Shown: positions 1-64,000 of the stretch, in pieces | Layout: each line of letters opens with the position of its first letter | Position numbering within the stretch: position 1 is the first letter of the stretch | Source: Lutimonas halocynthiae | GTDB taxonomy: Bacteria; Bacteroidota; Bacteroidia; Flavobacteriales; Flavobacteriaceae | Assembly: GCF_030409835.1 (NCBI RefSeq) | Contig: NZ_JAUFQO010000016.1 | Location: 904,263-968,262, forward strand | Length of the DNA: 64,000 nt | Direction of reading: 5' to 3' | Notes under the pieces: model-generated | Database searches by the model: none | Told to the model about the DNA's origin: nothing | The model's input: only the letters and a program-made list of their open reading frames with translations | Made by a program: the position numbers and the translations under genes

Positions 1-2
1 TG

Positions 3-290
3 AAAACCTATCGTTATAGAGGTCATTCAATGAGTGATGCTCAAAAATATAGAACAAAAGCTGAAGTAGCTGATTACAAAAAAATTGACCCTATCTCTCA
101 GGTTCTTGAGGTGATTAAGGAGAAAAAATATTTGACCGATGAAGAAATTCAGGCGATCAATGACGATGTAAAAGAACGCGTAATTGCCTGTGAAAAATTT
201 GCAGATGAATCTCCGTATCCAGAAAAACAACAATTGTACGACATGGTTTATGAAGAAAAGGGATATCCTTTCATAAAACACAGATTATAA
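3..290 (+). CDS. pdhA: Pyruvate dehydrogenase E1 component subunit alpha, C-terminal part (5' truncated by window edge)
   Basis: The reading frame is open from base 3 and ends with TAA at 288-290. The first residues read KTYRYRGHSMSDAQKYR, the thiamine-diphosphate E1-alpha signature (YRGHSMSDP in the family; here Ala replaces Pro). The rest is the usual helical C-terminus ending YPFIKHRL. E1-alpha with E1-beta decarboxylates pyruvate and passes the acetyl group to the lipoyl arm of E2. The gene encoding an E2 starts 44 bp downstream on the same strand, so pdhA-pdhC is probably one transcription unit. The internal ATG at 30 is the Met of the RGHSM motif, not a real start. The gene continues to the left of the window. 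Confidence 0.93.
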   Translation, partial: KTYRYRGHSMSDAQKYRTKAEVADYKKIDPISQVLEVIKEKKYLTDEEIQAINDDVKERVIACEKFADESPYPEKQQLYDMVYEEKGYPFIKHRL

Positions 291-334
291 AAGTTAAAAG
301 AACATTAGTTTAATACCCTATTAAAGAAAAAAAT

Positions 335-1939
335 ATGGCCGAAATTATAACCATGCCGAGATTAAGTGATACCATGACAGAAGGAGTTGTGGCAAAATGG
401 CTTAAGCAAGTTGGCGATAAGATTGAAGAAGGAGATATTCTTGCCGAAATTGAAACTGACAAAGCCACCATGGAATTTGAATCTTTCCATGAAGGTACCT
501 TGCTTCATATAGGCGTTCATGAAGGAGAAACTGCAAGCGTAGATTCCTTATTGGCCATTATCGGAAATGAAGGTGACGATTTTAAGAGTCTTTTGAGTCA
601 ATCTAATGGTGCTGCTGAGGCAGAGGCTCCAGCTGAATCAACTCCTGAGGCAGCTGCAGAAGAAAAAAGCTCTGAAGCATTGGCAACTCCAGCAGGAGCT
701 GAAGTGATTACCATGCCTCGATTGAGCGATACAATGACTGAAGGAACAGTGGCTAAATGGTTGAAAAAAGTTGGTGACCCAATTGAAGAAGGAGATATTC
801 TTGCCGAAATTGAAACGGACAAAGCTACAATGGAATTCGAATCATTTCACAATGGTACTTTATTATATATTGGTGTTGATGAAGGAAGTTCAGCTGACGT
901 TGATGCTGTTTTAGCAATTATTGGAGAAAAAGGAACAGATATTACTGCTTTTGCAGCAAGTCTTAAGAGCCAGGCGTCTGCTCCAGCTCCAGCGCAGACT
1001 AAAAAAGAAACTGCGCCTGTTGCAGTTAGTGAATCAAAGCCTGCACCATCCAGTGTTCCGGCTGTGCAGCCTGTTGTCAATTCTAATGGTAGAATTGTTG
1101 CCTCTCCATTGGCTAAAAAATTAGCTGCTGAAAGAAACATCAACCTTTCTCATATCCAGGGAACTGGTGAAGGTGGCAGAATTATAAAAAGAGATATTGA
1201 AAATTATACACCTGGTTCAGGTAGAGGCAGTCAAGCACCTTTTGTGCCCGCAGGTCAGGAAAATTTTGAGGAAGTTCCTAATTCTCAAATGAGAAAAGTG
1301 ATCGCCCGAAGGTTAGGTGAATCAAAATTCACTGCTCCCCACTATTATTTGAATGTGGAGTTTGATATGGATAATGCAATTGCCTTTAGAAACCAATACA
1401 ATTCCATTCCTGATACGAAAATATCTTTTAATGATATCGTGGTAAAAGCGACCTCTTTGGCTTTAAAAGAACACCCACAGGTAAATTCACAATGGTTTGA
1501 TGACAAAATCAGAAAGAACCATCACGTGCATATCGGTGTTGCCGTAGCGGTTGAAGATGGTTTGTTAGTGCCCGTGCTTAAATTTGCAGATGAGCAAAGC
1601 TTAACACAAATCGGTTCTCAGGTAAAAGATTATGCAGGCAGAGCAAGAAATAAAAAACTTACACCTGAAGAAATGGATGGTAGTACATTTACCATTTCCA
1701 ATTTAGGAATGTTTGGAATAACTGATTTTACAAGTATTATTAATCAGCCAAATTCAGCAATTCTTTCTGTTGGTGCTATTGTACAAAAACCAGTTGTCAG
1801 AGAAGGTAATATCGTTGTTGGAAATACAATGAAACTGACCCTTGCCTGTGACCACCGTACTGTTGACGGCGCTACTGGAGCGATATTCTTACAAACTTTA
1901 AAAGGTTATATCGAGAATCCGGTTACAATGCTTGTTTAA
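335..1939 (+). CDS. pdhC: Pyruvate dehydrogenase E2 component (dihydrolipoyllysine acetyltransferase), two lipoyl domains
   Basis: 534 aa. Two lipoyl domains lie at about residues 1-80 and 122-202, each with a DKATMEFES motif carrying the lipoylated lysine. They are joined by Ala/Pro/Glu-rich linkers. A peripheral subunit-binding domain follows at about 252-290 (ASPLAKKLAAERNI...GGRIIKRDI), then the trimeric catalytic acyltransferase domain. Its active-site motif is DHRTVDG with catalytic His near residue 507, close to the C-terminus as expected. The enzyme transfers acetyl from lipoyl-lysine to CoA in the cytoplasmic complex. It sits directly downstream of pdhA, and a hairpin terminator follows at 1958-1989. 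The two lipoyl domains are unusually alike at DNA level (see findings). Confidence 0.96.
   Translation: MAEIITMPRLSDTMTEGVVAKWLKQVGDKIEEGDILAEIETDKATMEFESFHEGTLLHIGVHEGETASVDSLLAIIGNEGDDFKSLLSQSNGAAEAEAPAESTPEAAAEEKSSEALATPAGAEVITMPRLSDTMTEGTVAKWLKKVGDPIEEGDILAEIETDKATMEFESFHNGTLLYIGVDEGSSADVDAVLAIIGEKGTDITAFAASLKSQASAPAPAQTKKETAPVAVSESKPAPSSVPAVQPVVNSNGRIVASPLAKKLAAERNINLSHIQGTGEGGRIIKRDIENYTPGSGRGSQAPFVPAGQENFEEVPNSQMRKVIARRLGESKFTAPHYYLNVEFDMDNAIAFRNQYNSIPDTKISFNDIVVKATSLALKEHPQVNSQWFDDKIRKNHHVHIGVAVAVEDGLLVPVLKFADEQSLTQIGSQVKDYAGRARNKKLTPEEMDGSTFTISNLGMFGITDFTSIINQPNSAILSVGAIVQKPVVREGNIVVGNTMKLTLACDHRTVDGATGAIFLQTLKGYIENPVTMLV
422..817 (+). repeat. Near-identical DNA repeat within the two lipoyl domains of pdhC
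   Basis: The segment starting at 422 and that starting at 782 are identical for about 35 bases and then differ by only isolated third-position changes over the DKATMEFES coding part. The offset is exactly 360 nt (120 codons). The repeat copies are about 422-495 and 782-855. This indicates domain duplication with recent or ongoing gene conversion. Confidence 0.7.
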
Positions 1940-1957
1940 TAGGTATAGCTATAATTT

Positions 1958-1989
1958 AAAAAGCCTGTGTTAAACTCAGGCTTTTTTTT
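1958..1989 (+). terminator. Rho-independent terminator of the pdh operon
   Basis: Arms AAAAAGCCTG (1958-1967) and CAGGCTTTTT (1977-1986) enclose a 9-nt loop and run into a T-tract to 1989, 19 bp after the pdhC stop. Confidence 0.85.
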
Positions 1990-2019
1990 ATTCCTACATT
2001 CAAGTGATTCCTTTATTTG

Positions 2020-2027
2020 TATATTTG
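2020..2027 (+). promoter_or_regulatory. Candidate -7 box (TATATTTG) for nhaA
   Basis: It matches the Bacteroidota TAnnTTTG box, 95 nt before the nhaA ATG. No TTG lies at the usual 17-23 nt upstream, so support is partial. Confidence 0.35.
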
Positions 2028-2121
2028 AAAATAAGTCAACACGTCAATTTTTTTCATGTATAAAAATTAGAAGCTATCGACTGCTTAATCAGTTGTTTCT
2101 CTATTCCTTATCTTAATAATT

Positions 2122-3441
2122 ATGAAGAACAAACCTTTAAATTCCTTTAGAATATCACGATTTATTAATGAGGAAGCTTATGGTGGAATTTTCCTTATAA
2201 TAGCCACCATCATCGCTTTATTTTGGGCCAATTCTACTTTTTATGATTCGTATCATTATATCTGGCATGAGTATAAAGTTGGCTTTGTATGGGGTGACAT
2301 AGATATGGTTGCCTCACTCCATCATTGGATCAATGACGGTTTGATGGCCTTATTCTTTTTTGTTGTGGGCCTCGAAATTAAAAGGGAAATTATGGGAGGT
2401 GAATTGTCATCTATGAAAAAAGCCTCATTACCCATCGCTGCTGCCGTTGGAGGAATGTTATTACCCGCTATCTTTTATGCCATTGCGGTTATTAATTATC
2501 CAGAATACATCAATGGTTGGGGAATACCCATGGCAACAGATATCGCTTTTGCTCTAGGGCTACTGGCCATGTTGGGAAGCAGGGTTCCTCTAAATCTTAA
2601 AATTTTTCTTACAGCTCTAGCTATAGCGGATGATCTTGGTGCCGTAATGGTAATAGCTGTTTTCTATACTGAATCCATCGATTATAATGAACTACTATAC
2701 GCAGGCTTATGTCTAACAATTATGATTATTGCCAACTTCGCCGGCGTTAGAAGAACTCTTTTTTATGCTATATTCGGTTTTGCGGGGGTGTGGATTGCAT
2801 TTATTTATTCTGGTGTTCACGCTACCATAGCTGGTGTACTCATAGCTTTAACTATTCCCGCAAGAACCAAAATAGGGGAAACTGATTATATAGATAAACT
2901 GACTACCTATCTCAATAAATTCAAATTAGAAAAGCCAGATGACAAAAGCACGCTGCTGACCAAGGAACAGGTGCATCTCATTTCTGACATTGAAGATCTT
3001 AATAAAAAAGCCCATACCCCATTGCAAAAATTAGAACATACGTTACACCCGGTTACAGCTTACTTTATTTTACCTGTATTTGCCCTTAGTAACGCAGGTG
3101 TTCATATAGATGGAAAAGTTATTGACCTCTTGATTCACCCAATCTCCTTAGGTATAATAGCCGGACTCGTTTTAGGAAAGTGGTTAGGCATTACTTTGTT
3201 TTCTATGTTAATAGTGAAACTTAAGTTCGCTTCTTTACCTGAGGGCGTCAACTGGCATCAAATACGTGGCGTTGCCTTTTTAGCAGGTATCGGATTTACC
3301 ATGTCTATGTTCATCTCGGATCTCGCCTTCAAAGATGATGAATTCAAGCAAATAGCCAAAGTAGGAATTATGGCGGCATCATTAATATCAGCCGCTATTG
3401 GAATGTTGTGGTTGAGTCTAGCGCCAAAAAAAAATAATTAA
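2122..3441 (+). CDS. nhaA: Na+/H+ antiporter NhaA
   Basis: 439 aa polytopic inner-membrane protein. The N-terminal EEAYGGIFLIIATIIALFWANS segment and the WINDGLMALFFFVVGLEIKRE motif are NhaA hallmarks. The ion-binding Asp pair is seen as AIADDLGAV (D170, D171), preceded by PMATDIAFALG (D140). A hydrophilic insert at about residues 260-305 separates the two halves, as in other Bacteroidota NhaA proteins. It exchanges cytoplasmic Na+ for external H+ for salt and alkali tolerance. It is followed after 33 bp by another antiporter gene on the same strand, so the two may be co-transcribed as an ion-homeostasis unit. Confidence 0.95.
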   Translation: MKNKPLNSFRISRFINEEAYGGIFLIIATIIALFWANSTFYDSYHYIWHEYKVGFVWGDIDMVASLHHWINDGLMALFFFVVGLEIKREIMGGELSSMKKASLPIAAAVGGMLLPAIFYAIAVINYPEYINGWGIPMATDIAFALGLLAMLGSRVPLNLKIFLTALAIADDLGAVMVIAVFYTESIDYNELLYAGLCLTIMIIANFAGVRRTLFYAIFGFAGVWIAFIYSGVHATIAGVLIALTIPARTKIGETDYIDKLTTYLNKFKLEKPDDKSTLLTKEQVHLISDIEDLNKKAHTPLQKLEHTLHPVTAYFILPVFALSNAGVHIDGKVIDLLIHPISLGIIAGLVLGKWLGITLFSMLIVKLKFASLPEGVNWHQIRGVAFLAGIGFTMSMFISDLAFKDDEFKQIAKVGIMAASLISAAIGMLWLSLAPKKNN

Positions 3442-3474
3442 TTTCATTTAAATAACAATCAAATTACCTAATCA

Positions 3475-5076
3475 ATGGACCCACTTTGGATCATATTTGC
3501 CTTCGGCTTTGGCTTTACCGTGAAGCAAATTGGCCTCCCCCCTTTAGTTGGTTTTTTAATCGCCGGCTTTGCCTTAAACCTATTTGGAGTTCAAAGCACT
3601 GAAACCTTAGTACATATTGCAGATTTTGGTGTTTTATTACTCTTATTTACGATAGGTTTAAAATTAAAAATCAAAAATTTACTCCATCGGGAAATATGGG
3701 CAGGCTCTTCAATACACATGTTGATTTCAACCCTGGCCTTGGGGCTTTTAATATTATTTTCGAGTTATGTTGGTTTGTCTAAATTTGCCGAACTCGATCT
3801 GCAAACATCATTTTTAATTGCATTTGCATTTAGTTTTTCAAGTACCATTTTCGCAGTTAAAATTCTTGAAGAAACTGGCAGTATGAAAACTGCTCATGGA
3901 AAAGTTGCAATCGGTATATTAGTCATGCAAGACATCTTTGCCGTGATCTTTCTCACCATAAGTTCTGGCAAAACCCCATCTCCATGGGCCTTTGCGCTTT
4001 TACTCTTGCTGCTGATTCCTAAGTTGATTCAGAATAAAAAGTTTTCATTTATACTCAATAAAACCGGGCACGGGGAATTGCTAATTCTTCTGGGAGTGTT
4101 ACTGCCAATGGCTGGAGCTGGACTATTTGAATCTGTTGGTCTAAAAGCTGATTTAGGAGCACTGGTAATGGGTATCTTATTTGCTGAGCATCATAGGGCT
4201 GAAGAACTTGCTAAAACGATGATGGGATTCAAGGATTTATTTTTAGTGGGTTTTTTCCTGACAATCGGACTCTCCGGTACGCCTAGTTTCGAGGCCTTTT
4301 ATATAGCGCTTTTACTCGCTTTATTCATTCCGTTTAAACTTGGACTGTTTTTCATATTACTTACCCGTTTCAAACTAAGGGCAAGAACTTCAGCATTGAC
4401 TTCTTTCAGTTTGGCAAATTACAGTGAATTCGGACTTATTGTGGGAGCAGCAGGTGTTGCCAATGGATGGCTCTCTCCTGAATGGCTTGTAATCTTTGCC
4501 GTATCATTATCAGTCACAATGATCATGGCTTCACCACTTAATATGAAGGCGCAGCCTATCTACGCTAAATTCCAAAAGTATTTTCTGAAATTTGAAACAC
4601 AGACCAGATTGTCTCAAGATGAACCGATTGTCTTTGCTGAGGAAGAAGTGATTGTTTTCGGTATGGGAAGAACTGGCTCAGAAGTATATAGGGTAATGGC
4701 TGAAAAGTATAACAAAAATGTGCTGGGAATCGATATTAGTCTGGATGTGATAGAAAAGAATCAGGAATTAGGAAACAATGTACTGCAAGGTGATGTAACA
4801 GATCTGAGTTTCTGGCAAAGAGTCAATATGTCTGTGAATCTGCCATTGGTCATACTTGTTACGCCAAGTCATGCAACCCATATGAGTGTTATTGAAGAAC
4901 TGAATCTAATCCATTGTAATATTAAAGTTGCAGCCATTTCAAGATATGATGACGAAATGAATGAACTTATTGAAGCTGGTGTAGACGTTGTTTTTAACTT
5001 ATACGAAGAAGCCGGATTTGGTTTTGCCGACCATACATATAAACAAATCTATTCCAATAATTTGGTGGACTCCTGA
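3475..5076 (+). CDS. KefB/KefC-type cation:proton antiporter (CPA2) with C-terminal RCK/TrkA-N domain
   Basis: 533 aa. About 12 hydrophobic segments fill residues 1-360, including the CPA2 motif GILVMQDIFAV (Q152-D153). After a linker, a Rossmann nucleotide-binding RCK domain begins at about residue 392 with GMGRTG (G396, G398, G401) and the acidic strand end VLGID. The usual function of this family is K+ (or Na+)/H+ exchange gated by nucleotides or thiols. The substrate cannot be fixed from sequence. It is compact compared with E. coli KefB (about 600 aa) because the C-terminal extension is short. The last 28 nt overlap the 3' end of the convergent LysM gene. Confidence 0.85.
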   Translation: MDPLWIIFAFGFGFTVKQIGLPPLVGFLIAGFALNLFGVQSTETLVHIADFGVLLLLFTIGLKLKIKNLLHREIWAGSSIHMLISTLALGLLILFSSYVGLSKFAELDLQTSFLIAFAFSFSSTIFAVKILEETGSMKTAHGKVAIGILVMQDIFAVIFLTISSGKTPSPWAFALLLLLLIPKLIQNKKFSFILNKTGHGELLILLGVLLPMAGAGLFESVGLKADLGALVMGILFAEHHRAEELAKTMMGFKDLFLVGFFLTIGLSGTPSFEAFYIALLLALFIPFKLGLFFILLTRFKLRARTSALTSFSLANYSEFGLIVGAAGVANGWLSPEWLVIFAVSLSVTMIMASPLNMKAQPIYAKFQKYFLKFETQTRLSQDEPIVFAEEEVIVFGMGRTGSEVYRVMAEKYNKNVLGIDISLDVIEKNQELGNNVLQGDVTDLSFWQRVNMSVNLPLVILVTPSHATHMSVIEELNLIHCNIKVAAISRYDDEMNELIEAGVDVVFNLYEEAGFGFADHTYKQIYSNNLVDS

Positions 5077-6974
5077 TTAACTGACCGAATAACTTTCTCT
5101 TCTAAACCGTCATATTTAATAATATAAATACCTTTATTAATAATACTGCCAGATGTATTCTCAATAAAATCATATTTAGTTGAAATTCGCTCTGAGACAC
5201 CCTGATTGATAATATCCGAATCGGTTGCCAGACGCATCAAAAGATCATAGGTGACATCGAAGCCTTCTACAGCATAAGATGATGGAAAGGTATAATACTT
5301 TCTTTTATATGCTGCCTCAAACTTTTGATAAGCTATTCCATTTTGATCGATAAAAGAATTACTTGGGTAATGGAAATTAACTCTTGCCAGAAAATTATTA
5401 TCAATTTTATTGTAGTTTCTGTCTTTTTCAAAGCCAAAAACCATTAAACTATCCGCCTCAGGAAAAACACCTAAATTATTAAAAACATCACCTAAATAAG
5501 CCGGCTCGTCATCTGTCACAAAAAACCAATTCACAATATTTCTTTCTAAAGTATCTCTAAAAACCTTGAAATCATCAGGTTTGATATAACCATCTTTCGG
5601 CTCAAGAATCATGACTTCTTTTTCAGGATTCAATGCCTGAATATCTTGAATGATACGGTTATATTGCTGTTTAGATTTTTCACTGTCATTCTTAATGACA
5701 ATAAGGTCTTGATTATCGTAGTTCTTCTTGACAAAATCCATCATTTTTTCAGTATGATTTTCTAAGGAAGCTCTTTCTTGAATCAATTTATTATTATCAA
5801 TATTAGAATGGTCTTTAGTGGATATTGGAGAAACAATCAAAGGTTTTCCGTATCTCAAATTGTTTGAAACAACTTTTACATTCGATAAGAACATGGGTCC
5901 AACAACAACATCAAATTCTTGCAATTCAACCTGGTCACTTATCTTTCTTGACACATCCTTATTATTCTCTGTATCAAATACCTTCATATGAACCGATAAT
6001 CCCTGGGCTTTTAATGAATCTATTGCCATCAAAGCTCCAAAATAAAAATCAGTCGTAATATTCAATAACCTGTCTCCTTTAAAATTCAGACTATCTCTTT
6101 TACTCTTAAAAGGAAGCATCATCGCTATTTTTAACTCCTTCCCTTCAGGAAGTACATCTACAAAGACTGGCTTCTCATCTAGATCTTTATTAGGAATCTT
6201 CAGTAACATCCCTTCTTTTATACCTGCAGAAATCTCTGGATTAAGTGCCAGTAATTCATCTTCTGTAAGTTTGAATTTTTTAGTAATACTATACAAAGTC
6301 TCTAATTTCTGCACTTCATAAATGATAAATTCATCATCTGCTGATGCAGGTACTTCTAGGGGTACAATAATCACATCACCAATTTGCAGTCCATTTTGAG
6401 CAATCTTGGGGTTTAATTCTTCTAAATACTCAATAGAAATACCAAACTTTTTTGTGATGCTGTACTTCGTTTCCTTTGCTTTTACCAAATAAGGCTGTGT
6501 TTTGGAATCCTGTGCTTCTACTTGCAACGCATCCACCTTTAAGGGAATTCTGATCACCTGACCAATTTTTAATCCATCCGTAGCAAGAAAAGGATTGCTT
6601 TCATTCAATTCTTCTGAACTTATGTTAAAGCTTTTGATAATGCTATAGATTGTCTCTTTCGGCACAACCTCGTGATAAATATATTTATCAACAATAATAT
6701 CTTTGTCACTTATTCCACTGAGGTCAGCATTCTTAATATCCTCCAAAGGATCATACTCATTGTTTGGTATAATAATAATGTCATTAACTTTAACATTATC
6801 CTTTACATCAGGATTGAGCTTTAGTAAATCATAGGGTGTGATTGACAAGGCTTTCGATATACTCTGAATAGATTCTCCTTGCTGGACTTTATAAGTAATA
6901 AATTTCTTATCCTGCGCAAAGATGCTTAAACACCCGAACAGGAACAAAGCAATTACAAATTTCAAATTTTTCAT
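5049..6974 (-). CDS. Exported LysM-repeat protein fused to a type-1 periplasmic-binding (ABC substrate-binding-like) domain
   Basis: 641 aa with a signal peptide (hydrophobic 5-18, then IFAQ). Four LysM peptidoglycan-binding repeats follow at about 26-70, 97-143, 162-205 and 218-263. Each has the pattern Y.V..GE/ET..SI.K.F.I....L..LNP and ends in I.IP. Residues about 280-635 resemble a leucine/amino-acid-type periplasmic binding fold (KIAMMLPF..., FYFGALMAIDSLK, DVVVGPM, VEGFDVTYDLLMRL). Together they suggest a periplasmic, peptidoglycan-bound sensor or scaffold. No ABC permease or ATPase genes are adjacent, so a transport role is not supported. Its 3' end overlaps the antiporter gene tail-to-tail by 28 nt. 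Family placement is confident; function is unknown. Confidence 0.82.
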   Translation of the reverse strand: MKNLKFVIALFLFGCLSIFAQDKKFITYKVQQGESIQSISKALSITPYDLLKLNPDVKDNVKVNDIIIIPNNEYDPLEDIKNADLSGISDKDIIVDKYIYHEVVPKETIYSIIKSFNISSEELNESNPFLATDGLKIGQVIRIPLKVDALQVEAQDSKTQPYLVKAKETKYSITKKFGISIEYLEELNPKIAQNGLQIGDVIIVPLEVPASADDEFIIYEVQKLETLYSITKKFKLTEDELLALNPEISAGIKEGMLLKIPNKDLDEKPVFVDVLPEGKELKIAMMLPFKSKRDSLNFKGDRLLNITTDFYFGALMAIDSLKAQGLSVHMKVFDTENNKDVSRKISDQVELQEFDVVVGPMFLSNVKVVSNNLRYGKPLIVSPISTKDHSNIDNNKLIQERASLENHTEKMMDFVKKNYDNQDLIVIKNDSEKSKQQYNRIIQDIQALNPEKEVMILEPKDGYIKPDDFKVFRDTLERNIVNWFFVTDDEPAYLGDVFNNLGVFPEADSLMVFGFEKDRNYNKIDNNFLARVNFHYPSNSFIDQNGIAYQKFEAAYKRKYYTFPSSYAVEGFDVTYDLLMRLATDSDIINQGVSERISTKYDFIENTSGSIINKGIYIIKYDGLEEKVIRSVNQESTKLLE

Positions 6975-7120
6975 GTAGTAATAAGTTCTAATAATTCTAA
7001 ACTTAAAATGAGTCTTGATATTTCATCAAAGATATGATTTTTTATATCTTTTATTAACAATATAATAATTATCAAAACCAGTCTTATGCCTTTATATTCA
7101 AAGCAATGACTCTTTCAAGT

Positions 7121-8653
7121 TTACTCCCATTCAATGGTTGCTGGTGGTTTGGAACTAATATCATAGACAACTCTATTTACGCCCTTTACACCATTAATGA
7201 TTTTATTTGAAGTTTCCTGAAGAAACTTATACGGTAAATCTACCCAATCAGCTGTCATGCCATCGGTTGAAGAAACCGCTCTTAATACCACGGCTTTTTC
7301 ATAAGTTCTTTCATCTCCCATCACGCCAACAGATTGCACCGGTAATAGCATAGCTCCTGCCTGCCATACCGAATCATATAGTTTCCAACGCTTAAGTCCT
7401 TCAAGAAATATATGATCCACTTCTTGAAGCATTGTAACTTTTTCTGCCGTAATATCTCCTAAAATCCGAATACCCAATCCCGGTCCAGGAAAAGGATGTC
7501 TTCCTAAAAGTTCATCGTCAATACCTAAAGTCCTGCCTACCCTTCTAACCTCATCCTTAAATATGGTTCTCAAAGGTTCTACCACCTTCAATTTCATAAA
7601 ATCTGGTAAACCCCCAACATTGTGGTGAGACTTAATTGTAGCTGAAGGCCCCCCTGTTGCTGATACAGATTCTATCACATCAGGGTAAATAGTACCTTGG
7701 GCAAGCCAGTTAACATCTTCTATTAAATGAGCCTCATCATCAAACACTTCTATAAATGCATTACCAATAGCCTTCCTCTTTAATTCAGGATCTTCTATCC
7801 CTTTTAATTTATTAAGAAATCGTTCAGATGAATCAACTCCTTTCACATTGAGTCCCATGTGTTTATATTGATCTAAAACACTTTCAAACTCATTTTTCCT
7901 GAGTAATCCATTGTTTACAAAAATACAGTAGAGATTCTTCCCTATAGCTTTGTCTAGCAATACTGCTGCAACAGTCGAGTCAACTCCCCCCGATAAACCA
8001 AGGACAACTTTTTCATTACCAATTTTTTCCTTAAGTCCTGCAACCGTGGTTTCAACAAAAGAATCAGGTGTCCAGTCTTGAACCAAACCGGCAATATGAA
8101 CTAAAAAGTTTTCCAGAAGCTGTTTACCATCAGTAGAATGATACACTTCAGGGTGAAATTGAATTGCATAGGTCTGCTCTCCTTCTATAGTAAAAGCAGC
8201 ATTATCAATGTCATGTGTACTAGCAATTACTTTATAATCTTCAGGTAATTCAATGATGGTGTCACTATGGCTCATCCAAACCTGAGAACCTTCTTCAATA
8301 TTATTAAATAGCTCATTACTATGATCTACAAATGACAAATTTGCTCTTCCATATTCACGAGAACTTGACTGACCAACTTTTCCGTCAAAGAAGTGAACCA
8401 AATATTGTGCGCCATAACAAATTCCCAGTAAAGGTTTTTTCCCTTTAATCTCTGATAGATCCGGATGAGGAGCATCTTCATTTCTAACCGAATGCGGGCT
8501 ACCAGAAAGTATTACTGCCTGAAATTCGTTTACATCAAATTTATTACTATTATACGGGTGAATTTCACAGTAAATATTGAGCTCTCTTACTCTTCTTGCA
8601 ATAAGTTGCGTGACCTGTGACCCAAAATCTAAAATTAGAACCTTGTTTTGCAT
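7121..8653 (-). CDS. guaA: GMP synthase (glutamine-hydrolysing)
   Basis: 510 aa from the ATG at 8653; a longer frame would need TTG at 8659, and homologues begin at [13 protein letters not shown]. The N-terminal class I glutamine amidotransferase has its nucleophile in GICYGAQYL (C79) and partner His-Glu in FHPEVYHS. The ATP-pyrophosphatase domain carries [15 protein letters not shown], and the C-terminal dimerisation domain contains [12 protein letters not shown] and ends TIEWE. It converts XMP to GMP using glutamine and ATP in purine synthesis. It is a monocistronic minus-strand gene. A TAnnTTTG box lies only a few bases upstream of the ATG, so the mRNA may have almost no leader. Confidence 0.97.
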
Positions 8654-8656
8654 CCG

Positions 8657-8664
8657 CAAAAATA
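8657..8664 (-). promoter_or_regulatory. Candidate -7 box (TATTTTTG) immediately upstream of guaA
   Basis: It matches TAnnTTTG on the minus strand only 3 nt before the guaA ATG. If used, the transcript would be leaderless or start inside the gene. No TTG is present at the usual spacing, so support is weak. Confidence 0.25.
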
Positions 8665-8757
8665 AAATTTAATTCAGAAAAAAGACATGCTATTTTAGTT
8701 TTTTATTAATGATTTATAATTCATACTTTTAAACTTTAAGCAAATCTTATAAAAAAC

Positions 8758-9369
8758 ATGAAAAAGCGTAATTTTTTAATAATTATAATGTTGAATATTG
8801 CGTTTATCATGCAGTCTTATAGTCAAGAACATGAAGAAAATCAGAGCGAATCACATAAACCTGCCGCACATCATAAAGCGCATAAAAAGCATGTAATTAG
8901 TGGCTCCCTGAACCATACTGTTATTTTCTCAGCTATAAAGGATGGGGAATCAGCATCGAATATTACCTTACCTTCTTTTGGTCTTAATTACACATATGCC
9001 TTTAATCATAAATGGGGCCTTGGACTTCACAACGATATTATCTTGGAAGATTTTGTAGTCAAAGGAAGCGAAACAGATCAAAACAAATCAAGCTCAACGT
9101 CAAATGAAGACACTGCCATTATTGAAAGGGGAACACCTATTGCCGCATGTATAATGGTTATTTACAAACCTGTTCCGTATTTAGGCTTAATGGCTGGAGT
9201 GGGCCGAGAATTTTCAAGCCATGAAGATTTTACTGTGATCAGATTCGGAATAGAAGCTCCATATCACTTACCTAAAAATTGGGAACTTTTTGGCGTGCTC
9301 ACCTATGACATCAATATTGATGCATACCAAAGCCTTACATATGGCATTGGTATAGGTAAAATGTTTTAA
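8758..9369 (+). CDS. Exported, His-rich-headed small outer-membrane-barrel-like protein of unknown function
   Basis: 203 aa. A signal peptide (KKRNFLIIIMLNIAFIMQSYSQ) is followed by a His-rich stretch, about residues 24-45, with at least nine His. The remainder shows alternating hydrophobic/aromatic strands (SGSLNHTVIFSAI, LPSFGLNYTYAFNHKWGLGLHNDIIL, YLGLMAGVGREFS, FGVLTYDIN) and ends GIGIGKMF. Strand alternation and a final aromatic residue are typical of small outer-membrane beta-barrels. It lies divergent from guaA (104 bp between starts). The His-rich head could bind metal, but this is inference. I do not recognise a named family. Confidence 0.65.
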   Translation: MKKRNFLIIIMLNIAFIMQSYSQEHEENQSESHKPAAHHKAHKKHVISGSLNHTVIFSAIKDGESASNITLPSFGLNYTYAFNHKWGLGLHNDIILEDFVVKGSETDQNKSSSTSNEDTAIIERGTPIAACIMVIYKPVPYLGLMAGVGREFSSHEDFTVIRFGIEAPYHLPKNWELFGVLTYDINIDAYQSLTYGIGIGKMF

Positions 9370-9395
9370 AAACTATCTTGGAATATACCTTAGTT

Positions 9396-9770
9396 CTATA
9401 TCCTGCTTCCCGATATTCGTAAATATCCTTTTGGATGCGATACAGTTCCCTTAAACGAGTCTGATTCAAACTTCAAAAAAATATCAATTTGCTCACCTTC
9501 AATAACAATATGGCTGCGCACGATATTATTTTCACGAACTAAATTCTCCATAGGAATAATACGGTCATCAAAGATCACATTTCCTATTAAAACTTCTTGT
9601 TCATAGCTAAATTCAATAGCACCTTTTTGAAAGGTCATTCCGATGTTTGGAGCTAAATACTCCCAGGAACCTAATAACTTTGTTGAATCCTCGTCATGCT
9701 CGACATCAGTAAAACTCAATGTTAAGAAAAGCAATAAGGCGGGGTAACTTTTGCGTAAAAATTTTCTCAT
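9396..9770 (-). CDS. Small exported protein of unknown function, paralogue of its upstream neighbour
   Basis: 124 aa with an N-terminal basic and hydrophobic segment (SYPALLLFLTLSFTDV) that looks like a signal peptide or membrane anchor. The body aligns end to end with the protein at 9913-10287. Shared positions include K(L/I)LG.WE in the first strand, (F/Y)QKG, the (I/M)P(M/L)E segment, (S)F(K/E)G.VS and a terminal I(S/T)G(S/T). The pattern of short beta strands suggests a small lipocalin- or beta-sandwich-like fold. It is convergent with the 8758 gene (26 bp between stops). Function is unknown. Confidence 0.6.
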   Translation of the reverse strand: MRKFLRKSYPALLLFLTLSFTDVEHDEDSTKLLGSWEYLAPNIGMTFQKGAIEFSYEQEVLIGNVIFDDRIIPMENLVRENNIVRSHIVIEGEQIDIFLKFESDSFKGTVSHPKGYLRISGSRI

Positions 9771-9858
9771 ATTAAATACTATTCATTTTTCAGTTTGCAA
9801 AAGTACGAAAAAATCATACTTAAACTGTATTTTTCAAGCAGTTAACTGAGAAGTTTTC

Positions 9859-9893
9859 AAAAAAAAACCATCAAATTATATTTGATGGTTTTT
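9859..9893 (-). terminator. Rho-independent terminator downstream of the 9913 gene
   Basis: Arms AAAAACCATCAAAT (9863-9876) and ATTTGATGGTTTTT (9880-9893) form a 14-bp stem with a 3-nt loop. Read on the minus strand it ends in a run of about nine T. It separates the two paralogous genes, so they are separate transcription units. Confidence 0.8.
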
Positions 9894-9912
9894 AAGGGCT
9901 TAAAAGTAGCGT

Positions 9913-10287
9913 TTACTTTTTAGTTCCTGTTATATCTAAAGTGCCTTGAGAATAAGACACAATCCCTTCAAAACTCTTTTTTGTAAAATTTAAATTGTAT
10001 CTCACAGTTTCTCCTTGAACATCCATTTTTCCTTTTAACACATCCTTTTCGTACACAACATCTTCTAAAGGCATTCCCTGTCCTCCCATAACCATTTCAG
10101 CAGCCAAGACACCATCTACTCTGCTTAACACAAGAACTCCTTTCTGATATTCCATTGGTGCATCTGGGATACTACACTCCCATTCTCCTAATATTTTTTT
10201 CACTTTAACAAAACTGTCTTTTACAGCAAAACTACTTAACACAATAATTGATAAGAATAAAATACTTTTAAATGTAATGTTTTTCAT
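9913..10287 (-). CDS. Small exported protein of unknown function, paralogue of the downstream gene
   Basis: 124 aa, exactly the same length as the paralogue at 9396-9770. A clean signal peptide (KNITFKSILFLSIIVLSSFAV) is followed by a body of short predicted beta strands (KKILGEWECSIPDAPMEYQKG, VRYNLNFTKKSFEGIVSYSQG, LDITGTKK). The conserved W in LGEWE and the GxVS..xGxLxIxG C-terminal pattern are shared with the paralogue, implying a common fold. It has its own terminator. A secreted or periplasmic location is inferred from the signal peptide. No family name is recognised. Confidence 0.65.
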   Translation of the reverse strand: MKNITFKSILFLSIIVLSSFAVKDSFVKVKKILGEWECSIPDAPMEYQKGVLVLSRVDGVLAAEMVMGGQGMPLEDVVYEKDVLKGKMDVQGETVRYNLNFTKKSFEGIVSYSQGTLDITGTKK

Positions 10288-10428
10288 AATCTGATTTAGT
10301 TTAAAATTTAGTATTCCAAATCTAGTGAAAATACAAATAGTTTTAAAATTTGAAGACTATATTTATTTAGAACTGTTTTTAATTTCGGATTAATATAATC
10401 TGGCTCTTTATACTATTTATTATTATTT

Positions 10429-10455
10429 TAAGTTTGTTGTAACTCACTAAAGTGA
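10429..10455 (+). promoter_or_regulatory. Candidate promoter -7 box with inverted-repeat operator upstream of the 10477 gene
   Basis: TAAGTTTG at 10429-10436 fits TAnnTTTG. It is followed at 10444-10455 by TCACTAAAGTGA, 5-bp inverted arms around AA, which would cover the transcription start. That geometry fits a repressor operator. Confidence 0.4.
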
Positions 10456-10476
10456 ATAACCAAAATTTTAACAAAA

Positions 10477-10929
10477 ATGAAAAAAATTATTTTTATCGCA
10501 TTATTATTTATTTCCATGATGGAGATTAATGCGCAAGCCTATGAGTACAAAATCGTTACGAGTATTGAATCTGTAGTTCCTATGGGGATGGGTAGATCCA
10601 GAATAATTTCTGCCGAAGAAGACAAGAACTATAAAGAATATACTACTTCAAGATCAGAAGAAAATACGAAACAAAATAAATCGAAGAGAGGTGACTCTAA
10701 AGTAGAAAATTTTGATGAAACCAAAATTTTAAACTTTTACAGTGCTACCGGTATTAATTTTCAAAACATTGCTTCTAACGATGCCATGTTATCGTCAAAA
10801 GTGAATACAATGATCGATGAGGGCTGGGATCTTGCTTTTGTAACAAGTGGCGTTGAGAGTGATGCTGGAAAGGGAGACGGAACAGGTATTTTTATTACAC
10901 GTTTTATATTTAAAAGATTGAAATCTTAA
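10477..10929 (+). CDS. Exported protein of unknown function
   Basis: 150 aa. A signal peptide (KKIIFIALLFISMMEINAQ) is followed by AYEYKIVTSIESVVPMGMGRSRII, a charged Lys/Glu/Ser-rich middle (about 45-80) and a C-terminal half with NFYSATGINFQNIASNDAMLSSKVN...GWDLAFVTSGVES...GIFITRFIFKR. The C-terminal half looks like a small alpha/beta domain (strand, helix, strand, strand) of the DUF4177 kind, but this is only a resemblance. A bidirectional terminator shared with dnaK follows at 10954-10987. The promoter region carries an inverted repeat. Function is unknown. Confidence 0.65.
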   Translation: MKKIIFIALLFISMMEINAQAYEYKIVTSIESVVPMGMGRSRIISAEEDKNYKEYTTSRSEENTKQNKSKRGDSKVENFDETKILNFYSATGINFQNIASNDAMLSSKVNTMIDEGWDLAFVTSGVESDAGKGDGTGIFITRFIFKRLKS

Positions 10930-10953
10930 ACATATAAAAGGTTTATGAATAAC

Positions 10954-10987
10954 AAAAAAACCGTCATGCAAAGCATGACGGTTTTTT
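10954..10987. terminator. Bidirectional terminator between the 10477 gene and dnaK
   Basis: ACCGTCATGC and GCATGACGGT form a perfect 10-bp stem around AAA. It is flanked by A7 on the left and T6 on the right, so it works for the plus-strand gene and for dnaK arriving from the right. Confidence 0.9.
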
Positions 10988-11008
10988 ATTTATAGTCTAT
11001 CTAAAGAA

Positions 11009-12931
11009 TTAATCTTCTTTAACCTCTTCAAAATCTACATCCTGAACATCATCCTGAGCTGCTTCTCCAGCTTCAGGTGCTCCGGCGCCAGCATCAGCTC
11101 CAGGTTGTGCACCTCCAGCTTGAGACTCTTGTTGCGCCTTATAAATCTCTTCAGAAGCTGCTTTCCATGCTTCATTTATCTTCTCCATCGCTGCATCAAT
11201 TAAAGCCAAGTCTTTTGACTCATGTGCTTTCTTCAACTCTTCTAATGAAGATTCAATAGGTGCTTTTTTATCAGCAGAAAGTTTTTCACCAAATTCTTTC
11301 AATTGGCTTTCTGTTTGAAAAATCATGGCATCAGCACCATTAATTTTTTCAGCAGTTTCTTTTGCCATTTTATCCGCGTCAGCATTTGCTTCAGCATCAG
11401 CTTTCATTTTTTGAATATCTTCGTCTGACAATCCAGATGAAGCTTCAATACGAATATTATGTTCTTTACCAGTTCCTTTATCTTTTGCAGAAACGTTAAT
11501 GATACCATTAGCATCTATATCAAAAGTAACTTCAATCTGAGGAACTCCTCTTGGCGCTGGTGGAATACCATCTAAATGGAATCTACCAATTGTCTTGTTA
11601 TCAGCTGCCATCGCTCTTTCTCCTTGAAGTACGTGGATCTCAACTGAAGGCTGGTTATCTGCAGCAGTTGAAAAAACCTGAGATTTCTTTGTAGGAATCG
11701 TTGTATTAGACTCAATAAGTTTCGTAGCAACATTACCCATTGTCTCAATACCTAAAGAAAGTGGCGTTACATCAAGTAACAATACATCTTTCACGTCTCC
11801 AGTAAGAACACCACCTTGAATTGCTGCTCCAATTGCAACAACCTCATCAGGATTAACACCTTTTGAAGGTTTCTTTCCAAAGAACTTTTCAACTTCTTCT
11901 TGAATTTTTGGCATTCTTGTAGAACCACCAACCAAAATAACATCGTCAATATCAGAAGTACTAAGGTCTGCATCTTTCAAAGCAGCACTTACAGGGCTCA
12001 TTGATCTTTTTACAAGAGAGTCTGAAAGTTTTTCAAAACTGGCTCTTGTCAATGTTTTAACAAGGTGCTTAGGTCCTGAAGCTGTAGCAGTCACATAAGG
12101 TAAGTTTATTTCAGTCTGCGTACTAGATGACAATTCAATTTTTGCTTTTTCAGCAGCTTCTTTTAATCTTTGAAGGGCCATTGGATCTTTTCTAAGGTCC
12201 ATGTTCTCTTCTTTCATAAATGCTTCAGCCAACCAGTCAATAATTACTTGGTCAAAATCATCCCCACCTAAATGTGTATCTCCGTTTGTAGATAATACTT
12301 CAAAAACACCATCTCCAATTTCTAAGATTGAAATATCAAATGTACCACCTCCAAGGTCATACACTGCTATTTTTCTGTCTGCACCAGATTTATCTAATCC
12401 GTATGCAAGCGCAGCAGCCGTTGGCTCATTAATAATTCTACTAACTTTCAAACCAGCAATTTCACCAGCTTCTTTAGTAGCTTGTCTTTGTGCATCGTTA
12501 AAATAGGCAGGAACCGTAACAACAGCTTCTTTCACTTCGTGACCTAAATAATCTTCTGCGGTTTTCTTCATTTTCTGCAATACCATAGCAGAAATTTCCT
12601 GAGGCGTATAAAGTCTTCCATCTATATCAACTCTCGGTGTATCATTATCTCCTTTCACAACTTTATAAGGAACTCTTTCAGCTTCCATTTTAGACTCTGA
12701 ATATTTGTTTCCCATAAATCTTTTGATAGAATATACAGTTTTAACAGGATTGGTTACTGCTTGACGTTTTGCAGGATCTCCAACCTTTCTTTCACCATCT
12801 TCAACAAAAGCAACGATAGAAGGCGTTGTGCGTTTTCCTTCAGCATTAGGAATTACAACCGGCTCATTCCCTTCCATTACAGAAACGCATGAGTTTGTTG
12901 TTCCTAAATCTATTCCAATTATCTTACTCAT
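11009..12931 (-). CDS. dnaK: Molecular chaperone DnaK (Hsp70)
   Basis: 640 aa, the family's normal length. The N-terminal ATPase domain has [17 protein letters not shown], the phosphate-2 loop [15 protein letters not shown] and the adenosine motif [14 protein letters not shown]. The substrate-binding domain starts after [16 protein letters not shown]. The C-terminal tail is Gly/Ala/Gln-rich and ends in an acidic [10 protein letters not shown] like other bacterial DnaK EEVKE tails. It folds and holds proteins with DnaJ and GrpE, neither of which is adjacent here. It is monocistronic, with a strong terminator and a 243-bp upstream region that contains repeated TGACA elements. No CIRCE element is visible. 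Confidence 0.98.
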
Positions 12932-13022
12932 AATATTATATTTTAATTTTTATCTAATCTTTCATTTTAATAACTGCTGCTGTATAAACAATGATTATGC
13001 CATTGCTGATTTTTATTAAATA

Positions 13023-13058
13023 TGTCACCTTTTGACATTAATTAATGACATACTGACA
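13023..13058. promoter_or_regulatory. Cluster of TGACA/TGTCA elements upstream of dnaK
   Basis: TGTCA at 13023 and TGACA at 13033 form an inverted pair with a 5-nt spacer. Further direct TGACA copies start at 13046 and 13054, and another TGTCA at 13108. All lie in the dnaK / GHL10-protein divergent region about 90-180 bp from the dnaK start. The clustering suggests a transcription-factor or sigma-factor site, identity unknown. Confidence 0.35.
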
Positions 13059-13174
13059 GAATTTATGTGCTTATGAAATCCCTATTTTATAGTTATCAGG
13101 ATAATAGTGTCATGATTTTTACGTTTTGAAATGGAAGTATACGCCATTTACCAATAATCCTAAATCTTAAACAC

Positions 13175-14692
13175 TTGAGATACTTAATCATCTTATTCAT
13201 CCTATTTCTGCAATTAGATCAAATTCGATCTCAGGAAACACTTCACAGAGAGTTCAGAGGAGTTTGGATAGCAACTGTGGGGAATATTGACTGGCCTAGT
13301 TCCAAAGATCTTAGTTCAGAGGAACAGAAAAAAGAAATCATTAACTTGTTGAATACTTTTAAAGGCATGAATTTTAACGCCGTGGTTTTTCAAATCAGAC
13401 CCGCAGGCGACGCATTTTATCATTCAAAATACGAGCCCTGGTCGTACTACCTGTCAGGAGAAAATGACAGAGCACCCAGTCCGTATTATGATCCTTTGGC
13501 TTTTATCATCTCAGAAACTCATAAACGAGGCATGGAGTTTCATGCCTGGCTCAATCCGTATAGAGCGGTTGTGAATTATAAGGAATACCGTTCAAACCCC
13601 TATCCATTAACCTATGAAAAACCAGAATGGTTTATCAACTACGGCCAAAACAAGTATTTTGATCCAGGTTCACCTGCTGTCAGGAATTATACCATTAATG
13701 TCGTATCTGACATTGTACTCAATTATGACATTGACGCAATTCATTTTGATGATTATTTTTATCCATATAAAATAAATGGTCAAGCGTTTAACGATCAAAG
13801 AAGTTTCAAGAAACACGGAGGAGATCTTTACCCTGATCAATTAGATGAATGGCGACGGAATAACGTAAATACGATAATCAAGGAGTTGCATCATACCATT
13901 AAATCTGTAAAACCATGGGTTCAATTTGGAATTAGCCCATTTGGTGTTTGGAGAAATAAAACAGATGACCAAAGAGGTTCAAACACGAATGCTGGTCAAA
14001 CGAATTATGACAATTTATACGCTGATGTACTATTATGGATGAAAAATGGCTGGCTTGATTATGTGCTTCCGCAAGCGTATTGGCGCATTGGCCATGATAA
14101 AGTTGACTATAAGACCATCGTTCAGTGGTGGGCTGATAATTCATTTGGCACCAACCTGTATATTGGTCATGGATTGTACAGACTCGGATCAAAAAGTGAA
14201 GACCCTGCCTGGAACATAAAGAATCCAACACAAATTCAAGGCCAATTAGATTATAATAAAAGTATCTCTAATGTTAAAGGAAGTGTTTTTTTTAGCGCAA
14301 AATCATTCCTGAAAGATCCTCTTAAAATAAATCAAATTCTTGAAGAAAAGTATTATCACAATCCAGTGCTTCAACCTATCGCCAATAAAAAAGAGAAATT
14401 CACTCCGCAACCGGTTAGGAATATTAAATTGACAAAATTAAAAAACAAACAATTTCTGTTGAATTGGGAAGCAATGCCAGATCATATAGAGCACCAGGCT
14501 GTTAAATTTTTAGTCTATCTTTTTGACGAAAATGAGATCCATAATATTAATAAAAGCTCAAATCTTATAAGCCTCACAGGAGAAACAAGTCTTATGATTC
14601 CTAAGAAAACTATTCGATCCGGGCAAAGCATACTAGTCATCGCGGTAAGTAAAAACAACAACCTGAGTCATCCTGTAAGTATCAAAATATAG
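13175..14692 (+). CDS. GHL10-type family 10-like glycosyl hydrolase (DUF187), exported
   Basis: 505 aa. The reading frame has no ATG between the stop at 13127 and residue 57, while the TTG at 13175 gives a good signal peptide (RYLIILFILFLQLDQIRSQ), so TTG is the likely start. The mature protein opens HREFRGVWIATVGNIDWPSS, the hallmark of the GHL10/DUF187 TIM-barrel family. It also has FQIRPAGDAFYHS, EFHAWLNPYRA, AIHFDDYFYPY (acidic active-site candidates) and LPQAYWRIGH. The last about 110 residues look like a fibronectin-III-like domain (PVRNIKLTKLKNKQFLLNWEA). These proteins act outside the inner membrane on glycans, possibly peptidoglycan-related. Substrate is unproven. The stop is 2 nt from the convergent yaaA stop. 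Confidence 0.85.
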   Translation: MRYLIILFILFLQLDQIRSQETLHREFRGVWIATVGNIDWPSSKDLSSEEQKKEIINLLNTFKGMNFNAVVFQIRPAGDAFYHSKYEPWSYYLSGENDRAPSPYYDPLAFIISETHKRGMEFHAWLNPYRAVVNYKEYRSNPYPLTYEKPEWFINYGQNKYFDPGSPAVRNYTINVVSDIVLNYDIDAIHFDDYFYPYKINGQAFNDQRSFKKHGGDLYPDQLDEWRRNNVNTIIKELHHTIKSVKPWVQFGISPFGVWRNKTDDQRGSNTNAGQTNYDNLYADVLLWMKNGWLDYVLPQAYWRIGHDKVDYKTIVQWWADNSFGTNLYIGHGLYRLGSKSEDPAWNIKNPTQIQGQLDYNKSISNVKGSVFFSAKSFLKDPLKINQILEEKYYHNPVLQPIANKKEKFTPQPVRNIKLTKLKNKQFLLNWEAMPDHIEHQAVKFLVYLFDENEIHNINKSSNLISLTGETSLMIPKKTIRSGQSILVIAVSKNNNLSHPVSIKI

Positions 14693-14694
14693 GT

Positions 14695-15453
14695 TTATCT
14701 GGTGAAGACCAACTCAGTATTAGTTGACAAATTCTCATCAAAGCCATATCCGTTCACATTAAACCCCTTGATTCCATCGATGCTGTCAATTTTATGATCA
14801 ACAATATAACGAACCATGAGACCTCTTGCCAATTTAGCGAAAGTCATGACGATCTTATATTCCCCATTCTTAAACTCTTTAAAAACTGGTGTGATAACTG
14901 TAGATTTTAATAATTTCGGCTGCAATACCTTGAAGTATTCATTACTTGCAAGGTTTATAAACAACTCTCCTTCTTCTAATTCAGCATTAAGGGCATCGGT
15001 AATTTTTGTATCCCAGAATTTATATAAATTCGGCTTTACTCCTACTTTAAGTCTCGTACTCATCTCAAGTCTGTAGGCCTGCATCAGATCCAGTGGCTTT
15101 AATATACCATATTGTCCTGAAAGTATTCTCAGATTGTCCTGTAAAAAAGAAAGGTCTTCAGGTGGAAGGCTATTCACATCTATCCCTCTGTAGACTTCAC
15201 CTGTAAAAGCATAAATAGCCTGCTTGGCGTTATCTTGATTAAATGGCAATTCCCAATTTTGATTTCTTTCAAAGTTCAGTTGGCCCAAGGCAGGTGAAAT
15301 GGACATCAATTTAGAGAGACTTCTGGCAGATTTCTTTTTTAAGATCTTATTCAGTCTTTCTGATTCTTTGAGAAAAATGGGCTGCGTTATTTCAGTAGCG
15401 GGTGCTTCTGTTTCAAAATTAAGTGACTTGGCAGGGGATATGACAATTTTCAT
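14695..15453 (-). CDS. yaaA: Peroxide stress protein YaaA (DUF328)
   Basis: 252 aa, typical length. It starts KIVISPAKSLNFE and contains LQDNLRILSGQYGILKPLDLMQAYRLEMSTRL, LYKFWDTKITDALN and LINLASNEYFKV, all diagnostic of the YaaA family. In E. coli YaaA limits intracellular free iron damage during peroxide stress and binds DNA. It is the last gene of a minus-strand series (PASTA protein, rluD, yaaA) with short gaps of 31 and 23 bp. No oxidative-stress regulator site was recognised. Confidence 0.93.
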   Translation of the reverse strand: MKIVISPAKSLNFETEAPATEITQPIFLKESERLNKILKKKSARSLSKLMSISPALGQLNFERNQNWELPFNQDNAKQAIYAFTGEVYRGIDVNSLPPEDLSFLQDNLRILSGQYGILKPLDLMQAYRLEMSTRLKVGVKPNLYKFWDTKITDALNAELEEGELFINLASNEYFKVLQPKLLKSTVITPVFKEFKNGEYKIVMTFAKLARGLMVRYIVDHKIDSIDGIKGFNVNGYGFDENLSTNTELVFTR

Positions 15454-15476
15454 TTGATATAAGTTTTATAATAAGA

Positions 15477-16508
15477 TCATTCATCGTGCTGATGCGCGGT
15501 ATAATTCCTCCATTTCTCGATACAGAGTCTCATGTCATCCGGCACTTCTGAATTAAAAAATAATTTCTCTTTTGAATCGGGATGTTCAAAGCCAAGTGTT
15601 TTGGCATGTAAGGCTTGTCTCGGAAGAATCTTAAAACAATTATCCACGAATTGCTTGTACTTAGTGTAGGTCGTTCCTTTTCTTATTCTATCTCCACCAT
15701 AACGTTCATCATTAAACAAAGGATGTCCTAAATATTTAAAGTGTGCTCTAATCTGATGGGTTCTTCCTGTTTCTAATTTACACTCAACAAGGGTCACATA
15801 GCTAAACCGCTCTAAAACCTTATAATGTGTAACCGCATGTTTACCAAATTCACCATTTGGAAAAACATCCATTTGCAGCCTGTTTTTTAAACTTCTCCCT
15901 ATATTACCAGTGATTGTACCCTCATCCTCCTCAACACTGCCCCAAACAAGCGCTAAATACAATCTTTCTGTAGTTCTGTTGAAAAACTGGCTGGCCAGAT
16001 TCGCCATGGCAAATTCAGTTTTTGCAACCACAAGTAATCCGCTGGTATCTTTATCTATTCTGTGCACTAAACCAGGCCTGTCACTTGTGTTTTTAGGCAG
16101 ATTCTCAAAGTGATGTATCAATCCGTTAACCAAAGTACCGCTGTAATTACCATGTCCTGGATGCACAACCATTCCTGCAGCTTTGTTCACTACGATAACT
16201 GATTCATCCTCATGAATGATGTCTAAGGGAATATCCTCAGCAACCAATAAATTCTCATGTGGTGGATGTGCCAGGACTACCCTCACAACATCATTAGACT
16301 TTACCTTATAATTTGACTTTACAACTGCATCATTAACCAGAACATTTCCCGCCTTAACCGCTTGTTGAATTTTATTTCTGGTGGCGTTCTCAATGAAATT
16401 CATCAGAAACTTATCTACTCTCAAAGGCTCTTGACCTTCACTGGCAACAAACTTATGATGTTCGTACAGTTCGTCGTCAACGCTGATATGCTCATCTTGC
16501 TCTTTCAT
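15477..16508 (-). CDS. rluD: 23S rRNA pseudouridine synthase, RluD type
   Basis: 343 aa. An S4 RNA-binding domain lies at about 28-85 (LRVDKFLMNFIENATRNKIQQAVKAGNVLVND). The pseudouridine synthase domain has VVNKAAGMVVHPGHGN, the catalytic motif HRIDKDTSGLLVVAK (Asp152) and RTHQIRAHF. RluA/RluD enzymes isomerise uridines in 23S rRNA (positions 1911/1915/1917 for RluD). S4 plus length fits RluD rather than RluA. A short His-rich tail (TAHQHDE) is present. It is co-directional with the PASTA protein gene upstream and yaaA downstream, a common flavobacterial arrangement. Confidence 0.93.
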   Translation of the reverse strand: MKEQDEHISVDDELYEHHKFVASEGQEPLRVDKFLMNFIENATRNKIQQAVKAGNVLVNDAVVKSNYKVKSNDVVRVVLAHPPHENLLVAEDIPLDIIHEDESVIVVNKAAGMVVHPGHGNYSGTLVNGLIHHFENLPKNTSDRPGLVHRIDKDTSGLLVVAKTEFAMANLASQFFNRTTERLYLALVWGSVEEDEGTITGNIGRSLKNRLQMDVFPNGEFGKHAVTHYKVLERFSYVTLVECKLETGRTHQIRAHFKYLGHPLFNDERYGGDRIRKGTTYTKYKQFVDNCFKILPRQALHAKTLGFEHPDSKEKLFFNSEVPDDMRLCIEKWRNYTAHQHDE

Positions 16509-16539
16509 TGATGTCTTTTTTTTAGAAGATTGTTGCTAC

Positions 16540-17109
16540 TTAGTTAAGTGAATCTCGTTTTACAAGACCATCTCCTAATACCAGATCAATCACTGTGTTT
16601 TTTGGTAGTTTTTCACCGGGCTTCACTTCCTTGCTTTTTATTTCAAGTTTCCGAACCACATCCCTACCTAAGTCTTTGATATATCTTTCTTTACCAATTC
16701 TAAATCCAAGTGATTTTAACTGAATCACAACCTGTCTCTTGGTTTGATCCAATACATTAGGTATCGTAACCTTTCTATAATTAGAAGGATTTAAAGTCAG
16801 GTATATTTTCCTGTTTTCTTTTACAAAATCTCCAGGTACTGGATTCTGTTCAATGACAGATTTTGCAGGAAATTTTGGATTAAAACTAGCTGAATCTATT
16901 ACAACATAGTTCAGGTTGTTTTCTTCAAGAATTTTCTCAGTTTCTGCCAGGCTCAACATTTCGAGATTTGGCACTTCAATTTTCTGATCATGCTTTGTAT
17001 GTTGGTGCAACCATTTGAACAATCCGAACAACAATATCAACGAAATAGCTATTACCAAAATAATAGTCCTCAAAAATTCTTTACTTTTCAGGTACTGTAA
17101 TAAATTCAT
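16540..17109 (-). CDS. PASTA-domain membrane protein
   Basis: 189 aa. One transmembrane helix (about 15-34) follows a short cytoplasmic segment, then two PASTA domains at about 40-110 and 112-182 (EVPNLEMLSLAETEKILEENNLNYVVIDS...FPAKSVIEQNPVPGDFVKEN; TIPNVLDQTKRQVVIQLKSLGFRIG...). PASTA domains bind peptidoglycan stem peptides or beta-lactams. No kinase or transpeptidase domain is attached, so it is a stand-alone PASTA protein on the outer face of the inner membrane. It is divergent from ddl, which makes the peptidoglycan D-Ala-D-Ala dipeptide, so a wall-linked role is plausible. Confidence 0.88.
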   Translation of the reverse strand: MNLLQYLKSKEFLRTIILVIAISLILLFGLFKWLHQHTKHDQKIEVPNLEMLSLAETEKILEENNLNYVVIDSASFNPKFPAKSVIEQNPVPGDFVKENRKIYLTLNPSNYRKVTIPNVLDQTKRQVVIQLKSLGFRIGKERYIKDLGRDVVRKLEIKSKEVKPGEKLPKNTVIDLVLGDGLVKRDSLN

Positions 17110-17127
17110 TTGTCAAATAAAATTTGT

Positions 17128-17154
17128 CAAATATACTTTAAATATTGATAACAA
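17128..17154 (-). promoter_or_regulatory. Candidate promoter of the PASTA-rluD-yaaA unit
   Basis: Minus-strand TATATTTG (17128-17135) fits TAnnTTTG and lies 18 nt before the ATG. A TTG is found at 17152-17154, spacing 16, one base short of the usual 17-23. Confidence 0.4.
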
Positions 17155-17189
17155 ATAATCACATAAAGAGTCATTTAAAGTCTTTTTTG

Positions 17190-17197
17190 TAAGTTTG
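17190..17197 (+). promoter_or_regulatory. Candidate -7 box (TAAGTTTG) for ddl
   Basis: It matches TAnnTTTG and lies 35 nt upstream of the ddl ATG. No TTG lies at the normal distance. Confidence 0.35.
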
Positions 17198-17232
17198 TTC
17201 GAACAATTACCAAGGCCCTGTAAATAGCATTA

Positions 17233-18201
17233 ATGAAAAAAAATATCGCCATCATAATGGGAGGATATTCCTCCGAAGCTGACATCTCTGTTCAGAGTGG
17301 AAATGTAGTTTATAATAATCTGGATAGTGAAAAATTTGATCTATATCGAATCCTCATATCGAGAGACAAATGGGTGTATCAGGATGAGAATGAACAAGAG
17401 CACCCAATGAATATGGCCGATTTCACAACAACTGTGAATGGTTATAAAATTAAATTCGATTTTATCTTTAACGCCATACACGGGCATCCGGGAGAAGACG
17501 GAACCTTGCTGGCTTACTTTGACCTACTGGGGCTTCAGTATTCTTCAGCACCTTTCTATCAAATGGCTGTTGCGTTTAACAAAAGAGACTGTCTAAGCTT
17601 ATTAAAACCTTATGGCATTAAAAGTGCCACTTCAATTTATTTGAACAAAGGTGATCACATCTCAATTGAAGAAATTGAACAAAAACTTGGCCTACCCTGC
17701 TTTGTTAAGCCCAATCGTGCTGGATCGAGTTTTGGAATAAGCAAGGTTTATAAAGAGGAAGAACTACTTCCTGCGCTGGAAAAAGCTTTTAGCGAAGACC
17801 ATGAAATTCTCATTGAACAATTCTTGGATGGCACAGAAGTCTCTGTTGGAGTCATTACATGGAAAGGAAGCATAAAGGTTTTACCCATAACTGAAATCGA
17901 TACTGAAAATGACTTTTTTGATTATGAGGCAAAATATATGGGCCAATCAAATGAAATCACACCTGCCAGAATAACAGAAACCCAAAGAAAGAATGTATCT
18001 GAGATGGCAGCTAAAATTTATAAAACAATGGGCCTTAGAGGCTTGTCAAGAGCAGATTTTATTTTTATCGGTGACCAACCTCACTTTATAGAATTAAATA
18101 TGGTTCCAGGGCTTTCGGCAGAGAGTATTATTCCAAAACAAGCCAAGGAAGCGGGTATTTCATTAGCAGCACTTTTTGAAAGTACCATTCAAATAAACTA
18201 A
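17233..18201 (+). CDS. ddl: D-alanine--D-alanine ligase
   Basis: 322 aa ATP-grasp enzyme. The N-terminus KKNIAIIMGGYSSEADISVQSG is the Ddl signature. Others are FNAIHGHPGEDGTLLAYFDLLG, PCFVKPNRAGSSFGISKV, EVSVGVI and the Mg-binding FIELNMVPGLSAESIIPKQA near the C-terminus. It ligates two D-Ala for the UDP-MurNAc pentapeptide. coaD follows 22 bp downstream on the same strand, so they are probably co-transcribed. Confidence 0.97.
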   Translation: MKKNIAIIMGGYSSEADISVQSGNVVYNNLDSEKFDLYRILISRDKWVYQDENEQEHPMNMADFTTTVNGYKIKFDFIFNAIHGHPGEDGTLLAYFDLLGLQYSSAPFYQMAVAFNKRDCLSLLKPYGIKSATSIYLNKGDHISIEEIEQKLGLPCFVKPNRAGSSFGISKVYKEEELLPALEKAFSEDHEILIEQFLDGTEVSVGVITWKGSIKVLPITEIDTENDFFDYEAKYMGQSNEITPARITETQRKNVSEMAAKIYKTMGLRGLSRADFIFIGDQPHFIELNMVPGLSAESIIPKQAKEAGISLAALFESTIQIN

Positions 18202-18223
18202 CCTAGATCAAAACTTAAATGAT

Positions 18224-18679
18224 ATGATAAAAAGAGCTGTTTTTCCTGGATCCTTTGATCCTCTCACCCTTGGGCATACCGATATTATCGACAGAGCGAT
18301 TCCTCTATTTGATGAGATTATTATTGCTATAGGGACAAACTCTTCAAAGAAATATATGTTTAGTCTGAAAGAACGCAGTGCATTCATTGAAAAGACTTAT
18401 GCAAACGAACCTAAGGTTATTGTAGACACTTATCAGGGATTAACGATTGATTACTGTACAAAAGTAAAAAGTCAATTTATCTTAAGAGGGCTGCGTAATC
18501 CTGCCGATTTCGAATTTGAAAAAGCAATTGCACAAACAAACAGGAAAATGTCAGAGATAGAAACCATCTTTTTATTGACCAGTGCAGACACATCTTATAT
18601 CAGTTCAAGCATTGTAAGAGACATTATCGTGAATCACGGCGATGTATCAATGTTTGTACCTAAAGCTGTGACGGTCTAA
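18224..18679 (+). CDS. coaD: Phosphopantetheine adenylyltransferase
   Basis: 151 aa, the usual size. The nucleotidyltransferase motif is AVFPGSFDPLTLGHTDII, with the loop LRGLRNPADFEFEKAIAQTNR and the C-terminal TSADTSYISSSIVRDI (the ISSS[TI]VR motif). It makes dephospho-CoA from 4'-phosphopantetheine and ATP. It is located just after ddl in the same direction and convergent with the SulP gene, 19 bp between stops. Confidence 0.97.
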   Translation: MIKRAVFPGSFDPLTLGHTDIIDRAIPLFDEIIIAIGTNSSKKYMFSLKERSAFIEKTYANEPKVIVDTYQGLTIDYCTKVKSQFILRGLRNPADFEFEKAIAQTNRKMSEIETIFLLTSADTSYISSSIVRDIIVNHGDVSMFVPKAVTV

Positions 18680-18698
18680 ACTTAGTGGTTCAAAAAAT

Positions 18699-20327
18699 CT
18701 ATAAGTGATATTCAGATAAACTCTTTGGAAATTCTTCCGGATTTGCCGCAAGGTGATATCTTGGATCATCAATATCATTTATGATTATTTGATGAAATCT
18801 TGGATCCGATTTGTACAGTAAGGCTTTACACTCTTCACTCAAATGTTTTAAATGAACCGTTTTATTTTCAGTTTCATATTTCTTAACCAGGTTAAGTATC
18901 GCTTCAAGCGCTGAATGATCACTAATTCTTGATTCAACAAAATCAATTTCTACGTGATCCGGGTCATTTTTAGGGTCAAACTTTTCATTGAAAGCTGAAA
19001 TAGACCCAAAGAACAATGGGCCCCATATTTCATATACTTTGGTTCCGTCTTCCCTCATTCTTTTTCTTGCTCTAATCCTTTTGGCATTTTCCCATGAGAA
19101 CACCAAAGCACTAACAATCACACCGGCGAATACCGCTATAGCAAGGTCAAAAATAACCGTTAAAGCAGAAACCAGGATGACGACAAACACATCAGATCTC
19201 GGTACTTTATTCAAAATCCTAAAACTACTCCAGGCAAAAGTTCCGATAACTACCATAAACATCACTCCAACGAGTGCTGCAATTGGCACTTGTTCTATAT
19301 AAGTGGAAGCAAACAGAATAAATGCAAGTAAGGTTAAAGCGGCAACAATTCCAGATAATCTGCCCCTACCTCCTGATTTGATATTAATAATCGATTGACC
19401 GATCATGGCGCATCCGCCCATACCGCCAAACAATCCGGTCACAACATTAGCCCCTCCTTGAGCCATACATTCTCTATTTCCGTTACCACGGGTATCGGTC
19501 AATTCATCAATCAGATTCAAAGTCATTAACGATTCGATAAGTCCTATGGCGGCAAGAATAAGCGCATATGGGAAAATGAATTTTATAGTTTCCCAGTTAA
19601 ATGGTATTTTCGTAAAAAGCTCCAATTGAAGCATAGGAAGTCCTCCTTTAAGTCCTTCACCTCCACCGTCTCTAATAAAAGAACCTACCGTGGCTACGTC
19701 AAAATTGAAATATATAGCAATGGCAGAAACAGTCAAAATTGCCAATAAAGCTTCCGGTAATTTCGCTGTGATTTTAAACTTAGGCAATACCCACATCATG
19801 AGCATCGTTAAACCTACCAAACCAACCATAAGGTATAATTCCATTCCTCCTAACCATACTTTTTCTCCTCCAACATTTTTTTTGAACATCCCCAGCTGAG
19901 ATAAAAAAATCACAATGGCCAAACCATTGACAAAACCCATCATTACAGAATGTGGTATGAGTCTAACGAATTTTCCGAGTTTTAAAACACCTGCCATAAT
20001 CTGGATAAACCCCATCAAAATAACTGTTGCAAATAAATAGTATAAACCCATGTTCTCACCAGGGGCACCCATATCATTGCCACGAGCCACTAAACTAACC
20101 ATAACAACGGCTAAAGCTCCGGTTGCTCCAGAAATCATACCCGGTCTTCCTCCAAAAATAGAAGTGATTAAACCAACCATGAACGCGGCATACAAACCTA
20201 CTAAAGGATCTACTCCAGCCACAAAAGCAAAAGCTACTGCCTCAGGAACCAAAGCAAGTGCTACGGTAATCCCAGACAATACATCATTCTTTACATTCGG
20301 CAATCTTTTACTAATAAACTCAGTCAT
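18699..20327 (-). CDS. SulP (SLC26) family inorganic anion transporter with STAS domain
   Basis: 542 aa. The membrane domain begins RLPNVKNDVLSGITVALALVPEAVAFAFVAGVDPLVGLYAAF, the SulP signature, with 11-14 hydrophobic segments to about residue 420. GGMGGCAMIGQSIINIKSGGRGRLSG is another conserved motif. The C-terminal STAS domain (about 440-530) contains VEIDFVESRISDHSALEAI. Family members carry sulfate, bicarbonate or other anions; the substrate is not set by sequence. There is no carbonic anhydrase or sulfate-assimilation neighbour here to help. It is monocistronic. Confidence 0.92.
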   Translation of the reverse strand: MTEFISKRLPNVKNDVLSGITVALALVPEAVAFAFVAGVDPLVGLYAAFMVGLITSIFGGRPGMISGATGALAVVMVSLVARGNDMGAPGENMGLYYLFATVILMGFIQIMAGVLKLGKFVRLIPHSVMMGFVNGLAIVIFLSQLGMFKKNVGGEKVWLGGMELYLMVGLVGLTMLMMWVLPKFKITAKLPEALLAILTVSAIAIYFNFDVATVGSFIRDGGGEGLKGGLPMLQLELFTKIPFNWETIKFIFPYALILAAIGLIESLMTLNLIDELTDTRGNGNRECMAQGGANVVTGLFGGMGGCAMIGQSIINIKSGGRGRLSGIVAALTLLAFILFASTYIEQVPIAALVGVMFMVVIGTFAWSSFRILNKVPRSDVFVVILVSALTVIFDLAIAVFAGVIVSALVFSWENAKRIRARKRMREDGTKVYEIWGPLFFGSISAFNEKFDPKNDPDHVEIDFVESRISDHSALEAILNLVKKYETENKTVHLKHLSEECKALLYKSDPRFHQIIINDIDDPRYHLAANPEEFPKSLSEYHL

Positions 20328-20389
20328 CTCTTTGGTTTAAAAAAGCGGCAAATATACTTTTTCTATTTTTAATATGTTCACATTATCAT

Positions 20390-20995
20390 TTATTGTTCAT
20401 TATCAGGCCAATACATCGTAAGAAGCAAAGCTATATTGGGATAGGTATTTTGAAGTAATTTTGGCACACCGACCCTTGACACCCATGATAAATCCGTTAT
20501 CCCCTCTTCAACCTGAGGAATAAGCGTCTTGTCATTTGAATACATTTTATACCAATATGATATTTTCAAAACTTCCCCATCCTTTTCAGGATATATATGG
20601 TATGTGGTTCCAATAAAATCTAAAAGTCTAATCTCTTTAAAACCACATTCTTCTTTAACCTCTCTAATGCCTGCAACTTCTCTGGTTTCATTTAATTCAA
20701 TTTTCCCTTTCGGTAAATCCCATTTATCATTCCTGAAAATAAACAATATGTCATCTTCTTCATTCTGCACTATTCCACCAGAAGCCTCGATCACTTTATA
20801 CAATCCTTTAAAAGAGTTCCACATACCCGTTAAGTCGGCATCATAAAAGCACAACTTCGACTGGCCTTCCGAAATAAGTTTATCAAGGGCTTCTTTCCGA
20901 TTGAAATCAATCCACAAATAACAATCTTGATTCCCCGCAATATTTCTGTCATCTGTTAAAATAATTGAAGTATCATTCTTAAAAATTGTATACAT
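20390..20995 (-). CDS. NUDIX hydrolase
   Basis: 201 aa from the ATG at 20995. A longer frame to 21118 exists only inside pyrE and would antisense it, so it is rejected. The perfect Nudix box GKIELNETREVAGIREVKEECGF (Gx5Ex7REVxEExGF) is at about residues 102-124. The N-terminal 70 residues form a strand-rich region without recognised motif. Substrate is unknown. The start codon is only 7 bp from the divergent pyrE start, so the promoters must overlap the opposite coding regions. Confidence 0.88.
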   Translation of the reverse strand: MYTIFKNDTSIILTDDRNIAGNQDCYLWIDFNRKEALDKLISEGQSKLCFYDADLTGMWNSFKGLYKVIEASGGIVQNEEDDILFIFRNDKWDLPKGKIELNETREVAGIREVKEECGFKEIRLLDFIGTTYHIYPEKDGEVLKISYWYKMYSNDKTLIPQVEEGITDLSWVSRVGVPKLLQNTYPNIALLLTMYWPDNEQ

Positions 20996-20998
20996 TTG
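20965..20998 (+). promoter_or_regulatory. Promoter of pyrE (TTG-N23-TACATTTG)
   Basis: TTG at 20965-20967 and TACATTTG at 20991-20998 with a 23-nt spacer fit the flavobacterial consensus TTG-N17-23-TAnnTTTG. The expected transcription start falls at about the pyrE ATG (21003), so the mRNA may be leaderless. Confidence 0.55.
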
Positions 20999-21002
20999 TA
21001 CT

Positions 21003-21647
21003 ATGATTTTTGACAAAAATACAGCAAAAAAGACAGCCGAATTGCTTTTACAGATAAAAGCAATAAAATTGCAACCTGACGAACCTTTTACATGGGCTTC
21101 TGGATGGAATTCTCCCATTTATTGTGACAATCGCGTTACGCTGTCTTATGTAATGATTCGTAATTATGTTAGAGAAAATTTAGCAAAAATCATTTCTGAA
21201 AAACACGGACAACCAGATGTTATTGCTGGTGTGGCCACTGGTGCAATTGCCATTGGTGTTCTTGTTGCTCAAGAATTGGGAGTTCCTTTCATATATGTGA
21301 GACCTGAGCCTAAAAAACACGGTAGACAAAACCAAATTGAAGGCTTTTTAGACAGCGGTCAGAATGTTGTAGTTGTTGAAGATTTGATCAGCACTGGCAA
21401 AAGTAGTCTAAACGCAGTAAAGGCGTTAAAAGACGCAGGAGCAAGAGTGATTGGTATGGTTGCTATTTTCAATTATGGATTTCCCGTAGCAGAAAAGAAT
21501 TTTAAAGATTGTCATTTAGATCTTACAACCTTAAGTGATTATGAGAATTTGATTGAACAAGCTCTCGAAACTAATTTTATAAGTACAAAGCAAGTTACAA
21601 CCCTAAAAGCCTGGAGGGAAGATCCGGGTGAATGGAACGCCAAATAG
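21003..21647 (+). CDS. pyrE: Orotate phosphoribosyltransferase
   Basis: 214 aa. FTWASGWNSPIYCDNR and the PRPP-binding loop VVVVEDLISTGKSSLNAV (acidic pair ED) identify PyrE, with DVIAGVATGAIAIGVLVAQ and FIYVRPEPKKHGRQNQIEG in between. It joins orotate to PRPP to give OMP in pyrimidine synthesis. An SRPBCC protein gene follows after 3 bp, so they form an operon. The gene start is only 7 bp from the divergent NUDIX gene. Confidence 0.97.
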   Translation: MIFDKNTAKKTAELLLQIKAIKLQPDEPFTWASGWNSPIYCDNRVTLSYVMIRNYVRENLAKIISEKHGQPDVIAGVATGAIAIGVLVAQELGVPFIYVRPEPKKHGRQNQIEGFLDSGQNVVVVEDLISTGKSSLNAVKALKDAGARVIGMVAIFNYGFPVAEKNFKDCHLDLTTLSDYENLIEQALETNFISTKQVTTLKAWREDPGEWNAK

Positions 21648-21650
21648 AAA

Positions 21651-22040
21651 ATGAATTTAGAAAGCCCAAAAGTTACCGTACAAAAATCAAGCAAAGAAAT
21701 TTTTGAATACCTGTCGAATGTTGAAAACTTTGAGCACATCATGCCAAAGAACATTGATAAATTTGAAGCTGGTAAAGACTCTTTCCTTTTTGCATTAAAA
21801 GGGATGCCCGAGATAGAATTGAAACTGGAAGAAGTTGAGGCGCCAAAAAAGATTGTTTTAGGTTCAGCGAGTGAGAAATTCCCTTTCAATCTGACTGCAG
21901 ATATTGAAGAGGCTTCGGATTCTTCAAGTAATGTTCAGTTATTGTTCGACGGTCAATTTAATCCGATGGTTGCCATGATGGTAAAAAAACCGCTTCAAAA
22001 ATTCATCGACACCTTGATTACGAACATCGGAGAAAAATAG
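21651..22040 (+). CDS. SRPBCC-superfamily (START/polyketide-cyclase-like) small protein
   Basis: 129 aa. The pattern (VTVQKSSKEIFEYLSNVENFEHIMPKNI at the N-terminus, a strand-rich middle, and a long C-terminal helix MVKKPLQKFIDTLITNIGE) matches SRPBCC lipid/ligand-binding-fold proteins. No catalytic residues can be assigned. It is 3 bp downstream of pyrE and clearly in its operon; this pyrE-SRPBCC-birA order is common in the group. The ligand is unknown. Confidence 0.75.
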   Translation: MNLESPKVTVQKSSKEIFEYLSNVENFEHIMPKNIDKFEAGKDSFLFALKGMPEIELKLEEVEAPKKIVLGSASEKFPFNLTADIEEASDSSSNVQLLFDGQFNPMVAMMVKKPLQKFIDTLITNIGEK

Positions 22041-22049
22041 TCAAAAACC

Positions 22050-22781
22050 TTAGAGATAAACAATTTCCTTAAAGTTATACTTCTCAATAGATGCGTCTTC
22101 TTTTTCTATACGTAGCATTCCTTGTTTTGATACACCTCGAATAATACCCATAAATGCTTTTCCGCCTGGCTCCTTAAACATACGGGCTTTATCTTTTCGA
22201 TAAAGCGCAGATTCATAATCAGCCCATAAGTCATCGTATTTTTTGTCAAAAATTAAATCAAACTTGATTTGTATAGAATTAAGTAGGTCCTGAAGGAATA
22301 CGTCTCGATCTATAAATTCACCTTTTAATTGCTTGATAGAAACAGCCATTGGAAGATCTTCCGGGAAATTTTCCTGATTCACGTTAATCCCAACACCAAT
22401 TATACATTTTGTAATCTTGTCAGCTGACAAGGTGTTTTCTATCAATATACCCCCTAGTTTTTTTGAAACTGACATTATGTCGTTTGGCCATTTGATAGCT
22501 AATTTTGGTAAATCATAGCGCTGTAAATAGCGATAAATACCTAGGGAAACCGCGCAATTAACCATAAACTGATCCTCGGCCTTTACACCATCCAAGTGCA
22601 CCAATATGCTGCATATCAAATTTTTACCATTTTCAGAATGCCACGACGCTCCCTTCTGCCCTCTTCCTTCGTTTTGAAATTCAGCACTGACGGCGGTCCA
22701 TTTTCCTAAACCCTCATTTTTTGACAATTGTCTTAAATAAGAATTTGTTGAATCTGTGGCATTAAGTTTGAATAGATACAT
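22050..22781 (-). CDS. birA: Biotin--[acetyl-CoA-carboxylase] ligase, lacking the DNA-binding domain
   Basis: 243 aa from the ATG at 22781; an extension to 22802 would need TTG and adds only a hydrophobic stub. Motifs are LNATDSTNSYLRQL, the biotinyl-AMP loop EFQNEGRGQKGASWHS (GRGxxG) and IKWPNDIM...KLGGILIEN, and it has the typical C-terminal domain. It activates biotin and attaches it to carboxylase carrier protein. The N-terminal HTH of E. coli BirA is absent, so it is a monofunctional ligase. Convergent with the SRPBCC gene and divergent from rsfS. Confidence 0.93.
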   Translation of the reverse strand: MYLFKLNATDSTNSYLRQLSKNEGLGKWTAVSAEFQNEGRGQKGASWHSENGKNLICSILVHLDGVKAEDQFMVNCAVSLGIYRYLQRYDLPKLAIKWPNDIMSVSKKLGGILIENTLSADKITKCIIGVGINVNQENFPEDLPMAVSIKQLKGEFIDRDVFLQDLLNSIQIKFDLIFDKKYDDLWADYESALYRKDKARMFKEPGGKAFMGIIRGVSKQGMLRIEKEDASIEKYNFKEIVYL

Positions 22782-22826
22782 GTATATAATTGCAATTATC
22801 AATCATCTAAAGTGATAAAAATGTAA

Positions 22827-22834
22827 TACATTTG
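22827..22834 (+). promoter_or_regulatory. Candidate -7 box (TACATTTG) for rsfS-ftsH operon
   Basis: It matches TAnnTTTG, 22 nt upstream of the rsfS ATG. The -33 TTG is not at the standard spacing. Confidence 0.4.
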
Positions 22835-22856
22835 CAAGAAATTTTGAAACAAATTA

Positions 22857-23228
22857 ATGACAAAAAAAATAGTTAATCAGGATCTTTTGATCACTGAAAT
22901 CATAAAGGGAATTGAAGAGGTAAAGGGTGATAATATTTCTATAATTGATTTAAGAGAAATTGAAAATACTGTTTGTGATTACTTCATTCTGTGTGATGGA
23001 AATTCCAATACTCAAGTAAGTGCAATTGCTGCATCCATCCAAAAAACTGTTAGCAAAAGTTTAAAAGACAAACCTTGGCATGTAGAAGGTGAATCAAATG
23101 CTGAGTGGATACTTTTAGATTATGTAAATGTGGCTGTTCATGTTTTTCAAAAACATGTAAGAACGTTTTATAATCTGGAAGAACTATGGGGAGATGGTAA
23201 AATCACAAACATTGAAAGTGCTTATTAA
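22857..23228 (+). CDS. rsfS: Ribosome silencing factor (RsfS/Iojap)
   Basis: 123 aa. The conserved sequences DNISIIDLREIENTVCDYFILCDGNSNTQVSAIA, PWHVEGESNAEWILLDYVNVAVHVF and the final FYNLEELWGDG are typical of RsfS. It binds ribosomal protein L14 and blocks subunit joining in slow growth. It lies 27 bp upstream of ftsH and heads a long operon with lipid-synthesis genes. Confidence 0.96.
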   Translation: MTKKIVNQDLLITEIIKGIEEVKGDNISIIDLREIENTVCDYFILCDGNSNTQVSAIAASIQKTVSKSLKDKPWHVEGESNAEWILLDYVNVAVHVFQKHVRTFYNLEELWGDGKITNIESAY

Positions 23229-23255
23229 TTGAGCAGCAATCGTTAAATTTGACAC

Positions 23256-25376
23256 ATGAAAAAAGAAAATTCAAATAAGGAGAATAATAATCCTTTTAAA
23301 CAATTCAATTTTAAGTTCAATTTCTATTGGGTTTATGGAATTATATTTGCACTCCTGATTGGTTACCAGCTACTTAACAGCTCTGATCTCGCAAGTAATA
23401 AATTAACTCAAAATGAATTCAAAGAAATTCTGAACGAGAACGATATTGATAAAATTCTAATTGTTAACGGTGATATTGCGCAACTAACTATCAAAAGTGA
23501 GGCGCTTAATACCAAAGACAAGTATAAAAAATATAAAAACCCTTCTGTTTTTGGACAGACTACTCCGGTTTACATTTATGATTTTGGAGATCTTCAAAAT
23601 TTTGAAAAAAATCTTGAAACTGCAAAAGGTGAATTTGGCTTAGATTTTGACAAAGACAACACGACCAGAACGAGTTTCTTCGATTCTTTTCTGGTATGGC
23701 TTCCATTTATCTTCATTATAGGCCTTTGGATCTTTTTTATGAAAAGAATGTCTGGTGGCGGTGGTGGCGGTGCCGGTGGTCAAATCTTTAACATTGGAAA
23801 ATCTAAGGCTAAAGTTTTTGATGAAAATACTAAGGTAAGAACGTCTTTTAAAGATGTAGCCGGTCTTGAAGGCGCAAAAGAAGAAGTTCAAGAAATTGTA
23901 GATTTCCTTAAACATCCCGATAAGTACACCAATTTAGGTGGAAAAATTCCAAAAGGAGCCCTACTTGTAGGACCTCCTGGTACTGGTAAAACTTTATTGG
24001 CCAAAGCTGTTGCCGGAGAAGCAGGCGTACCTTTCTTTTCTTTATCAGGATCAGATTTTGTAGAAATGTTTGTTGGTGTTGGTGCTTCAAGGGTTAGAGA
24101 CCTTTTTAAACAAGCTGCATCAAAATCTCCATCCATCATATTTATTGATGAAATAGATGCCATAGGACGTGCCAGAGGCAAGAATAGCATCACTGGAGGT
24201 AACGATGAAAGAGAGAACACGCTGAATCAGTTGTTAACTGAAATGGATGGTTTTGGTACCGATGTGAATGTGATTGTTGTCGCGGCAACAAACAGAGCTG
24301 ACGTTTTAGACAAAGCCTTGATGAGGGCTGGTAGATTTGATCGCCAGATCTATGTTGACCTTCCTGACAAAAACGAAAGAAAACAGATTTTTGATGTTCA
24401 TGTAAAACCACTAAAATTAGCAAAGGATGTTGATTTAGAGTTTTTATCAAAACAAACACCTGGGTTCTCAGGAGCTGACATTGCTAACGTTTGTAATGAA
24501 TCTGCATTGGTTGCTGCCAGAAAAAGTAAAAAAAGTGTACACCATCAAGATTTTCTTGATGCTGTGGATAGAATTGTCGGTGGACTTGAAAAAAAGAACA
24601 AGATCATTACAATTAAAGAGAAAAAAACAATTGCTTATCATGAAGCCGGACATGCAACGGTTAGCTGGATGTTAGAACATGCTGCACCATTAGTCAAGGT
24701 GACTATTGTACCTAGAGGAAAATCTCTGGGAGCTGCCTGGTACTTACCAGAAGAAAGGCAAATTGTTGAAACTGATCAAATGTTGGATGAAATGTGTGCT
24801 ACCTTAGGAGGAAGAGCTGCTGAAAAAGTAATGTTTGATAAAATTTCTACCGGAGCTTTAAATGATCTTGAAAAAGTTACGAGACAGGCCAGAGCAATAG
24901 TAAGTATCTACGGTCTGAACGACAAGATTGGGAACATTACCTATTACGATTCAAGCGGACAGAATGAATATGGGTTTACAAAACCTTATAGTGAATTGAC
25001 CGCTCAAACTATTGATGAAGAAATTTCAAAAATAATTGAAAAACAATATGTTAGAGCTATCGAAATTCTTGAGCTCCATAAGGATAAGCTAATTCAACTT
25101 GCAGAAATTCTTACTGAAAAAGAGGTGATTTTTGAAGGTGATCTTAAAAAGATTTTTGGAGAGAGACCATTTGCCAAAGAAATTGCTGAGGCTAAAACAC
25201 AATCTAAGCCTAAAGAAAAAGAAAGTTCTAAGGAGGAAGTTGAAGAAGCTGAAACGGAATCTAAATCTGAAGAAACAGAAAGTTCTAAGGAGGAAATTGC
25301 AGCGGCTAAAACAGAACCTAAATCTAAAGAAACAGATAGCTCTAAGGAGGAAATTAAAGAGGAAAACTCAAAATAA
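23256..25376 (+). CDS. ftsH: ATP-dependent zinc metalloprotease FtsH
   Basis: 706 aa. TM1 is about 24-40, followed by a periplasmic domain and TM2 at about 146-162. A glycine-rich linker (GGGGGGAGG, residues 167-175) precedes the AAA+ domain with Walker A GPPGTGKT (239-246), Walker [10 protein letters not shown] and the SRH GRFDRQ. The zinc protease motif HEAGH (about 463) and the downstream protease helix are present. It extracts and degrades membrane and short-lived cytosolic proteins. The C-terminal tail is a lysine/glutamate/serine-rich stretch containing three tandem 19-aa repeats, unlike most FtsH proteins. The gene is in an operon with rsfS and phospholipid genes; FtsH control of lipid enzymes is known in E. 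coli, so a link is plausible. Confidence 0.98.
25191..25361 (+). repeat. Three tandem 57-bp (19-codon) repeats at the 3' end of ftsH
   Basis: Units at 25191, 25248 and 25305 each read gct..ac...tct/cct aaa..., ending ...tct aag gag gaa. The unit encodes A(K/E)T.(S/P)K.K..(E/D)SSKEE. The repeat length is a multiple of three, so copy-number change would keep the frame. Confidence 0.85.
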
Positions 25377-25390
25377 TCAAAGTGTTTTTG

Positions 25391-25398
25391 TACATTTG
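25391..25398 (+). promoter_or_regulatory. Candidate internal -7 box (TACATTTG) before the LUD gene
   Basis: TAnnTTTG 19 nt before the ATG at 25417, inside the 40-bp gap after ftsH. It could let the downstream lipid genes be transcribed separately. Confidence 0.35.
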
Positions 25399-25416
25399 AA
25401 CCATTACTATTTGATT

Positions 25417-26016
25417 ATGAGTTTTTTTAATAAATTTTTTAAAAATATAGTTAAAACTTCTCAAAAAGAGGAAGGCAAACAGGCAATTGACCAAGATGGA
25501 GACCTTTCCATTGATGAGTTATTTGTTAAGAAATTTATCCATAAAGGAGGTAAATTTCTATATTGTTCTGATGCAGAAGAAGTAAAGAAGAATTTGGTGC
25601 AGGTACTGCAGGAAAACCAGTGGAATAATGTCATCACTTTTAGTGATAAAATAAATGATTTACTCACGCTTATTAAAAGTGCCAAAACGACTAAAATTAT
25701 TCCTTCCCTTCCCTTTATGACAGAATGTGAATGCCTTATCGCTCATGATGGGAGTCTAATGTTTTCGTCCAAGCAATTAAAAGACAAAAAACTAAAGGAC
25801 CTTCCTAGCAACTTTATTGTTTATGCAAAAACAAGCCAGATTGTAAAAGATTCACGAGATGGGATTTCAGGGATTAGGAACCGGTCTGAAAAGAACTCCC
25901 CTACTATTATCAGTTCTATTAAAGATTTTATAATAAACAAAACAGAAACTGATTTTATGAGCTATGGAAACACTAATTCCAAAACGCTATATTTGCTCCT
26001 GTTAGAAGATCTCTAG
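25417..26016 (+). CDS. LUD-domain protein (LutC/YkgG-like)
   Basis: 199 aa from ATG 25417. The longer open frame reaching back to 25132 lies inside ftsH in another frame and is not real. After an N-terminal amphipathic segment (SFFNKFFKNIVKTS) the protein shows LUD features: GKFLYCSDAEEVKKNLVQVLQENQW, MTECECLIAHDGSLMFSS, and near the end FIINKTETDF followed by KTLYLLLLEDL. LutC proteins take part in lactate oxidation complexes, but no lutA/lutB genes are near, and in this group the gene is fixed between ftsH and cdsA. Function is therefore uncertain. Confidence 0.82.
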   Translation: MSFFNKFFKNIVKTSQKEEGKQAIDQDGDLSIDELFVKKFIHKGGKFLYCSDAEEVKKNLVQVLQENQWNNVITFSDKINDLLTLIKSAKTTKIIPSLPFMTECECLIAHDGSLMFSSKQLKDKKLKDLPSNFIVYAKTSQIVKDSRDGISGIRNRSEKNSPTIISSIKDFIINKTETDFMSYGNTNSKTLYLLLLEDL

Positions 26017-26020
26017 ATTC

Positions 26021-26845
26021 ATGAACAACTTTACCAAACGTATTGTTTTTGGCCTATTATATGCAGGCGTTGTCATTTCTTCCTCTGTACTGGGAGCATT
26101 ATTTTTTTATAGTCTGTTTTTGATTTTTATGATGTTATGCATCTATGAATTTATTAAAATCATAGAACTTAAGAGTATATTTCCATATGTACTTGGAGCC
26201 ACATGTTTTTTTACTGCAGTTATTTCAAATAACAACCTGATTGTTTTTGAAGATGATTTTTCAGAAAAAATTACTTTATCCATTTTTCTAGCAGCGATCT
26301 ATTTTTCTTTTATTCTGGCGCTTGTCTCCTCTAGAAAAATAGGTAGGCAATATTTGGGTAAAAACTTTTTGACCTTAATGTATATCGTCATACCCTTCTC
26401 TTTATTAATTAAAATTCCTTATTTGAATTTTGTCGGAACGTTTGATACTTCAATCATTTTAGGAATTTTCGTATTAGTCTGGAGCAACGATGTATTTGCT
26501 TTTCTGATTGGAAAGAATTTTGGTAAGCATAAATTAATTGAAAGAGTCTCTCCTAACAAAACAATTGAAGGCTTTTTAGGTGGCTTTATATTTACTTTTA
26601 TCGCTGGATATTTTGTTGCAAAATACTGCAGCAGTATTCAACCATTGCAATGGTTCACTATAGCCATAATTGTTAGTGTTTTTGGGGTTTTAGGTGACCT
26701 TATTGAATCGATGTTCAAACGTCAGGCACAGGTAAAAGACAGTAGTAACCTTCTTCCTGGTCATGGCGGTTTTTTAGATAGACTCGATAGTGTTATCTTT
26801 GCCACACCTTTTGTATTTATTTATTTATTCCTTACCACTTACTAA
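26021..26845 (+). CDS. cdsA: Phosphatidate cytidylyltransferase
   Basis: 274 aa, about eight membrane segments. The CdsA signature is clear near the C-terminus: SPNKTIEGFLGG, then GVLGDLIESMFKRQAQVKDSSNLLPGHGGFLDRLDS. It makes CDP-diacylglycerol from phosphatidate and CTP. It starts 4 bp after the LUD stop and its stop overlaps the psd start by one base (TAATG), so translation is coupled. Confidence 0.96.
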   Translation: MNNFTKRIVFGLLYAGVVISSSVLGALFFYSLFLIFMMLCIYEFIKIIELKSIFPYVLGATCFFTAVISNNNLIVFEDDFSEKITLSIFLAAIYFSFILALVSSRKIGRQYLGKNFLTLMYIVIPFSLLIKIPYLNFVGTFDTSIILGIFVLVWSNDVFAFLIGKNFGKHKLIERVSPNKTIEGFLGGFIFTFIAGYFVAKYCSSIQPLQWFTIAIIVSVFGVLGDLIESMFKRQAQVKDSSNLLPGHGGFLDRLDSVIFATPFVFIYLFLTTY

Positions 26846-27495
26846 TGTTTCACAAAGAAGGATTTAGAATCATATTAATAGCTGCTCTCATTTTGGTAAG
26901 TAGCTTATTGCTGATTGATAATTTTATAAGCAATTATTGGTTACAGAAATCAATGATGATCATTTTATTGGTCTTTTTCATTTTGATCTTACAGTTTTTT
27001 AGAGATCCTAAAAGAAACACAGTATTAGACGACCATCATATAATAGCTCCTGCTGACGGAAAAGTAGTTGTTATTGAAGAGGTTGAAGAGAATGAATACT
27101 TCAAAGGAAAAAGAAGACAGATTTCAATTTTTATGTCACCGCTCAACGTGCATGTGACACGCTACCCTATTTCAGGAAAAGTAGCCTATAGTAAATACCA
27201 TCCTGGTAAATATCTGGTTGCCTGGCATCCAAAATCATCTGAAGAAAACGAACGTACAACAATTGTTATTCACAACAAGTCGCTGGGAGATATACTTTAT
27301 CGACAAATAGCAGGAGCTGTGGCAAGAAGAATTGTTAATTATGCAAAAACAGACAGACAAGTAATTCAGGGAGAAGATGCAGGTTTTATTAAATTCGGTT
27401 CCAGAATAGATATTTTTGTACCTTTGGATATGAAAATTAAAGTTTCACTTGACCAAAAAACTAGAGGTGGTGAGACCATCATAGCTTCTAAATAA
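26845..27495 (+). CDS. psd: Phosphatidylserine decarboxylase family protein
   Basis: 216 aa. One or two membrane segments (about 8-52) precede the motif FFRDPKRNTV...IIAPADGKVVVIEE. MSPLNVHVTRYPISG and the self-cleavage/pyruvoyl site FIKFGSRIDIFVP (Gly185-Ser186) follow. This is the short (archaeal/Bacteroidota type) PSD, about 215 aa. It converts phosphatidylserine to phosphatidylethanolamine after autocatalytic cleavage. It is coupled by one-base overlaps to cdsA and to the ACBP gene. Confidence 0.94.
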   Translation: MFHKEGFRIILIAALILVSSLLLIDNFISNYWLQKSMMIILLVFFILILQFFRDPKRNTVLDDHHIIAPADGKVVVIEEVEENEYFKGKRRQISIFMSPLNVHVTRYPISGKVAYSKYHPGKYLVAWHPKSSEENERTTIVIHNKSLGDILYRQIAGAVARRIVNYAKTDRQVIQGEDAGFIKFGSRIDIFVPLDMKIKVSLDQKTRGGETIIASK

Positions 27496-27764
27496 TGGAT
27501 GATCTAGAAAGAAGATTTCACAAAGCATTTGAAATAGCTTCAGCTATGACTGAAAAACTACCCCCAGATGTGATGCTTCAATTTTATTCCTATTACAAAC
27601 ATGCTACCAATAAAGATACTGTCGTCAGGCCTTCAGGGAATGATAATGTAAGAAATGCTTTCAAATTAAATGCGTATTTCCAGATGGCGAATATTTCACG
27701 AGATGAGGCAAGAAAAGAATACATCGGACTTGTAGAAAAATACACCGGTGAAAAAATCCTTTAA
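27495..27764 (+). CDS. Acyl-CoA-binding protein (ACBP)
   Basis: 89 aa four-helix ACBP. LERRFHKAFEIASAMTEKLPPDVMLQFYSYYKHATNKDTV contains the ACBP signature (YxxYKQAT.GD in eukaryotes, YYKHATNKD here), followed by AFKLNAYFQMANISRDEARKEYI with the second-helix W replaced by F/Y-type residues. It binds long-chain acyl-CoA. The one-base overlap with psd places it in the phospholipid operon. ACBP is sporadic in bacteria but common in Bacteroidota. Confidence 0.92.
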   Translation: MDDLERRFHKAFEIASAMTEKLPPDVMLQFYSYYKHATNKDTVVRPSGNDNVRNAFKLNAYFQMANISRDEARKEYIGLVEKYTGEKIL

Positions 27765-27797
27765 CAAAACTACTACTAACAAATAATATCAATTTAC

Positions 27798-28415
27798 ATG
27801 AAAAAGATCATTAACTATTCTCTTATTATCGTTCTATCTATTACACTTTTCTCTTGTGGGAAAGAAAAAAAACAAGAAGAAACACCAGCAACAGAAACAT
27901 CTTACAGTATTGATGCTGAGAATTCCAGTGTTCAATGGACCGGTTATAAAACAACAGACAAGGTTGCTGTGAATGGTACATTTGAAGAAATCAGCATTCT
28001 TAATATGAATAGTGGAAGCACTGCTGCTGCTTCACTAGAAGGGCTTGAATTTGAAATTCCGGTTTCTAGTATTTATTCAAAAGACACTATAAGAGATGGA
28101 AAGTTAAAGAGACTCTTTTTTGGGGTTATGGAGAATACCCTTAGCCTAAAAGGAAAGTTTTCTGTTAAAGATGCAAGCAACGGACAAATTGCCATTTCTA
28201 TGAATGGATTGACAAAAGAACTTCCATTTACTTATGGCATGAGCAAAGATACGATCTTGATTAATGCCACAATGGATCTCAATATCTGGGAAACTCAAAA
28301 TGCCCTTGCTTCAATTCACGAGGCCTGCTTAGAATTGCATACCGGTGCCGACGGGGTTAGCAAAACCTGGGATGAAGTTGGTATCACTGCAAAAATACTG
28401 ACAGTTAAAAACTAG
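27798..28415 (+). CDS. YceI-like lipoprotein
   Basis: 205 aa. The signal peptide ends in a lipobox (ITLFSCGKEKKQEE, Cys at about residue 20), so it is a lipoprotein. The body TSYSIDAENSSVQWTGYKTTDKVAVNGTFEEI resembles the opening of the YceI lipocalin-like fold (isoprenoid-binding in family members), with LKGKFSV and strand repeats later. The ligand is unknown. A charged linker rich in Lys/Glu/Thr follows the Cys. It is probably separate from the ACBP operon (33-bp gap) and leads into a VOC gene 3 bp downstream. Confidence 0.82.
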   Translation: MKKIINYSLIIVLSITLFSCGKEKKQEETPATETSYSIDAENSSVQWTGYKTTDKVAVNGTFEEISILNMNSGSTAAASLEGLEFEIPVSSIYSKDTIRDGKLKRLFFGVMENTLSLKGKFSVKDASNGQIAISMNGLTKELPFTYGMSKDTILINATMDLNIWETQNALASIHEACLELHTGADGVSKTWDEVGITAKILTVKN

Positions 28416-28418
28416 GAT

Positions 28419-28835
28419 ATGAAAAAGGTAACCGGAATCGGTGGCATCTTTTTCAAAACCTCAGATCCCGCCAAAATTAAAAATTGGTATCATAAAAACC
28501 TGGGATTAGTTGTTGACGCCTATGGTTCCCCTTTTGAGTTTAGAAATGCTAATGATCCTGATCAAATCAATTATTTGCAATGGAGTCCTTTCAAAGATGA
28601 CACCAAATACTTTGAACCATCCAAAAAAGAATTTATGATCAATTACCGCGTGGCAGACCTAGAAGCTTTGGTTGTTGAACTCAAGAAAGAAGGCGTTACC
28701 ATATGTGATAAAATTGAATCATTTGATTATGGCAAATTCATTCATATTATGGATCCTGATGGAAACAAAATAGAACTTTGGGAACCAGTTGATCAGGTAT
28801 TTACCGATAGTTTAAATGGCAATACAACAAAATAA
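28419..28835 (+). CDS. VOC-family (glyoxalase/dioxygenase-fold) protein
   Basis: 138 aa. VTGIGGIFFKTSDPAKIKNWYHKNLGLVVDAYGSPFEF is the first beta-alpha-beta module. The second module has NYRVADLEALVVELKKEGVTI...FDYGKFIHIMDPDGNKIELWEP, with the typical DPDGN and terminal Glu metal ligand. Substrate is not determinable. Three bases follow the YceI-like stop, so the two are co-transcribed. It is convergent with valS with 12 bp between stops. Confidence 0.9.
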   Translation: MKKVTGIGGIFFKTSDPAKIKNWYHKNLGLVVDAYGSPFEFRNANDPDQINYLQWSPFKDDTKYFEPSKKEFMINYRVADLEALVVELKKEGVTICDKIESFDYGKFIHIMDPDGNKIELWEPVDQVFTDSLNGNTTK

Positions 28836-28847
28836 AGATAGCATCAT

Positions 28848-31478
28848 TTAAAGGGATGCTAAACTTTCCTCAACCATAGCGATCTTTGCCATTGCATCCG
28901 CTTCCTTCTTTTTTTCATTGCTTATCACCTGTTCGGGTGCATTGTTGACAAACCTTTCATTACTCAATTTTTTCTGCACGGATGCCAGAAACCCCTTATG
29001 ATAGGCTAATTCCTCTTGCAACTTGGCAGTTTCTGCTACAATATCGATTTGTTCAGCAAATGGAATAAAAAACTCATTTGAACCAACTCTAAACGTTAGT
29101 GCATTTTCGATTTTTGATGGTATCTCCTTTACTTCAGAAACATTACACATCTTTTTAATAAGTGCATAATAATCAGGGTTTATTGACTCTTTTTTGATAA
29201 GAGAAAGCTCCAGGGATTCCTTAAAAGAAATATTTTTTTGTTTTCTAAGGTTTCTAATGGCCGAAATAACTTCCTTAATAACTTCAAACTCTTCTAAAAC
29301 ACCTTCATTAAAAGGCTGTTGCTCTGGATACTTTGAAATGATAAGAGCTTCTTTTTCATTTCTCTCTTTGAAATATTGCCAAATTTCCTCCGTAATAAAA
29401 GGCATAAATGGGTGTAATATTTTGATATTATCCTCGAAAAATCCAATTGTTGCTGCCAAGGTTACTTTATCGATAGGCTGGCCAAAATCGGGTTTAACCA
29501 ATTCTAAATACCATGATGAGAAATCATCCCAAACCATTTTATAAATGGCAGTTAAAGCATCCGATAGTCTGTATTGCTCAAATTGCGCTTCTATAAACTT
29601 TAGTGTTTTTTGAAACTTTGCCTGATACCATTCAATAGCTATTTTAGCAGATTCAGGTTGCTCCTGCCCTTCGGCTGCTTCCCATCCTTTAACAAGTCTG
29701 AACCCGTTCCAAATTTTATTTGCAAAATTTCTTCCTTGTAGCATTAAACTTTCATCGAACAAGAGGTCATTTCCTGCAGCCGAACTCATCAATATTCCTG
29801 CTCTAACTCCATCAGCTCCGTAAGACTCCATTAATCCAATTGGATCTGGTGAATTACCTAATGACTTAGACATTTTCCTTCTTTGCTGATCCCTAACCAG
29901 GCCAGTCAAATAAACGTGTTGAAACGGTTTTTCACCTGCAAACTCATATCCTGCAATAATCATTCTTGCTACCCAGAAAAACAAAATATCGGGCCCTGTT
30001 ACCAGGTCATTGGTTGGATAATAATATTTAAAATCTTCATTGTCAGGATTGTTAATCCCATCAAACACACTTATTGGCCATAACCATGAAGAAAACCAAG
30101 TATCCAATGTATCGTTGTCTTGTCTGAGATCAGTGATTGTCATCTCAGTATTCCCAGTTTTTTCTTTCGCCAAATCAAGGGCCTCTTCAATACTTTCTGC
30201 AACAACAAAATCATTCGTTCCTGCCCCATAATAATAAGCTGGGATTCTATGTCCCCAATACAATTGTCTTGAAATATTCCAATCACGGATATTTTCCATC
30301 CAATGACGATATGTGTTTACAAATTTATGAGGAACCAATTTTACATCTTCTGTGACCAATACAGCCTCGATGGCTGGTTTTACCAAATCCTCCATTTTCA
30401 AAAACCATTGCTCTGAAATTTTGGGTTCAATAACAGCTTTGGTTCTCTCAGATGTACCCACCTTATGCATATAATCTTCTGTTTTAAGCAGAAAACCTTT
30501 ATCCTCAAGTTCTTTAACGATCTGCTTTCTAACTACAAACCTGTCTTTGCCTTCATAATGCAATCCATTTTTATTTAGAGTAGCATCATCATTAAATATA
30601 TCAATTACTTCAAGCTGGTGTTTTTCACCTATAAGTTTATCATTAGGATCATGCGCAGGCGTAATCTTAAGGCTACCTGTACCAAATTCAATATCTACAT
30701 AGCTATCTTCAATAATAGGAATTGAGCGTCCTACTATAGGTACAATTGCCTTCTTCCCTCTTAAATGTGAAAATCGTTCATCTTCTGGATGGATACATAT
30801 GGCTGTATCACCCAATATGGTTTCTGGTCTTGTTGTAGCGATCTGAATTACTTCTTCACTTCCTTGAATGGCATAATTAATATAGTACAGCTTCCCTGGC
30901 TTTTCCACATAGATTACCTCTTCATCACTAAGCGTGGTTTTAGCCTCAGGATCCCAGTTAACCATGCGATATCCTTTGTATATCAGTCCTTTTTTATGAA
31001 GGTCTTTAAAAATCTTGTTTACCGAACGATTCAAATCCTCATCCATTGTGAATTTGGTTCTATTCCAATCACAAGAAGCGCCTAACTTTTTGAGTTGCTC
31101 TAAAATCAATCCACCATGTGTGTGAGTCCAATCCCAGGCATGATTTATAAATTCCTCTCTTGAAAGATCTGATTTTTTAATGCCCTGTTCTTTTAACTTG
31201 GCAACAACCTTTGCCTCCGTAGCAATAGAAGCATGATCTGTACCTGGCACCCAACATGCATTATAACCCTGCATTCTTTTTCGGCGTACCAATACATCTT
31301 GTATCGTATTATTCAACATATGCCCCATATGCAATACTCCCGTCACGTTTGGAGGTGGAATTACTATTGTATATGCCTCACGCTCATCTGGTTCTGAATG
31401 AAAATATTTATTGTCCATCCAATATTTATACCATTTTTCCTCTACCGTGGCTGCATCGTATTTCGCTGGAATATTCAT
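28848..31478 (-). CDS. valS: Valyl-tRNA synthetase
   Basis: 876 aa class I synthetase. The HIGH motif appears as [18 protein letters not shown], the KMSKS motif as [13 protein letters not shown]. The editing domain (CP1) has [19 protein letters not shown] and the C-terminal end is a coiled-coil tRNA-binding arm ([42 protein letters not shown]). It charges tRNA-Val. It is monocistronic, divergent from the DUF1573 gene with 112 bp between starts. A consensus promoter lies at 31505-31538. Confidence 0.98.
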
Positions 31479-31504
31479 ATGTTAAAATTTTGTCAAATAG
31501 TGTG

Positions 31505-31538
31505 CAAAATTACAATTTTAAGCAATAAATTAGGTCAA
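31505..31538 (-). promoter_or_regulatory. Promoter of valS (TTG-N23-TAATTTTG)
   Basis: On the minus strand TTG (31536-31538) and TAATTTTG (31505-31512) are 23 nt apart, matching TTG-N17-23-TAnnTTTG, 27 nt before the ATG. Confidence 0.55.
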
Positions 31539-31566
31539 TTAAAGTTAGATTTATTCTAAAATGTCT

Positions 31567-31574
31567 TAATTTTG
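31567..31574 (+). promoter_or_regulatory. Candidate -7 box (TAATTTTG) for the DUF1573 gene
   Basis: TAnnTTTG 16 nt before the ATG at 31591. It gives a short leader. No TTG at normal spacing. Confidence 0.4.
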
Positions 31575-31590
31575 GCGTAAATTATTTATC

Positions 31591-32040
31591 ATGAAAAAAA
31601 TACTAGCATTATTATTTATCGGAGTCATGTCTATATCAATGAACGGACAGACCGAGCAGGATATTAAAAAAGATTATACAGGACCAGTTTTTGAATTCGA
31701 AAATGCCGTTATTGATTATGGAGAAATTGCAGCGAATTCTGATGGGAACAGGGTTTTTAAATTTAAAAATGTAGGGAAGTCTCCTTTAATTATTTCGAAT
31801 GTAAAAGGAAGTTGTGGCTGTACAGTCCCAACAAAACCAGAAGAACCAATCATGCCTGGGGAAACTGGTGAAATAAAGGTTAAATATGCTACCAATAGAA
31901 TAGGACCATTCTCCAAAACAGTTACCATTACTTCAAATGCTTATGAACCAACAGTAGTTCTTAAAATTAAAGGCCGCGTGCTGGAGCAACAAGCAGATGA
32001 TCTTCAAAAAAAGAAAAGTATCGTTTCTGAAACCAACTAA
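31591..32040 (+). CDS. DUF1573-domain exported protein
   Basis: 149 aa with a signal peptide (KKILALLFIGVMSISMNGQ). The single Ig-like/ASH-type domain contains FENAVIDYGEIAANSDGNRVFKFKNVGKSPLIISNVKGSCGCTVP, the hallmark GSCGCTxP of DUF1573. It ends with a strand KIKGRVL and a charged tail. DUF1573 proteins are common secreted proteins of Bacteroidota with unknown role. It is monocistronic with a strong terminator beginning directly at the stop codon. Confidence 0.92.
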   Translation: MKKILALLFIGVMSISMNGQTEQDIKKDYTGPVFEFENAVIDYGEIAANSDGNRVFKFKNVGKSPLIISNVKGSCGCTVPTKPEEPIMPGETGEIKVKYATNRIGPFSKTVTITSNAYEPTVVLKIKGRVLEQQADDLQKKKSIVSETN

Positions 32041-32066
32041 AAAAAAGCCCTTCGGGGCTTTTTTTT
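32039..32066. terminator. Bidirectional terminator with UUCG tetraloop between DUF1573 and retropepsin-like genes
   Basis: AAAAAAAGCCC, TTCG loop (32051-32054) and GGGCTTTTTTTT. It is bounded by both stop codons (32038-32040 and 32065-32067), so the two converging genes share one compact terminator. Confidence 0.9.
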
Positions 32067-33390
32067 ATAAAAGACTTTTCAGGTGGAACTCATATCGAAG
32101 GTGTTCACCATTTCTATCCACCAACATCTTAATTTTCTTGTCTTCTTTCTGAGACAGCATAAAAACGACTTCTTCCATGTCCATATTATAAGCCTCTTTC
32201 CCGTTTATCTCTAACACGATATCACCTTTTAATAATCCGGCAAAATGCGCAGGCGACCCTACTCTAATAAATGAGATCTTATAACTTGGTTTATACGTTA
32301 ATCCATAGCTATAAAAAACTTCTGTAAGTGTTTGATATTGCCCCTGAGCTTCTTGTTTGAATCTTGATCGATTCGCTTTAACAAGCATTTCACCTCCGAA
32401 CATCAATTCAATTCCACTTTTATTGTATAAAAACGGTGCATTATAATGTCTGCGACTTTTTTTAAGGGTGATCTGGTTGTTCGGATAATTCATCGTTACC
32501 ACGAATCTCTTCAATATTCCTGCACCTAAGGTTCCGTTTCTTTCCTTGTTAGCATGGACACGTAAAATCGATGTTGAATCCGGATACGAAACTGTCGCAT
32601 CCTCAAATTCAAAACTTCCTATTTTAATTTTCTTAATCCTACTTCTTTTACCTAATATATCCCCACTGAGCCCTTTACCTAAAAAATCATCAAAATATTT
32701 ATCGCCAACGATAATGTCGGGGTTGGAATGTGGAAATAACCATATTGAATCACCTCCTCCGGAATCAATCAATAGTTTTACCGTAACTTCCTTACCAAAT
32801 TTATTTTCAACGATAACGTCAATGAAAGGTTTGTTGTTATAAAAATCCAGAGGAAAGGTTTCACAAGACTTGCATTCAGTAGCATTGTATGTGTCTGGAT
32901 TATAAAATGTGATCTTTTGAGATCCATAATTAATTTTTATGACAAAATCTCTAAACAGATCTCCGCCTATAATACCATGAATATCTACTCCCATTTTTGC
33001 AGAGAGGTCAAAAAGGTCATCAGTAATTACGAATAAAGCCATATCCGAATTTACTATTCCCTTTAATTTAAAAAAATTACCTCTTGACTTTAAGGCATTA
33101 ACAGTACTCCCCTCTCCTAATCCTTTCAATTGTAACTTGGCAACGTTTCTGAGTTGTATAGAATCCTGAATTTTCAAATTGAAAAGCATGGTTTTCCTTA
33201 CTCCGGTATCTAATAAAAATGAAAGCTTCTTCCCGTTGATTTCAGCCGAAAGCACGACCATATTATTAACCAACCTGAAATTCGTCGTGATACTCTCTTT
33301 ACTCTTATCAACTATCCTAAATCTCCCCTGTGCCTCAATAGACAAGGACAAACCTAAAAACAGAGTGAATAGAAAAAGTTTGTTCAACAT
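32065..33390 (-). CDS. Exported retropepsin-like aspartyl protease with C-terminal PDZ domain
   Basis: 441 aa. A signal peptide (LNKLFLFTLFLGLSLSIEAQ) leads two retropepsin-like lobes: FLLDTGVRKTML (DTG at about 62-64) and VKLLIDSGGGDSIWLF (DSG at about 208-210). The C-terminal about 90 residues form a PDZ domain (ISFIRVGSPAHFAGLLKGDIVLEINGKEAYNMDMEEVVFMLSQKEDKKIKMLVDR). The layout suggests a periplasmic protein-processing or -binding role; the usual partner of PDZ proteases is a C-terminal peptide. Function is not known. It is monocistronic with a shared terminator. Confidence 0.85.
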   Translation of the reverse strand: MLNKLFLFTLFLGLSLSIEAQGRFRIVDKSKESITTNFRLVNNMVVLSAEINGKKLSFLLDTGVRKTMLFNLKIQDSIQLRNVAKLQLKGLGEGSTVNALKSRGNFFKLKGIVNSDMALFVITDDLFDLSAKMGVDIHGIIGGDLFRDFVIKINYGSQKITFYNPDTYNATECKSCETFPLDFYNNKPFIDVIVENKFGKEVTVKLLIDSGGGDSIWLFPHSNPDIIVGDKYFDDFLGKGLSGDILGKRSRIKKIKIGSFEFEDATVSYPDSTSILRVHANKERNGTLGAGILKRFVVTMNYPNNQITLKKSRRHYNAPFLYNKSGIELMFGGEMLVKANRSRFKQEAQGQYQTLTEVFYSYGLTYKPSYKISFIRVGSPAHFAGLLKGDIVLEINGKEAYNMDMEEVVFMLSQKEDKKIKMLVDRNGEHLRYEFHLKSLL

Positions 33391-33487
33391 GATGAAATGT
33401 GAAATAGCTTATGGAAAGTACTATAAAAAAGAGATACGACAATGATTTTAAGAAATATTTAGCTTTTAAAAACCACCCATTGTCGTC

Positions 33488-33826
33488 TTATTTTTTCACA
33501 TATTCATTCACTTTATCAAGTATAAATGGAACCATCTCCTTGGCAATGATAAATCCAACAAAAAACTTGCGCGTTCTTTTGTTTGCCATGAGCACCGTAC
33601 TCAATAAATTCATTGCAGCTTTTTTATAATGATCAAGAGATATGGAATCCATTGAATTTTTTAAAGACCCTTTAATGGAGCCTCCTTGAAATAGCGCTGC
33701 AGGAATCGTAAACACAGGGCTATTTAGAATTTCTTCTTCCTGGGCCTTGATCTTATTTGACAAATCTTTTTTAGCCAAATTCAAATCATCAAAAGTAGTG
33801 ATCTTAAATCCTGTTTTACTCTTCAT
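33488..33826 (-). CDS. Conserved small protein of unknown function in the YtxH/holin-X operon
   Basis: 112 aa without signal peptide. An N-terminal helix-forming charged part (DDLNLAKKDLSNKIKAQEEEIL) is followed by a more hydrophobic C-terminal half (AAMNLLSTVLMANKRTRKFFVGFIIAKEMVPFILDKVNEYV) that could associate with the membrane. It overlaps the preceding holin-X gene by 11 bp, so it is translationally coupled. No family name recognised; the conserved context points to an envelope-stress role. Confidence 0.7.
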   Translation of the reverse strand: MKSKTGFKITTFDDLNLAKKDLSNKIKAQEEEILNSPVFTIPAALFQGGSIKGSLKNSMDSISLDHYKKAAMNLLSTVLMANKRTRKFFVGFIIAKEMVPFILDKVNEYVKK

Positions 33827-34166
33827 AGTCTATGGATTCATTAAAATCATCATCATCTTTTAAAGCGGCTTCAACAATCTTATCTTTGATTTTCAGCTCA
33901 ATACCATCCTTAGCAAACATGGCATAAACAACCAATATCACAAGATAAATAAGCCCCATTAAAGCAAAGCCTATAATTTCACTTTCAAAAAAGGTGGAAA
34001 GCCAAAAGGCCACAGAAATACTGAACATGAGTAAAATTAAAATACCCATGATCAATAACAAGAATGAACTGGCCAGTCCTGCTGCAACGTTGGCTATGGC
34101 ACCAATAAAATTGAATTTAACTAGTTGAATTCTATTTTCAACATACTTTTTAACCAAATCTATCAT
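33816..34166 (-). CDS. Phage holin-like (Actinobacterial holin-X) membrane protein
   Basis: 116 aa. An amphipathic N-terminus (IDLVKKYVENRIQLVKFNFIGAIANVAAGLASSF) precedes two transmembrane helices (about 30-55 and 62-90) and an acidic C-terminal tail (AALKDDDDFNESIDYEE). This is the holin-X / superfamily III architecture found in chromosomal envelope-stress operons rather than in phages. It is the middle gene of a three-gene minus-strand operon with a YtxH protein upstream and an unknown protein overlapping downstream. No phage genes are nearby. Confidence 0.82.
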   Translation of the reverse strand: MIDLVKKYVENRIQLVKFNFIGAIANVAAGLASSFLLLIMGILILLMFSISVAFWLSTFFESEIIGFALMGLIYLVILVVYAMFAKDGIELKIKDKIVEAALKDDDDFNESIDYEE

Positions 34167-34186
34167 TTGCCTGAATCAGCGTTAAT

Positions 34187-34549
34187 TTAAATTGAATTCG
34201 AATTGGCTTCAACCTCTGTAGTCTCTTTTCTTATAGACTCGATTTTCTCTGAAAGTTCTTTCTCCAATTCTTTTACCTTGGCAGAAACGGTGTCAAACTT
34301 CTCCTTCATGGTAGCCTTAACATCATTAAACTTTTCTTTAAAATCAGTCAAAGACTCACTATCCAAATCTTTTAATTTTTTAGACAATTCATTGACTTTC
34401 TTATCTAGATCACTCTTTAATTCACCCGCCTTTTCAGACAGATTATCTCGAGTTTCTTTCCCTGAAGCTGGAGCCAGAAGCAAACCTGCCACTGCACCAG
34501 TTGCTGCACCTAAAATGAGCCCTAACAACAATTTAGAATCACTTGACAT
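34187..34549 (-). CDS. YtxH-domain membrane protein
   Basis: 120 aa. An N-terminal glycine-rich membrane segment (SKLLLGLILGAATGAVAGLLLAPASGKETRDNL) is the YtxH signature. It is followed by a long helical, Lys/Glu-rich coiled-coil tail (about 40-115). In other bacteria YtxH proteins belong to general stress regulons. It heads a three-gene operon with 20 bp to the holin-X gene. Confidence 0.88.
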   Translation of the reverse strand: MSSDSKLLLGLILGAATGAVAGLLLAPASGKETRDNLSEKAGELKSDLDKKVNELSKKLKDLDSESLTDFKEKFNDVKATMKEKFDTVSAKVKELEKELSEKIESIRKETTEVEANSNSI

Positions 34550-34676
34550 AATAGCGTAATTTAAGTTTATATTAATACTTATAAAGATACTAAATATCCT
34601 TCAAAAAAGCCAATAGAATGAAGAAAAAGTAAATAATATTTCGCAATTTTGTATATCTATTCAACACCCATGTAAT

Positions 34677-35867
34677 ATGCCAAAAATATCCTTAAAAGGG
34701 CAGAAAATGCCAGAATCACCAATCCGAAAACTTGTTCCTTATGCTGAAGATGCTAAAAAAAGAGGTGTCAATGTATATCATTTGAATATTGGACAACCTG
34801 ACATTGAGACGCCAGAAGCAGCTCTAAAGGCAGTAAGAGAAAACGATATCAAAGTTTTATCTTATGCCAGAAGTGAAGGCTCTGAAGCTTACAGAAAAAA
34901 ACTTAGTACTTACTATAAACGAAATGACATTGATGTTACCGAAAAAGACATCATTGTAACAACAGGAGGCTCTGAAGCATTACTCTTCACCCTTGGTAGT
35001 ATTACAGATTTTGGAGATGAAATTATTATTCCCGAACCATTTTACGCTAACTACAATGGGTTTTCAGTTGCAAGTGGCATAAAAGTTGTCCCTATTGTTT
35101 CTTCAATTGATAATGATTTTGCGTTGCCTGCAATCGAAGACTTCGAGAAATTGATCACCGACAAAACCAAAGCAATTTTAATATGCAACCCTGGTAATCC
35201 AACGGGTTATCTTTATTCTAAGGAAGAACTTATGAAGTTAAGAGATCTGGCTGTCAAGTATGATCTCTTTTTAATTGCTGACGAAGTGTATCGGGAATTT
35301 GTTTACGAAGGAATCAAGCACCATTCAATTATGAGTTTGAAAGGCCTTGATCAACATGCTATTATTATTGATTCCGTGTCAAAACGCTATAGCATGTGTG
35401 GTGCCAGGATTGGTTGCATCGTCTCAAAAAATAAGGCATTAATTCAGACAGCACTTAAATATGCGCAAGCGAGACTTAGCAGCCCTACCTATGCCCTATT
35501 AGCAAGTGAGGCTGCTCTTGAAACACCACCTGAATATTTTAGCAAAGTCATTGAAGAGTACGATGAAAGACGTATGGTTTTGATCAATGCCTTAAGTCAG
35601 ATTAAAGGACTTAAAGTATCAAGACCAAAAGGAGCATTTTATTGCATTGCTGAATTACCTATTCGAGATGCGGATGATTTTGCACAATGGATGTTGGAGC
35701 ATTTCAATGACAATAATGAAACTGTAATGGTAGCGCCGGCAAGCGGGTTCTATTCAACAGCTGGTTCAGGAAAAAATCAGATCAGAATTGCATATGTACT
35801 TAACAAGGAAAGTTTGATTCGTTCAGTTGAATTACTTAAACTTGCATTAGAGCAATACCCAAATTAA
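34677..35867 (+). CDS. Pyridoxal-phosphate aminotransferase, aspartate aminotransferase-like (class I)
   Basis: 396 aa. Typical fold-type I features: LNIGQPDIETPEAAL, the substrate/PLP region YARSEGSEAYR, NPGNPTGYLYS, IADEVYREFVY, and the PLP lysine in DSVSKRYSMCGARIG (K236). Subfamily Ib includes aspartate and LL-DAP aminotransferases. The neighbouring murB, coupled by a one-base overlap, makes a link to peptidoglycan amino-acid supply possible, but substrate is not proven. Confidence 0.9.
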   Translation: MPKISLKGQKMPESPIRKLVPYAEDAKKRGVNVYHLNIGQPDIETPEAALKAVRENDIKVLSYARSEGSEAYRKKLSTYYKRNDIDVTEKDIIVTTGGSEALLFTLGSITDFGDEIIIPEPFYANYNGFSVASGIKVVPIVSSIDNDFALPAIEDFEKLITDKTKAILICNPGNPTGYLYSKEELMKLRDLAVKYDLFLIADEVYREFVYEGIKHHSIMSLKGLDQHAIIIDSVSKRYSMCGARIGCIVSKNKALIQTALKYAQARLSSPTYALLASEAALETPPEYFSKVIEEYDERRMVLINALSQIKGLKVSRPKGAFYCIAELPIRDADDFAQWMLEHFNDNNETVMVAPASGFYSTAGSGKNQIRIAYVLNKESLIRSVELLKLALEQYPN

Positions 35868-36871
35868 TGTTTCAAAAAAACGTCTCTCTAAAGTCATTAA
35901 ATACTTTTGGCATAGAAGCCACTGCTGCGCTCTTCGCTGAAGTGAATTCTGTGGATATCTTGTCAAAAATTGTTGCAACTCACAAAGATCTCTTTATCCT
36001 CAGTGGCGGAAGTAACATCTTACTCACCAAGAATATTAGCAGACCCGTTGTATACCTCAACACAAAAGGAATCGAAATAGTTGAAAGAAAACCTGACACT
36101 GTTCGGGTCAAAGCCCAAGCTGGTGAAAACTGGCATGATTTTGTGTTATGGTGCTTGTCAAATGATTTTGGGGGCTTGGAGAATCTATCGTTGATTCCGG
36201 GGAACGTAGGAACCTCCCCTATGCAAAACATTGGAGCCTACGGCGTTGAAATAAAAGATCATTTTGATTGTCTCGAAGCCATGGAGATCAGCACAGGAAG
36301 TATCAAAACTTTTACTTCAAAAGACTGCCTGTTTGGCTACAGGGAATCTGTTTTTAAAAATGACCTAAAAGGGAAGTTCATTATTTTGAATGTGACTTTT
36401 AAACTGACTGTAACCAAACATCAGATTAATGATAATTATGGGGCTATTCGCGAACAACTCGCCATTGAAAAGGAGAATTCCCCTACTATACAAGACATTT
36501 CGAATGCGGTTATCGCCATACGAAAAACGAAATTACCCGATCCTAAGGAAATTGGAAATAGTGGTAGCTTTTTTAAAAATCCTGTCATCTCAATCGAGCA
36601 TTTTATAAAACTACAGGAAGCGAACGATAACATCCCACATTATAAAATATCTGAGGCGCTGATTAAAGTTCCCGCAGGCTGGCTCGTAGAACAATGCGGA
36701 TTTAAAGGCAAGCGGTTTGGAGATGCCGGTGTCCATAAAAATCAGGCACTGGTCTTGGTGAATTATGAGAATGCTAATGGCTCAGATATCCTAAATCTTG
36801 CCAAAAAAATTCAATCTGAAGTGACAAAAAGATTTTCGATTGATTTAGAAATGGAAGTGAATATCATCTAG
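35867..36871 (+). CDS. murB: UDP-N-acetylenolpyruvoylglucosamine reductase
   Basis: 334 aa. FAD-binding part: FILSGGSNILLTKN and GLENLSLIPGNVGTSPMQNIGAYGVEIKD. Substrate domain: NSGSFFKNP with the catalytic Ser, and VPAGWLVEQCGFKGKRFGDAGVHKNQALVLVN. C-terminal Glu in FSIDLEMEV. It is a type I MurB with the loop region. It reduces UDP-GlcNAc-enolpyruvate to UDP-MurNAc using NADPH. The TAATG overlap couples it to the aminotransferase gene. Confidence 0.96.
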   Translation: MFQKNVSLKSLNTFGIEATAALFAEVNSVDILSKIVATHKDLFILSGGSNILLTKNISRPVVYLNTKGIEIVERKPDTVRVKAQAGENWHDFVLWCLSNDFGGLENLSLIPGNVGTSPMQNIGAYGVEIKDHFDCLEAMEISTGSIKTFTSKDCLFGYRESVFKNDLKGKFIILNVTFKLTVTKHQINDNYGAIREQLAIEKENSPTIQDISNAVIAIRKTKLPDPKEIGNSGSFFKNPVISIEHFIKLQEANDNIPHYKISEALIKVPAGWLVEQCGFKGKRFGDAGVHKNQALVLVNYENANGSDILNLAKKIQSEVTKRFSIDLEMEVNII

Positions 36872-37137
36872 TTAGATGTATTTATTTTAAACTTTCCTTT
36901 GTTCCAGTGATTATTTAGTAGGTTTTCAATGATTTGCATGTCATTTTAGCAAGCTTTTTTGAATTTACCATATCGATTAATCGTATCAAAATCAGCATAT
37001 TATGTTTATTTTTAGTAAATACCAATAAAGCTTTTAAGCAAATGTCAAAATTTTCAAATAAGACCTAACATATGTCATAAAATACTTATCATATATTTTC
37101 TTAACTTTATACAAGAGAACCTTTAAAGACAATTCCC

Positions 37138-39243
37138 ATGAAAGTATATGACGAAAAACACATCAAAAATGTCGCATTTGTTGGAGCCCATAACAGCGGC
37201 AAGACCACCCTTGCCGAAACTATGTTATTTGAGGCTGGAATGATTAATCGAAGAGGCACTGTGGAAGACAAAAACACAATAGCTGATTATCACGAAATAG
37301 AACAAGAAAGAGAAACTTCTGTATTCGCTACGCCCCTTCACACTGAATGGAGGAATTATAAAATCAATATTATCGACACTCCTGGTTTGGATGATTTTAT
37401 AGGCGAAATTGCATCAACAATGCGGGTAGCAGACTCTTTAGTAACCGTTATCAATGCGCAGCATGGAGTTGAAGTAGGAACTGAAATAATCTGGCAGTAC
37501 ATTAATAAGTTTAGCAGACCTACCTTGTTTGTTATCAATCAGATAGAGCATCCGCAGGCAAATTTTGATAGCAGCTTTCAAAGTATCGTTGATTTAGTTG
37601 GGAATAATGCCGTTAAAATTCAATACCCTATTTTATTAGATGGAGCTCAATGCATAGTAGATGTTCTCAAAATGAAAGTGTACAAGTTCGGGCCTGAAGG
37701 AGGGAAACCTGAAAAACTTGAAATCCCGGAAAGTGAAAAAGAAATGGCTGATTTCTTACATAATGAATTAGTAGAAAAAGCAGCCGAAAATGATGAAGAG
37801 TTGATGGAATTGTATTTTGACAAAGGAAGTTTGAACGAAGATGAAATGCGTAAAGGAATTCAAAAAGGTATGCTTCATCATGAATTATTCCCAGTATTCT
37901 GCGTATCCGCATTAAAAGATATGGGAACCGGAAGATTGATGGGATTCATTGATAATGTTGCTCCGGCAGCAGCTGATCTAAAACCAGAGCAAAGTTTAGA
38001 AGGTAATGAAGTAAACTGTAAATCAGATGAGCCAACTGCTCTCTTTATATTTAAAACCTTCCACGAACCCAACCTGGGTCAAATTACCTTTTTCAAAGTG
38101 AAATCAGGTGAGGTAAAGCAAAATGACCGACTTAAAAATTCACGGAATGACGAAATGGAGAGTTTAAACCAGCTCTATATTATGGATGGTAAAAAAAGAC
38201 ATGCCGTTGACAAGCTTACTGCTGGTGATATTGGTGCTACGCTTAAACTTAAGTATACCGAGACCAATGACACATTAAGGTCAGCTGATCATGAAATTAC
38301 GATCAAACCAATTATATTTCCACAACCTCGAATTAGAAAAGCTGTAGAAGCAGAGAATAAAAAGGATGAAGAAAAACTATTTGAAGTATTAAAAAAAATT
38401 CACTCTCAGGATCCAACGATATCCATTAACTATAGCAATGAATTAAAACAACAGATTTTATCCTGTCAAGGAGAACTGCATTTAGCTACGCTTGACTGGA
38501 CCTTACAAAACATTTACGGTATAAAGGCTTTGTTCAATCAACCTCGTGTTGCTTACAGAGAAACGATTCAAAGATCAGCTTCACAGAGTTATAAACATAA
38601 GAAACAATCTGGAGGTGCAGGGCAGTTTGGAGAAGTCCATTTAAAAATTGAACCTTGGCATGAAGGAATGGATGAACCTGAAGGTTTTAACTTAAGAGGT
38701 AAAGAAGAAATAGACCTTAAATGGGGTGGTAAACTTATTTATTATAATTGTATTACCGGTGGTGTTATAGATACACGTTATCTACCGGCTATTATGAAGG
38801 GAATTCTGGAAGTGATGGAAGAAGGACCGCTTACCGGATCTTATGCAAGAGACATAAGGGTAATGGTTTATGATGGTAAAATGCACTCGGTTGATTCTAA
38901 TGATATTTCATTTAAAATTGCCGGAGCCCATGCTTTTAAAGCCGCTTTCTTAGACGCCAAACCTAAATTACTTGAACCAATTCTAGATCTTGAAGTTAGG
39001 GTTCCAGAAGATTTGATGGGAAATGTAATGACTGATTTACAATCAAGACGTTCTATAATAATGGGAATGGATAGCGAAGGGAAACACCAGATCATAAAGG
39101 CTAAGGTACCAGAAGCTGAGATGTATAAATACTCAACGAGTCTAAGATCTCAAACACAAGGGAGGGCTACTTTTAGTACTAATTTCGCTTCTTTTGAACC
39201 TGTGCCTTCAAATGTTCAAAGTGAATTAGTTAAAGAATCTTAG
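37138..39243 (+). CDS. Elongation factor G-like translational GTPase (EF-G2-like paralogue)
   Basis: 701 aa with EF-G domain order I-V. P-loop GAHNSGKTTLAETML, switch II IIDTPGLDDF instead of the canonical DTPGH, and the G4 loop NQIEHP in place of NKMD. It has the domain IV/V features (SGGAGQFGEVHLKIEPW, VMEEGPLTGSYARDIRVMVYDGKMHSVDSNDISFKIAG and RRSIIMGMDSEGKHQIIKAKVPEAEMYKYSTSLRSQTQGRATF). The EF-G2 family of many bacteria also departs from DTPGH. Role is unknown; the main EF-G is presumably elsewhere. It is monocistronic; the 266-bp upstream region shows nothing else. Confidence 0.92.
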   Translation: MKVYDEKHIKNVAFVGAHNSGKTTLAETMLFEAGMINRRGTVEDKNTIADYHEIEQERETSVFATPLHTEWRNYKINIIDTPGLDDFIGEIASTMRVADSLVTVINAQHGVEVGTEIIWQYINKFSRPTLFVINQIEHPQANFDSSFQSIVDLVGNNAVKIQYPILLDGAQCIVDVLKMKVYKFGPEGGKPEKLEIPESEKEMADFLHNELVEKAAENDEELMELYFDKGSLNEDEMRKGIQKGMLHHELFPVFCVSALKDMGTGRLMGFIDNVAPAAADLKPEQSLEGNEVNCKSDEPTALFIFKTFHEPNLGQITFFKVKSGEVKQNDRLKNSRNDEMESLNQLYIMDGKKRHAVDKLTAGDIGATLKLKYTETNDTLRSADHEITIKPIIFPQPRIRKAVEAENKKDEEKLFEVLKKIHSQDPTISINYSNELKQQILSCQGELHLATLDWTLQNIYGIKALFNQPRVAYRETIQRSASQSYKHKKQSGGAGQFGEVHLKIEPWHEGMDEPEGFNLRGKEEIDLKWGGKLIYYNCITGGVIDTRYLPAIMKGILEVMEEGPLTGSYARDIRVMVYDGKMHSVDSNDISFKIAGAHAFKAAFLDAKPKLLEPILDLEVRVPEDLMGNVMTDLQSRRSIIMGMDSEGKHQIIKAKVPEAEMYKYSTSLRSQTQGRATFSTNFASFEPVPSNVQSELVKES

Positions 39244-39261
39244 ATAAAAAATGCTATTTTT

Positions 39262-39295
39262 ACCCATCAAAAAACTATTTTTGATGGGTTTTTTT
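39262..39295 (+). terminator. Rho-independent terminator after the EF-G-like gene
   Basis: ACCCATCAAAAA (39262-39273), 4-nt loop CTAT... and TTTTTGATGGGT (39278-39289), then a T-tract to 39295. It lies 19 bp after the stop. Confidence 0.88.
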
Positions 39296-39312
39296 ATTGA
39301 CCTGAGCAACCT

Positions 39313-40089
39313 ATGAAGATATTTAGATCAGAAAGTTTTGTCGATTATAAGACCTATACTTTCAACTACGCTACATACTGTATTAAGGAGCATCAACAGG
39401 AGCTTCCTGATATTTATGCCAAAGGATTCTTACCCTATTCAAACAATATAGATCTAAAAGAAGAAACCTATTATTTGGCAAGAAGTTTAAGGGTTGATCT
39501 TAGTGTATTTACACCGTCTTCAGAAAACCGAAGAGTGGCCAGAAAAATTGAACCTTTGTCCCCTTCTTTTGAAGTAATTCCTATTGAAGAATTCAATGTT
39601 AATGATCATGACTTCAAATCCTATTGCATAAACTTTGCTAATAAAAGATTTAGTGAACCTATTAGTAATGAAAGACTTGATTATATACTCCAGTCAAAAA
39701 GCATCAGTCATGTCTTTGAGTTCAAAATAGCCGAAAAAGCGGTTGGTTATGTGATTGCCATCATTGAAAAAGGAAGCCTGCATTACTGGTTTGCCTTCTT
39801 CGATCTTGATCAACAGGAATTTTCGCTGGGCAAATGGATGATGTTTAGTGTGATCAATTGGGCCTTTGAACAAGAATTAGATCATGTGTATTTAGGAACC
39901 TGTTACGGTGAAAAATCGCTTTATAAGGTTAGAGATTTTAAAGGTTTATCTTATTTTGATGGAAACCAATGGGTAAGTGATATAAAAAAACTTAAGCTTA
40001 AATGCAAAACGGATGCTGAGTTCAACAAGGATGAATTCAAACAAGATACTGACCTGTTTCTAGAACGTCTTTCATCTAAACCTATCTAA
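39313..40089 (+). CDS. Arginyl/leucyl-tRNA--protein transferase (Ate1/Bpt)-like GNAT-fold protein lacking the N-terminal Cys cluster
   Basis: 258 aa. The central region YYLARSLRVDLSVFTPSSENRRVARKIEP aligns with the Bpt/Ate1 core (C.SCR..RV....F.PS..QRR). The C-terminal half FEFKIAEKAVGYVIAIIEKGSLHYWFAFFDLDQQEFSLGKWMMFSVINWAFEQELDHVYLGTCYGEKSLYKVRDFKG matches the aminoacyl-transferase GNAT fold (YYxxCxxKMxYKxxF-like Tyr/Lys positions). The N-terminal CxxC/CC zinc or Fe-S motif of Ate1/Bpt is missing. It may be an N-degron aminoacyl-transferase homologue or a GNAT relative with changed chemistry. It follows the EF-G-like gene after a terminator. Confidence 0.72.
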   Translation: MKIFRSESFVDYKTYTFNYATYCIKEHQQELPDIYAKGFLPYSNNIDLKEETYYLARSLRVDLSVFTPSSENRRVARKIEPLSPSFEVIPIEEFNVNDHDFKSYCINFANKRFSEPISNERLDYILQSKSISHVFEFKIAEKAVGYVIAIIEKGSLHYWFAFFDLDQQEFSLGKWMMFSVINWAFEQELDHVYLGTCYGEKSLYKVRDFKGLSYFDGNQWVSDIKKLKLKCKTDAEFNKDEFKQDTDLFLERLSSKPI

Positions 40090-40146
40090 GGCAAAAGCCC
40101 GGATTACAAATTTCATTTTTTGTTTTATTTTCAAGTGATAAATGAT

Positions 40147-40154
40147 TAATTTTG
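40147..40154 (+). promoter_or_regulatory. Candidate -7 box (TAATTTTG) before the small Cys-rich gene
   Basis: TAnnTTTG 18 nt upstream of ATG 40173. A TTG at 40120-40122 is 24 nt away, just beyond the usual 17-23. Confidence 0.4.
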
Positions 40155-40172
40155 CACCATAATTGATACATT

Positions 40173-40394
40173 ATGAAATTACTGTTATTGAGTATTATTT
40201 TACTGGGTTTAGGATTTGCAGGAATTGCCATTAAAATATGGGCAAAGAAAGATGGGGAGTTTGATGGCACTTGTGCAGGAAGTAACGTAAGACTGAAGGC
40301 TGAAGGTATAACCTGTGGCTGTGGCAATGAAGGAGGCTGTAAAACAAATATTGAAAATGAGGATGCCGAATTGACAACCAAAAGTGTCTCTTAA
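40173..40394 (+). CDS. Small Cys-rich membrane protein resembling NqrM (DUF539)
   Basis: 73 aa. One N-terminal transmembrane helix (about 2-24, MKLLLLSIILLGLGFAGIAIKIW) is followed by GTCAGSNVRLKAEGITCGCGNEGGCKT. Four Cys are laid out C-x(15)-C-x-C-x(5)-C. NqrM, the factor that matures the NQR Fe center, is a small single-helix protein with a GSCGG and CxC...C arrangement. This makes a metal-binding maturation role plausible but unproven; no nqr genes are in the window. It overlaps no other gene and starts the GT2-sigma-NRAMP series 6 bp downstream. Confidence 0.6.
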   Translation: MKLLLLSIILLGLGFAGIAIKIWAKKDGEFDGTCAGSNVRLKAEGITCGCGNEGGCKTNIENEDAELTTKSVS

Positions 40395-40400
40395 GAACCA

Positions 40401-41504
40401 ATGCATTTACTGACCACGTTTTGTGTCGTAATTATAATTCAATTATACTTCTACTTTTTCCTTTTTAGGAAATACACCTCTTTTAAACAAAAAAAGAACA
40501 AATCTTTTCAGAAAGCAGTGAGCGTCATCATTTCCGCAAAAAATGAAGCTGCTAATCTCGGCTGTTTATTGCCAAAATTATCGGAGCAGGAATTTCCGTC
40601 ATTTGAAGTGATATTAATCGATGATGCTTCAAATGACAATACGTTGTCTATCATGAATTCCTTTCAAAAACTTCACAAAAATGCTGCGTTTGATGTCAAG
40701 GTTATCGCAATTAATCCAGGAGATTCAAAGGGCAAAAAAGTAGCTTTAACTAAGGGAATAGCAGCAGCCAGATATGAACATCTTTTACTAACCGATGCCG
40801 ACTGCCAACCTCGCAGCAAACTATGGATAAGTCATATGACGCATTCTTTTTCAAAAGACATATCACTTGTTTTGGGCTATGGAGCTTATGAAAAAAGAAA
40901 AAACTCTTTTTTAAATAAACTGATCAGGTTTGAAACCATGTTAACGGCACTTCAATATTTTTCATATGCCATAGCGGGCAAAGCATATATGGGTGTCGGC
41001 CGGAATCTGGCTTATAAAAAATCAATCTTCCTGTCTGCTGGTGGCTTCGAAAATCACAGCCATGTTAGATCAGGTGATGACGACCTATTTATTTCTCAAG
41101 TTGCAAATTCAAAAAACGTCGCCGTTTGTGACCATCAAGATTCATTTACAATTTCAAAAGTACATCTCAAATTTTCTGACTGGATACGTCAGAAACGACG
41201 GCATATAACAACCTCCTCTCATTATAAATCATCTATCAAATTAATGCTGGGCCTGTTTTATTTATCTCAGTTTTCATTCTATGCCTTAATCTTCTTAGCT
41301 TTTATTACAAAAACACATTTAACCTATTTTATTCCACTTATTATTTTAAGGTTTCTTGTTTGGTATGCCACCATAAATCGAACCGCTAACAGACTTAAGG
41401 AAAAAGATTTAACAGCTTTTGGACCATTGTATGAAATTTCAATTATATTTATACAGTTGTATATTTTTTTCAAGAATATTATTTCTCCCCCGAAATACTG
41501 GTAA
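40401..41504 (+). CDS. GT2-family glycosyltransferase, membrane-anchored
   Basis: 367 aa. An N-terminal transmembrane helix (about 3-22) precedes the GT-A domain: AVSVIISAKNEAANLGCLLPKL, VILIDDASNDNTL, DxD equivalent LLTDADCQPRS, and the processive-type motifs RSGDDDLFISQ and RQKRRH. C-terminal membrane segments (about 285-330) follow. It resembles the group of GT2 enzymes using a membrane-bound acceptor, often in exopolysaccharide or lipid glycosylation. Acceptor and product are unknown. The sigma-factor gene starts 7 bp downstream. Confidence 0.88.
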   Translation: MHLLTTFCVVIIIQLYFYFFLFRKYTSFKQKKNKSFQKAVSVIISAKNEAANLGCLLPKLSEQEFPSFEVILIDDASNDNTLSIMNSFQKLHKNAAFDVKVIAINPGDSKGKKVALTKGIAAARYEHLLLTDADCQPRSKLWISHMTHSFSKDISLVLGYGAYEKRKNSFLNKLIRFETMLTALQYFSYAIAGKAYMGVGRNLAYKKSIFLSAGGFENHSHVRSGDDDLFISQVANSKNVAVCDHQDSFTISKVHLKFSDWIRQKRRHITTSSHYKSSIKLMLGLFYLSQFSFYALIFLAFITKTHLTYFIPLIILRFLVWYATINRTANRLKEKDLTAFGPLYEISIIFIQLYIFFKNIISPPKYW

Positions 41505-41511
41505 TTGCTAT

Positions 41512-42066
41512 ATGAGCGACACAAAGGACATCCGTTTATTGATTAATCAAGCGAAAAAAGGAGATCAAAAAGCCTTTAATGATCTCTTGAATTTATATTG
41601 GAAAGACGTCTACCGCTTTCAGTATAATAAATGTCAGGATGAAGATGAGGCCGAAGACATTACGATCAAGGCTTTTGCCAAGGCATTTGACAAGATTGAC
41701 AGTTTTGATGACAACTTTCAATTCAACACCTGGCTTTTCACTATTTCGAGCAACTTGTATATCGATCACTTAAGGAAGAAAAAAGCCGAAACTGTTTCAA
41801 TCAATAAAAATCATCGGGAAATACACAGGATTGTTGATGAAGACCCTACTCCTTCTGACAAATTAATTCAAGAGCAAAACCTGGCTCAATTAAAGGCTTA
41901 CATTTTACAATTAAAACCGCATTATCAAGAGGTAATAAATTTAAGGTATTTTCAAGAATTGAGCTATAAAGAGATGGCTGAACAGCTTGACGAACCCATG
42001 ACCAATATTAAGGTTAAACTACTGAGGGCCAAAAAATTACTAGCAGAAATCATCATCAAGAAATAA
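41512..42066 (+). CDS. ECF-type RNA polymerase sigma factor (sigma-70 family)
   Basis: 184 aa from the ATG at 41512; an in-frame extension to 41419 lies in the glycosyltransferase gene and lacks resemblance. Region 2 is visible as AFNDLLNLYWKDVYRFQYNKCQDEDEAEDITIKAFAKAFDKIDSFDDNFQFNTWLFTISSNLYIDHLRKKK. Region 4 is LKPHYQEVINLRYFQELSYKEMAEQLDEPMTNIKVKLLRAKKLL with a clear HTH. No anti-sigma gene (single-TM FecR-like) is adjacent, which is unusual for ECF factors. The NRAMP-like gene begins 12 bp downstream. Confidence 0.92.
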   Translation: MSDTKDIRLLINQAKKGDQKAFNDLLNLYWKDVYRFQYNKCQDEDEAEDITIKAFAKAFDKIDSFDDNFQFNTWLFTISSNLYIDHLRKKKAETVSINKNHREIHRIVDEDPTPSDKLIQEQNLAQLKAYILQLKPHYQEVINLRYFQELSYKEMAEQLDEPMTNIKVKLLRAKKLLAEIIIKK

Positions 42067-42078
42067 TCAAAATATTTT

Positions 42079-43308
42079 ATGAATAAAAAGGTGTTTAAGG
42101 CGTTTAAAAACCTTGGCCCTGGACTTTTATTTGCCGGAGCCGCAATAGGTGTGTCACATCTTGTGCAATCGACTCGTGCCGGAGCTGATTTTGGATTTGG
42201 CTTACTTTGGGCCTTACTATTAGTGAACCTTTTCAAATACCCTTTTTTTCAATACGGACCAAGGTATGCAGCCGCAACCGGTGAAAGTTTGATCGACGGC
42301 TATAAAAAACTAGGAAATTGGGTGCTGATATCTTATTTCATTCTCACTTTTCTAACCATGTTTACTATTCAAGCCGCCGTGACAATAGTGACGGCTGGTT
42401 TGGCTGAAAACCTTTTTGGACTGACCTCGAACTTAAGTATTTGGAGCATTTTAATCACAATGATTTGTCTTGGCATCCTCCTTATTGGCAAATATAAGGC
42501 GCTAGACAAAACGATGAAGGTGATCATCTCTGTTCTTGCTTTCAGTTCTATCATAGCCGTTTGTGTTGCTATTTTTAAAACAGATCATACGTATTCTTTT
42601 TCGCCACAAATTCCTGAAGGCGCCGTTGAATTAACTTTTCTAATTGCATTTCTCGGATGGATGCCGGCTCCTTTAGATGTTTCCACATGGCATTCTCTCT
42701 GGACACTTGAAAAAAGTAAAGGGTCTAAAACCCCATTAGATTCTAAAAAATCCTTACTCGATTTTAATGTAGGTTATGTAATGACGGTTTTTCTGGGTAT
42801 CTGTTTTATGTCATTGGGCGCCCTGGTAATGTACCATTCAGAGGAAGAAATCAGCTCAAGCGCCAGTGTTTTTGCCAAACAGCTCATTAGCCTATACACA
42901 GACAATCTAGGTAAAGGAGCTGCGATTTTCATAGGAATAGCTGCCTTTACAACCATGTTCAGCACTACCCTAACTACTTTAGATGCTTCACCCAGAGCCA
43001 TGGCAAAAAGCAGTGAGTTGCTCAGTGGCAAAAGTAACAAAAGCTTTTATCTGGGTTGGATTTTTATTTTGGCTTTAGGAACCTTAATCATTTTAAGTTA
43101 TTTTAAAACCAACATGATCACCTTTGTTAAAATTGCAACCGTTCTTTCTTTTTTAACCGCACCATTTTATGCTATTGCCAATTTTATACTTGTAAAAGGC
43201 AAGCATATGCCTGAAGAAAAACGACCTTCAAAATATCTAAGCGCCCTCAGTTATTTAGGGATTATTTTTCTCGTCTTTTTCAGTGTTTGGTTCTTAACGA
43301 GTGTATGA
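42079..43308 (+). CDS. NRAMP-family membrane transporter lacking the canonical metal-site motifs
   Basis: 409 aa, about 11 membrane helices. The opening NLGPGLLFAGAAIGVSHLVQSTRAGADFGFG corresponds to NRAMP TM1, but the metal-binding DPGN is absent (GVSHLVQ at that place). TM6 carries WMPAPLDVSTWHSLW, where classical NRAMPs have MPH near the metal site (here M195-P196-A197). The rest, including IAAFTTMFSTTLTTLDASPRAMAKSSEL, fits the family. Related NRAMP-like groups with altered sites move Mg, Al or other substrates. The substrate of this one is unknown. It sits 12 bp after the sigma-factor gene. Confidence 0.82.
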   Translation: MNKKVFKAFKNLGPGLLFAGAAIGVSHLVQSTRAGADFGFGLLWALLLVNLFKYPFFQYGPRYAAATGESLIDGYKKLGNWVLISYFILTFLTMFTIQAAVTIVTAGLAENLFGLTSNLSIWSILITMICLGILLIGKYKALDKTMKVIISVLAFSSIIAVCVAIFKTDHTYSFSPQIPEGAVELTFLIAFLGWMPAPLDVSTWHSLWTLEKSKGSKTPLDSKKSLLDFNVGYVMTVFLGICFMSLGALVMYHSEEEISSSASVFAKQLISLYTDNLGKGAAIFIGIAAFTTMFSTTLTTLDASPRAMAKSSELLSGKSNKSFYLGWIFILALGTLIILSYFKTNMITFVKIATVLSFLTAPFYAIANFILVKGKHMPEEKRPSKYLSALSYLGIIFLVFFSVWFLTSV

Positions 43309-43382
43309 ATCAATTAATTAAAAACATTAAATAAAATTTCTAAAAAAATATTATCTTTATGTTTTAATTATAATTTATTACA

Positions 43383-43574
43383 ATGTTACAAGGAACAGTA
43401 AAATTTTTCAACGAGTCTAAAGGTTTTGGATTCATCACGGAAGAGGGTTCAAACACAGAACATTTCGTTCACATTTCTGGTTTAATTGACAAAATTAGCG
43501 AAGGAGATACAGTTGAATTCGACTTAAAGGAAGGCAAAAAAGGATTAAACGCAGTAAATGTCAAGACCGTTTAG
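43383..43574 (+). CDS. Cold-shock-domain protein (CspA family)
   Basis: 63 aa. RNP1 (KGFGFI) and RNP2 (EHFVHIS) are present: GTVKFFNESKGFGFITEEGSNTEHFVHISGL. An RNA-binding OB fold used as a chaperone of mRNA structure. It is monocistronic with a terminator at 43601-43630. The T of the expected FVH motif is preceded by EH instead of D-(V/I)F, a small deviation common in Bacteroidota Csps. Confidence 0.96.
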   Translation: MLQGTVKFFNESKGFGFITEEGSNTEHFVHISGLIDKISEGDTVEFDLKEGKKGLNAVNVKTV

Positions 43575-43600
43575 ATGTGGCTTTAATTTTTTTATCTACC

Positions 43601-43630
43601 AAAAACCTGTCTCTGTGATAGGTTTTTTTT
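43601..43630 (+). terminator. Rho-independent terminator of the cold-shock gene
   Basis: AAAAACCTGTC and GATAGGTTTTT form a stem (with one G-T pair) around a short loop, running into T8, 26 bp after the stop. Confidence 0.8.
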
Positions 43631-43669
43631 TGCTTTAAACTCAATGTTTGATAAGTAAATCCCCAAACA

Positions 43670-43711
43670 TGACAAATGTCAACTTATAAGAATTCTTGAT
43701 CTCTACCTTTG
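43670..43711 (+). promoter_or_regulatory. Crp/Fnr-like inverted repeat with downstream -7 box upstream of the 605-aa gene
   Basis: TGAC-AAAT-GTCA at 43670-43681 is a perfect inverted repeat (TGAC-N4-GTCA), the layout of Fnr/HcpR-type sites. TACCTTTG at 43704-43711 is a TAnnTTTG box, and no TTG lies upstream at normal spacing. The palindrome centre is about 39-41 bp before the likely transcription start, the position of a class II activator site. Confidence 0.5.
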
Positions 43712-43792
43712 TAGATTACTGCTAGCCTGATCAATTGAAAAATATGACCAGGATTCATCAGTGATTTGAATTAGTACTAAAAAAATCAAAAC

Positions 43793-45610
43793 ATGTCTAC
43801 AAAACACACCTTCCATATTCCCGTTATGGGAACTGGATTCACTCTTGATACGCCTTTAAAGGTCGCACCCTATGGTATGGATTCGGTTGTATCCATAGTG
43901 GATGACGTTCTCATTGAAAACCTCAGAAAAGCCTATTGTGAAAAATTTGAAATCCCTTATCAGGCGATAACAGATAAGATCGAAGACTTTAGAGCAAAAA
44001 GGATTACATCTTATTTAAATTTACTTCAAGAACTAGCTGAGGAAAAATTTAAACAAATTAAAGATTCAACACTTGAGACAAGTAAGGAGATCAAAGCATA
44101 CTTCAATATGCTTCCTGAGAGTTCAAGTTTGAAGCAACAATTTCTTGAACTGACTTCAAATAACACAACCTGGAAAGAAATTAAAAACTGGGCAAACCAG
44201 CACTTAAGTATGGGTAGTATTGATGTAAACATCATGACAAAACTCGACAAGGTGAATTATAAGGAGGGTGAAAAATTACCAAATGAATACAATGATGCTC
44301 ATGCGGCATTAAGAGGCTTCGCCGAAAGCAATCTGGAATCTTCTCTTGTGTTATCTGCCGGAATGAACCCTAGACTCTATAGCTATATGGAGCAGTTTGA
44401 CGACTTCTATCCGGATGTAAATGGCTATATCAAGAAAAAGATTGTTATCAAGGTAAGTGATTATCGCTCGGCCTTGATACAGGGTAAATTTTTAGCTAAA
44501 AAAGGGCTTTGGGTATCTGAATACAGGATTGAATCCGGGCTTAATTGCGGAGGCCATGCTTTTGCAACTGAAGGGTATCTGATGGGACCTATTTTAGAAG
44601 AGTTTAAAAGCAATAGGGAAGAGTTGATCAAAACGATTCATGAAATACTTCTTCCTGCCTTAAAGCATAGAGAAAAAGTAGCACCAACCAAAACATTAGA
44701 TTTAAAAATAACAGCTCAAGGAGGTGTAGGAACTGAAGAAGAACATAATTTCTTACTTGAACACTACGAAATTGACTCTGTAGGTTGGGGAAGTCCATTT
44801 CTATTGGTTCCTGAGGCCACTACTGTAGATGATGCCACATTAGATAAATTGGCAGCAGCTACTGAAAAGGATTTATACCTTAGTAATATATCACCCCTGG
44901 GAGTTCCTTTTAATAACCTAAGAGGTAATTCAAAGGATCTTGAGAAAGGTGTTAAAATAGAATCAGGAAGACCCGGAAGTCCATGTCCAAAAGAGTTTTT
45001 AGCATTAAACAGTGAGTTTACGGATAAGTCAATTTGTACTGCTTCAAGACAATACCAGCGAAATAAGATCAAAGAACTTGACAAGGAGGCTATTTCAAAA
45101 GAATCTTATAAGAATAAGTTTCAAAAAATCGTTGAAAAATCCTGCCTCTGTATGGGCCTTGGTGCTGCAACTGAACAAATTCACGAGATAAATACAAAAA
45201 CACCCGCAAAAGGCGTCTCTATCTGTCCTGGACCCAATATGGCCTATTTCTCTAAAATTATGAGTCTGAGAGAAATCACAGACCATATTTATGGAAGGAT
45301 CAATGTGATTCCTTCAAATAAAAGACCTAATATGTTCATCAAAGAATTAAAGCTTTATTCAGATCATCTTAAGGCTAAAATTGATGACATTCAAGGAGAT
45401 CTAAATAAAAGACAAGAGAAGTCTTTACTATCCTTTACCCAAAACCTAAAGGATGGAATTAGTTATTACAAAAACCTTTTTGCTCAGAGCAATGACAAGT
45501 TTGAAGCCTCAAAGCTTCAAATACTAGCTGAATTGCAATTATATATGGGTAATCTTGAGGATATGCAGAAACAGATATCAAAATTATCTCTTGCGACACA
45601 GAGCGTTTAA
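43793..45610 (+). CDS. Large conserved protein of unknown function, possible Cys-containing TIM-barrel oxidoreductase
   Basis: 605 aa, no signal peptide or TM helix. It opens KHTFHIPVMGTGFTLDTPLKVAPYGMDSVVSIVDD. Later it contains IESGLNCGGHAFATEGYLMGPI (Cys252) and LKITAQGGVGTEEEHNFLLEHYEIDSVGWGSPFLLVP. It also has LYLSNISPLGVPFNNLRGNS, SGRPGSPCPKEFLALN (Cys398), KSICTASRQY (Cys415), KSCLCMGLGAAT (Cys451, Cys453) and VSICPGPNMAYF (Cys478). The GTGF/DTPLKVA opening and QGGVGT loop resemble FMN-binding barrel enzymes (glutamate synthase or nitronate monooxygenase-like) and the Cys set could hold a Fe-S cluster. This is inference. The C-terminus (490-605) is helical. It has its own operator/promoter and converges on the NudK-like gene with 14 bp between stops. 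Confidence 0.75.
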   Translation: MSTKHTFHIPVMGTGFTLDTPLKVAPYGMDSVVSIVDDVLIENLRKAYCEKFEIPYQAITDKIEDFRAKRITSYLNLLQELAEEKFKQIKDSTLETSKEIKAYFNMLPESSSLKQQFLELTSNNTTWKEIKNWANQHLSMGSIDVNIMTKLDKVNYKEGEKLPNEYNDAHAALRGFAESNLESSLVLSAGMNPRLYSYMEQFDDFYPDVNGYIKKKIVIKVSDYRSALIQGKFLAKKGLWVSEYRIESGLNCGGHAFATEGYLMGPILEEFKSNREELIKTIHEILLPALKHREKVAPTKTLDLKITAQGGVGTEEEHNFLLEHYEIDSVGWGSPFLLVPEATTVDDATLDKLAAATEKDLYLSNISPLGVPFNNLRGNSKDLEKGVKIESGRPGSPCPKEFLALNSEFTDKSICTASRQYQRNKIKELDKEAISKESYKNKFQKIVEKSCLCMGLGAATEQIHEINTKTPAKGVSICPGPNMAYFSKIMSLREITDHIYGRINVIPSNKRPNMFIKELKLYSDHLKAKIDDIQGDLNKRQEKSLLSFTQNLKDGISYYKNLFAQSNDKFEASKLQILAELQLYMGNLEDMQKQISKLSLATQSV

Positions 45611-45624
45611 TATCAATTGATTAA

Positions 45625-46209
45625 TCAAGGCTCCATCAAGCCATGAATTTTCAAATACTGCAATAACATAATGGTCTTGGCATCTTTGATTTCTCCAGTG
45701 GAGATCATTGCCAAGGCCTTTTCAAAATCTACTTCCAGAACAGTTATATCTTCTTGCTCTTCTGCCAATCCGCCACCTAAACCAACTTTATTGCCATCAT
45801 CATAGGCTGCAATATAAAAATGGAGCACCTCAGTTACTGCACCGGGCGACATATACGATTCAAATACTTTCTGAACCTTACTGACTCTAAAACCAGATTC
45901 CTCTTCAGCTTCTTTTATCACACAGGTTTCAGGATCATCTCCATCCAACAGGCCCGCACAGGCCTCAATCAACATGCCTGATTCATTACCGTTCAGATAA
46001 GTAGGCATCCTGAACTGAGAAACAAGAACAACCGTTTGTTTTTCTTTGTTATAGAGCATAATAGCAGCCCCATTCCCACGGTCATAAGCTTCTCGTTGCT
46101 GATTTACCCAATCACCATTGGGCATTTGGTAATCAAAAACAATTTTATTTAAAGTGTACCAATTGTCAGAAAGAAGTACCTTTTTAATATTCTTTACTTT
46201 TGAATTCAT
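45625..46209 (-). CDS. nudK: NUDIX hydrolase, GDP-mannose pyrophosphatase (NudK)-like
   Basis: 194 aa. The family region reads [31 protein letters not shown], a Nudix box of the NudK/ADP-ribose pyrophosphatase group (A.GLLD.DEPE.CI.KEA.EE.G). [24 protein letters not shown] and [22 protein letters not shown] are also typical. It hydrolyses nucleotide sugars such as GDP-mannose in homologues. The gene ends in 14 bp from the 605-aa gene stop and is 6 bp downstream of ettA in the same direction, so it is in the same transcription unit. Confidence 0.88.
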
Positions 46210-46215
46210 TCTGAT

Positions 46216-47907
46216 TTAGCGAATTAGCTTTTTGTATTTAATTCTTTTAGGAATCATATCTCCACCCAATCTTTTCTTCTTATTCTCTTCGTAATCAGAG
46301 AAACTTCCTTCGAAAAAGTAGACTTGAGAATCTCCTTCAAAAGCTAATATATGCGTACATACCCTGTCTAAGAACCATCTATCATGCGATATGATCACTG
46401 CACAACCAGCAAAGTTTTCAAGTCCTTCTTCAAGAGCTCTTAAGGTATTCACATCCAAATCATTAGTTGGCTCATCTAAAAGTAATACATTACCTTCTTC
46501 TCTCAGCGTCATGGCAAGGTGCAATCTGTTTCGCTCACCTCCTGATAAGGCTGAAACCTTTTTGTTTTGCTCAGAACCACTATAATTAAAACGACCTAGA
46601 TAGGCTCTGGAATTCACCATCTTTCCTCCCATCATAATCATCTCTTGTTCATCAGAAAAATTCTGCCAAATAGACTTTTCCGGATCTATATTAGAATGGC
46701 TCTGATCAACATAAGCAACCTTCGCCGTATCACCAACCTTAAATTCTCCTTTATCTGCCTTCTCTTCTCCCATGATCATTCTGAAAATGGTGGTTTTACC
46801 AGCACCGTTAGGGCCAATAATCCCAACTATTCCGTTTGGAGGCAGTTTAAAATTAAGATCATCATAAAGTAATTTATCTCCAAAAGCCTTCGATACACCC
46901 ACCGCATCGATAACATTATTACCTAAGCGAGGGCCATGTGGAATATAGATTTCAAGCTTTTCTTCCTGCTTTTGCTGATCCTGACTCATCAATTTATCAT
47001 AACTCGATAACCTGGCCTTAGATTTAGCGTGACGCCCTTTAGGAGCCATCCTCACCCATTCCAATTCTCTTTGAAGGGTTTTTTGACGCTTAGACGCTGT
47101 TTTTTCCTCCTTTGCCAATCGATCCGATTTTTGTTCAAGCCAAGATGAGTAATTCCCCTTCCAAGGAATTCCCTCTCCTCTGTCAAGTTCTAAGATCCAA
47201 CCCGCCACATTATCAAGAAAATACCTGTCATGCGTAACCGCAATAACTGTTCCTTGGTATTGCGCCAAATGATGCTCTAACCAGTGTACAGACTCTGCAT
47301 CTAAATGGTTGGTAGGTTCATCTAAAAGCAACACATCCGGCTGTTGTAATAACAACCTGCAAAGCGCTACACGACGTCTCTCTCCTCCAGACAGATTCTT
47401 AATAGGCACATCACCGTCAGGAGTTCGCAATGCATCCATGGCGATTTCTAATTTGGTATCCAACTCCCAGGCGTTCTGCGCGTCAATTTTATCCTGAAGA
47501 TCAGCTTGCTGAGCCATTAACTTCTCCATTTTATCGGCATCAGAATACACCTCTTCAAGACCAAACATATCATTAATCTTATTGTATTCATCTAAAATGG
47601 CAACCGTTTCTGCTACCCCTTCCCTTACAATGTCAATAACGGTTTTACTGTCATCCAATATCGGTTCCTGAGCTAAATACCCCACTGAATAATTTGGAGC
47701 AAAAACGACATCACCTTGATAATTCTTTTCTAAACCTGCAATAATCTTTAATAGAGTAGATTTTCCAGATCCGTTAAGACCGAGTATCCCAATCTTGGCA
47801 CCATAGAAAAAACTTAAATATATATTCTTAAGAACCTGTTTATTGGTACCTTGATAAGATTTACTAACTCCAGACATGGAGAAAATCACCTTTTTATCAT
47901 CTGACAT
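46216..47907 (-). CDS. ettA: Energy-dependent translational throttle protein EttA (ABC-F)
   Basis: 563 aa. Two ABC domains: Walker A GLNGSGKSTLLK and GPNGAGKTTIFR, signatures LSGGERRRVALCRLL and LSGGERNRLHLAMTL, and Walker B LLLDEPTNHLDA and LLLDEPTNDLDV. The linker with SWLEQKSDRLAKEEKTASKRQKTLQRELEWVRMAPKGRHAKSKARL is the EttA P-site tRNA interaction motif. No membrane segments. It gates ribosome entry into the elongation cycle by energy status. Confidence 0.95.
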   Translation of the reverse strand: MSDDKKVIFSMSGVSKSYQGTNKQVLKNIYLSFFYGAKIGILGLNGSGKSTLLKIIAGLEKNYQGDVVFAPNYSVGYLAQEPILDDSKTVIDIVREGVAETVAILDEYNKINDMFGLEEVYSDADKMEKLMAQQADLQDKIDAQNAWELDTKLEIAMDALRTPDGDVPIKNLSGGERRRVALCRLLLQQPDVLLLDEPTNHLDAESVHWLEHHLAQYQGTVIAVTHDRYFLDNVAGWILELDRGEGIPWKGNYSSWLEQKSDRLAKEEKTASKRQKTLQRELEWVRMAPKGRHAKSKARLSSYDKLMSQDQQKQEEKLEIYIPHGPRLGNNVIDAVGVSKAFGDKLLYDDLNFKLPPNGIVGIIGPNGAGKTTIFRMIMGEEKADKGEFKVGDTAKVAYVDQSHSNIDPEKSIWQNFSDEQEMIMMGGKMVNSRAYLGRFNYSGSEQNKKVSALSGGERNRLHLAMTLREEGNVLLLDEPTNDLDVNTLRALEEGLENFAGCAVIISHDRWFLDRVCTHILAFEGDSQVYFFEGSFSDYEENKKKRLGGDMIPKRIKYKKLIR

Positions 47908-48147
47908 AATGTGCTTGTTTAATTATTATTCTATTCGGGTAAACCCTGATTTATATTTTTTGGCCTACAAATATAGTAATCGCTTTTGTTAAATTCATAT
48001 TTCGAATGTGTTTGTAATGAATCAAAAACAGATAGCCTTAAGGCCAGGCAATACTCCTGCACGCATATATTTAATTAATAATCAAGATCTAAGCAGAATA
48101 TTTTATATTTTTATAACACATTGACCTAAATAACCAAATCCATTCTT

Positions 48148-49584
48148 ATGAAAAACTACTACCTCTTACTGATCCTTTCTTTATTATTAAACGGCGTTTA
48201 TGCCCAGGATTCGAAAAAAGATTATACCGAAGCTTTCCAAGTAGTCGAGGTTTGGCTAGAAGCCCAGAAAGACTATGATCAACTTCCCGGCCTTACAGCG
48301 ATTGTGGTTGAAGATCAGGAAGTTTTATGGTCAGGAGCAGTGGGAATGTCTAATATAGAGAACAAAACTTCAGCCAGCGAGAATACAATTTGTAGTATTT
48401 GCTCCATTTCAAAGTTGTTTACTTCTGTAGCGATAATGAAGCTATACGATGAAGGTAAAATTCGTTTAGACGACAAGGTTAGTGACCACCTGCCCGCTTA
48501 TGCCCTTGAACAAAAATATCCTGAAAGTGGCCCCATTACCATACGATCTTTATTAACCCATTCTTCTGGCATACCGCGAGAAGCTGGCTATCCTTATTGG
48601 ACTGGTCCTGACTTCCCGTTTCCAACAAAAGAAGAAATAGATTCAAAATTAAAGGATCAGGAAACACTTTATCCGGCCTCTACTTATTTTCAGTATAGTA
48701 ATTTAGGATTGACGCTACTTGGCGAAATTGTTGAAGAGATTTCGGGAATGCCTTATGATGATTATGTCGAACAAAATATACTTACCCCTCTTGGCTTATC
48801 CAATACGCGAACTGAGCTGCCAGAAAACCTGTATGGTGAAGAACTAGCCATTGGATATACGGCTAGAAACAGAGACGGAAGTCGCAATAAAGTAAAGTTA
48901 TTTCAGGCAAATGGGATCACTCCTGCTGCTGGTTTCTCTTCTACTGTAGGAGATCTAGGTAAATTTGCATCATGGCAATTCAGGTTAAGAGATAGTACCC
49001 TAGTAGAAATATTAAAACCAGCTACGCTTAAAAATATGCAAAATGTACATTGGACCAATCCTGACTGGAGCACTACTTGGGGTCTGGGATTCTCGGTGTA
49101 TAAAGGAAGTGATGGCAATACCTGGGTGGGCCATGGAGGTTCTTGCCCAGGCTACCGTTCAACCCTTCAAATTAACCTTAAAACAAAGAGGGCCTTCTCA
49201 GTCATGATCAATGCTAATGGCACAAACCCTAATAAATATGGAAAAGGTATTAATGCCATTATGAATAAAATGGAGACTTCAAAAAAAGACATGGATACCG
49301 AAGCCTCTCAAAAACTAAAAAACTATGTTGGCTACTATGATAGTTCTCCATGGTGGGGTGAGGTCTATATCGGTACTTTTAACGGCAAATTGGTTAGCCT
49401 TTCGCTTCCTTCAGAAGAACCTGCTGAAGCCATGCATTTTTATAAACATATTGAAGGCGATGTTTTTAGACGTATTCGAAAAGACAAAACACTGGGAGAA
49501 ACCCTAACTTTCATAAGAGACAAAGATGGAAAGATAGTAAAACTAGAACGACATGGAAATTTCTCACCGAGGATAAATCGCTAA
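48148..49584 (+). CDS. Exported serine hydrolase (beta-lactamase class C / PBP4-like fold)
   Basis: 478 aa. Signal peptide KNYYLLLILSLLLNGVYAQ. Catalytic SxxK is S86-I-S-K89 (CSISKLF), YxN is Y183-S-N185 (YFQYSNLGLT), and the third element is GHGGSCPGY. A C-terminal about 100-residue domain (KLKNYVGYYDSSPWWGEVYIGTFNGKLVSL) resembles the lipocalin-like extension of this family. Members act as esterases, D-amino peptidases or lactamases. Substrate cannot be set. It is convergent with the SDR gene. Confidence 0.92.
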   Translation: MKNYYLLLILSLLLNGVYAQDSKKDYTEAFQVVEVWLEAQKDYDQLPGLTAIVVEDQEVLWSGAVGMSNIENKTSASENTICSICSISKLFTSVAIMKLYDEGKIRLDDKVSDHLPAYALEQKYPESGPITIRSLLTHSSGIPREAGYPYWTGPDFPFPTKEEIDSKLKDQETLYPASTYFQYSNLGLTLLGEIVEEISGMPYDDYVEQNILTPLGLSNTRTELPENLYGEELAIGYTARNRDGSRNKVKLFQANGITPAAGFSSTVGDLGKFASWQFRLRDSTLVEILKPATLKNMQNVHWTNPDWSTTWGLGFSVYKGSDGNTWVGHGGSCPGYRSTLQINLKTKRAFSVMINANGTNPNKYGKGINAIMNKMETSKKDMDTEASQKLKNYVGYYDSSPWWGEVYIGTFNGKLVSLSLPSEEPAEAMHFYKHIEGDVFRRIRKDKTLGETLTFIRDKDGKIVKLERHGNFSPRINR

Positions 49585-49715
49585 GTCTTTTATTGAAACG
49601 GATTCCTATTTATATTGCTTTTAAGACTGCTTTGGTTTAAATTTTAAATTAAACTAATTATAGAGGATAGTGTCTTTAAGTATTTAATAAACAATATTTT
49701 ATAGAAAAATTTAAA

Positions 49716-50411
49716 TTATAATTCATGATCAATAGCCGAGAAGAATTTACCATTCGGCCCGTCATCATCTATCAAGGCCGGAGCCAAAGCTCCGGGCAAG
49801 ACTGCCTCAACTGGGTGCTCTGCATTTGCACCACCTAAATCAGTTCTTAACCAGCCCGGGTCAAGCATATTGATGCGCACTCCTGAGTCTATAAGTTTTA
49901 TCGCAAAATCATCGGTTATTTTATTAACTGCCCATTTCGATGCCCCATAAGGCGCTAGCTCAGGCTGGTCCTTAATTCCGGATGTTAAATTCACCACACG
50001 GCCGAAACCTCTTTCTACCATGCCAGGCAAGAATGCTGAACAAAGTGTATACAAAGCAAAAACATTGACTTTAAAAGTCAAGGCCCATTCATCCCAATTA
50101 TGCTCCCAATAATTTTCATGAAAAGCAGTCATCAAGCCTGCATTATTATATAAGATATCTACATCCAGGTCAAGTGCCTCTACTTGCGAAATGAGGTCTT
50201 TCACATTTGTCTCATCAGACAATTCGCCATATACAGCAAAGGTCTTAATAGGAAATTCTTCTAGCATACCAATCGTTTGTTCACAACTCCCCCTTGCTCT
50301 TCCATGAACAATAACATTACAACCGTGTGCTGCCAATCCTTTGGCAATTTGTTGCCCTATACCTCTGCTAGAACCCGTAATAAAAGCAGTTTTACCTTTT
50401 AAATAAATCAT
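49716..50411 (-). CDS. Short-chain dehydrogenase/reductase (SDR)
   Basis: 231 aa. Rossmann motif TGSSRGIGQQIA near residue 11, NNAGLM, active-site Ser in VVNLTSGIKDQ and YGASKWAVNK (Tyr-x3-Lys). Specificity for NADP is suggested by the SRGIG/HGRARGS basic region. Substrate unknown. It is divergent from the exported esterase gene with 246 bp between, in which an inverted repeat occurs. Confidence 0.92.
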   Translation of the reverse strand: MIYLKGKTAFITGSSRGIGQQIAKGLAAHGCNVIVHGRARGSCEQTIGMLEEFPIKTFAVYGELSDETNVKDLISQVEALDLDVDILYNNAGLMTAFHENYWEHNWDEWALTFKVNVFALYTLCSAFLPGMVERGFGRVVNLTSGIKDQPELAPYGASKWAVNKITDDFAIKLIDSGVRINMLDPGWLRTDLGGANAEHPVEAVLPGALAPALIDDDGPNGKFFSAIDHEL

Positions 50412-50453
50412 TAATTAAGCCGTTATAAATGAAGCATTAAAAGTAATAAAGAA

Positions 50454-50489
50454 TTGCAAACCCTAGGGTTTAAAACTCGATTAAGTTTG
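50454..50489 (+). promoter_or_regulatory. Perfect 14-bp palindrome between candidate -33 and -7 boxes for the esterase gene
   Basis: AAACCCTAGGGTTT (50458-50471) is fully palindromic. It lies between TTG (50454-50456) and TAAGTTTG (50482-50489), spacing 25, slightly longer than normal. A repressor bound here would block this promoter. Confidence 0.4.
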
Positions 50490-50657
50490 ACGAAATCAGC
50501 TTATCATTTAGCCCGACCGCCTATACTGAGCTGTCGTTTCAACTACAATCCTATTCACAAATATTATGTTTATATTTATCTGGCTACTAATACGAACTCA
50601 GATTGAAAAAAATACTGAATGTATTGCACATTAACACCTAACTAAACAAATCAAACT

Positions 50658-52190
50658 ATGAACATTAAAAGTACATGCCTTTTTGCCTTATTTCTTTGTC
50701 TGGGACTACAGGTTTTTGCCCAAGAAGAACAACATGACCTTACTATCCAAGTCTCAATTGACGAGACGCTGCATGAATCGTTTAAAAGTAATGGGCGTCT
50801 TTTTGTCTTCTTGACCCAAAATGCAAAGCTCGAGCCACGAAAACAAATCTGGCCCAATCCCTACAACAAGACATACGTTTTTGCGCGAAATATCGATAAT
50901 TTTCCTGCAAAGAAAACGATTGAATTATCCGGAAAAGACCAATGGACCAAGACACCTGACTGGGACCTAAACGCAATTCCAGAAGGAACTTATTATGTTC
51001 AGGTGGTTTGGGATCAAGACACCCAGGAATCAAGAATAGATGCCCCGGGAAACCTATTTGCCAGCAAACAGGAAATATTGATTGACGGCAAAAAAACACT
51101 CGAATTCAATTTAGATCAAAAAAATGAAGCCAGAGAGATCAAAGCCCACCATCTGTCTAAATTGATAGATTTAAAAAGTGATACTTTGTCTGCATGGTGG
51201 GGTAAAGAAATGACCTTAAAAGCCAGTGTGTTGCTTCCACATAATTATGATAATACGAAGGCCTATCCTATCCGATACAATGTGGCTGGTTATGGCGGCA
51301 GATACACACGAATTGACAGATTGATTACTTATGATAAATTCATGAAATGGTGGGATTCCAATGAATCTCCTCAGATCATTACCGTGTTTCTTGATGGAGA
51401 AGGGCCTTTTGGAGATTCTTATCAAATGGACTCTGAGAACAGCGGCCCATATGGCTATTCTCTTATCAACGAATTTATCCCGCACATTGAAAGCAAGTTT
51501 CGAGGAACTGATACCCCTATGACCAGATTTGTTGATGGTTGTTCAACTGGAGGTTGGGTGTCATTAGGATTGCAATTATACTATCCTGACGTTTTCAATG
51601 GCGTATATTCTTACAGCCCGGATGCGATCGATTTTGAAAATTATCAATTGATCAACATATACAAAGAAAAACAAGCCTTTAAAAATGAAGTGGGCTACCT
51701 CAGGCCTATTATGAGGGATACGAATGGTGAACCACTTCTTTCAATGAAGGAATTTATAGCCTATGAAAATGTATTCGGTTCATCTGATTCTTATTTAGAT
51801 TCAGGAGGTCAATTTAGTGCCCATACAGCACTTTACAGCCCTAAGGGGGATAATGGTCTTCCTATGCCAATGTTCGACCCTTATACAGGCGTTATCAATC
51901 CTGAAGTGGCTAAATCATGGGAGAAGTATGACTTCAAAAAGTATGCTGAAACAAATTGGTCAGTGTTGGGTCCTAAAATTCAAGGGAAAATATATATCTG
52001 GATGGGTGACATGGACCATTTTTATCTCAACACCGGAACCAGAGGCTTTGGTGATTTCCTGGAATCAACTTCAAATCCAAAATCTGACGCAATTATTGAG
52101 TTTACACCTATGGAAGGGCACTGCTCATTGTACTCACATAAGAAGGTTCTTTTACAAATGCAGGAAAGAATTGATTTTTTAAACAAATAA
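50658..52190 (+). CDS. Exported esterase-type alpha/beta hydrolase
   Basis: 510 aa. Signal peptide NIKSTCLFALFLCLGLQVFAQ. An N-terminal strand-rich domain (about 22-155) precedes the hydrolase domain, with RYNVAGYGGRYTR, HIESKFRGTDTPMTRFVDGCSTGGWVSLGLQLYYPDVF (nucleophile Ser296 in GCSTGG) and a C-terminal YIWMGDMDHFYLNT...GHCSLY that carries the likely His. This resembles the putative-esterase (Esterase D/FrsA-like) family. Substrate unknown. It ends in a terminator shared with the DUF349 gene. Confidence 0.85.
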   Translation: MNIKSTCLFALFLCLGLQVFAQEEQHDLTIQVSIDETLHESFKSNGRLFVFLTQNAKLEPRKQIWPNPYNKTYVFARNIDNFPAKKTIELSGKDQWTKTPDWDLNAIPEGTYYVQVVWDQDTQESRIDAPGNLFASKQEILIDGKKTLEFNLDQKNEAREIKAHHLSKLIDLKSDTLSAWWGKEMTLKASVLLPHNYDNTKAYPIRYNVAGYGGRYTRIDRLITYDKFMKWWDSNESPQIITVFLDGEGPFGDSYQMDSENSGPYGYSLINEFIPHIESKFRGTDTPMTRFVDGCSTGGWVSLGLQLYYPDVFNGVYSYSPDAIDFENYQLINIYKEKQAFKNEVGYLRPIMRDTNGEPLLSMKEFIAYENVFGSSDSYLDSGGQFSAHTALYSPKGDNGLPMPMFDPYTGVINPEVAKSWEKYDFKKYAETNWSVLGPKIQGKIYIWMGDMDHFYLNTGTRGFGDFLESTSNPKSDAIIEFTPMEGHCSLYSHKKVLLQMQERIDFLNK

Positions 52191-52237
52191 TCGCTGAAGA
52201 AAATATAGGGCTTCTATTAGAAGCAGTTTATTAAAAC

Positions 52238-52269
52238 AAAAAAAAACCGCTCAAGAGCGGTTTTTTTTT
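52238..52269. terminator. Bidirectional terminator between esterase and DUF349 genes
   Basis: CCGCTC-AA-GAGCGG with flanking A9 and T9 tracts, usable from either side. Confidence 0.9.
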
Positions 52270-52272
52270 GTT

Positions 52273-54450
52273 TTAATATTCCATTTTCTTCATGTAATCG
52301 ATCTTTCTTTTCCAAATCGCTAATGACTTTTTGTATTCCTCGATATTATTATAGACATTCTTCACCAAAGGGTTATCTGCACTCGCATTCGAGATAAAAC
52401 TAATATTATTCTCTAATTGCTTAATCTCCTTAGTAATTTCGTCAATCTTTCTTCTAATGAACAGTTGCTCACTATCTAGTTTTCTTGCATTTTTCTGATC
52501 GAGCAAACCATCTACTGTGCTTCTAAATCTTAAAAAACTGGCCTCATCTTTATCAATGTTCAATTTCTTATACGCACTATCAAGTAATTTATTGAATTTA
52601 ATATCAATATGCTTTACCTTTTGCGGCAACACACCTAGAGCTCTCCATTGATCAAGACCTTTTTGAACAAATTCAAGGCTTAAATCTTTTCCTTCCTCAA
52701 TTTCCTTTTTAAGAGTCTCCATAAACTCTTTCTTCTTGTCTATAACAGCAGATTGGTCTTTATCAACATCATTCTGCTTCTCATGCAATCTATCAAAATA
52801 ATGGTTACATGCATCTTTAAAACGTTTCCAGATCTTATCCGAATCTCTTCGAGGAACATGTCCGATTTTTTTCCATTCAGCCTGAACCTTCTTGAATACT
52901 TCAGTCGCCATAACCCAATCATCACTTTCTTTCAATGATTCTGCTTGTTCAACTAAAGTCAGTTTCTTTTTCAAGTTATCTGTCTGCTCACTTTTAATTC
53001 CTTTATAAAAACTATTTTTCTCAGAATTAAACTTACGGGTTGCTTCCCTGAAAAGTTGCCAGACTTCCTCATTTTTAGATTTAGGAACCCTCCCAATGGC
53101 AAAAAACTCATCTCTAAGTGCCTCTAATTTCTTAATACTTTGCTGCCAGTCTTTGTGACTTGCATTTCCGCTGCCATCAATTGATTTTATTTTTTCAATT
53201 ACAGCTAGCTTTAAACCAACATTAGCTTTAAATTTCTCATCAAGTTGGTCCTGATAATCATGTCTTTTCTTATGTATCTTTTTAGTGGCTTCACTAAATT
53301 TATGCCAAACTTCTTCTCTTAATTCACGTGCAACAGGTCCGATATCCTCTTTCCACATTCTATGAAGAATCTGTAGTTCCTTAAACGAATGATTTACGTC
53401 TTCCTCTTCTGATAGGGCCTCTGCTTTTTTAATTAATTTGGTTTTTTCTTCCAGATTGTGTCTGAAGTCCAGATCTCTGAAATCATTATTCAAATGAAGT
53501 AAATCGTAAAACCGCTCTACATGATGATGATAAGTTCTCCAAACGTCATTATACTTTGCATGTGGAATTTGACCTACTTCTCTCCATCTATCTTGTAAGG
53601 CTCTAAAATTCTTATACATTGTAGAAGATTCGGCATTATCAATCAACGCTTTTAACTCGTCAATTAAACTCAACCTAAGCTCCAGATTCTCCTTCTGCGT
53701 TCGCTCTATTTCCTTATAAAAATGCTGACGCTTCTTCTTATACTCTCCAACTAATTCGTCAAATTTATGTTTAACAGGGGCCGACAGGAAAAACTCTGCT
53801 TCTTCACCACCTGCTTTGATAAAAGCTTCCTTTTGCTCCATAATGAAGCTGCTGAATTTTTTCTGGAAATCTATTTTTAAACTTTCAATCTGATTTTTGA
53901 CATCCTTGATTTCAAAGTCACTCAACAGTTGTCGGATCATTTTAACAATATCATCCAATGACATTATGGCCAGATCAAACACAGGAATTTCGCTGATTTT
54001 TTTATTCTCAGTGACTTCAGGAGTTTCTTTAGGCTCTTCAACTACCTCTTTTTCAGGTTCTACAACAGGCTCTTTCTTTTCGACTTCAACCTCTTCAGCC
54101 TTACTTTCTTCTTTCACCTCAGTCACTTCTGCAACCACTTCTTCTTTTACTTCTGCAACCACTTCCTCGTTAACCTCTGCGACCACTTCTTCTTTTACTT
54201 CAGCAGCCACTTCTTCTTTTACTTCTTCCGTGGCATCTTCAATTATTTCTTTATCTAAAGGTTTTGCCTCTTCAACAGATTCAATTTTTTCTTCCTCACT
54301 GACTTTTATATCTGCATCAGCCTCTTCATTATTTTTATCATCGCTCTCTTGTTCAACCTCCTTGGATTTCAAGGGAGTAGCTTCATTTTCTTTGTTAATT
54401 TCGCCTCCGGCGGAATCTGATGATAATTGATCATTCTTTTCGTCTAACAT
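52273..54450 (-). CDS. DUF349-repeat protein with long acidic N-terminus
   Basis: 725 aa cytoplasmic protein. Residues 1-155 are acidic, low-complexity, with four 8-aa repeats EV(K/N)EEV(V/A)A (see repeat). After about residue 165 come several DUF349 repeats, each a helical stretch with a motif such as NFRALQDRWREVGQIPHAKYNDVWRTYHHHVERFYD, LQILHRMWKEDIGPVARELREEVWHKFSEATKKIH, and FKKVQAEWKKIGHVPRRDSDKIWKRFKDACNHYFDRL (pattern W.xxG.VP......W..F). The C-terminus is coiled-coil. Function of DUF349 proteins is unknown. A consensus promoter is seen at 54522-54550. Confidence 0.88.
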   Translation of the reverse strand: MLDEKNDQLSSDSAGGEINKENEATPLKSKEVEQESDDKNNEEADADIKVSEEEKIESVEEAKPLDKEIIEDATEEVKEEVAAEVKEEVVAEVNEEVVAEVKEEVVAEVTEVKEESKAEEVEVEKKEPVVEPEKEVVEEPKETPEVTENKKISEIPVFDLAIMSLDDIVKMIRQLLSDFEIKDVKNQIESLKIDFQKKFSSFIMEQKEAFIKAGGEEAEFFLSAPVKHKFDELVGEYKKKRQHFYKEIERTQKENLELRLSLIDELKALIDNAESSTMYKNFRALQDRWREVGQIPHAKYNDVWRTYHHHVERFYDLLHLNNDFRDLDFRHNLEEKTKLIKKAEALSEEEDVNHSFKELQILHRMWKEDIGPVARELREEVWHKFSEATKKIHKKRHDYQDQLDEKFKANVGLKLAVIEKIKSIDGSGNASHKDWQQSIKKLEALRDEFFAIGRVPKSKNEEVWQLFREATRKFNSEKNSFYKGIKSEQTDNLKKKLTLVEQAESLKESDDWVMATEVFKKVQAEWKKIGHVPRRDSDKIWKRFKDACNHYFDRLHEKQNDVDKDQSAVIDKKKEFMETLKKEIEEGKDLSLEFVQKGLDQWRALGVLPQKVKHIDIKFNKLLDSAYKKLNIDKDEASFLRFRSTVDGLLDQKNARKLDSEQLFIRRKIDEITKEIKQLENNISFISNASADNPLVKNVYNNIEEYKKSLAIWKRKIDYMKKMEY
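54130..54225 (-). repeat. Four tandem 24-bp repeats in the acidic N-terminus of the DUF349 gene
   Basis: Units of 24 bp starting at 54130, 54154, 54178 and 54202 encode EV(K/N)EEV(V/A)A, differing by a few bases. The unit length keeps the frame. Confidence 0.8.
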
Positions 54451-54521
54451 TGTTTCATGTTTAAGGTTCCTATATTTTACTTTAAAAAAGTTCTGAAAGA
54501 TACTAATAGCCCAGCAAAGCG

Positions 54522-54550
54522 CAAAACTATGTTAAAAATAAGATGGACAA
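54522..54550 (-). promoter_or_regulatory. Promoter of the DUF349 gene (TTG-N18-TAGTTTTG)
   Basis: Minus-strand TTG (54548-54550) and TAGTTTTG (54522-54529) with 18-nt spacing fit TTG-N17-23-TAnnTTTG. Leader about 65 nt. Confidence 0.55.
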
Positions 54551-54580
54551 ATTTCAATAGGTTGCGTAGCTATTTTTATT

Positions 54581-55324
54581 CTATGAATTCCAGATTTCCC
54601 AAGCTCGATCAGCTTGATGCTTTAACATTGAACTCCCGTTCTTTACAATAGCTCCAGCCTCTAATCCCATTTTTAGAAATGCAGTCATCTCTGGATTATA
54701 AATCAAATCGAATAACAAATGTCTTTCAGTTAAAAACTCATAAGGCAAGTTTGGTTTTACATTGACATCAGGATAAGTACCTAATGGGCTGCAATTTATG
54801 ATCAATTCATGCTCAAGGATCTGTTTTTTATCCAAATCCTGATAGGATATGGTTTGGTCATTGCTTTTAGCTCTGGACACGAAAAGAAACGGAATTCCTA
54901 ATTTCTGCAACACATGGGCTATGGCCTTAGAAGCTCCTCCTGTTCCTAATATTAAGGCTCCTTGTTCATTCCCCTTCCAGCAAGACTTAAGAGAGGTCTC
55001 AAAACCATAAGCATCAGTATTATATCCTTTTAATCTTCCATCACTTAATATTTTAATGGTATTTACTGCGCCAATACTTCTGGCTTCAGCATCCACTTCA
55101 TCCATGAATGGCATGATCAATTCTTTATATGGAATCGTCACATTAAGACCTCCTAAAATAGGTTTATCTATAAGTACATCTTTTGAAAAATATTCAATCT
55201 TCTCCAAATCATAATTAACGTATTCAAAATGCTTTAAATCAAGTGACTTAAATTTTTCTGTAAAATAATTTTTAGAAAAAGAGTAGGATATGTTTTTACC
55301 TATTAAACCAAAACGTTTCTCCAT
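54581..55324 (-). CDS. aroE: Shikimate dehydrogenase
   Basis: 247 aa from the ATG at 55324, where EKRFGLIGKNISYSFSKNYF matches the family start; an ATG at 55339 would add five residues. The shikimate-binding Ser pair (SYSFS), GLNVTIPYKE, ILGTGGASKAIAHVL (NADP loop) and NCSPLGTYPD are visible. It converts 3-dehydroshikimate to shikimate with NADPH. It starts 77 bp upstream (in its direction) of the DUF349 promoter, and the transcription unit is likely separate from murQ. Confidence 0.95.
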   Translation of the reverse strand: MEKRFGLIGKNISYSFSKNYFTEKFKSLDLKHFEYVNYDLEKIEYFSKDVLIDKPILGGLNVTIPYKELIMPFMDEVDAEARSIGAVNTIKILSDGRLKGYNTDAYGFETSLKSCWKGNEQGALILGTGGASKAIAHVLQKLGIPFLFVSRAKSNDQTISYQDLDKKQILEHELIINCSPLGTYPDVNVKPNLPYEFLTERHLLFDLIYNPEMTAFLKMGLEAGAIVKNGSSMLKHQADRAWEIWNS

Positions 55325-55400
55325 TGTATGTTTTTTCATTTATCAATTCAATCTTTGTCAGACAGAAGTAGCGTAAATTATCAAATCGATCTTTTGGTTT

Positions 55401-56222
55401 TTATTTATGTAGCTTTCTGTATTGATCAACAGCAGCTCTTACACTTTTATATTTCAGTAATAGTTCTTCAGCAAGTTGCTTCTCAACCCCAAGTTCTGAC
55501 GCGACCATATTTGTGCCTCTTTCAACCAATTTTTCATTTGAAAGCTGCATATCCACCATTTTATTACCTTTCACTCGTCCGAGCTTGACCATGACTGATG
55601 TAGAAATCATATTCAAAGCAAGCTTTTGCGCGGTTCCAGATTTCATCCGAGTACTGCCCGTTACAAACTCGGGCCCTACAACAACTTCAACTGGGAATTT
55701 AGCCTCCTTCGCTACCTCTGAGCCAGCATTACAGGTAATACAACCAGTGATTATTTTATGTTTATTGGCCTCCCTTAGACCCCCTATTACATAAGGAGTT
55801 CTTCCTGAAGCCGCAATACCGATCAACACATCTTTTGAATTGATATCATAGGTCTTTAAATCTAACCAAGCCTGCTCAAGGTCATCCTCGGCATTTTCAA
55901 CTGCCTTTCTCAGTGCACCATCACCTCCAGCAATAAGGCCAATAACCCAATTATCCGGTACGCCATACGTTGGAGGGCATTCTGAAGCATCCAAGACACC
56001 TAATCTGCCACTGGTTCCTGCCCCAATATAAAACAAACGACCACCCTGCTTGAATTTTTTCACAATTTCATTCACCAATGGTTCGATCTGAACAATAGAT
56101 TTTTCAACAGCCAAGGCCACCTTTTTATCTTCACTGTTCATGTTCAGAAGTAGTTCATGAACACTCATCTCCTCCAAATTATCATAAGAAGAACTTTGTT
56201 CTGTTGTTGATCCAATTATCAT
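55401..56222 (-). CDS. murQ: N-acetylmuramic acid 6-phosphate etherase
   Basis: 273 aa SIS-domain protein. Motifs SVHELLLNMNSEDKKVALAVEKSI, FYIGAGTSGRLGVLDASECPPTYG, IAGGDGALRKAVENAEDD, GIAASGRTPYVIGGL and MKSGTAQKLALNMIST. It cleaves the lactyl ether of MurNAc-6-P giving GlcNAc-6-P and D-lactate. Its start overlaps the symporter gene stop by 4 bp (ATGA type), so the two genes are coupled. No anmK, murK or nagZ gene lies in this window. Confidence 0.96.
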   Translation of the reverse strand: MIIGSTTEQSSSYDNLEEMSVHELLLNMNSEDKKVALAVEKSIVQIEPLVNEIVKKFKQGGRLFYIGAGTSGRLGVLDASECPPTYGVPDNWVIGLIAGGDGALRKAVENAEDDLEQAWLDLKTYDINSKDVLIGIAASGRTPYVIGGLREANKHKIITGCITCNAGSEVAKEAKFPVEVVVGPEFVTGSTRMKSGTAQKLALNMISTSVMVKLGRVKGNKMVDMQLSNEKLVERGTNMVASELGVEKQLAEELLLKYKSVRAAVDQYRKLHK

Positions 56223-57679
56223 ATTTTCTTTTTTTGTCTAATTATTATTAGTCCTAAAATGGTAAACATACCATTGACAGCAATACTAATAAATCCAAAA
56301 TCAAAATTAATGCTTTTTTTCAGGTAAAGACTTAAGGCATAAGTCAAAATCGGAGCTGCAATACACACCAAAGGAACCCATTTGTCTTTTACTGAAATCG
56401 ATGTGAACATTCCAAACAGATACAATCCTAATAGCGGTCCGTAAGTATATCCTGCAACATTAAATATTAGCGATATAACATCACCCCTACTTCCTGAAAA
56501 GAGCATGATGATCAAAAACACGACTACGCTAAACCCGAAAAGAACATAGTTTTTCAACTTTTTCTTTTCCTTGCCTGATTTAGTTGACATGTCAAGAAAA
56601 TCATAAGTAAAGGACGTAGTCAGGGCTGTTAGCGCGGAATCAACACTCGAAAACGAAGCAGCGATAATTCCCAATAAAAAACTGATTCCCGTTATAAGGC
56701 CAAGGTGGTTAATAGCTAAATTAGGAAACAATGTATCAGTATCCAGAAATTGTCCTTGCTCAGCTAAAGGCAGGGTAATATTAATGCTGTCTGCATAGAT
56801 ATAAAGTAATATTCCAAGCCCAAGAAACAAGAATTGGGTTAAAGCCAATATTAAACTAAACGTCAAGGTATTCTTTTGAGCATCCCATTGATTTTTACAG
56901 GTAAGGGTTTTTTGCATCATGTTTTGATCGAGCCCCATCATCGCAATGGCAATCAAAATTCCGGCAATGAATTGTTTATAAAAATTATTTCCTGATATGC
57001 TATCCCAGTTAAAGACTTTAAAATAATCATGCGCTACCACCTTACTCACTGACTCTCCAAATGTAAGCCCCATGATAGAAGTGATGGAATAAATTGTAAC
57101 TATTGCAGCCAGGATCAAAAAGAAGGTCTGCATGGCATCCGTCCAAACGATGGTTTTAATCCCTGACTTATTGGTATACAACCAAACCAACATTAAGATG
57201 ATGATTACTGTTAAGAAAAAAGGAATACCCAATTTATCAAAAAACGCAAATTGTAAGATTTTGGCGGCCAGCAGCAATCTCAATGAGGCGCCAAATGACT
57301 GTGAAACCAGAAAAAATAAAGAGCCTGTTTTATATGTTTTGTTACCAAACCTGTCTTGCAGGTATCCATAAATTGAAACAAGTTTTAATCTGTAATAAAG
57401 AGGAATCAACACGAAGGTTATAAAAAGATAACCCACAACATTTCCCATAATAAACTGAAAAAAGTAGAAACTGTTGTTCCCTACCATTCCGGGCACCGAA
57501 ACAAAAGTAACGCCAGATAAGGCTGCGCCAACCATACCAAAGGCCACTAAGAACCAGGGAGATTCACGATCGCCTGTAAAAAAGGAGTCATCACTTCTAT
57601 TTCTGGAAGTAAAATAAGAAATGGCCATGATCAGGCCAAAGTACATAACGATAATACTAAAAATCAGAAAAGTGCTCAA
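56219..57679 (-). CDS. Sodium:solute symporter (SSS family), TTG start
   Basis: 486 aa, about 13 membrane helices. SRNRSDDSFFTGDRESPWFLVAFGMVGAALSGVTFVSVPGMV is typical of the family. The start is TTG at 57679: the upstream in-frame codons reach a stop without an ATG, and an ATG 12 codons in (MYFGLIM) would cut the first helix. Coupled to murQ by a 4-bp overlap, so the substrate is plausibly a MurNAc-type amino sugar, sialic-acid-like or related compound (inference). A perfect inverted repeat sits 10 bp upstream of the start. Confidence 0.87.
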   Translation of the reverse strand: MSTFLIFSIIVMYFGLIMAISYFTSRNRSDDSFFTGDRESPWFLVAFGMVGAALSGVTFVSVPGMVGNNSFYFFQFIMGNVVGYLFITFVLIPLYYRLKLVSIYGYLQDRFGNKTYKTGSLFFLVSQSFGASLRLLLAAKILQFAFFDKLGIPFFLTVIIILMLVWLYTNKSGIKTIVWTDAMQTFFLILAAIVTIYSITSIMGLTFGESVSKVVAHDYFKVFNWDSISGNNFYKQFIAGILIAIAMMGLDQNMMQKTLTCKNQWDAQKNTLTFSLILALTQFLFLGLGILLYIYADSINITLPLAEQGQFLDTDTLFPNLAINHLGLITGISFLLGIIAASFSSVDSALTALTTSFTYDFLDMSTKSGKEKKKLKNYVLFGFSVVVFLIIMLFSGSRGDVISLIFNVAGYTYGPLLGLYLFGMFTSISVKDKWVPLVCIAAPILTYALSLYLKKSINFDFGFISIAVNGMFTILGLIIIRQKKKI

Positions 57680-57688
57680 TACGAATGG

Positions 57689-57705
57689 TTGGTGTTAAAC
57701 ACCAA
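57689..57705 (-). promoter_or_regulatory. Perfect inverted repeat TTGGTGT-TAA-ACACCAA just upstream of the symporter-murQ operon
   Basis: Seven-bp arms with a 3-nt centre, 10-26 bp before the TTG start. It could be an operator or a leader hairpin near the ribosome-binding region. Confidence 0.5.
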
Positions 57706-57758
57706 AAATAGCTTCCTCATTTCGTAAATAAAAATAATAAGCCTACTAATTTTATAAT

Positions 57759-57870
57759 GTATAGCAAGGAGTAGTTTCTCAGGCTACTCCATTTTGCTAT
57801 ACTTGCTCAAATATAAGATTGAAATTTGTGTAGATTTCAACAGGGAATGCAAAGCACATTCCTTTTTTTT
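57759..57870 (+). ncRNA. Candidate small RNA with intrinsic terminator
   Basis: Plus-strand RNA between two minus-strand genes. Hairpin 1: GTATAGCAAGGAGTAG (57759-57774) pairs with CTACTCC...TTGCTATAC (57784-57802), a 16-bp stem with one 3-nt bulge. Hairpin 2: TTGAAAT (57819) with ATTTCAA (57840). Hairpin 3: GGAATG (57844) with CATTCC (57857) followed by T8 (57863-57870), a Rho-independent terminator, which has no protein gene in front of it on that strand. A 7/8 match to the -7 box (TAATTTTA, 57747-57754) places the start at about 57759. About 110 nt. No known RNA family recognised. Confidence 0.55.
57844..57870 (+). terminator. Rho-independent terminator of the candidate sRNA
   Basis: GGAATG-CAAAGCA-CATTCC followed by eight T. 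The T-tract is only on the plus strand, so it does not serve the MFS gene. Confidence 0.65.
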
Positions 57871-59170
57871 AATTCCAGGATTTAATTTTATGCCCTTTAA
57901 AAGCATATAGGAATATAATAATATAGGCTGGCAAGAGAATCCAATAACCTTGGTTCGCCGAATGAGAAGTGGCCAAAACCTCTTCCATACCTTCTGCTAG
58001 ATAAACTTCTTTTAAATAATCTACAAGCTTTCCATAAAGCGGAGTTAAAATCGCACCACCCGAAATAGCCATGATTAAAAATGCCGCTCCTGTTTTTGTG
58101 AATTTACCTAAACCATCTATTGCTAAAGGCCAAATCGCTGGCCAAACCAAAGCGTTTGCAACACCTAATGAAGCTACTAATAATACTGAAGTAAAACCAG
58201 AAGTATTAACGATGATCAAACTAATAATGATTCCTAAAATACCGCTAATTTTCAGAGCTGCCGTTTGACTAAGGTATTTTGGTATAAGAATAACGCCTAA
58301 GGCATAAGTTCCTACCATAGCGAACAAGGTGAAGGTCGTAAACCATTTCGCTTGTGAAACAGGTAAGCCTAGTGATAGGCCGTATGCGATGATAGAATCA
58401 CCGGCAATTACCTCAACCCCTACATACATAAATAGGGCAATTACTCCCAATATAAGTTGTGGAAACTGAAAGATGCTTGTCTTTGCTGTTTTTCCTTCTT
58501 CTTCTTCTTTGGTCGGAGCTGCTTCAACATGAGGAAGCGGTGCCTTTCTAATCAATACACCAAGGACAGCCAGCACAATTGCCATGACCAAATATGGCAT
58601 AAATACACTGTCTGCCATGGTATCTAACAATTGATTCTTTTCCTCTCCGCTAACTGTTTTTAACTTTTCATTTACCTCATCAATTCCCGAAAGCAATAAG
58701 GCTCCAAAAATGAGTGATCCAAGAGCTCCTGCAACTTTATTGGCAATTCCCATAACCGAAATACGTTTTGCCGCACTTTCGATGGGTCCAAGAATAGTTA
58801 CATATGGATTTGATGCGGTTTGCAAAAGTGTCATACCCGCACCTTGAATAAAAATTCCCACTAAAAACAACCAATATACTCTTGCATTTGCTGCTGGTAT
58901 AAAGACCAATGCACCTAAAGCCATAATAAAAAGACCAATAGACATTCCTTTTCTATAACCTATTTTTGATAAAATTGCTGAGGATGGTAAAGCCATCACC
59001 ACAAAGGATATATAAGAAGCTGAAGCCACTAAATATGATTGAGCCGCAGTCAATTCGTTAATGGTTTTCATAAATGGTATCAGTGCGCCATTGATCCATG
59101 TTACAAAACCAAATATAAAAAATAAGGCAGCAATGATCATTAATGGAACAAAAGAGGACGATTTTGACAT
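57869..59170 (-). CDS. Sugar MFS transporter, FucP/glucose-galactose type
   Basis: 433 aa, 12 hydrophobic helices. The N-terminus SSFVPLMIIAALFFIFGFVTWINGALIPFMKTI is the FucP-family signature. GAGMTLLQTASNPYVTILGPIESAAKRISVMGIANKVAG is the second family motif. In Bacteroidota such proteins take up glucose, GlcNAc or fucose by proton symport. The substrate here is not set by sequence. It lies 189 bp upstream of the symporter-murQ operon in the same direction, with the sRNA candidate between, so both may serve amino-sugar uptake. Confidence 0.9.
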   Translation of the reverse strand: MSKSSSFVPLMIIAALFFIFGFVTWINGALIPFMKTINELTAAQSYLVASASYISFVVMALPSSAILSKIGYRKGMSIGLFIMALGALVFIPAANARVYWLFLVGIFIQGAGMTLLQTASNPYVTILGPIESAAKRISVMGIANKVAGALGSLIFGALLLSGIDEVNEKLKTVSGEEKNQLLDTMADSVFMPYLVMAIVLAVLGVLIRKAPLPHVEAAPTKEEEEGKTAKTSIFQFPQLILGVIALFMYVGVEVIAGDSIIAYGLSLGLPVSQAKWFTTFTLFAMVGTYALGVILIPKYLSQTAALKISGILGIIISLIIVNTSGFTSVLLVASLGVANALVWPAIWPLAIDGLGKFTKTGAAFLIMAISGGAILTPLYGKLVDYLKEVYLAEGMEEVLATSHSANQGYWILLPAYIIIFLYAFKGHKIKSWN

Positions 59171-59336
59171 ATTTTGAGTTTTAGCGTGTACTAATTAATA
59201 TTTGATCAGTTTGTGGGGAATCGAAAATAAAAGTAAGATTAATTCCTAATGTAAGGTTCATTTTTCTACAAAAGACAAAATTCCTTAGATAGATAACAAT
59301 AAATAAGGTGAAAAACTTGAAATACCAAGATCTCAA

Positions 59337-62300
59337 CTATTCCTCTTCTAGCTTAGCTGATGCTTTCTCTTCTTTTAATTCTTGTTTCCCAAGCTTCTTT
59401 TCAGCACGAAGGCTATCCCGCTGTCCCTTTGTCATTTCCTTTTCCTCTGCAGTTTTCTTCAGACCTAGCTTTTCCATGAATTCACTGCCATTATTGAAGT
59501 CAAATCGGTATGAAATACCAACACCTTGAGTATACCCCTCTCCATCAGTTACATCGAATTCAATTTCATTTTGCCGGTTATACACCTTGGCCTGGAACGT
59601 TTCTGCATCATTCAAGGGAACTTTGACTTCTACTTCTCCAATTACGTTTGAATTGGTATTTGAACCAACCGGAACACCAACTTTTCCGCTCACAATCACT
59701 TTATCAGCGATTCTTCCGGAAACCTCTAAGCCTAGCTGATCATCGGTAGTTACATCCTGTACACTGCTTTCTGTTCCAATATCATACGTAACACCTACTT
59801 CAAAATTATCGTTGTCGCTTTCTAACATGTTTGACAGAAGTTGTGAGGCCTTCTGAGCCAAAGTACCAGCTATCGCGGCATTGCCATCAAAATTAGTTTT
59901 ATTATTATCTGTTCTTGCAAAGGCACCTGTGGCCAACACAGAAAAGAACTGGGTTAATTTGTCATCCTCATTTCTTAATTTAAAATCAAGCTCTGCAGCA
60001 ACATTAGAACTTGCATTTGGAATTTTAACGTCGAAATCAAGGTTAGGCGCTGACAGATTACCTGTGATCATGGTATATAATTCTACATCAATTTTACGCG
60101 AACTCGCTATGTCATCCAGTAAAACTGATGGATTGGCTTTTGTATAGTTTATAGCTGTGATATCAACCTGGGCGTCATAAGGGTTTCCACCCCAAATAAT
60201 TGAACCTCCCTTTTGAACTACAAAATCTTTATTAATTATATTCTTAAACTGGTATTCTCCGTTGTCAATAATAAGGTTCCCGAACATTTCGAATTTTCCG
60301 TTCGTGTCAATGTTCAATCTTAGATTTCCGTCTCCAGATCCCCTTAAAATACTCCCTGTTGACTTATCCAAAACAATTTGGGCTACTGCCTGCTTTGTAA
60401 CATTTAACCTAAAGTTAAGTGTGAGCCCTTTCAACTTCTCAAATACAATTTCCTGTCTTTTCTCCTCTCCTTCTTCAATTTCAATATTTTCAAAATGTAT
60501 CAACTGAGAGCTGTTCACAGTACTCACATTCCCTAAGGGTACAATAAACTCAGTACCCGCATTTGTTGTGCCGTTTACGTTGATCACGAGGTCATCGGTA
60601 AATCCTTTAAGCGTTGTACTACCGCCAATTAATCCGGTTCCGTAATACAAAGCCCCTTCTTTATCCTCGGTATTCAATACGAGTAAATTATCTGTACTTA
60701 GTGCAAGATCTAGGTACCATTTTTTAAAGGCTTCATGGGTAATAGTGCCACTGATTACACCTCTTGTTTTTTTATCCCTGTCAACAACTTTGAAAGACTG
60801 AAAATCAAAAGTATGTTCATACAGCTTCACCTTTGATGCGCCATCAAAATCATAATTGACCCCCAGGTACGGCAATTCCAAACCAGATTCTACTAATGTA
60901 ATTTCACCTCCAATATCCGGGTTCGCCAGACTCCCTGTAATCATTGCCTCTCCGCTAGCATAACCCCTGATTTTAGACAAAACATTCTTCCCAAGCGGAC
61001 TAAAGGCATTTATTCTAAATCGGTCTAACTTAGCAGATGCTAAAATAGTGGGCTCAATACCACTTAAATCTATAGCACCTAGCGCCTTAAAAGTTCTCAG
61101 GTCAGCGTTTTCCAATTGCAGATCAAATGTATAATTTCGAATATTCTGATCAGACTCCGCTTTGAAAATCAAGTCACCATAATAGTCATTATTTATGCTA
61201 AAATAATTTATAGCCAAATCAGCAATAGGTAAGATTTTATTGTTGATGCTTCTTAAATTGATCGAGCCATTGACCTTACCGTCTAAAGCCACACTATCTA
61301 TTGATGGTGTTATGTCGTCAAGGTTCACATTATTAAGTCGCAAATCAATATTTTTTTCTTGATCTGAAGTAATCAATCCTGCCAAATTAACCTCCTGATT
61401 ACCTGTAATCATATTGAAATTATCTATAGCATAGGTCTTTATGTCTTTATCATAGACCACTTTATTCTGATCATTATTTTCAGGATTGATATACCAGGTG
61501 TTTTGTTTAAATGTCAATTCTGAGGTTTTCATTCCTAAAACAGATTGGTTCTGCTCATTGAAGGTATGGTAAAAACTAAAGCTATATTTTTCTTGATGTT
61601 CTCTTCCACCGATCATATCGGCTCTCATGAATAAGGTGTCATTCAACATGACATTTACCAGGTTAATTTGAGATAAATTATAGTACTTAGCATCTATTTC
61701 GTCTATGCTTAAAAGTGTATTATACAATGGGTTTTGATTGTCTACCTGAAGGTCGATCATATCAACTGTATAATTGTAAGCTTCAATTTTAGGAGATTTA
61801 ACAGTAAGTTTAAAAAGGTCATTATCAGAATCAACTGATCCATAGATAATAGAATTAGGGCCTAATTGAAGGTCAGGAAAAAAGACATCGATAATCTTAC
61901 TATGAATATTAAATCGGAAATCTAAAAATTGACCAGCTGTCACCGCATCTTTTTCATAGTTGACAAATAAACTCCCCAAAGAATTCATTCCCAATTTTTT
62001 TAGCTGACGAAATTTAAAATTACCTCGTACAAAGCCGTTGACGATATCGGTTGAATTCACGCTTACTTCTCTCACAGAATCCATATTCTTGGAAGTAATC
62101 TCAAAGTCTTTAAAATAGTAATCATCATTCTGATTAGAATATGATGCATCCTTAAAGCTCAATTCACCTTCAATATTATCAAGACTGCTTCCGCTAAGGT
62201 CCATATTGATAACGCCCTTGAGAATTGATTTTTCATCTCTTGTAAATAGATTCAGTTTTAAAAAATCAGCATGAGCCACATTGGCCTCAAAATTAAATTT

Positions 62301-63773
62301 CTTTATATCTGACAATTCTGCAAGCCCTTTAAATTCAAGTTTTATATTTGGATCGTCAACACTTAGATATCCATCAAATTGCTTATCGCGTAACACCCCG
62401 TTAATATCTATATTCGAATATGTATATCCCTTATACTGATGCTTAGAAATATGGCCTTTAATCCCTATACTGATTTTATCAATTGAAAAACCCTGGCCTT
62501 CCACTTCTCCTATCATCGAGAATTCACCTATCAAACTATCCCTGACAAATTCGCCTAATTTAAAATCTACCAGTTCTATTTTCCCTTTATAGGATGCCAT
62601 ATCACCTTTGTCAATATCAGTAAGATTTAAGTCAACATCTGACATTCCCATCTGTGCTATAGTCCTTAACTGAATATCAACAGAAGACCTGGTGATATTC
62701 ACTTTTCCACTACTCGAAAAATAGCCTATTTTCTCTAACTCTTTTGGTATCTTATCTCCTAAAAGACCAGGGAGAAGGTTGGTCAAATGGTCGTAATTTG
62801 AGCTTAGCTCTTTAATGTCTCCAGTTAGTTTGAATTTTTCAGGATAGAGTACATTTTTCAAATGCACATCCCCCCGAAGCGATGAATTTCGATCTGACTC
62901 CAAATCGATATCCTCAATAACAAAGTCATTTATAGTCCCTTTGGCTTTCGCCGTAAAATGAATCTTATCATGCCGCCCGAATTGTCCGTATAACTTTTTC
63001 AGATCTGAAAGAACAATATCTGCCTTCTTGAAATCTGCATCAATCTGAACCTTATTCGTGAAATCGGATAGATCTCCCTGATTATAGGTGAAAACAACAT
63101 CTGCCAACAGTTCTGAGCCCTGAGTTGCCAGGCGCGTATTCACGAATTCCATCCTCGTATCTGAATAACTAAAATCACTTGTGAAACTCGTAACGGCAAC
63201 GTCATGATTTTCAATAACCCGAATGTCTCGAGCCTTCGCCCTTACATTCGACCCTTCTATGTTGAAATCATCAAAATCTCCATGAATTTCATTATAATAT
63301 ACGATTGGGCCCTCTTTTTTATTCTCATTAAACAAGGAAAAATTGATTTTCTCAACATTTATTGAAGAGGAAGACATCCTAAAGGTTTTACTTTCCTTCA
63401 GGCTATCCGTTTTGAACTTATTAACAAATACCGAAAGACTATTTATCGATTCATCTTTATAAGTCTTAAGAACAAGCTTGCCGTTTTTCAAATAAATATC
63501 ACCGAATTTTAATTCACTGCTGAACAACTGCCGATAATTCAAAACAGAAGTCTCTAGTATTTCTGCAGAAATTAAGGTATCCCCATGATGGTCTCTTATC
63601 AACACATTCTTCAATGCCACATTCCTTATTGAAGAAAGGTCTAGTTTCTGGATGGCAATAGATGTGCCATAAGCGCTGTTGAGTCGATTGGTCGCAAATC
63701 TAGCAAGACTAGTTTGAACGCTTGAAAAGGAGAGTATTACACTCAACATTACAAGCAGTAAACTGCCTATCAA
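59337..63773 (-). CDS. tamB: Translocation and assembly module TamB (DUF490)
   Basis: 1478 aa. An N-terminal membrane anchor (IGSLLLVMLSVILSF) is followed by AsmA/TamB-like repeats (SSVQTSLARFATNRLNSAYGTSIAIQKLDLSSIRNVALKNVLIRDHHGD) and a long beta-helical body. The C-terminal DUF490 domain contains YQFKNIINKDFVVQKGGSIIWGGNPYDAQVDITAINYTKANPSVLL and the final beta-barrel-contacting segment EGYTQGVGISYRFDFN. A Lys/Glu-rich tail of about 35 residues ends the protein. TamB spans the periplasm and helps move lipids or OMPs with TamA. The annotated start is TTG; an upstream non-AUG start may be used (see findings). No tamA is adjacent. Confidence 0.9.
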   Translation of the reverse strand: MIGSLLLVMLSVILSFSSVQTSLARFATNRLNSAYGTSIAIQKLDLSSIRNVALKNVLIRDHHGDTLISAEILETSVLNYRQLFSSELKFGDIYLKNGKLVLKTYKDESINSLSVFVNKFKTDSLKESKTFRMSSSSINVEKINFSLFNENKKEGPIVYYNEIHGDFDDFNIEGSNVRAKARDIRVIENHDVAVTSFTSDFSYSDTRMEFVNTRLATQGSELLADVVFTYNQGDLSDFTNKVQIDADFKKADIVLSDLKKLYGQFGRHDKIHFTAKAKGTINDFVIEDIDLESDRNSSLRGDVHLKNVLYPEKFKLTGDIKELSSNYDHLTNLLPGLLGDKIPKELEKIGYFSSSGKVNITRSSVDIQLRTIAQMGMSDVDLNLTDIDKGDMASYKGKIELVDFKLGEFVRDSLIGEFSMIGEVEGQGFSIDKISIGIKGHISKHQYKGYTYSNIDINGVLRDKQFDGYLSVDDPNIKLEFKGLAELSDIKKFNFEANVAHADFLKLNLFTRDEKSILKGVINMDLSGSSLDNIEGELSFKDASYSNQNDDYYFKDFEITSKNMDSVREVSVNSTDIVNGFVRGNFKFRQLKKLGMNSLGSLFVNYEKDAVTAGQFLDFRFNIHSKIIDVFFPDLQLGPNSIIYGSVDSDNDLFKLTVKSPKIEAYNYTVDMIDLQVDNQNPLYNTLLSIDEIDAKYYNLSQINLVNVMLNDTLFMRADMIGGREHQEKYSFSFYHTFNEQNQSVLGMKTSELTFKQNTWYINPENNDQNKVVYDKDIKTYAIDNFNMITGNQEVNLAGLITSDQEKNIDLRLNNVNLDDITPSIDSVALDGKVNGSINLRSINNKILPIADLAINYFSINNDYYGDLIFKAESDQNIRNYTFDLQLENADLRTFKALGAIDLSGIEPTILASAKLDRFRINAFSPLGKNVLSKIRGYASGEAMITGSLANPDIGGEITLVESGLELPYLGVNYDFDGASKVKLYEHTFDFQSFKVVDRDKKTRGVISGTITHEAFKKWYLDLALSTDNLLVLNTEDKEGALYYGTGLIGGSTTLKGFTDDLVINVNGTTNAGTEFIVPLGNVSTVNSSQLIHFENIEIEEGEEKRQEIVFEKLKGLTLNFRLNVTKQAVAQIVLDKSTGSILRGSGDGNLRLNIDTNGKFEMFGNLIIDNGEYQFKNIINKDFVVQKGGSIIWGGNPYDAQVDITAINYTKANPSVLLDDIASSRKIDVELYTMITGNLSAPNLDFDVKIPNASSNVAAELDFKLRNEDDKLTQFFSVLATGAFARTDNNKTNFDGNAAIAGTLAQKASQLLSNMLESDNDNFEVGVTYDIGTESSVQDVTTDDQLGLEVSGRIADKVIVSGKVGVPVGSNTNSNVIGEVEVKVPLNDAETFQAKVYNRQNEIEFDVTDGEGYTQGVGISYRFDFNNGSEFMEKLGLKKTAEEKEMTKGQRDSLRAEKKLGKQELKEEKASAKLEEE

Positions 63774-63822
63774 AAAAATACGAATTACTATCTTTTTAAA
63801 ACGCTTGATAATTTTTTATTTC

Positions 63823-63830
63823 TAAATTTG
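63823..63830 (+). promoter_or_regulatory. Candidate -7 box (TAAATTTG) for tsaD
   Basis: TAnnTTTG 39 nt before the tsaD ATG. A TTG at 63805-63807 is 15 nt away, shorter than the usual 17. Confidence 0.4.
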
Positions 63831-63869
63831 CATTTTTAAAAGTACAATATTTGTGCCTAAATTTTTCTA

Positions 63870-64000
63870 ATGCAAAAAAAAACTATTCACATACTTTCTA
63901 TAGAGTCTTCATGCGATGATACAGGAGCCGCAGTCCTTAGAAATAATGAGGTTTTATCTAATGTTATTGCAGGCCAGAAGATTCATGCAGCCTATGGAGG
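63870..64000 (+). CDS. tsaD: tRNA N6-adenosine threonylcarbamoyltransferase TsaD, N-terminal fragment (3' truncated by window edge)
   Basis: Starts at the ATG at 63870 and runs open to the window end. The sequence [39 protein letters not shown] is the TsaD/Kae1 N-terminus (ILGIESSCDETxxAV). The enzyme completes the t6A37 modification of ANN-decoding tRNAs. Divergent from tamB with 96 bp between the TTG of tamB and this ATG, as in many Bacteroidota. Confidence 0.94.

Follow-up and report, generated by a model that had tools for sequence, protein, structure and literature searches.

The window, that is the whole stretch of 64,000 nucleotides of Lutimonas halocynthiae DNA that we analysed, carries a gene for a 605-residue protein preceded by an Fnr-type operator and a flavobacterial promoter box (Table 1). 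The open reading frame was found just as the original prediction had described it, and the elements named there (GTGF, DTPLKVA, QGGVGT and the cysteines at 252, 398, 415, 451, 453 and 478) are all present in the translation. A short cold-shock-like ORF (43383-43574; 63 residues, recognized by eye) lies directly upstream of the operator, and one occupies the same place in two other loci, L031 and L066.

Table 1. Features of the gene and its promoter, in window coordinates
Feature	Position	Strand	Basis or remark
Fnr-type operator TGACAAATGTCA	43670..43681	+	centre at about -40.5; sequence, orthologue upstreams, genome-wide pattern
-7 box TACCTTTG (TAnnTTTG)	43704..43711	+	inferred start about 43716; box position from the part of PMC9723704 available to us
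CDS of the 605-residue protein	43793..45610	+	ATG start; ORF list, homologues, structure models
NCGGH, residues 251-255	44543..44557	+	predicted catalytic His of NMO/FabK/FabX type; Cys252 invariant
QGGVGT, residues 309-314	44717..44734	+	equivalent of the flavin-phosphate loop AGGI; alignments to relatives
Cys398, Cys415, Cys451-x-Cys453, Cys478: predicted Fe-S ligand set	44984..45226	+	invariant in 83/83 rows; first four align with the 420-residue family
C-terminal helical region, residues 500-605	45290..45607	+	secondary structure of the model; beyond the aligned core of the 420- and 483-residue relatives

A protein family spread through the Bacteroidota

Searches of Pfam-A and NCBIfam with the 605-residue protein gave no credible match (chance or coiled-coil hits only), neither it nor the other members of a 32-row alignment matched the Pfam NMO family (PF03060), and a PDB sequence and profile search returned no profile-level match to any NMO. 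The gene is present in 71 of 199 genomes of Flavobacteriaceae, the family to which the window belongs, and in 142 of 395 sampled Bacteroidota genomes (75 of 171 genera), nearly always as a single copy. The 44 loci obtained from a scan of genome contigs included records of Marinimicrobia and Calditrichaeota and one of an Actinomycetes MAG, at 48-53% identity, and the marine flavobacteria Tamlana and Zobellia (L034, L053) are among the carriers. The family is widespread in the phylum, yet neither Pfam nor NCBIfam, in the copies that we searched, contains a model of it. One homologue at 74% identity is from a Flavobacteriaceae MAG (L031); another, in a MAG chromosome (L066:6001-7245), is 79% identical over residues 1-375 and ends early at 414 residues, which may be a true truncation or the result of faulty assembly.

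The alignment of 32 homologues has a mean column identity of 64%. In a larger alignment of 83 homologue rows, H255 and the cysteines C252, C398, C415, C451, C453 and C478 are invariant in all 83, as are Q309, G310, G311 and G313 of the glycine-rich loop; C49 is not invariant.

Predicted fold and nearest relatives

The AlphaFold model of the protein (pLDDT 87.1, pTM 0.89) has the order of elements of a beta/alpha-barrel. A Foldseek search of the PDB with the full model placed FabX first (E-value 1.4e-10), among 19 matches at E-values of 0.001 or less to FabX, PfaD, trans-AT enoyl reductases, nitroalkane oxidase and fatty-acid synthases, for the last of which the Foldseek output does not report the matching domain. 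A model of the 490-residue core (pLDDT 85.0, falling below 50 at residues 251-261 around the GGH motif) again had FabX as its first match (4.4e-9), and its 21 matches at the same threshold comprised FabX, PfaD-type proteins, trans-AT enoyl reductases (DfnA, MlnA), FabK and nitronate/nitroalkane enzymes. The protein superposes loosely on FabX: the rmsd is 7-8 A, the TM-score 0.62-0.68 by target length and 0.41-0.49 by query length, and the residues aligned by Foldseek are about 15% identical. These models and searches place the protein among the (beta/alpha)8 FMN-type barrels, and we consider this predicted fold class, with its flavin, very probably correct. The FMN-barrel-like fold proposed in the original prediction is therefore borne out at the level of models; of the two enzymes it offered for comparison, nitronate monooxygenase was recovered, while a glutamate synthase barrel, absent from the best 50 structure matches of either search, was rejected. 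PfaD, the enoyl reductases of trans-AT PKS, FabK and nitronate monooxygenase would share the same FMN barrel fold, though each is a weaker fold match than FabX.

Profile comparisons located the protein more closely. With a first, narrower alignment the hhalign matches were weak (E-values of 0.025 to a family of 420-residue NMO-like proteins, 0.026 to a 483-residue protein and 0.19 to FabK). With the 83-row alignment, the match to six CxC-type NMO proteins scored 61.6 (probability 92.5, E-value 4.8e-7) against at most 24.8 for 50 column-shuffled controls; five FabX-type proteins scored 34.7 against shuffled controls of up to 25.0, and FabK-like proteins, at 19.6 against controls of up to 22.9, were at the level of noise. 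As judged by the larger alignment and its shuffled controls, the relation of the 605-residue protein to the CxC-type NMO proteins is clear at the level of sequence profiles.

The narrow alignment pairs GGH204, AGGIFTGT and STTGYPMRML of the 420-residue family with H255, QGGVGT and SPLGVPFNNL, giving a collinear SPxGxP, and pairs C319, C332, C358 and C360 with C398, C415, C451 and C453; in the 83-row hhalign alignment the first two of these cysteines are left unpaired. The HMM alignment to the 420- and 483-residue relatives stops near residue 460. The motif order of the NMO/FabK/FabX proteins is present, with H255 and GG310-311 in 83/83 rows and aligned to the relatives, in which the motif ahead of the catalytic His reads EAGGH (FabK-like set A3) or PLAGGH (the 420-residue family, set A2). 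The C..C..CxC order, an EKxCLCxG-like motif and the profile similarity all agree with the CxC-type NMO proteins, which comprise the 420-residue family and L263; the pairing of the fifth cysteine is uncertain.

The best fold match, Helicobacter pylori FabX, is a dehydrogenase/isomerase of the NMO superfamily with a [4Fe-4S] cluster, and it shares with the 605-residue protein the TIM barrel, the GGH catalytic His, the GG flavin loop and a cysteine-rich C-terminal subdomain. FabX is shorter, however (363 residues), the protein described here having an extra helical insert and C-terminal region. In the part of PMC8626469 available to us, FabX has cysteines C300, C304, C308 and C320, catalytic H182 and S179. 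The FabX relatives in our comparison, L257-L261, keep the x3, x3, x7 spacing, whereas C398, C415, C451, C453 and C478 are separated by steps of 17, 36, 2 and 25 residues, so that the four-cysteine pattern C-x3-C-x3-C-x7..11-C was not found. Likewise the residue before GGH is Cys252 here, Ser179 in FabX and Ala in FabK-like proteins. Because the cysteine spacing differs, we regard the protein as having a FabX-like architecture without being a FabX. The metal cluster foreseen in the original prediction keeps its candidate ligands, since all six named cysteines are invariant, and we think a predicted Fe-S cluster likely.

The 420-residue family (families f16 and f18 of other Bacteroidota) has four cysteines in the same order and with the same CxC pattern, and it shares an EK[ST]CLCxG-like motif and the GGH and GG loops. 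Unlike the 605-residue family, its members are without the long C-terminal region, are detectable by Pfam (NMO, PF03060) and occur in other genomes (83 as against 142 of the 395, with no overlap). Their cysteines (L177-L186, L262) follow C-x12-C-x25-CxC, unlike FabX, and in NCBIfam they have only matches below the cut-off, the best being to the FabK model. The 483-residue NMO-like protein (L263:496-1944, minus strand) carries the CxC set of cysteines together with an insert close to its start, and looks intermediate between the 420-residue family and the window protein.

Operator and promoter

The original prediction had placed a perfect TGAC-N4-GTCA palindrome and a TAnnTTTG box ahead of the gene and had noted that TTG is absent at -33; palindrome and box were found as TGACAAATGTCA and TACCTTTG, the latter 34 bp further on, and no -33 TTG was seen by eye. 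At class II Fnr- or Crp-dependent promoters the palindrome is centred at about -41.5. In the part of PMC9723704 available to us, the flavobacterial TAnnTTTG box of F. psychrophilum occupies -12 to -5; the start is therefore placed at 43716, giving a leader of 77 nt and a palindrome centre at -40.5, in line with the 39-41 bp that had been predicted. With the start so inferred from the box, the position of the palindrome and the lack of a -33 element are those of a class II promoter.

We then took the 250 bp ahead of the orthologues at 104 loci, which gave 94 distinct upstreams, and searched these for a palindrome with no more than 2 of 8 mismatches located exactly 34 or 35 bp before TAnnTTTG. 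Such a pair occurred in 28 of the 94, at 34 bp in five and at 35 bp in 23, the latter spacing putting the centre at -41.5. Sixty first-order Markov simulations of the upstreams gave a mean of 0.22 pairs and a maximum of 2, and the other spacings from 13 to 80 bp averaged 0.14 pairs each; when a perfect palindrome was demanded the count fell to 9. The expected conservation in other species thus holds for these 28 upstreams and fails by the same definition for 66, which include some from the window's own family (L003-L011) and some from more distant lineages.

The operator had also been called Fnr/HcpR-like, and of this the Fnr-type class II part was supported and the HcpR consensus quoted with it was not. 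The form TTGAC-N4-GTCAA that had been ascribed to Bacteroidota HcpR is given in the part of PMC1274295 available to us for cyanobacterial HcpR, and the consensus given there for the HcpR2 branch, which includes Bacteroides, is GTAACnnnnGTTAC, which the site here (ATGACAAATGTCAA) does not match. An HcpR-type site was rejected on this difference between the quoted and the published consensus. A paper on HcpR structure (PMC12750200) gives no consensus in the portion available to us.

A probable low-oxygen regulon

For a genome-wide search we defined the module as TGAY-N4-RTCA with a TAnnTTTG box 21-24 bp further on, with the reversed pattern as control. In the window's own genome the module was found at 34 places, 25 of them spaced at 35 bp, and the control pattern at 2; ten other, hand-picked carrier genomes gave 185 matches against 7. 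A chance palindrome was ruled out by these counts and the orthologue upstreams. At 27 of 30 inspected loci (from the 34) an ORF of at least 60 residues starts within ~500 bp, and the genes preceded by a site include nos, nuo, hemA, PEPCK and PPDK. Pfam, applied to 20 ORFs from 19 of the inspected loci, identified glutamyl-tRNA reductase, PPDK, PEPCK, NuoA, NuoB, RseC, a sulfide-dehydrogenase-like flavoprotein, carbonic anhydrase and MlaE, with less telling matches to TPR, CotH, sulfotransferase, porin, FadL, fasciclin, zinc dehydrogenase and glyoxalase families; three of the 20 had no Pfam family.

In the same genome two overlapping, divergent Fnr-type modules at C16:583349-583423 (L110) separate an Rrf2-type gene (by eye) from the genes running into nosZ (C16:580292-582094), and similar divergent pairs occur in G025 and G125. 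In at least seven of the ten other carrier genomes (G005, G025, G032, G119, G120, G125, G163) a site is found 1.2-1.4 kb upstream of nosZ on the same strand. On this pattern we read the module as an Fnr-type class II regulon that would include denitrification and anaerobic-type genes. It resembles the Fnr, Dnr and HcpR regulons in its N4-spacer palindrome at a class II position and in its nos, nuo and heme genes, and differs in joining TGAY-N4-RTCA to a TAnnTTTG box. In F. psychrophilum, according to the available part of PMC9723704, cbb3 oxidase and heme synthesis are induced when oxygen is limiting. Our literature search found no report on an HcpR/Fnr regulon in Bacteroidetes or on control of nosZ by Fnr/Crp in Flavobacteriaceae, and the module offers a signature with which the anaerobic regulons of these bacteria can be mapped.

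The make-up of the regulon bears on what the enzyme might act on. Among its genes, nuoAB, PEPCK, PPDK, an RseC-type gene that looks Rnf-like by eye and one of glyoxalase fold belong to central metabolism, and NMO-fold barrels accept many substrates; both would suit a redox enzyme of anoxic metabolism with a non-acyl substrate, such as a reductase of enoates, ketones or small acids that receives its electrons from ferredoxin or Rnf. Against this, the top structural neighbours (FabX, PfaD, DfnA, MlnA, FabK and FAS) act on acyl-thioesters, and we consider a non-acyl enzyme possible though rather unlikely.

The own genome encodes five HTH_Crp_2 proteins above the cut-off. One of them, L075, retains the Glu..Arg pair for recognition and adjoins a cbb3-type ATPase gene (by eye); no Fnr-like cysteine cluster was seen in it when it was compared by eye with Fnr. 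L075, whose apparent homologues sit next to a cbb3-type ATPase gene, is our candidate for the regulator. Another Crp/Fnr-family gene (C8:987605-989978; L079, L098) is located ~2 kb from a regulon site that precedes the gene for the sulfide-dehydrogenase-like flavoprotein, and L078 is a second similar regulator.

Genome context

We compared carriers and non-carriers among the 199 Flavobacteriaceae genomes, counting nosZ at E-values of 1e-50 or less and nrdD over its cut-off, with one-sided Fisher tests whose p values ignore phylogeny and genome size. On this footing nosZ was present in 44/71 carriers and 46/128 non-carriers (p 3.5e-4), nrdD in 13/71 and 8/128 (p 0.009), and either gene in 51/71 and 48/128 (p 2.8e-6). 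The gene lies within 12 kb of nosZ in six of the 44 genomes having both (0.3 expected), a limit that was chosen after the places had been seen. In L187 and L188 it comes directly after nrdG-nrdD, in L189 nor genes precede it, and in L190 a cbb3 cluster lies on one side of it and a nos cluster on the other. By these counts the 605-residue gene is linked to anaerobic genes; against this, nosZ is missing from 27 of the 71 carriers and nrdD from 58. Neighbouring genes, here and below, were named by eye apart from nrdD, nosZ and those identified by Pfam or NCBIfam, and counts over the set of 84 loci are biased, since nine of its 39 usable added regions were chosen for genomes carrying both the gene and nrdD.

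The link to nosZ, together with loci that adjoin norB/norC, RIC-like, truncated haemoglobin, NnrS-like and Rrf2 genes (by eye), would fit a nitronate monooxygenase-like enzyme detoxifying nitrogen oxides or nitro compounds in a denitrification response. Nitronate monooxygenases use O2, though, and are therefore a poor fit to low-oxygen control, and 27 of the 71 carriers are without nosZ; we judge a detoxifying enzyme improbable. Our literature search found no report of a nitronate monooxygenase under Fnr or anaerobic control in Flavobacterium.

Partnership with NadA and NadB in oxygen-independent NAD synthesis was considered because of synteny: nadA is near the gene in 18 of 84 loci and nadB in 17 (by eye), with nadA the first or second downstream gene in 16 of the 18. 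In the ten loci where nadA comes next, however, a gap of 52-299 bp intervenes, the order or strand differs in other loci (e.g., L192), and 66 of the 84 loci have no such link. We judged this synteny to be mostly shared ancestry and set the partnership aside as very improbable.

Proposed function

The reading we prefer is that of an FMN and Fe-S oxidoreductase induced at low oxygen and most likely acting on acyl-thioesters, which, taken as a whole and by analogy, we rate a little below an even chance. Such an enzyme may supply a redox step on which these bacteria depend when oxygen is absent. We infer its cofactors, substrate, direction, electron partner, regulator and signal as follows. The protein would be a divergent flavoenzyme of the NMO/FabK/FabX superfamily, with an FMN-binding (beta/alpha)8 barrel, a catalytic H255 and a cysteine-rich subdomain, the probable site of a [4Fe-4S] cluster. 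An Fnr/Crp-family activator would bind TGAC-N4-GTCA at the class II position and recruit RNA polymerase to the TAnnTTTG promoter, a type common to nos, nuo, hemA, PEPCK and other genes. Since such an activator is proposed to act at its promoter, the protein would be made at low oxygen (or with NO), and on the promoter evidence induction of this kind is highly likely.

The nearest folds act on acyl-thioesters, hence our proposal of an acyl-thioester oxidoreductase; by this analogy such a substrate has about an even chance of being correct. The chemistry would be a two-electron oxidation, reduction or isomerization, with proton transfer by H255, hydride transfer to FMN, and electrons passing through the cluster to or from some acceptor that is not O2. 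A FabX/UfaA-like role in the synthesis of unsaturated fatty acids without O2 is the best specific guess. In the available parts of the two papers, FabX makes unsaturated fatty acids (PMC8626469), and a Neisseria homologue is essential for anaerobic unsaturated fatty acid synthesis, its electron acceptor being unknown (PMC11300592). By analogy with these enzymes, a role in unsaturated fatty-acid synthesis would be plausible, though less likely than not. More speculative by a small step is the wider proposal that the 605-residue family may perform oxygen-independent desaturation or isomerization in Bacteroidota lipid synthesis, replacing FabX where it is absent, with another Fe-S pattern, an active-site Cys beside the catalytic His and a low-oxygen/NO regulon shared with denitrification.

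FabX-like (5) or 420-residue (83) NMO proteins, at 100 bits or more, occur in 88 of the 395 genomes and in none of the 142 carriers of the 605-residue gene. Because 81 of the 88 belong to one family, f18, this mutual exclusion may reflect ancestry only, and we take the absence of these proteins from carriers as suggestive only. Our literature search found no report on anaerobic unsaturated fatty acid synthesis by an enoyl flavoprotein in Bacteroidetes. The NMO/FabX link and the low-oxygen regulon give a gene without a name a testable identity as a redox enzyme, and membrane lipid synthesis in these bacteria once oxygen disappears would become directly testable. In a single locus, the only one of 84 with recognized fatty-acid genes nearby (L038:2427-7812), an apparent fabH-accB-accC group precedes the gene with one Lrp-type gene between them (accC and Lrp identified by Pfam, the rest by eye).
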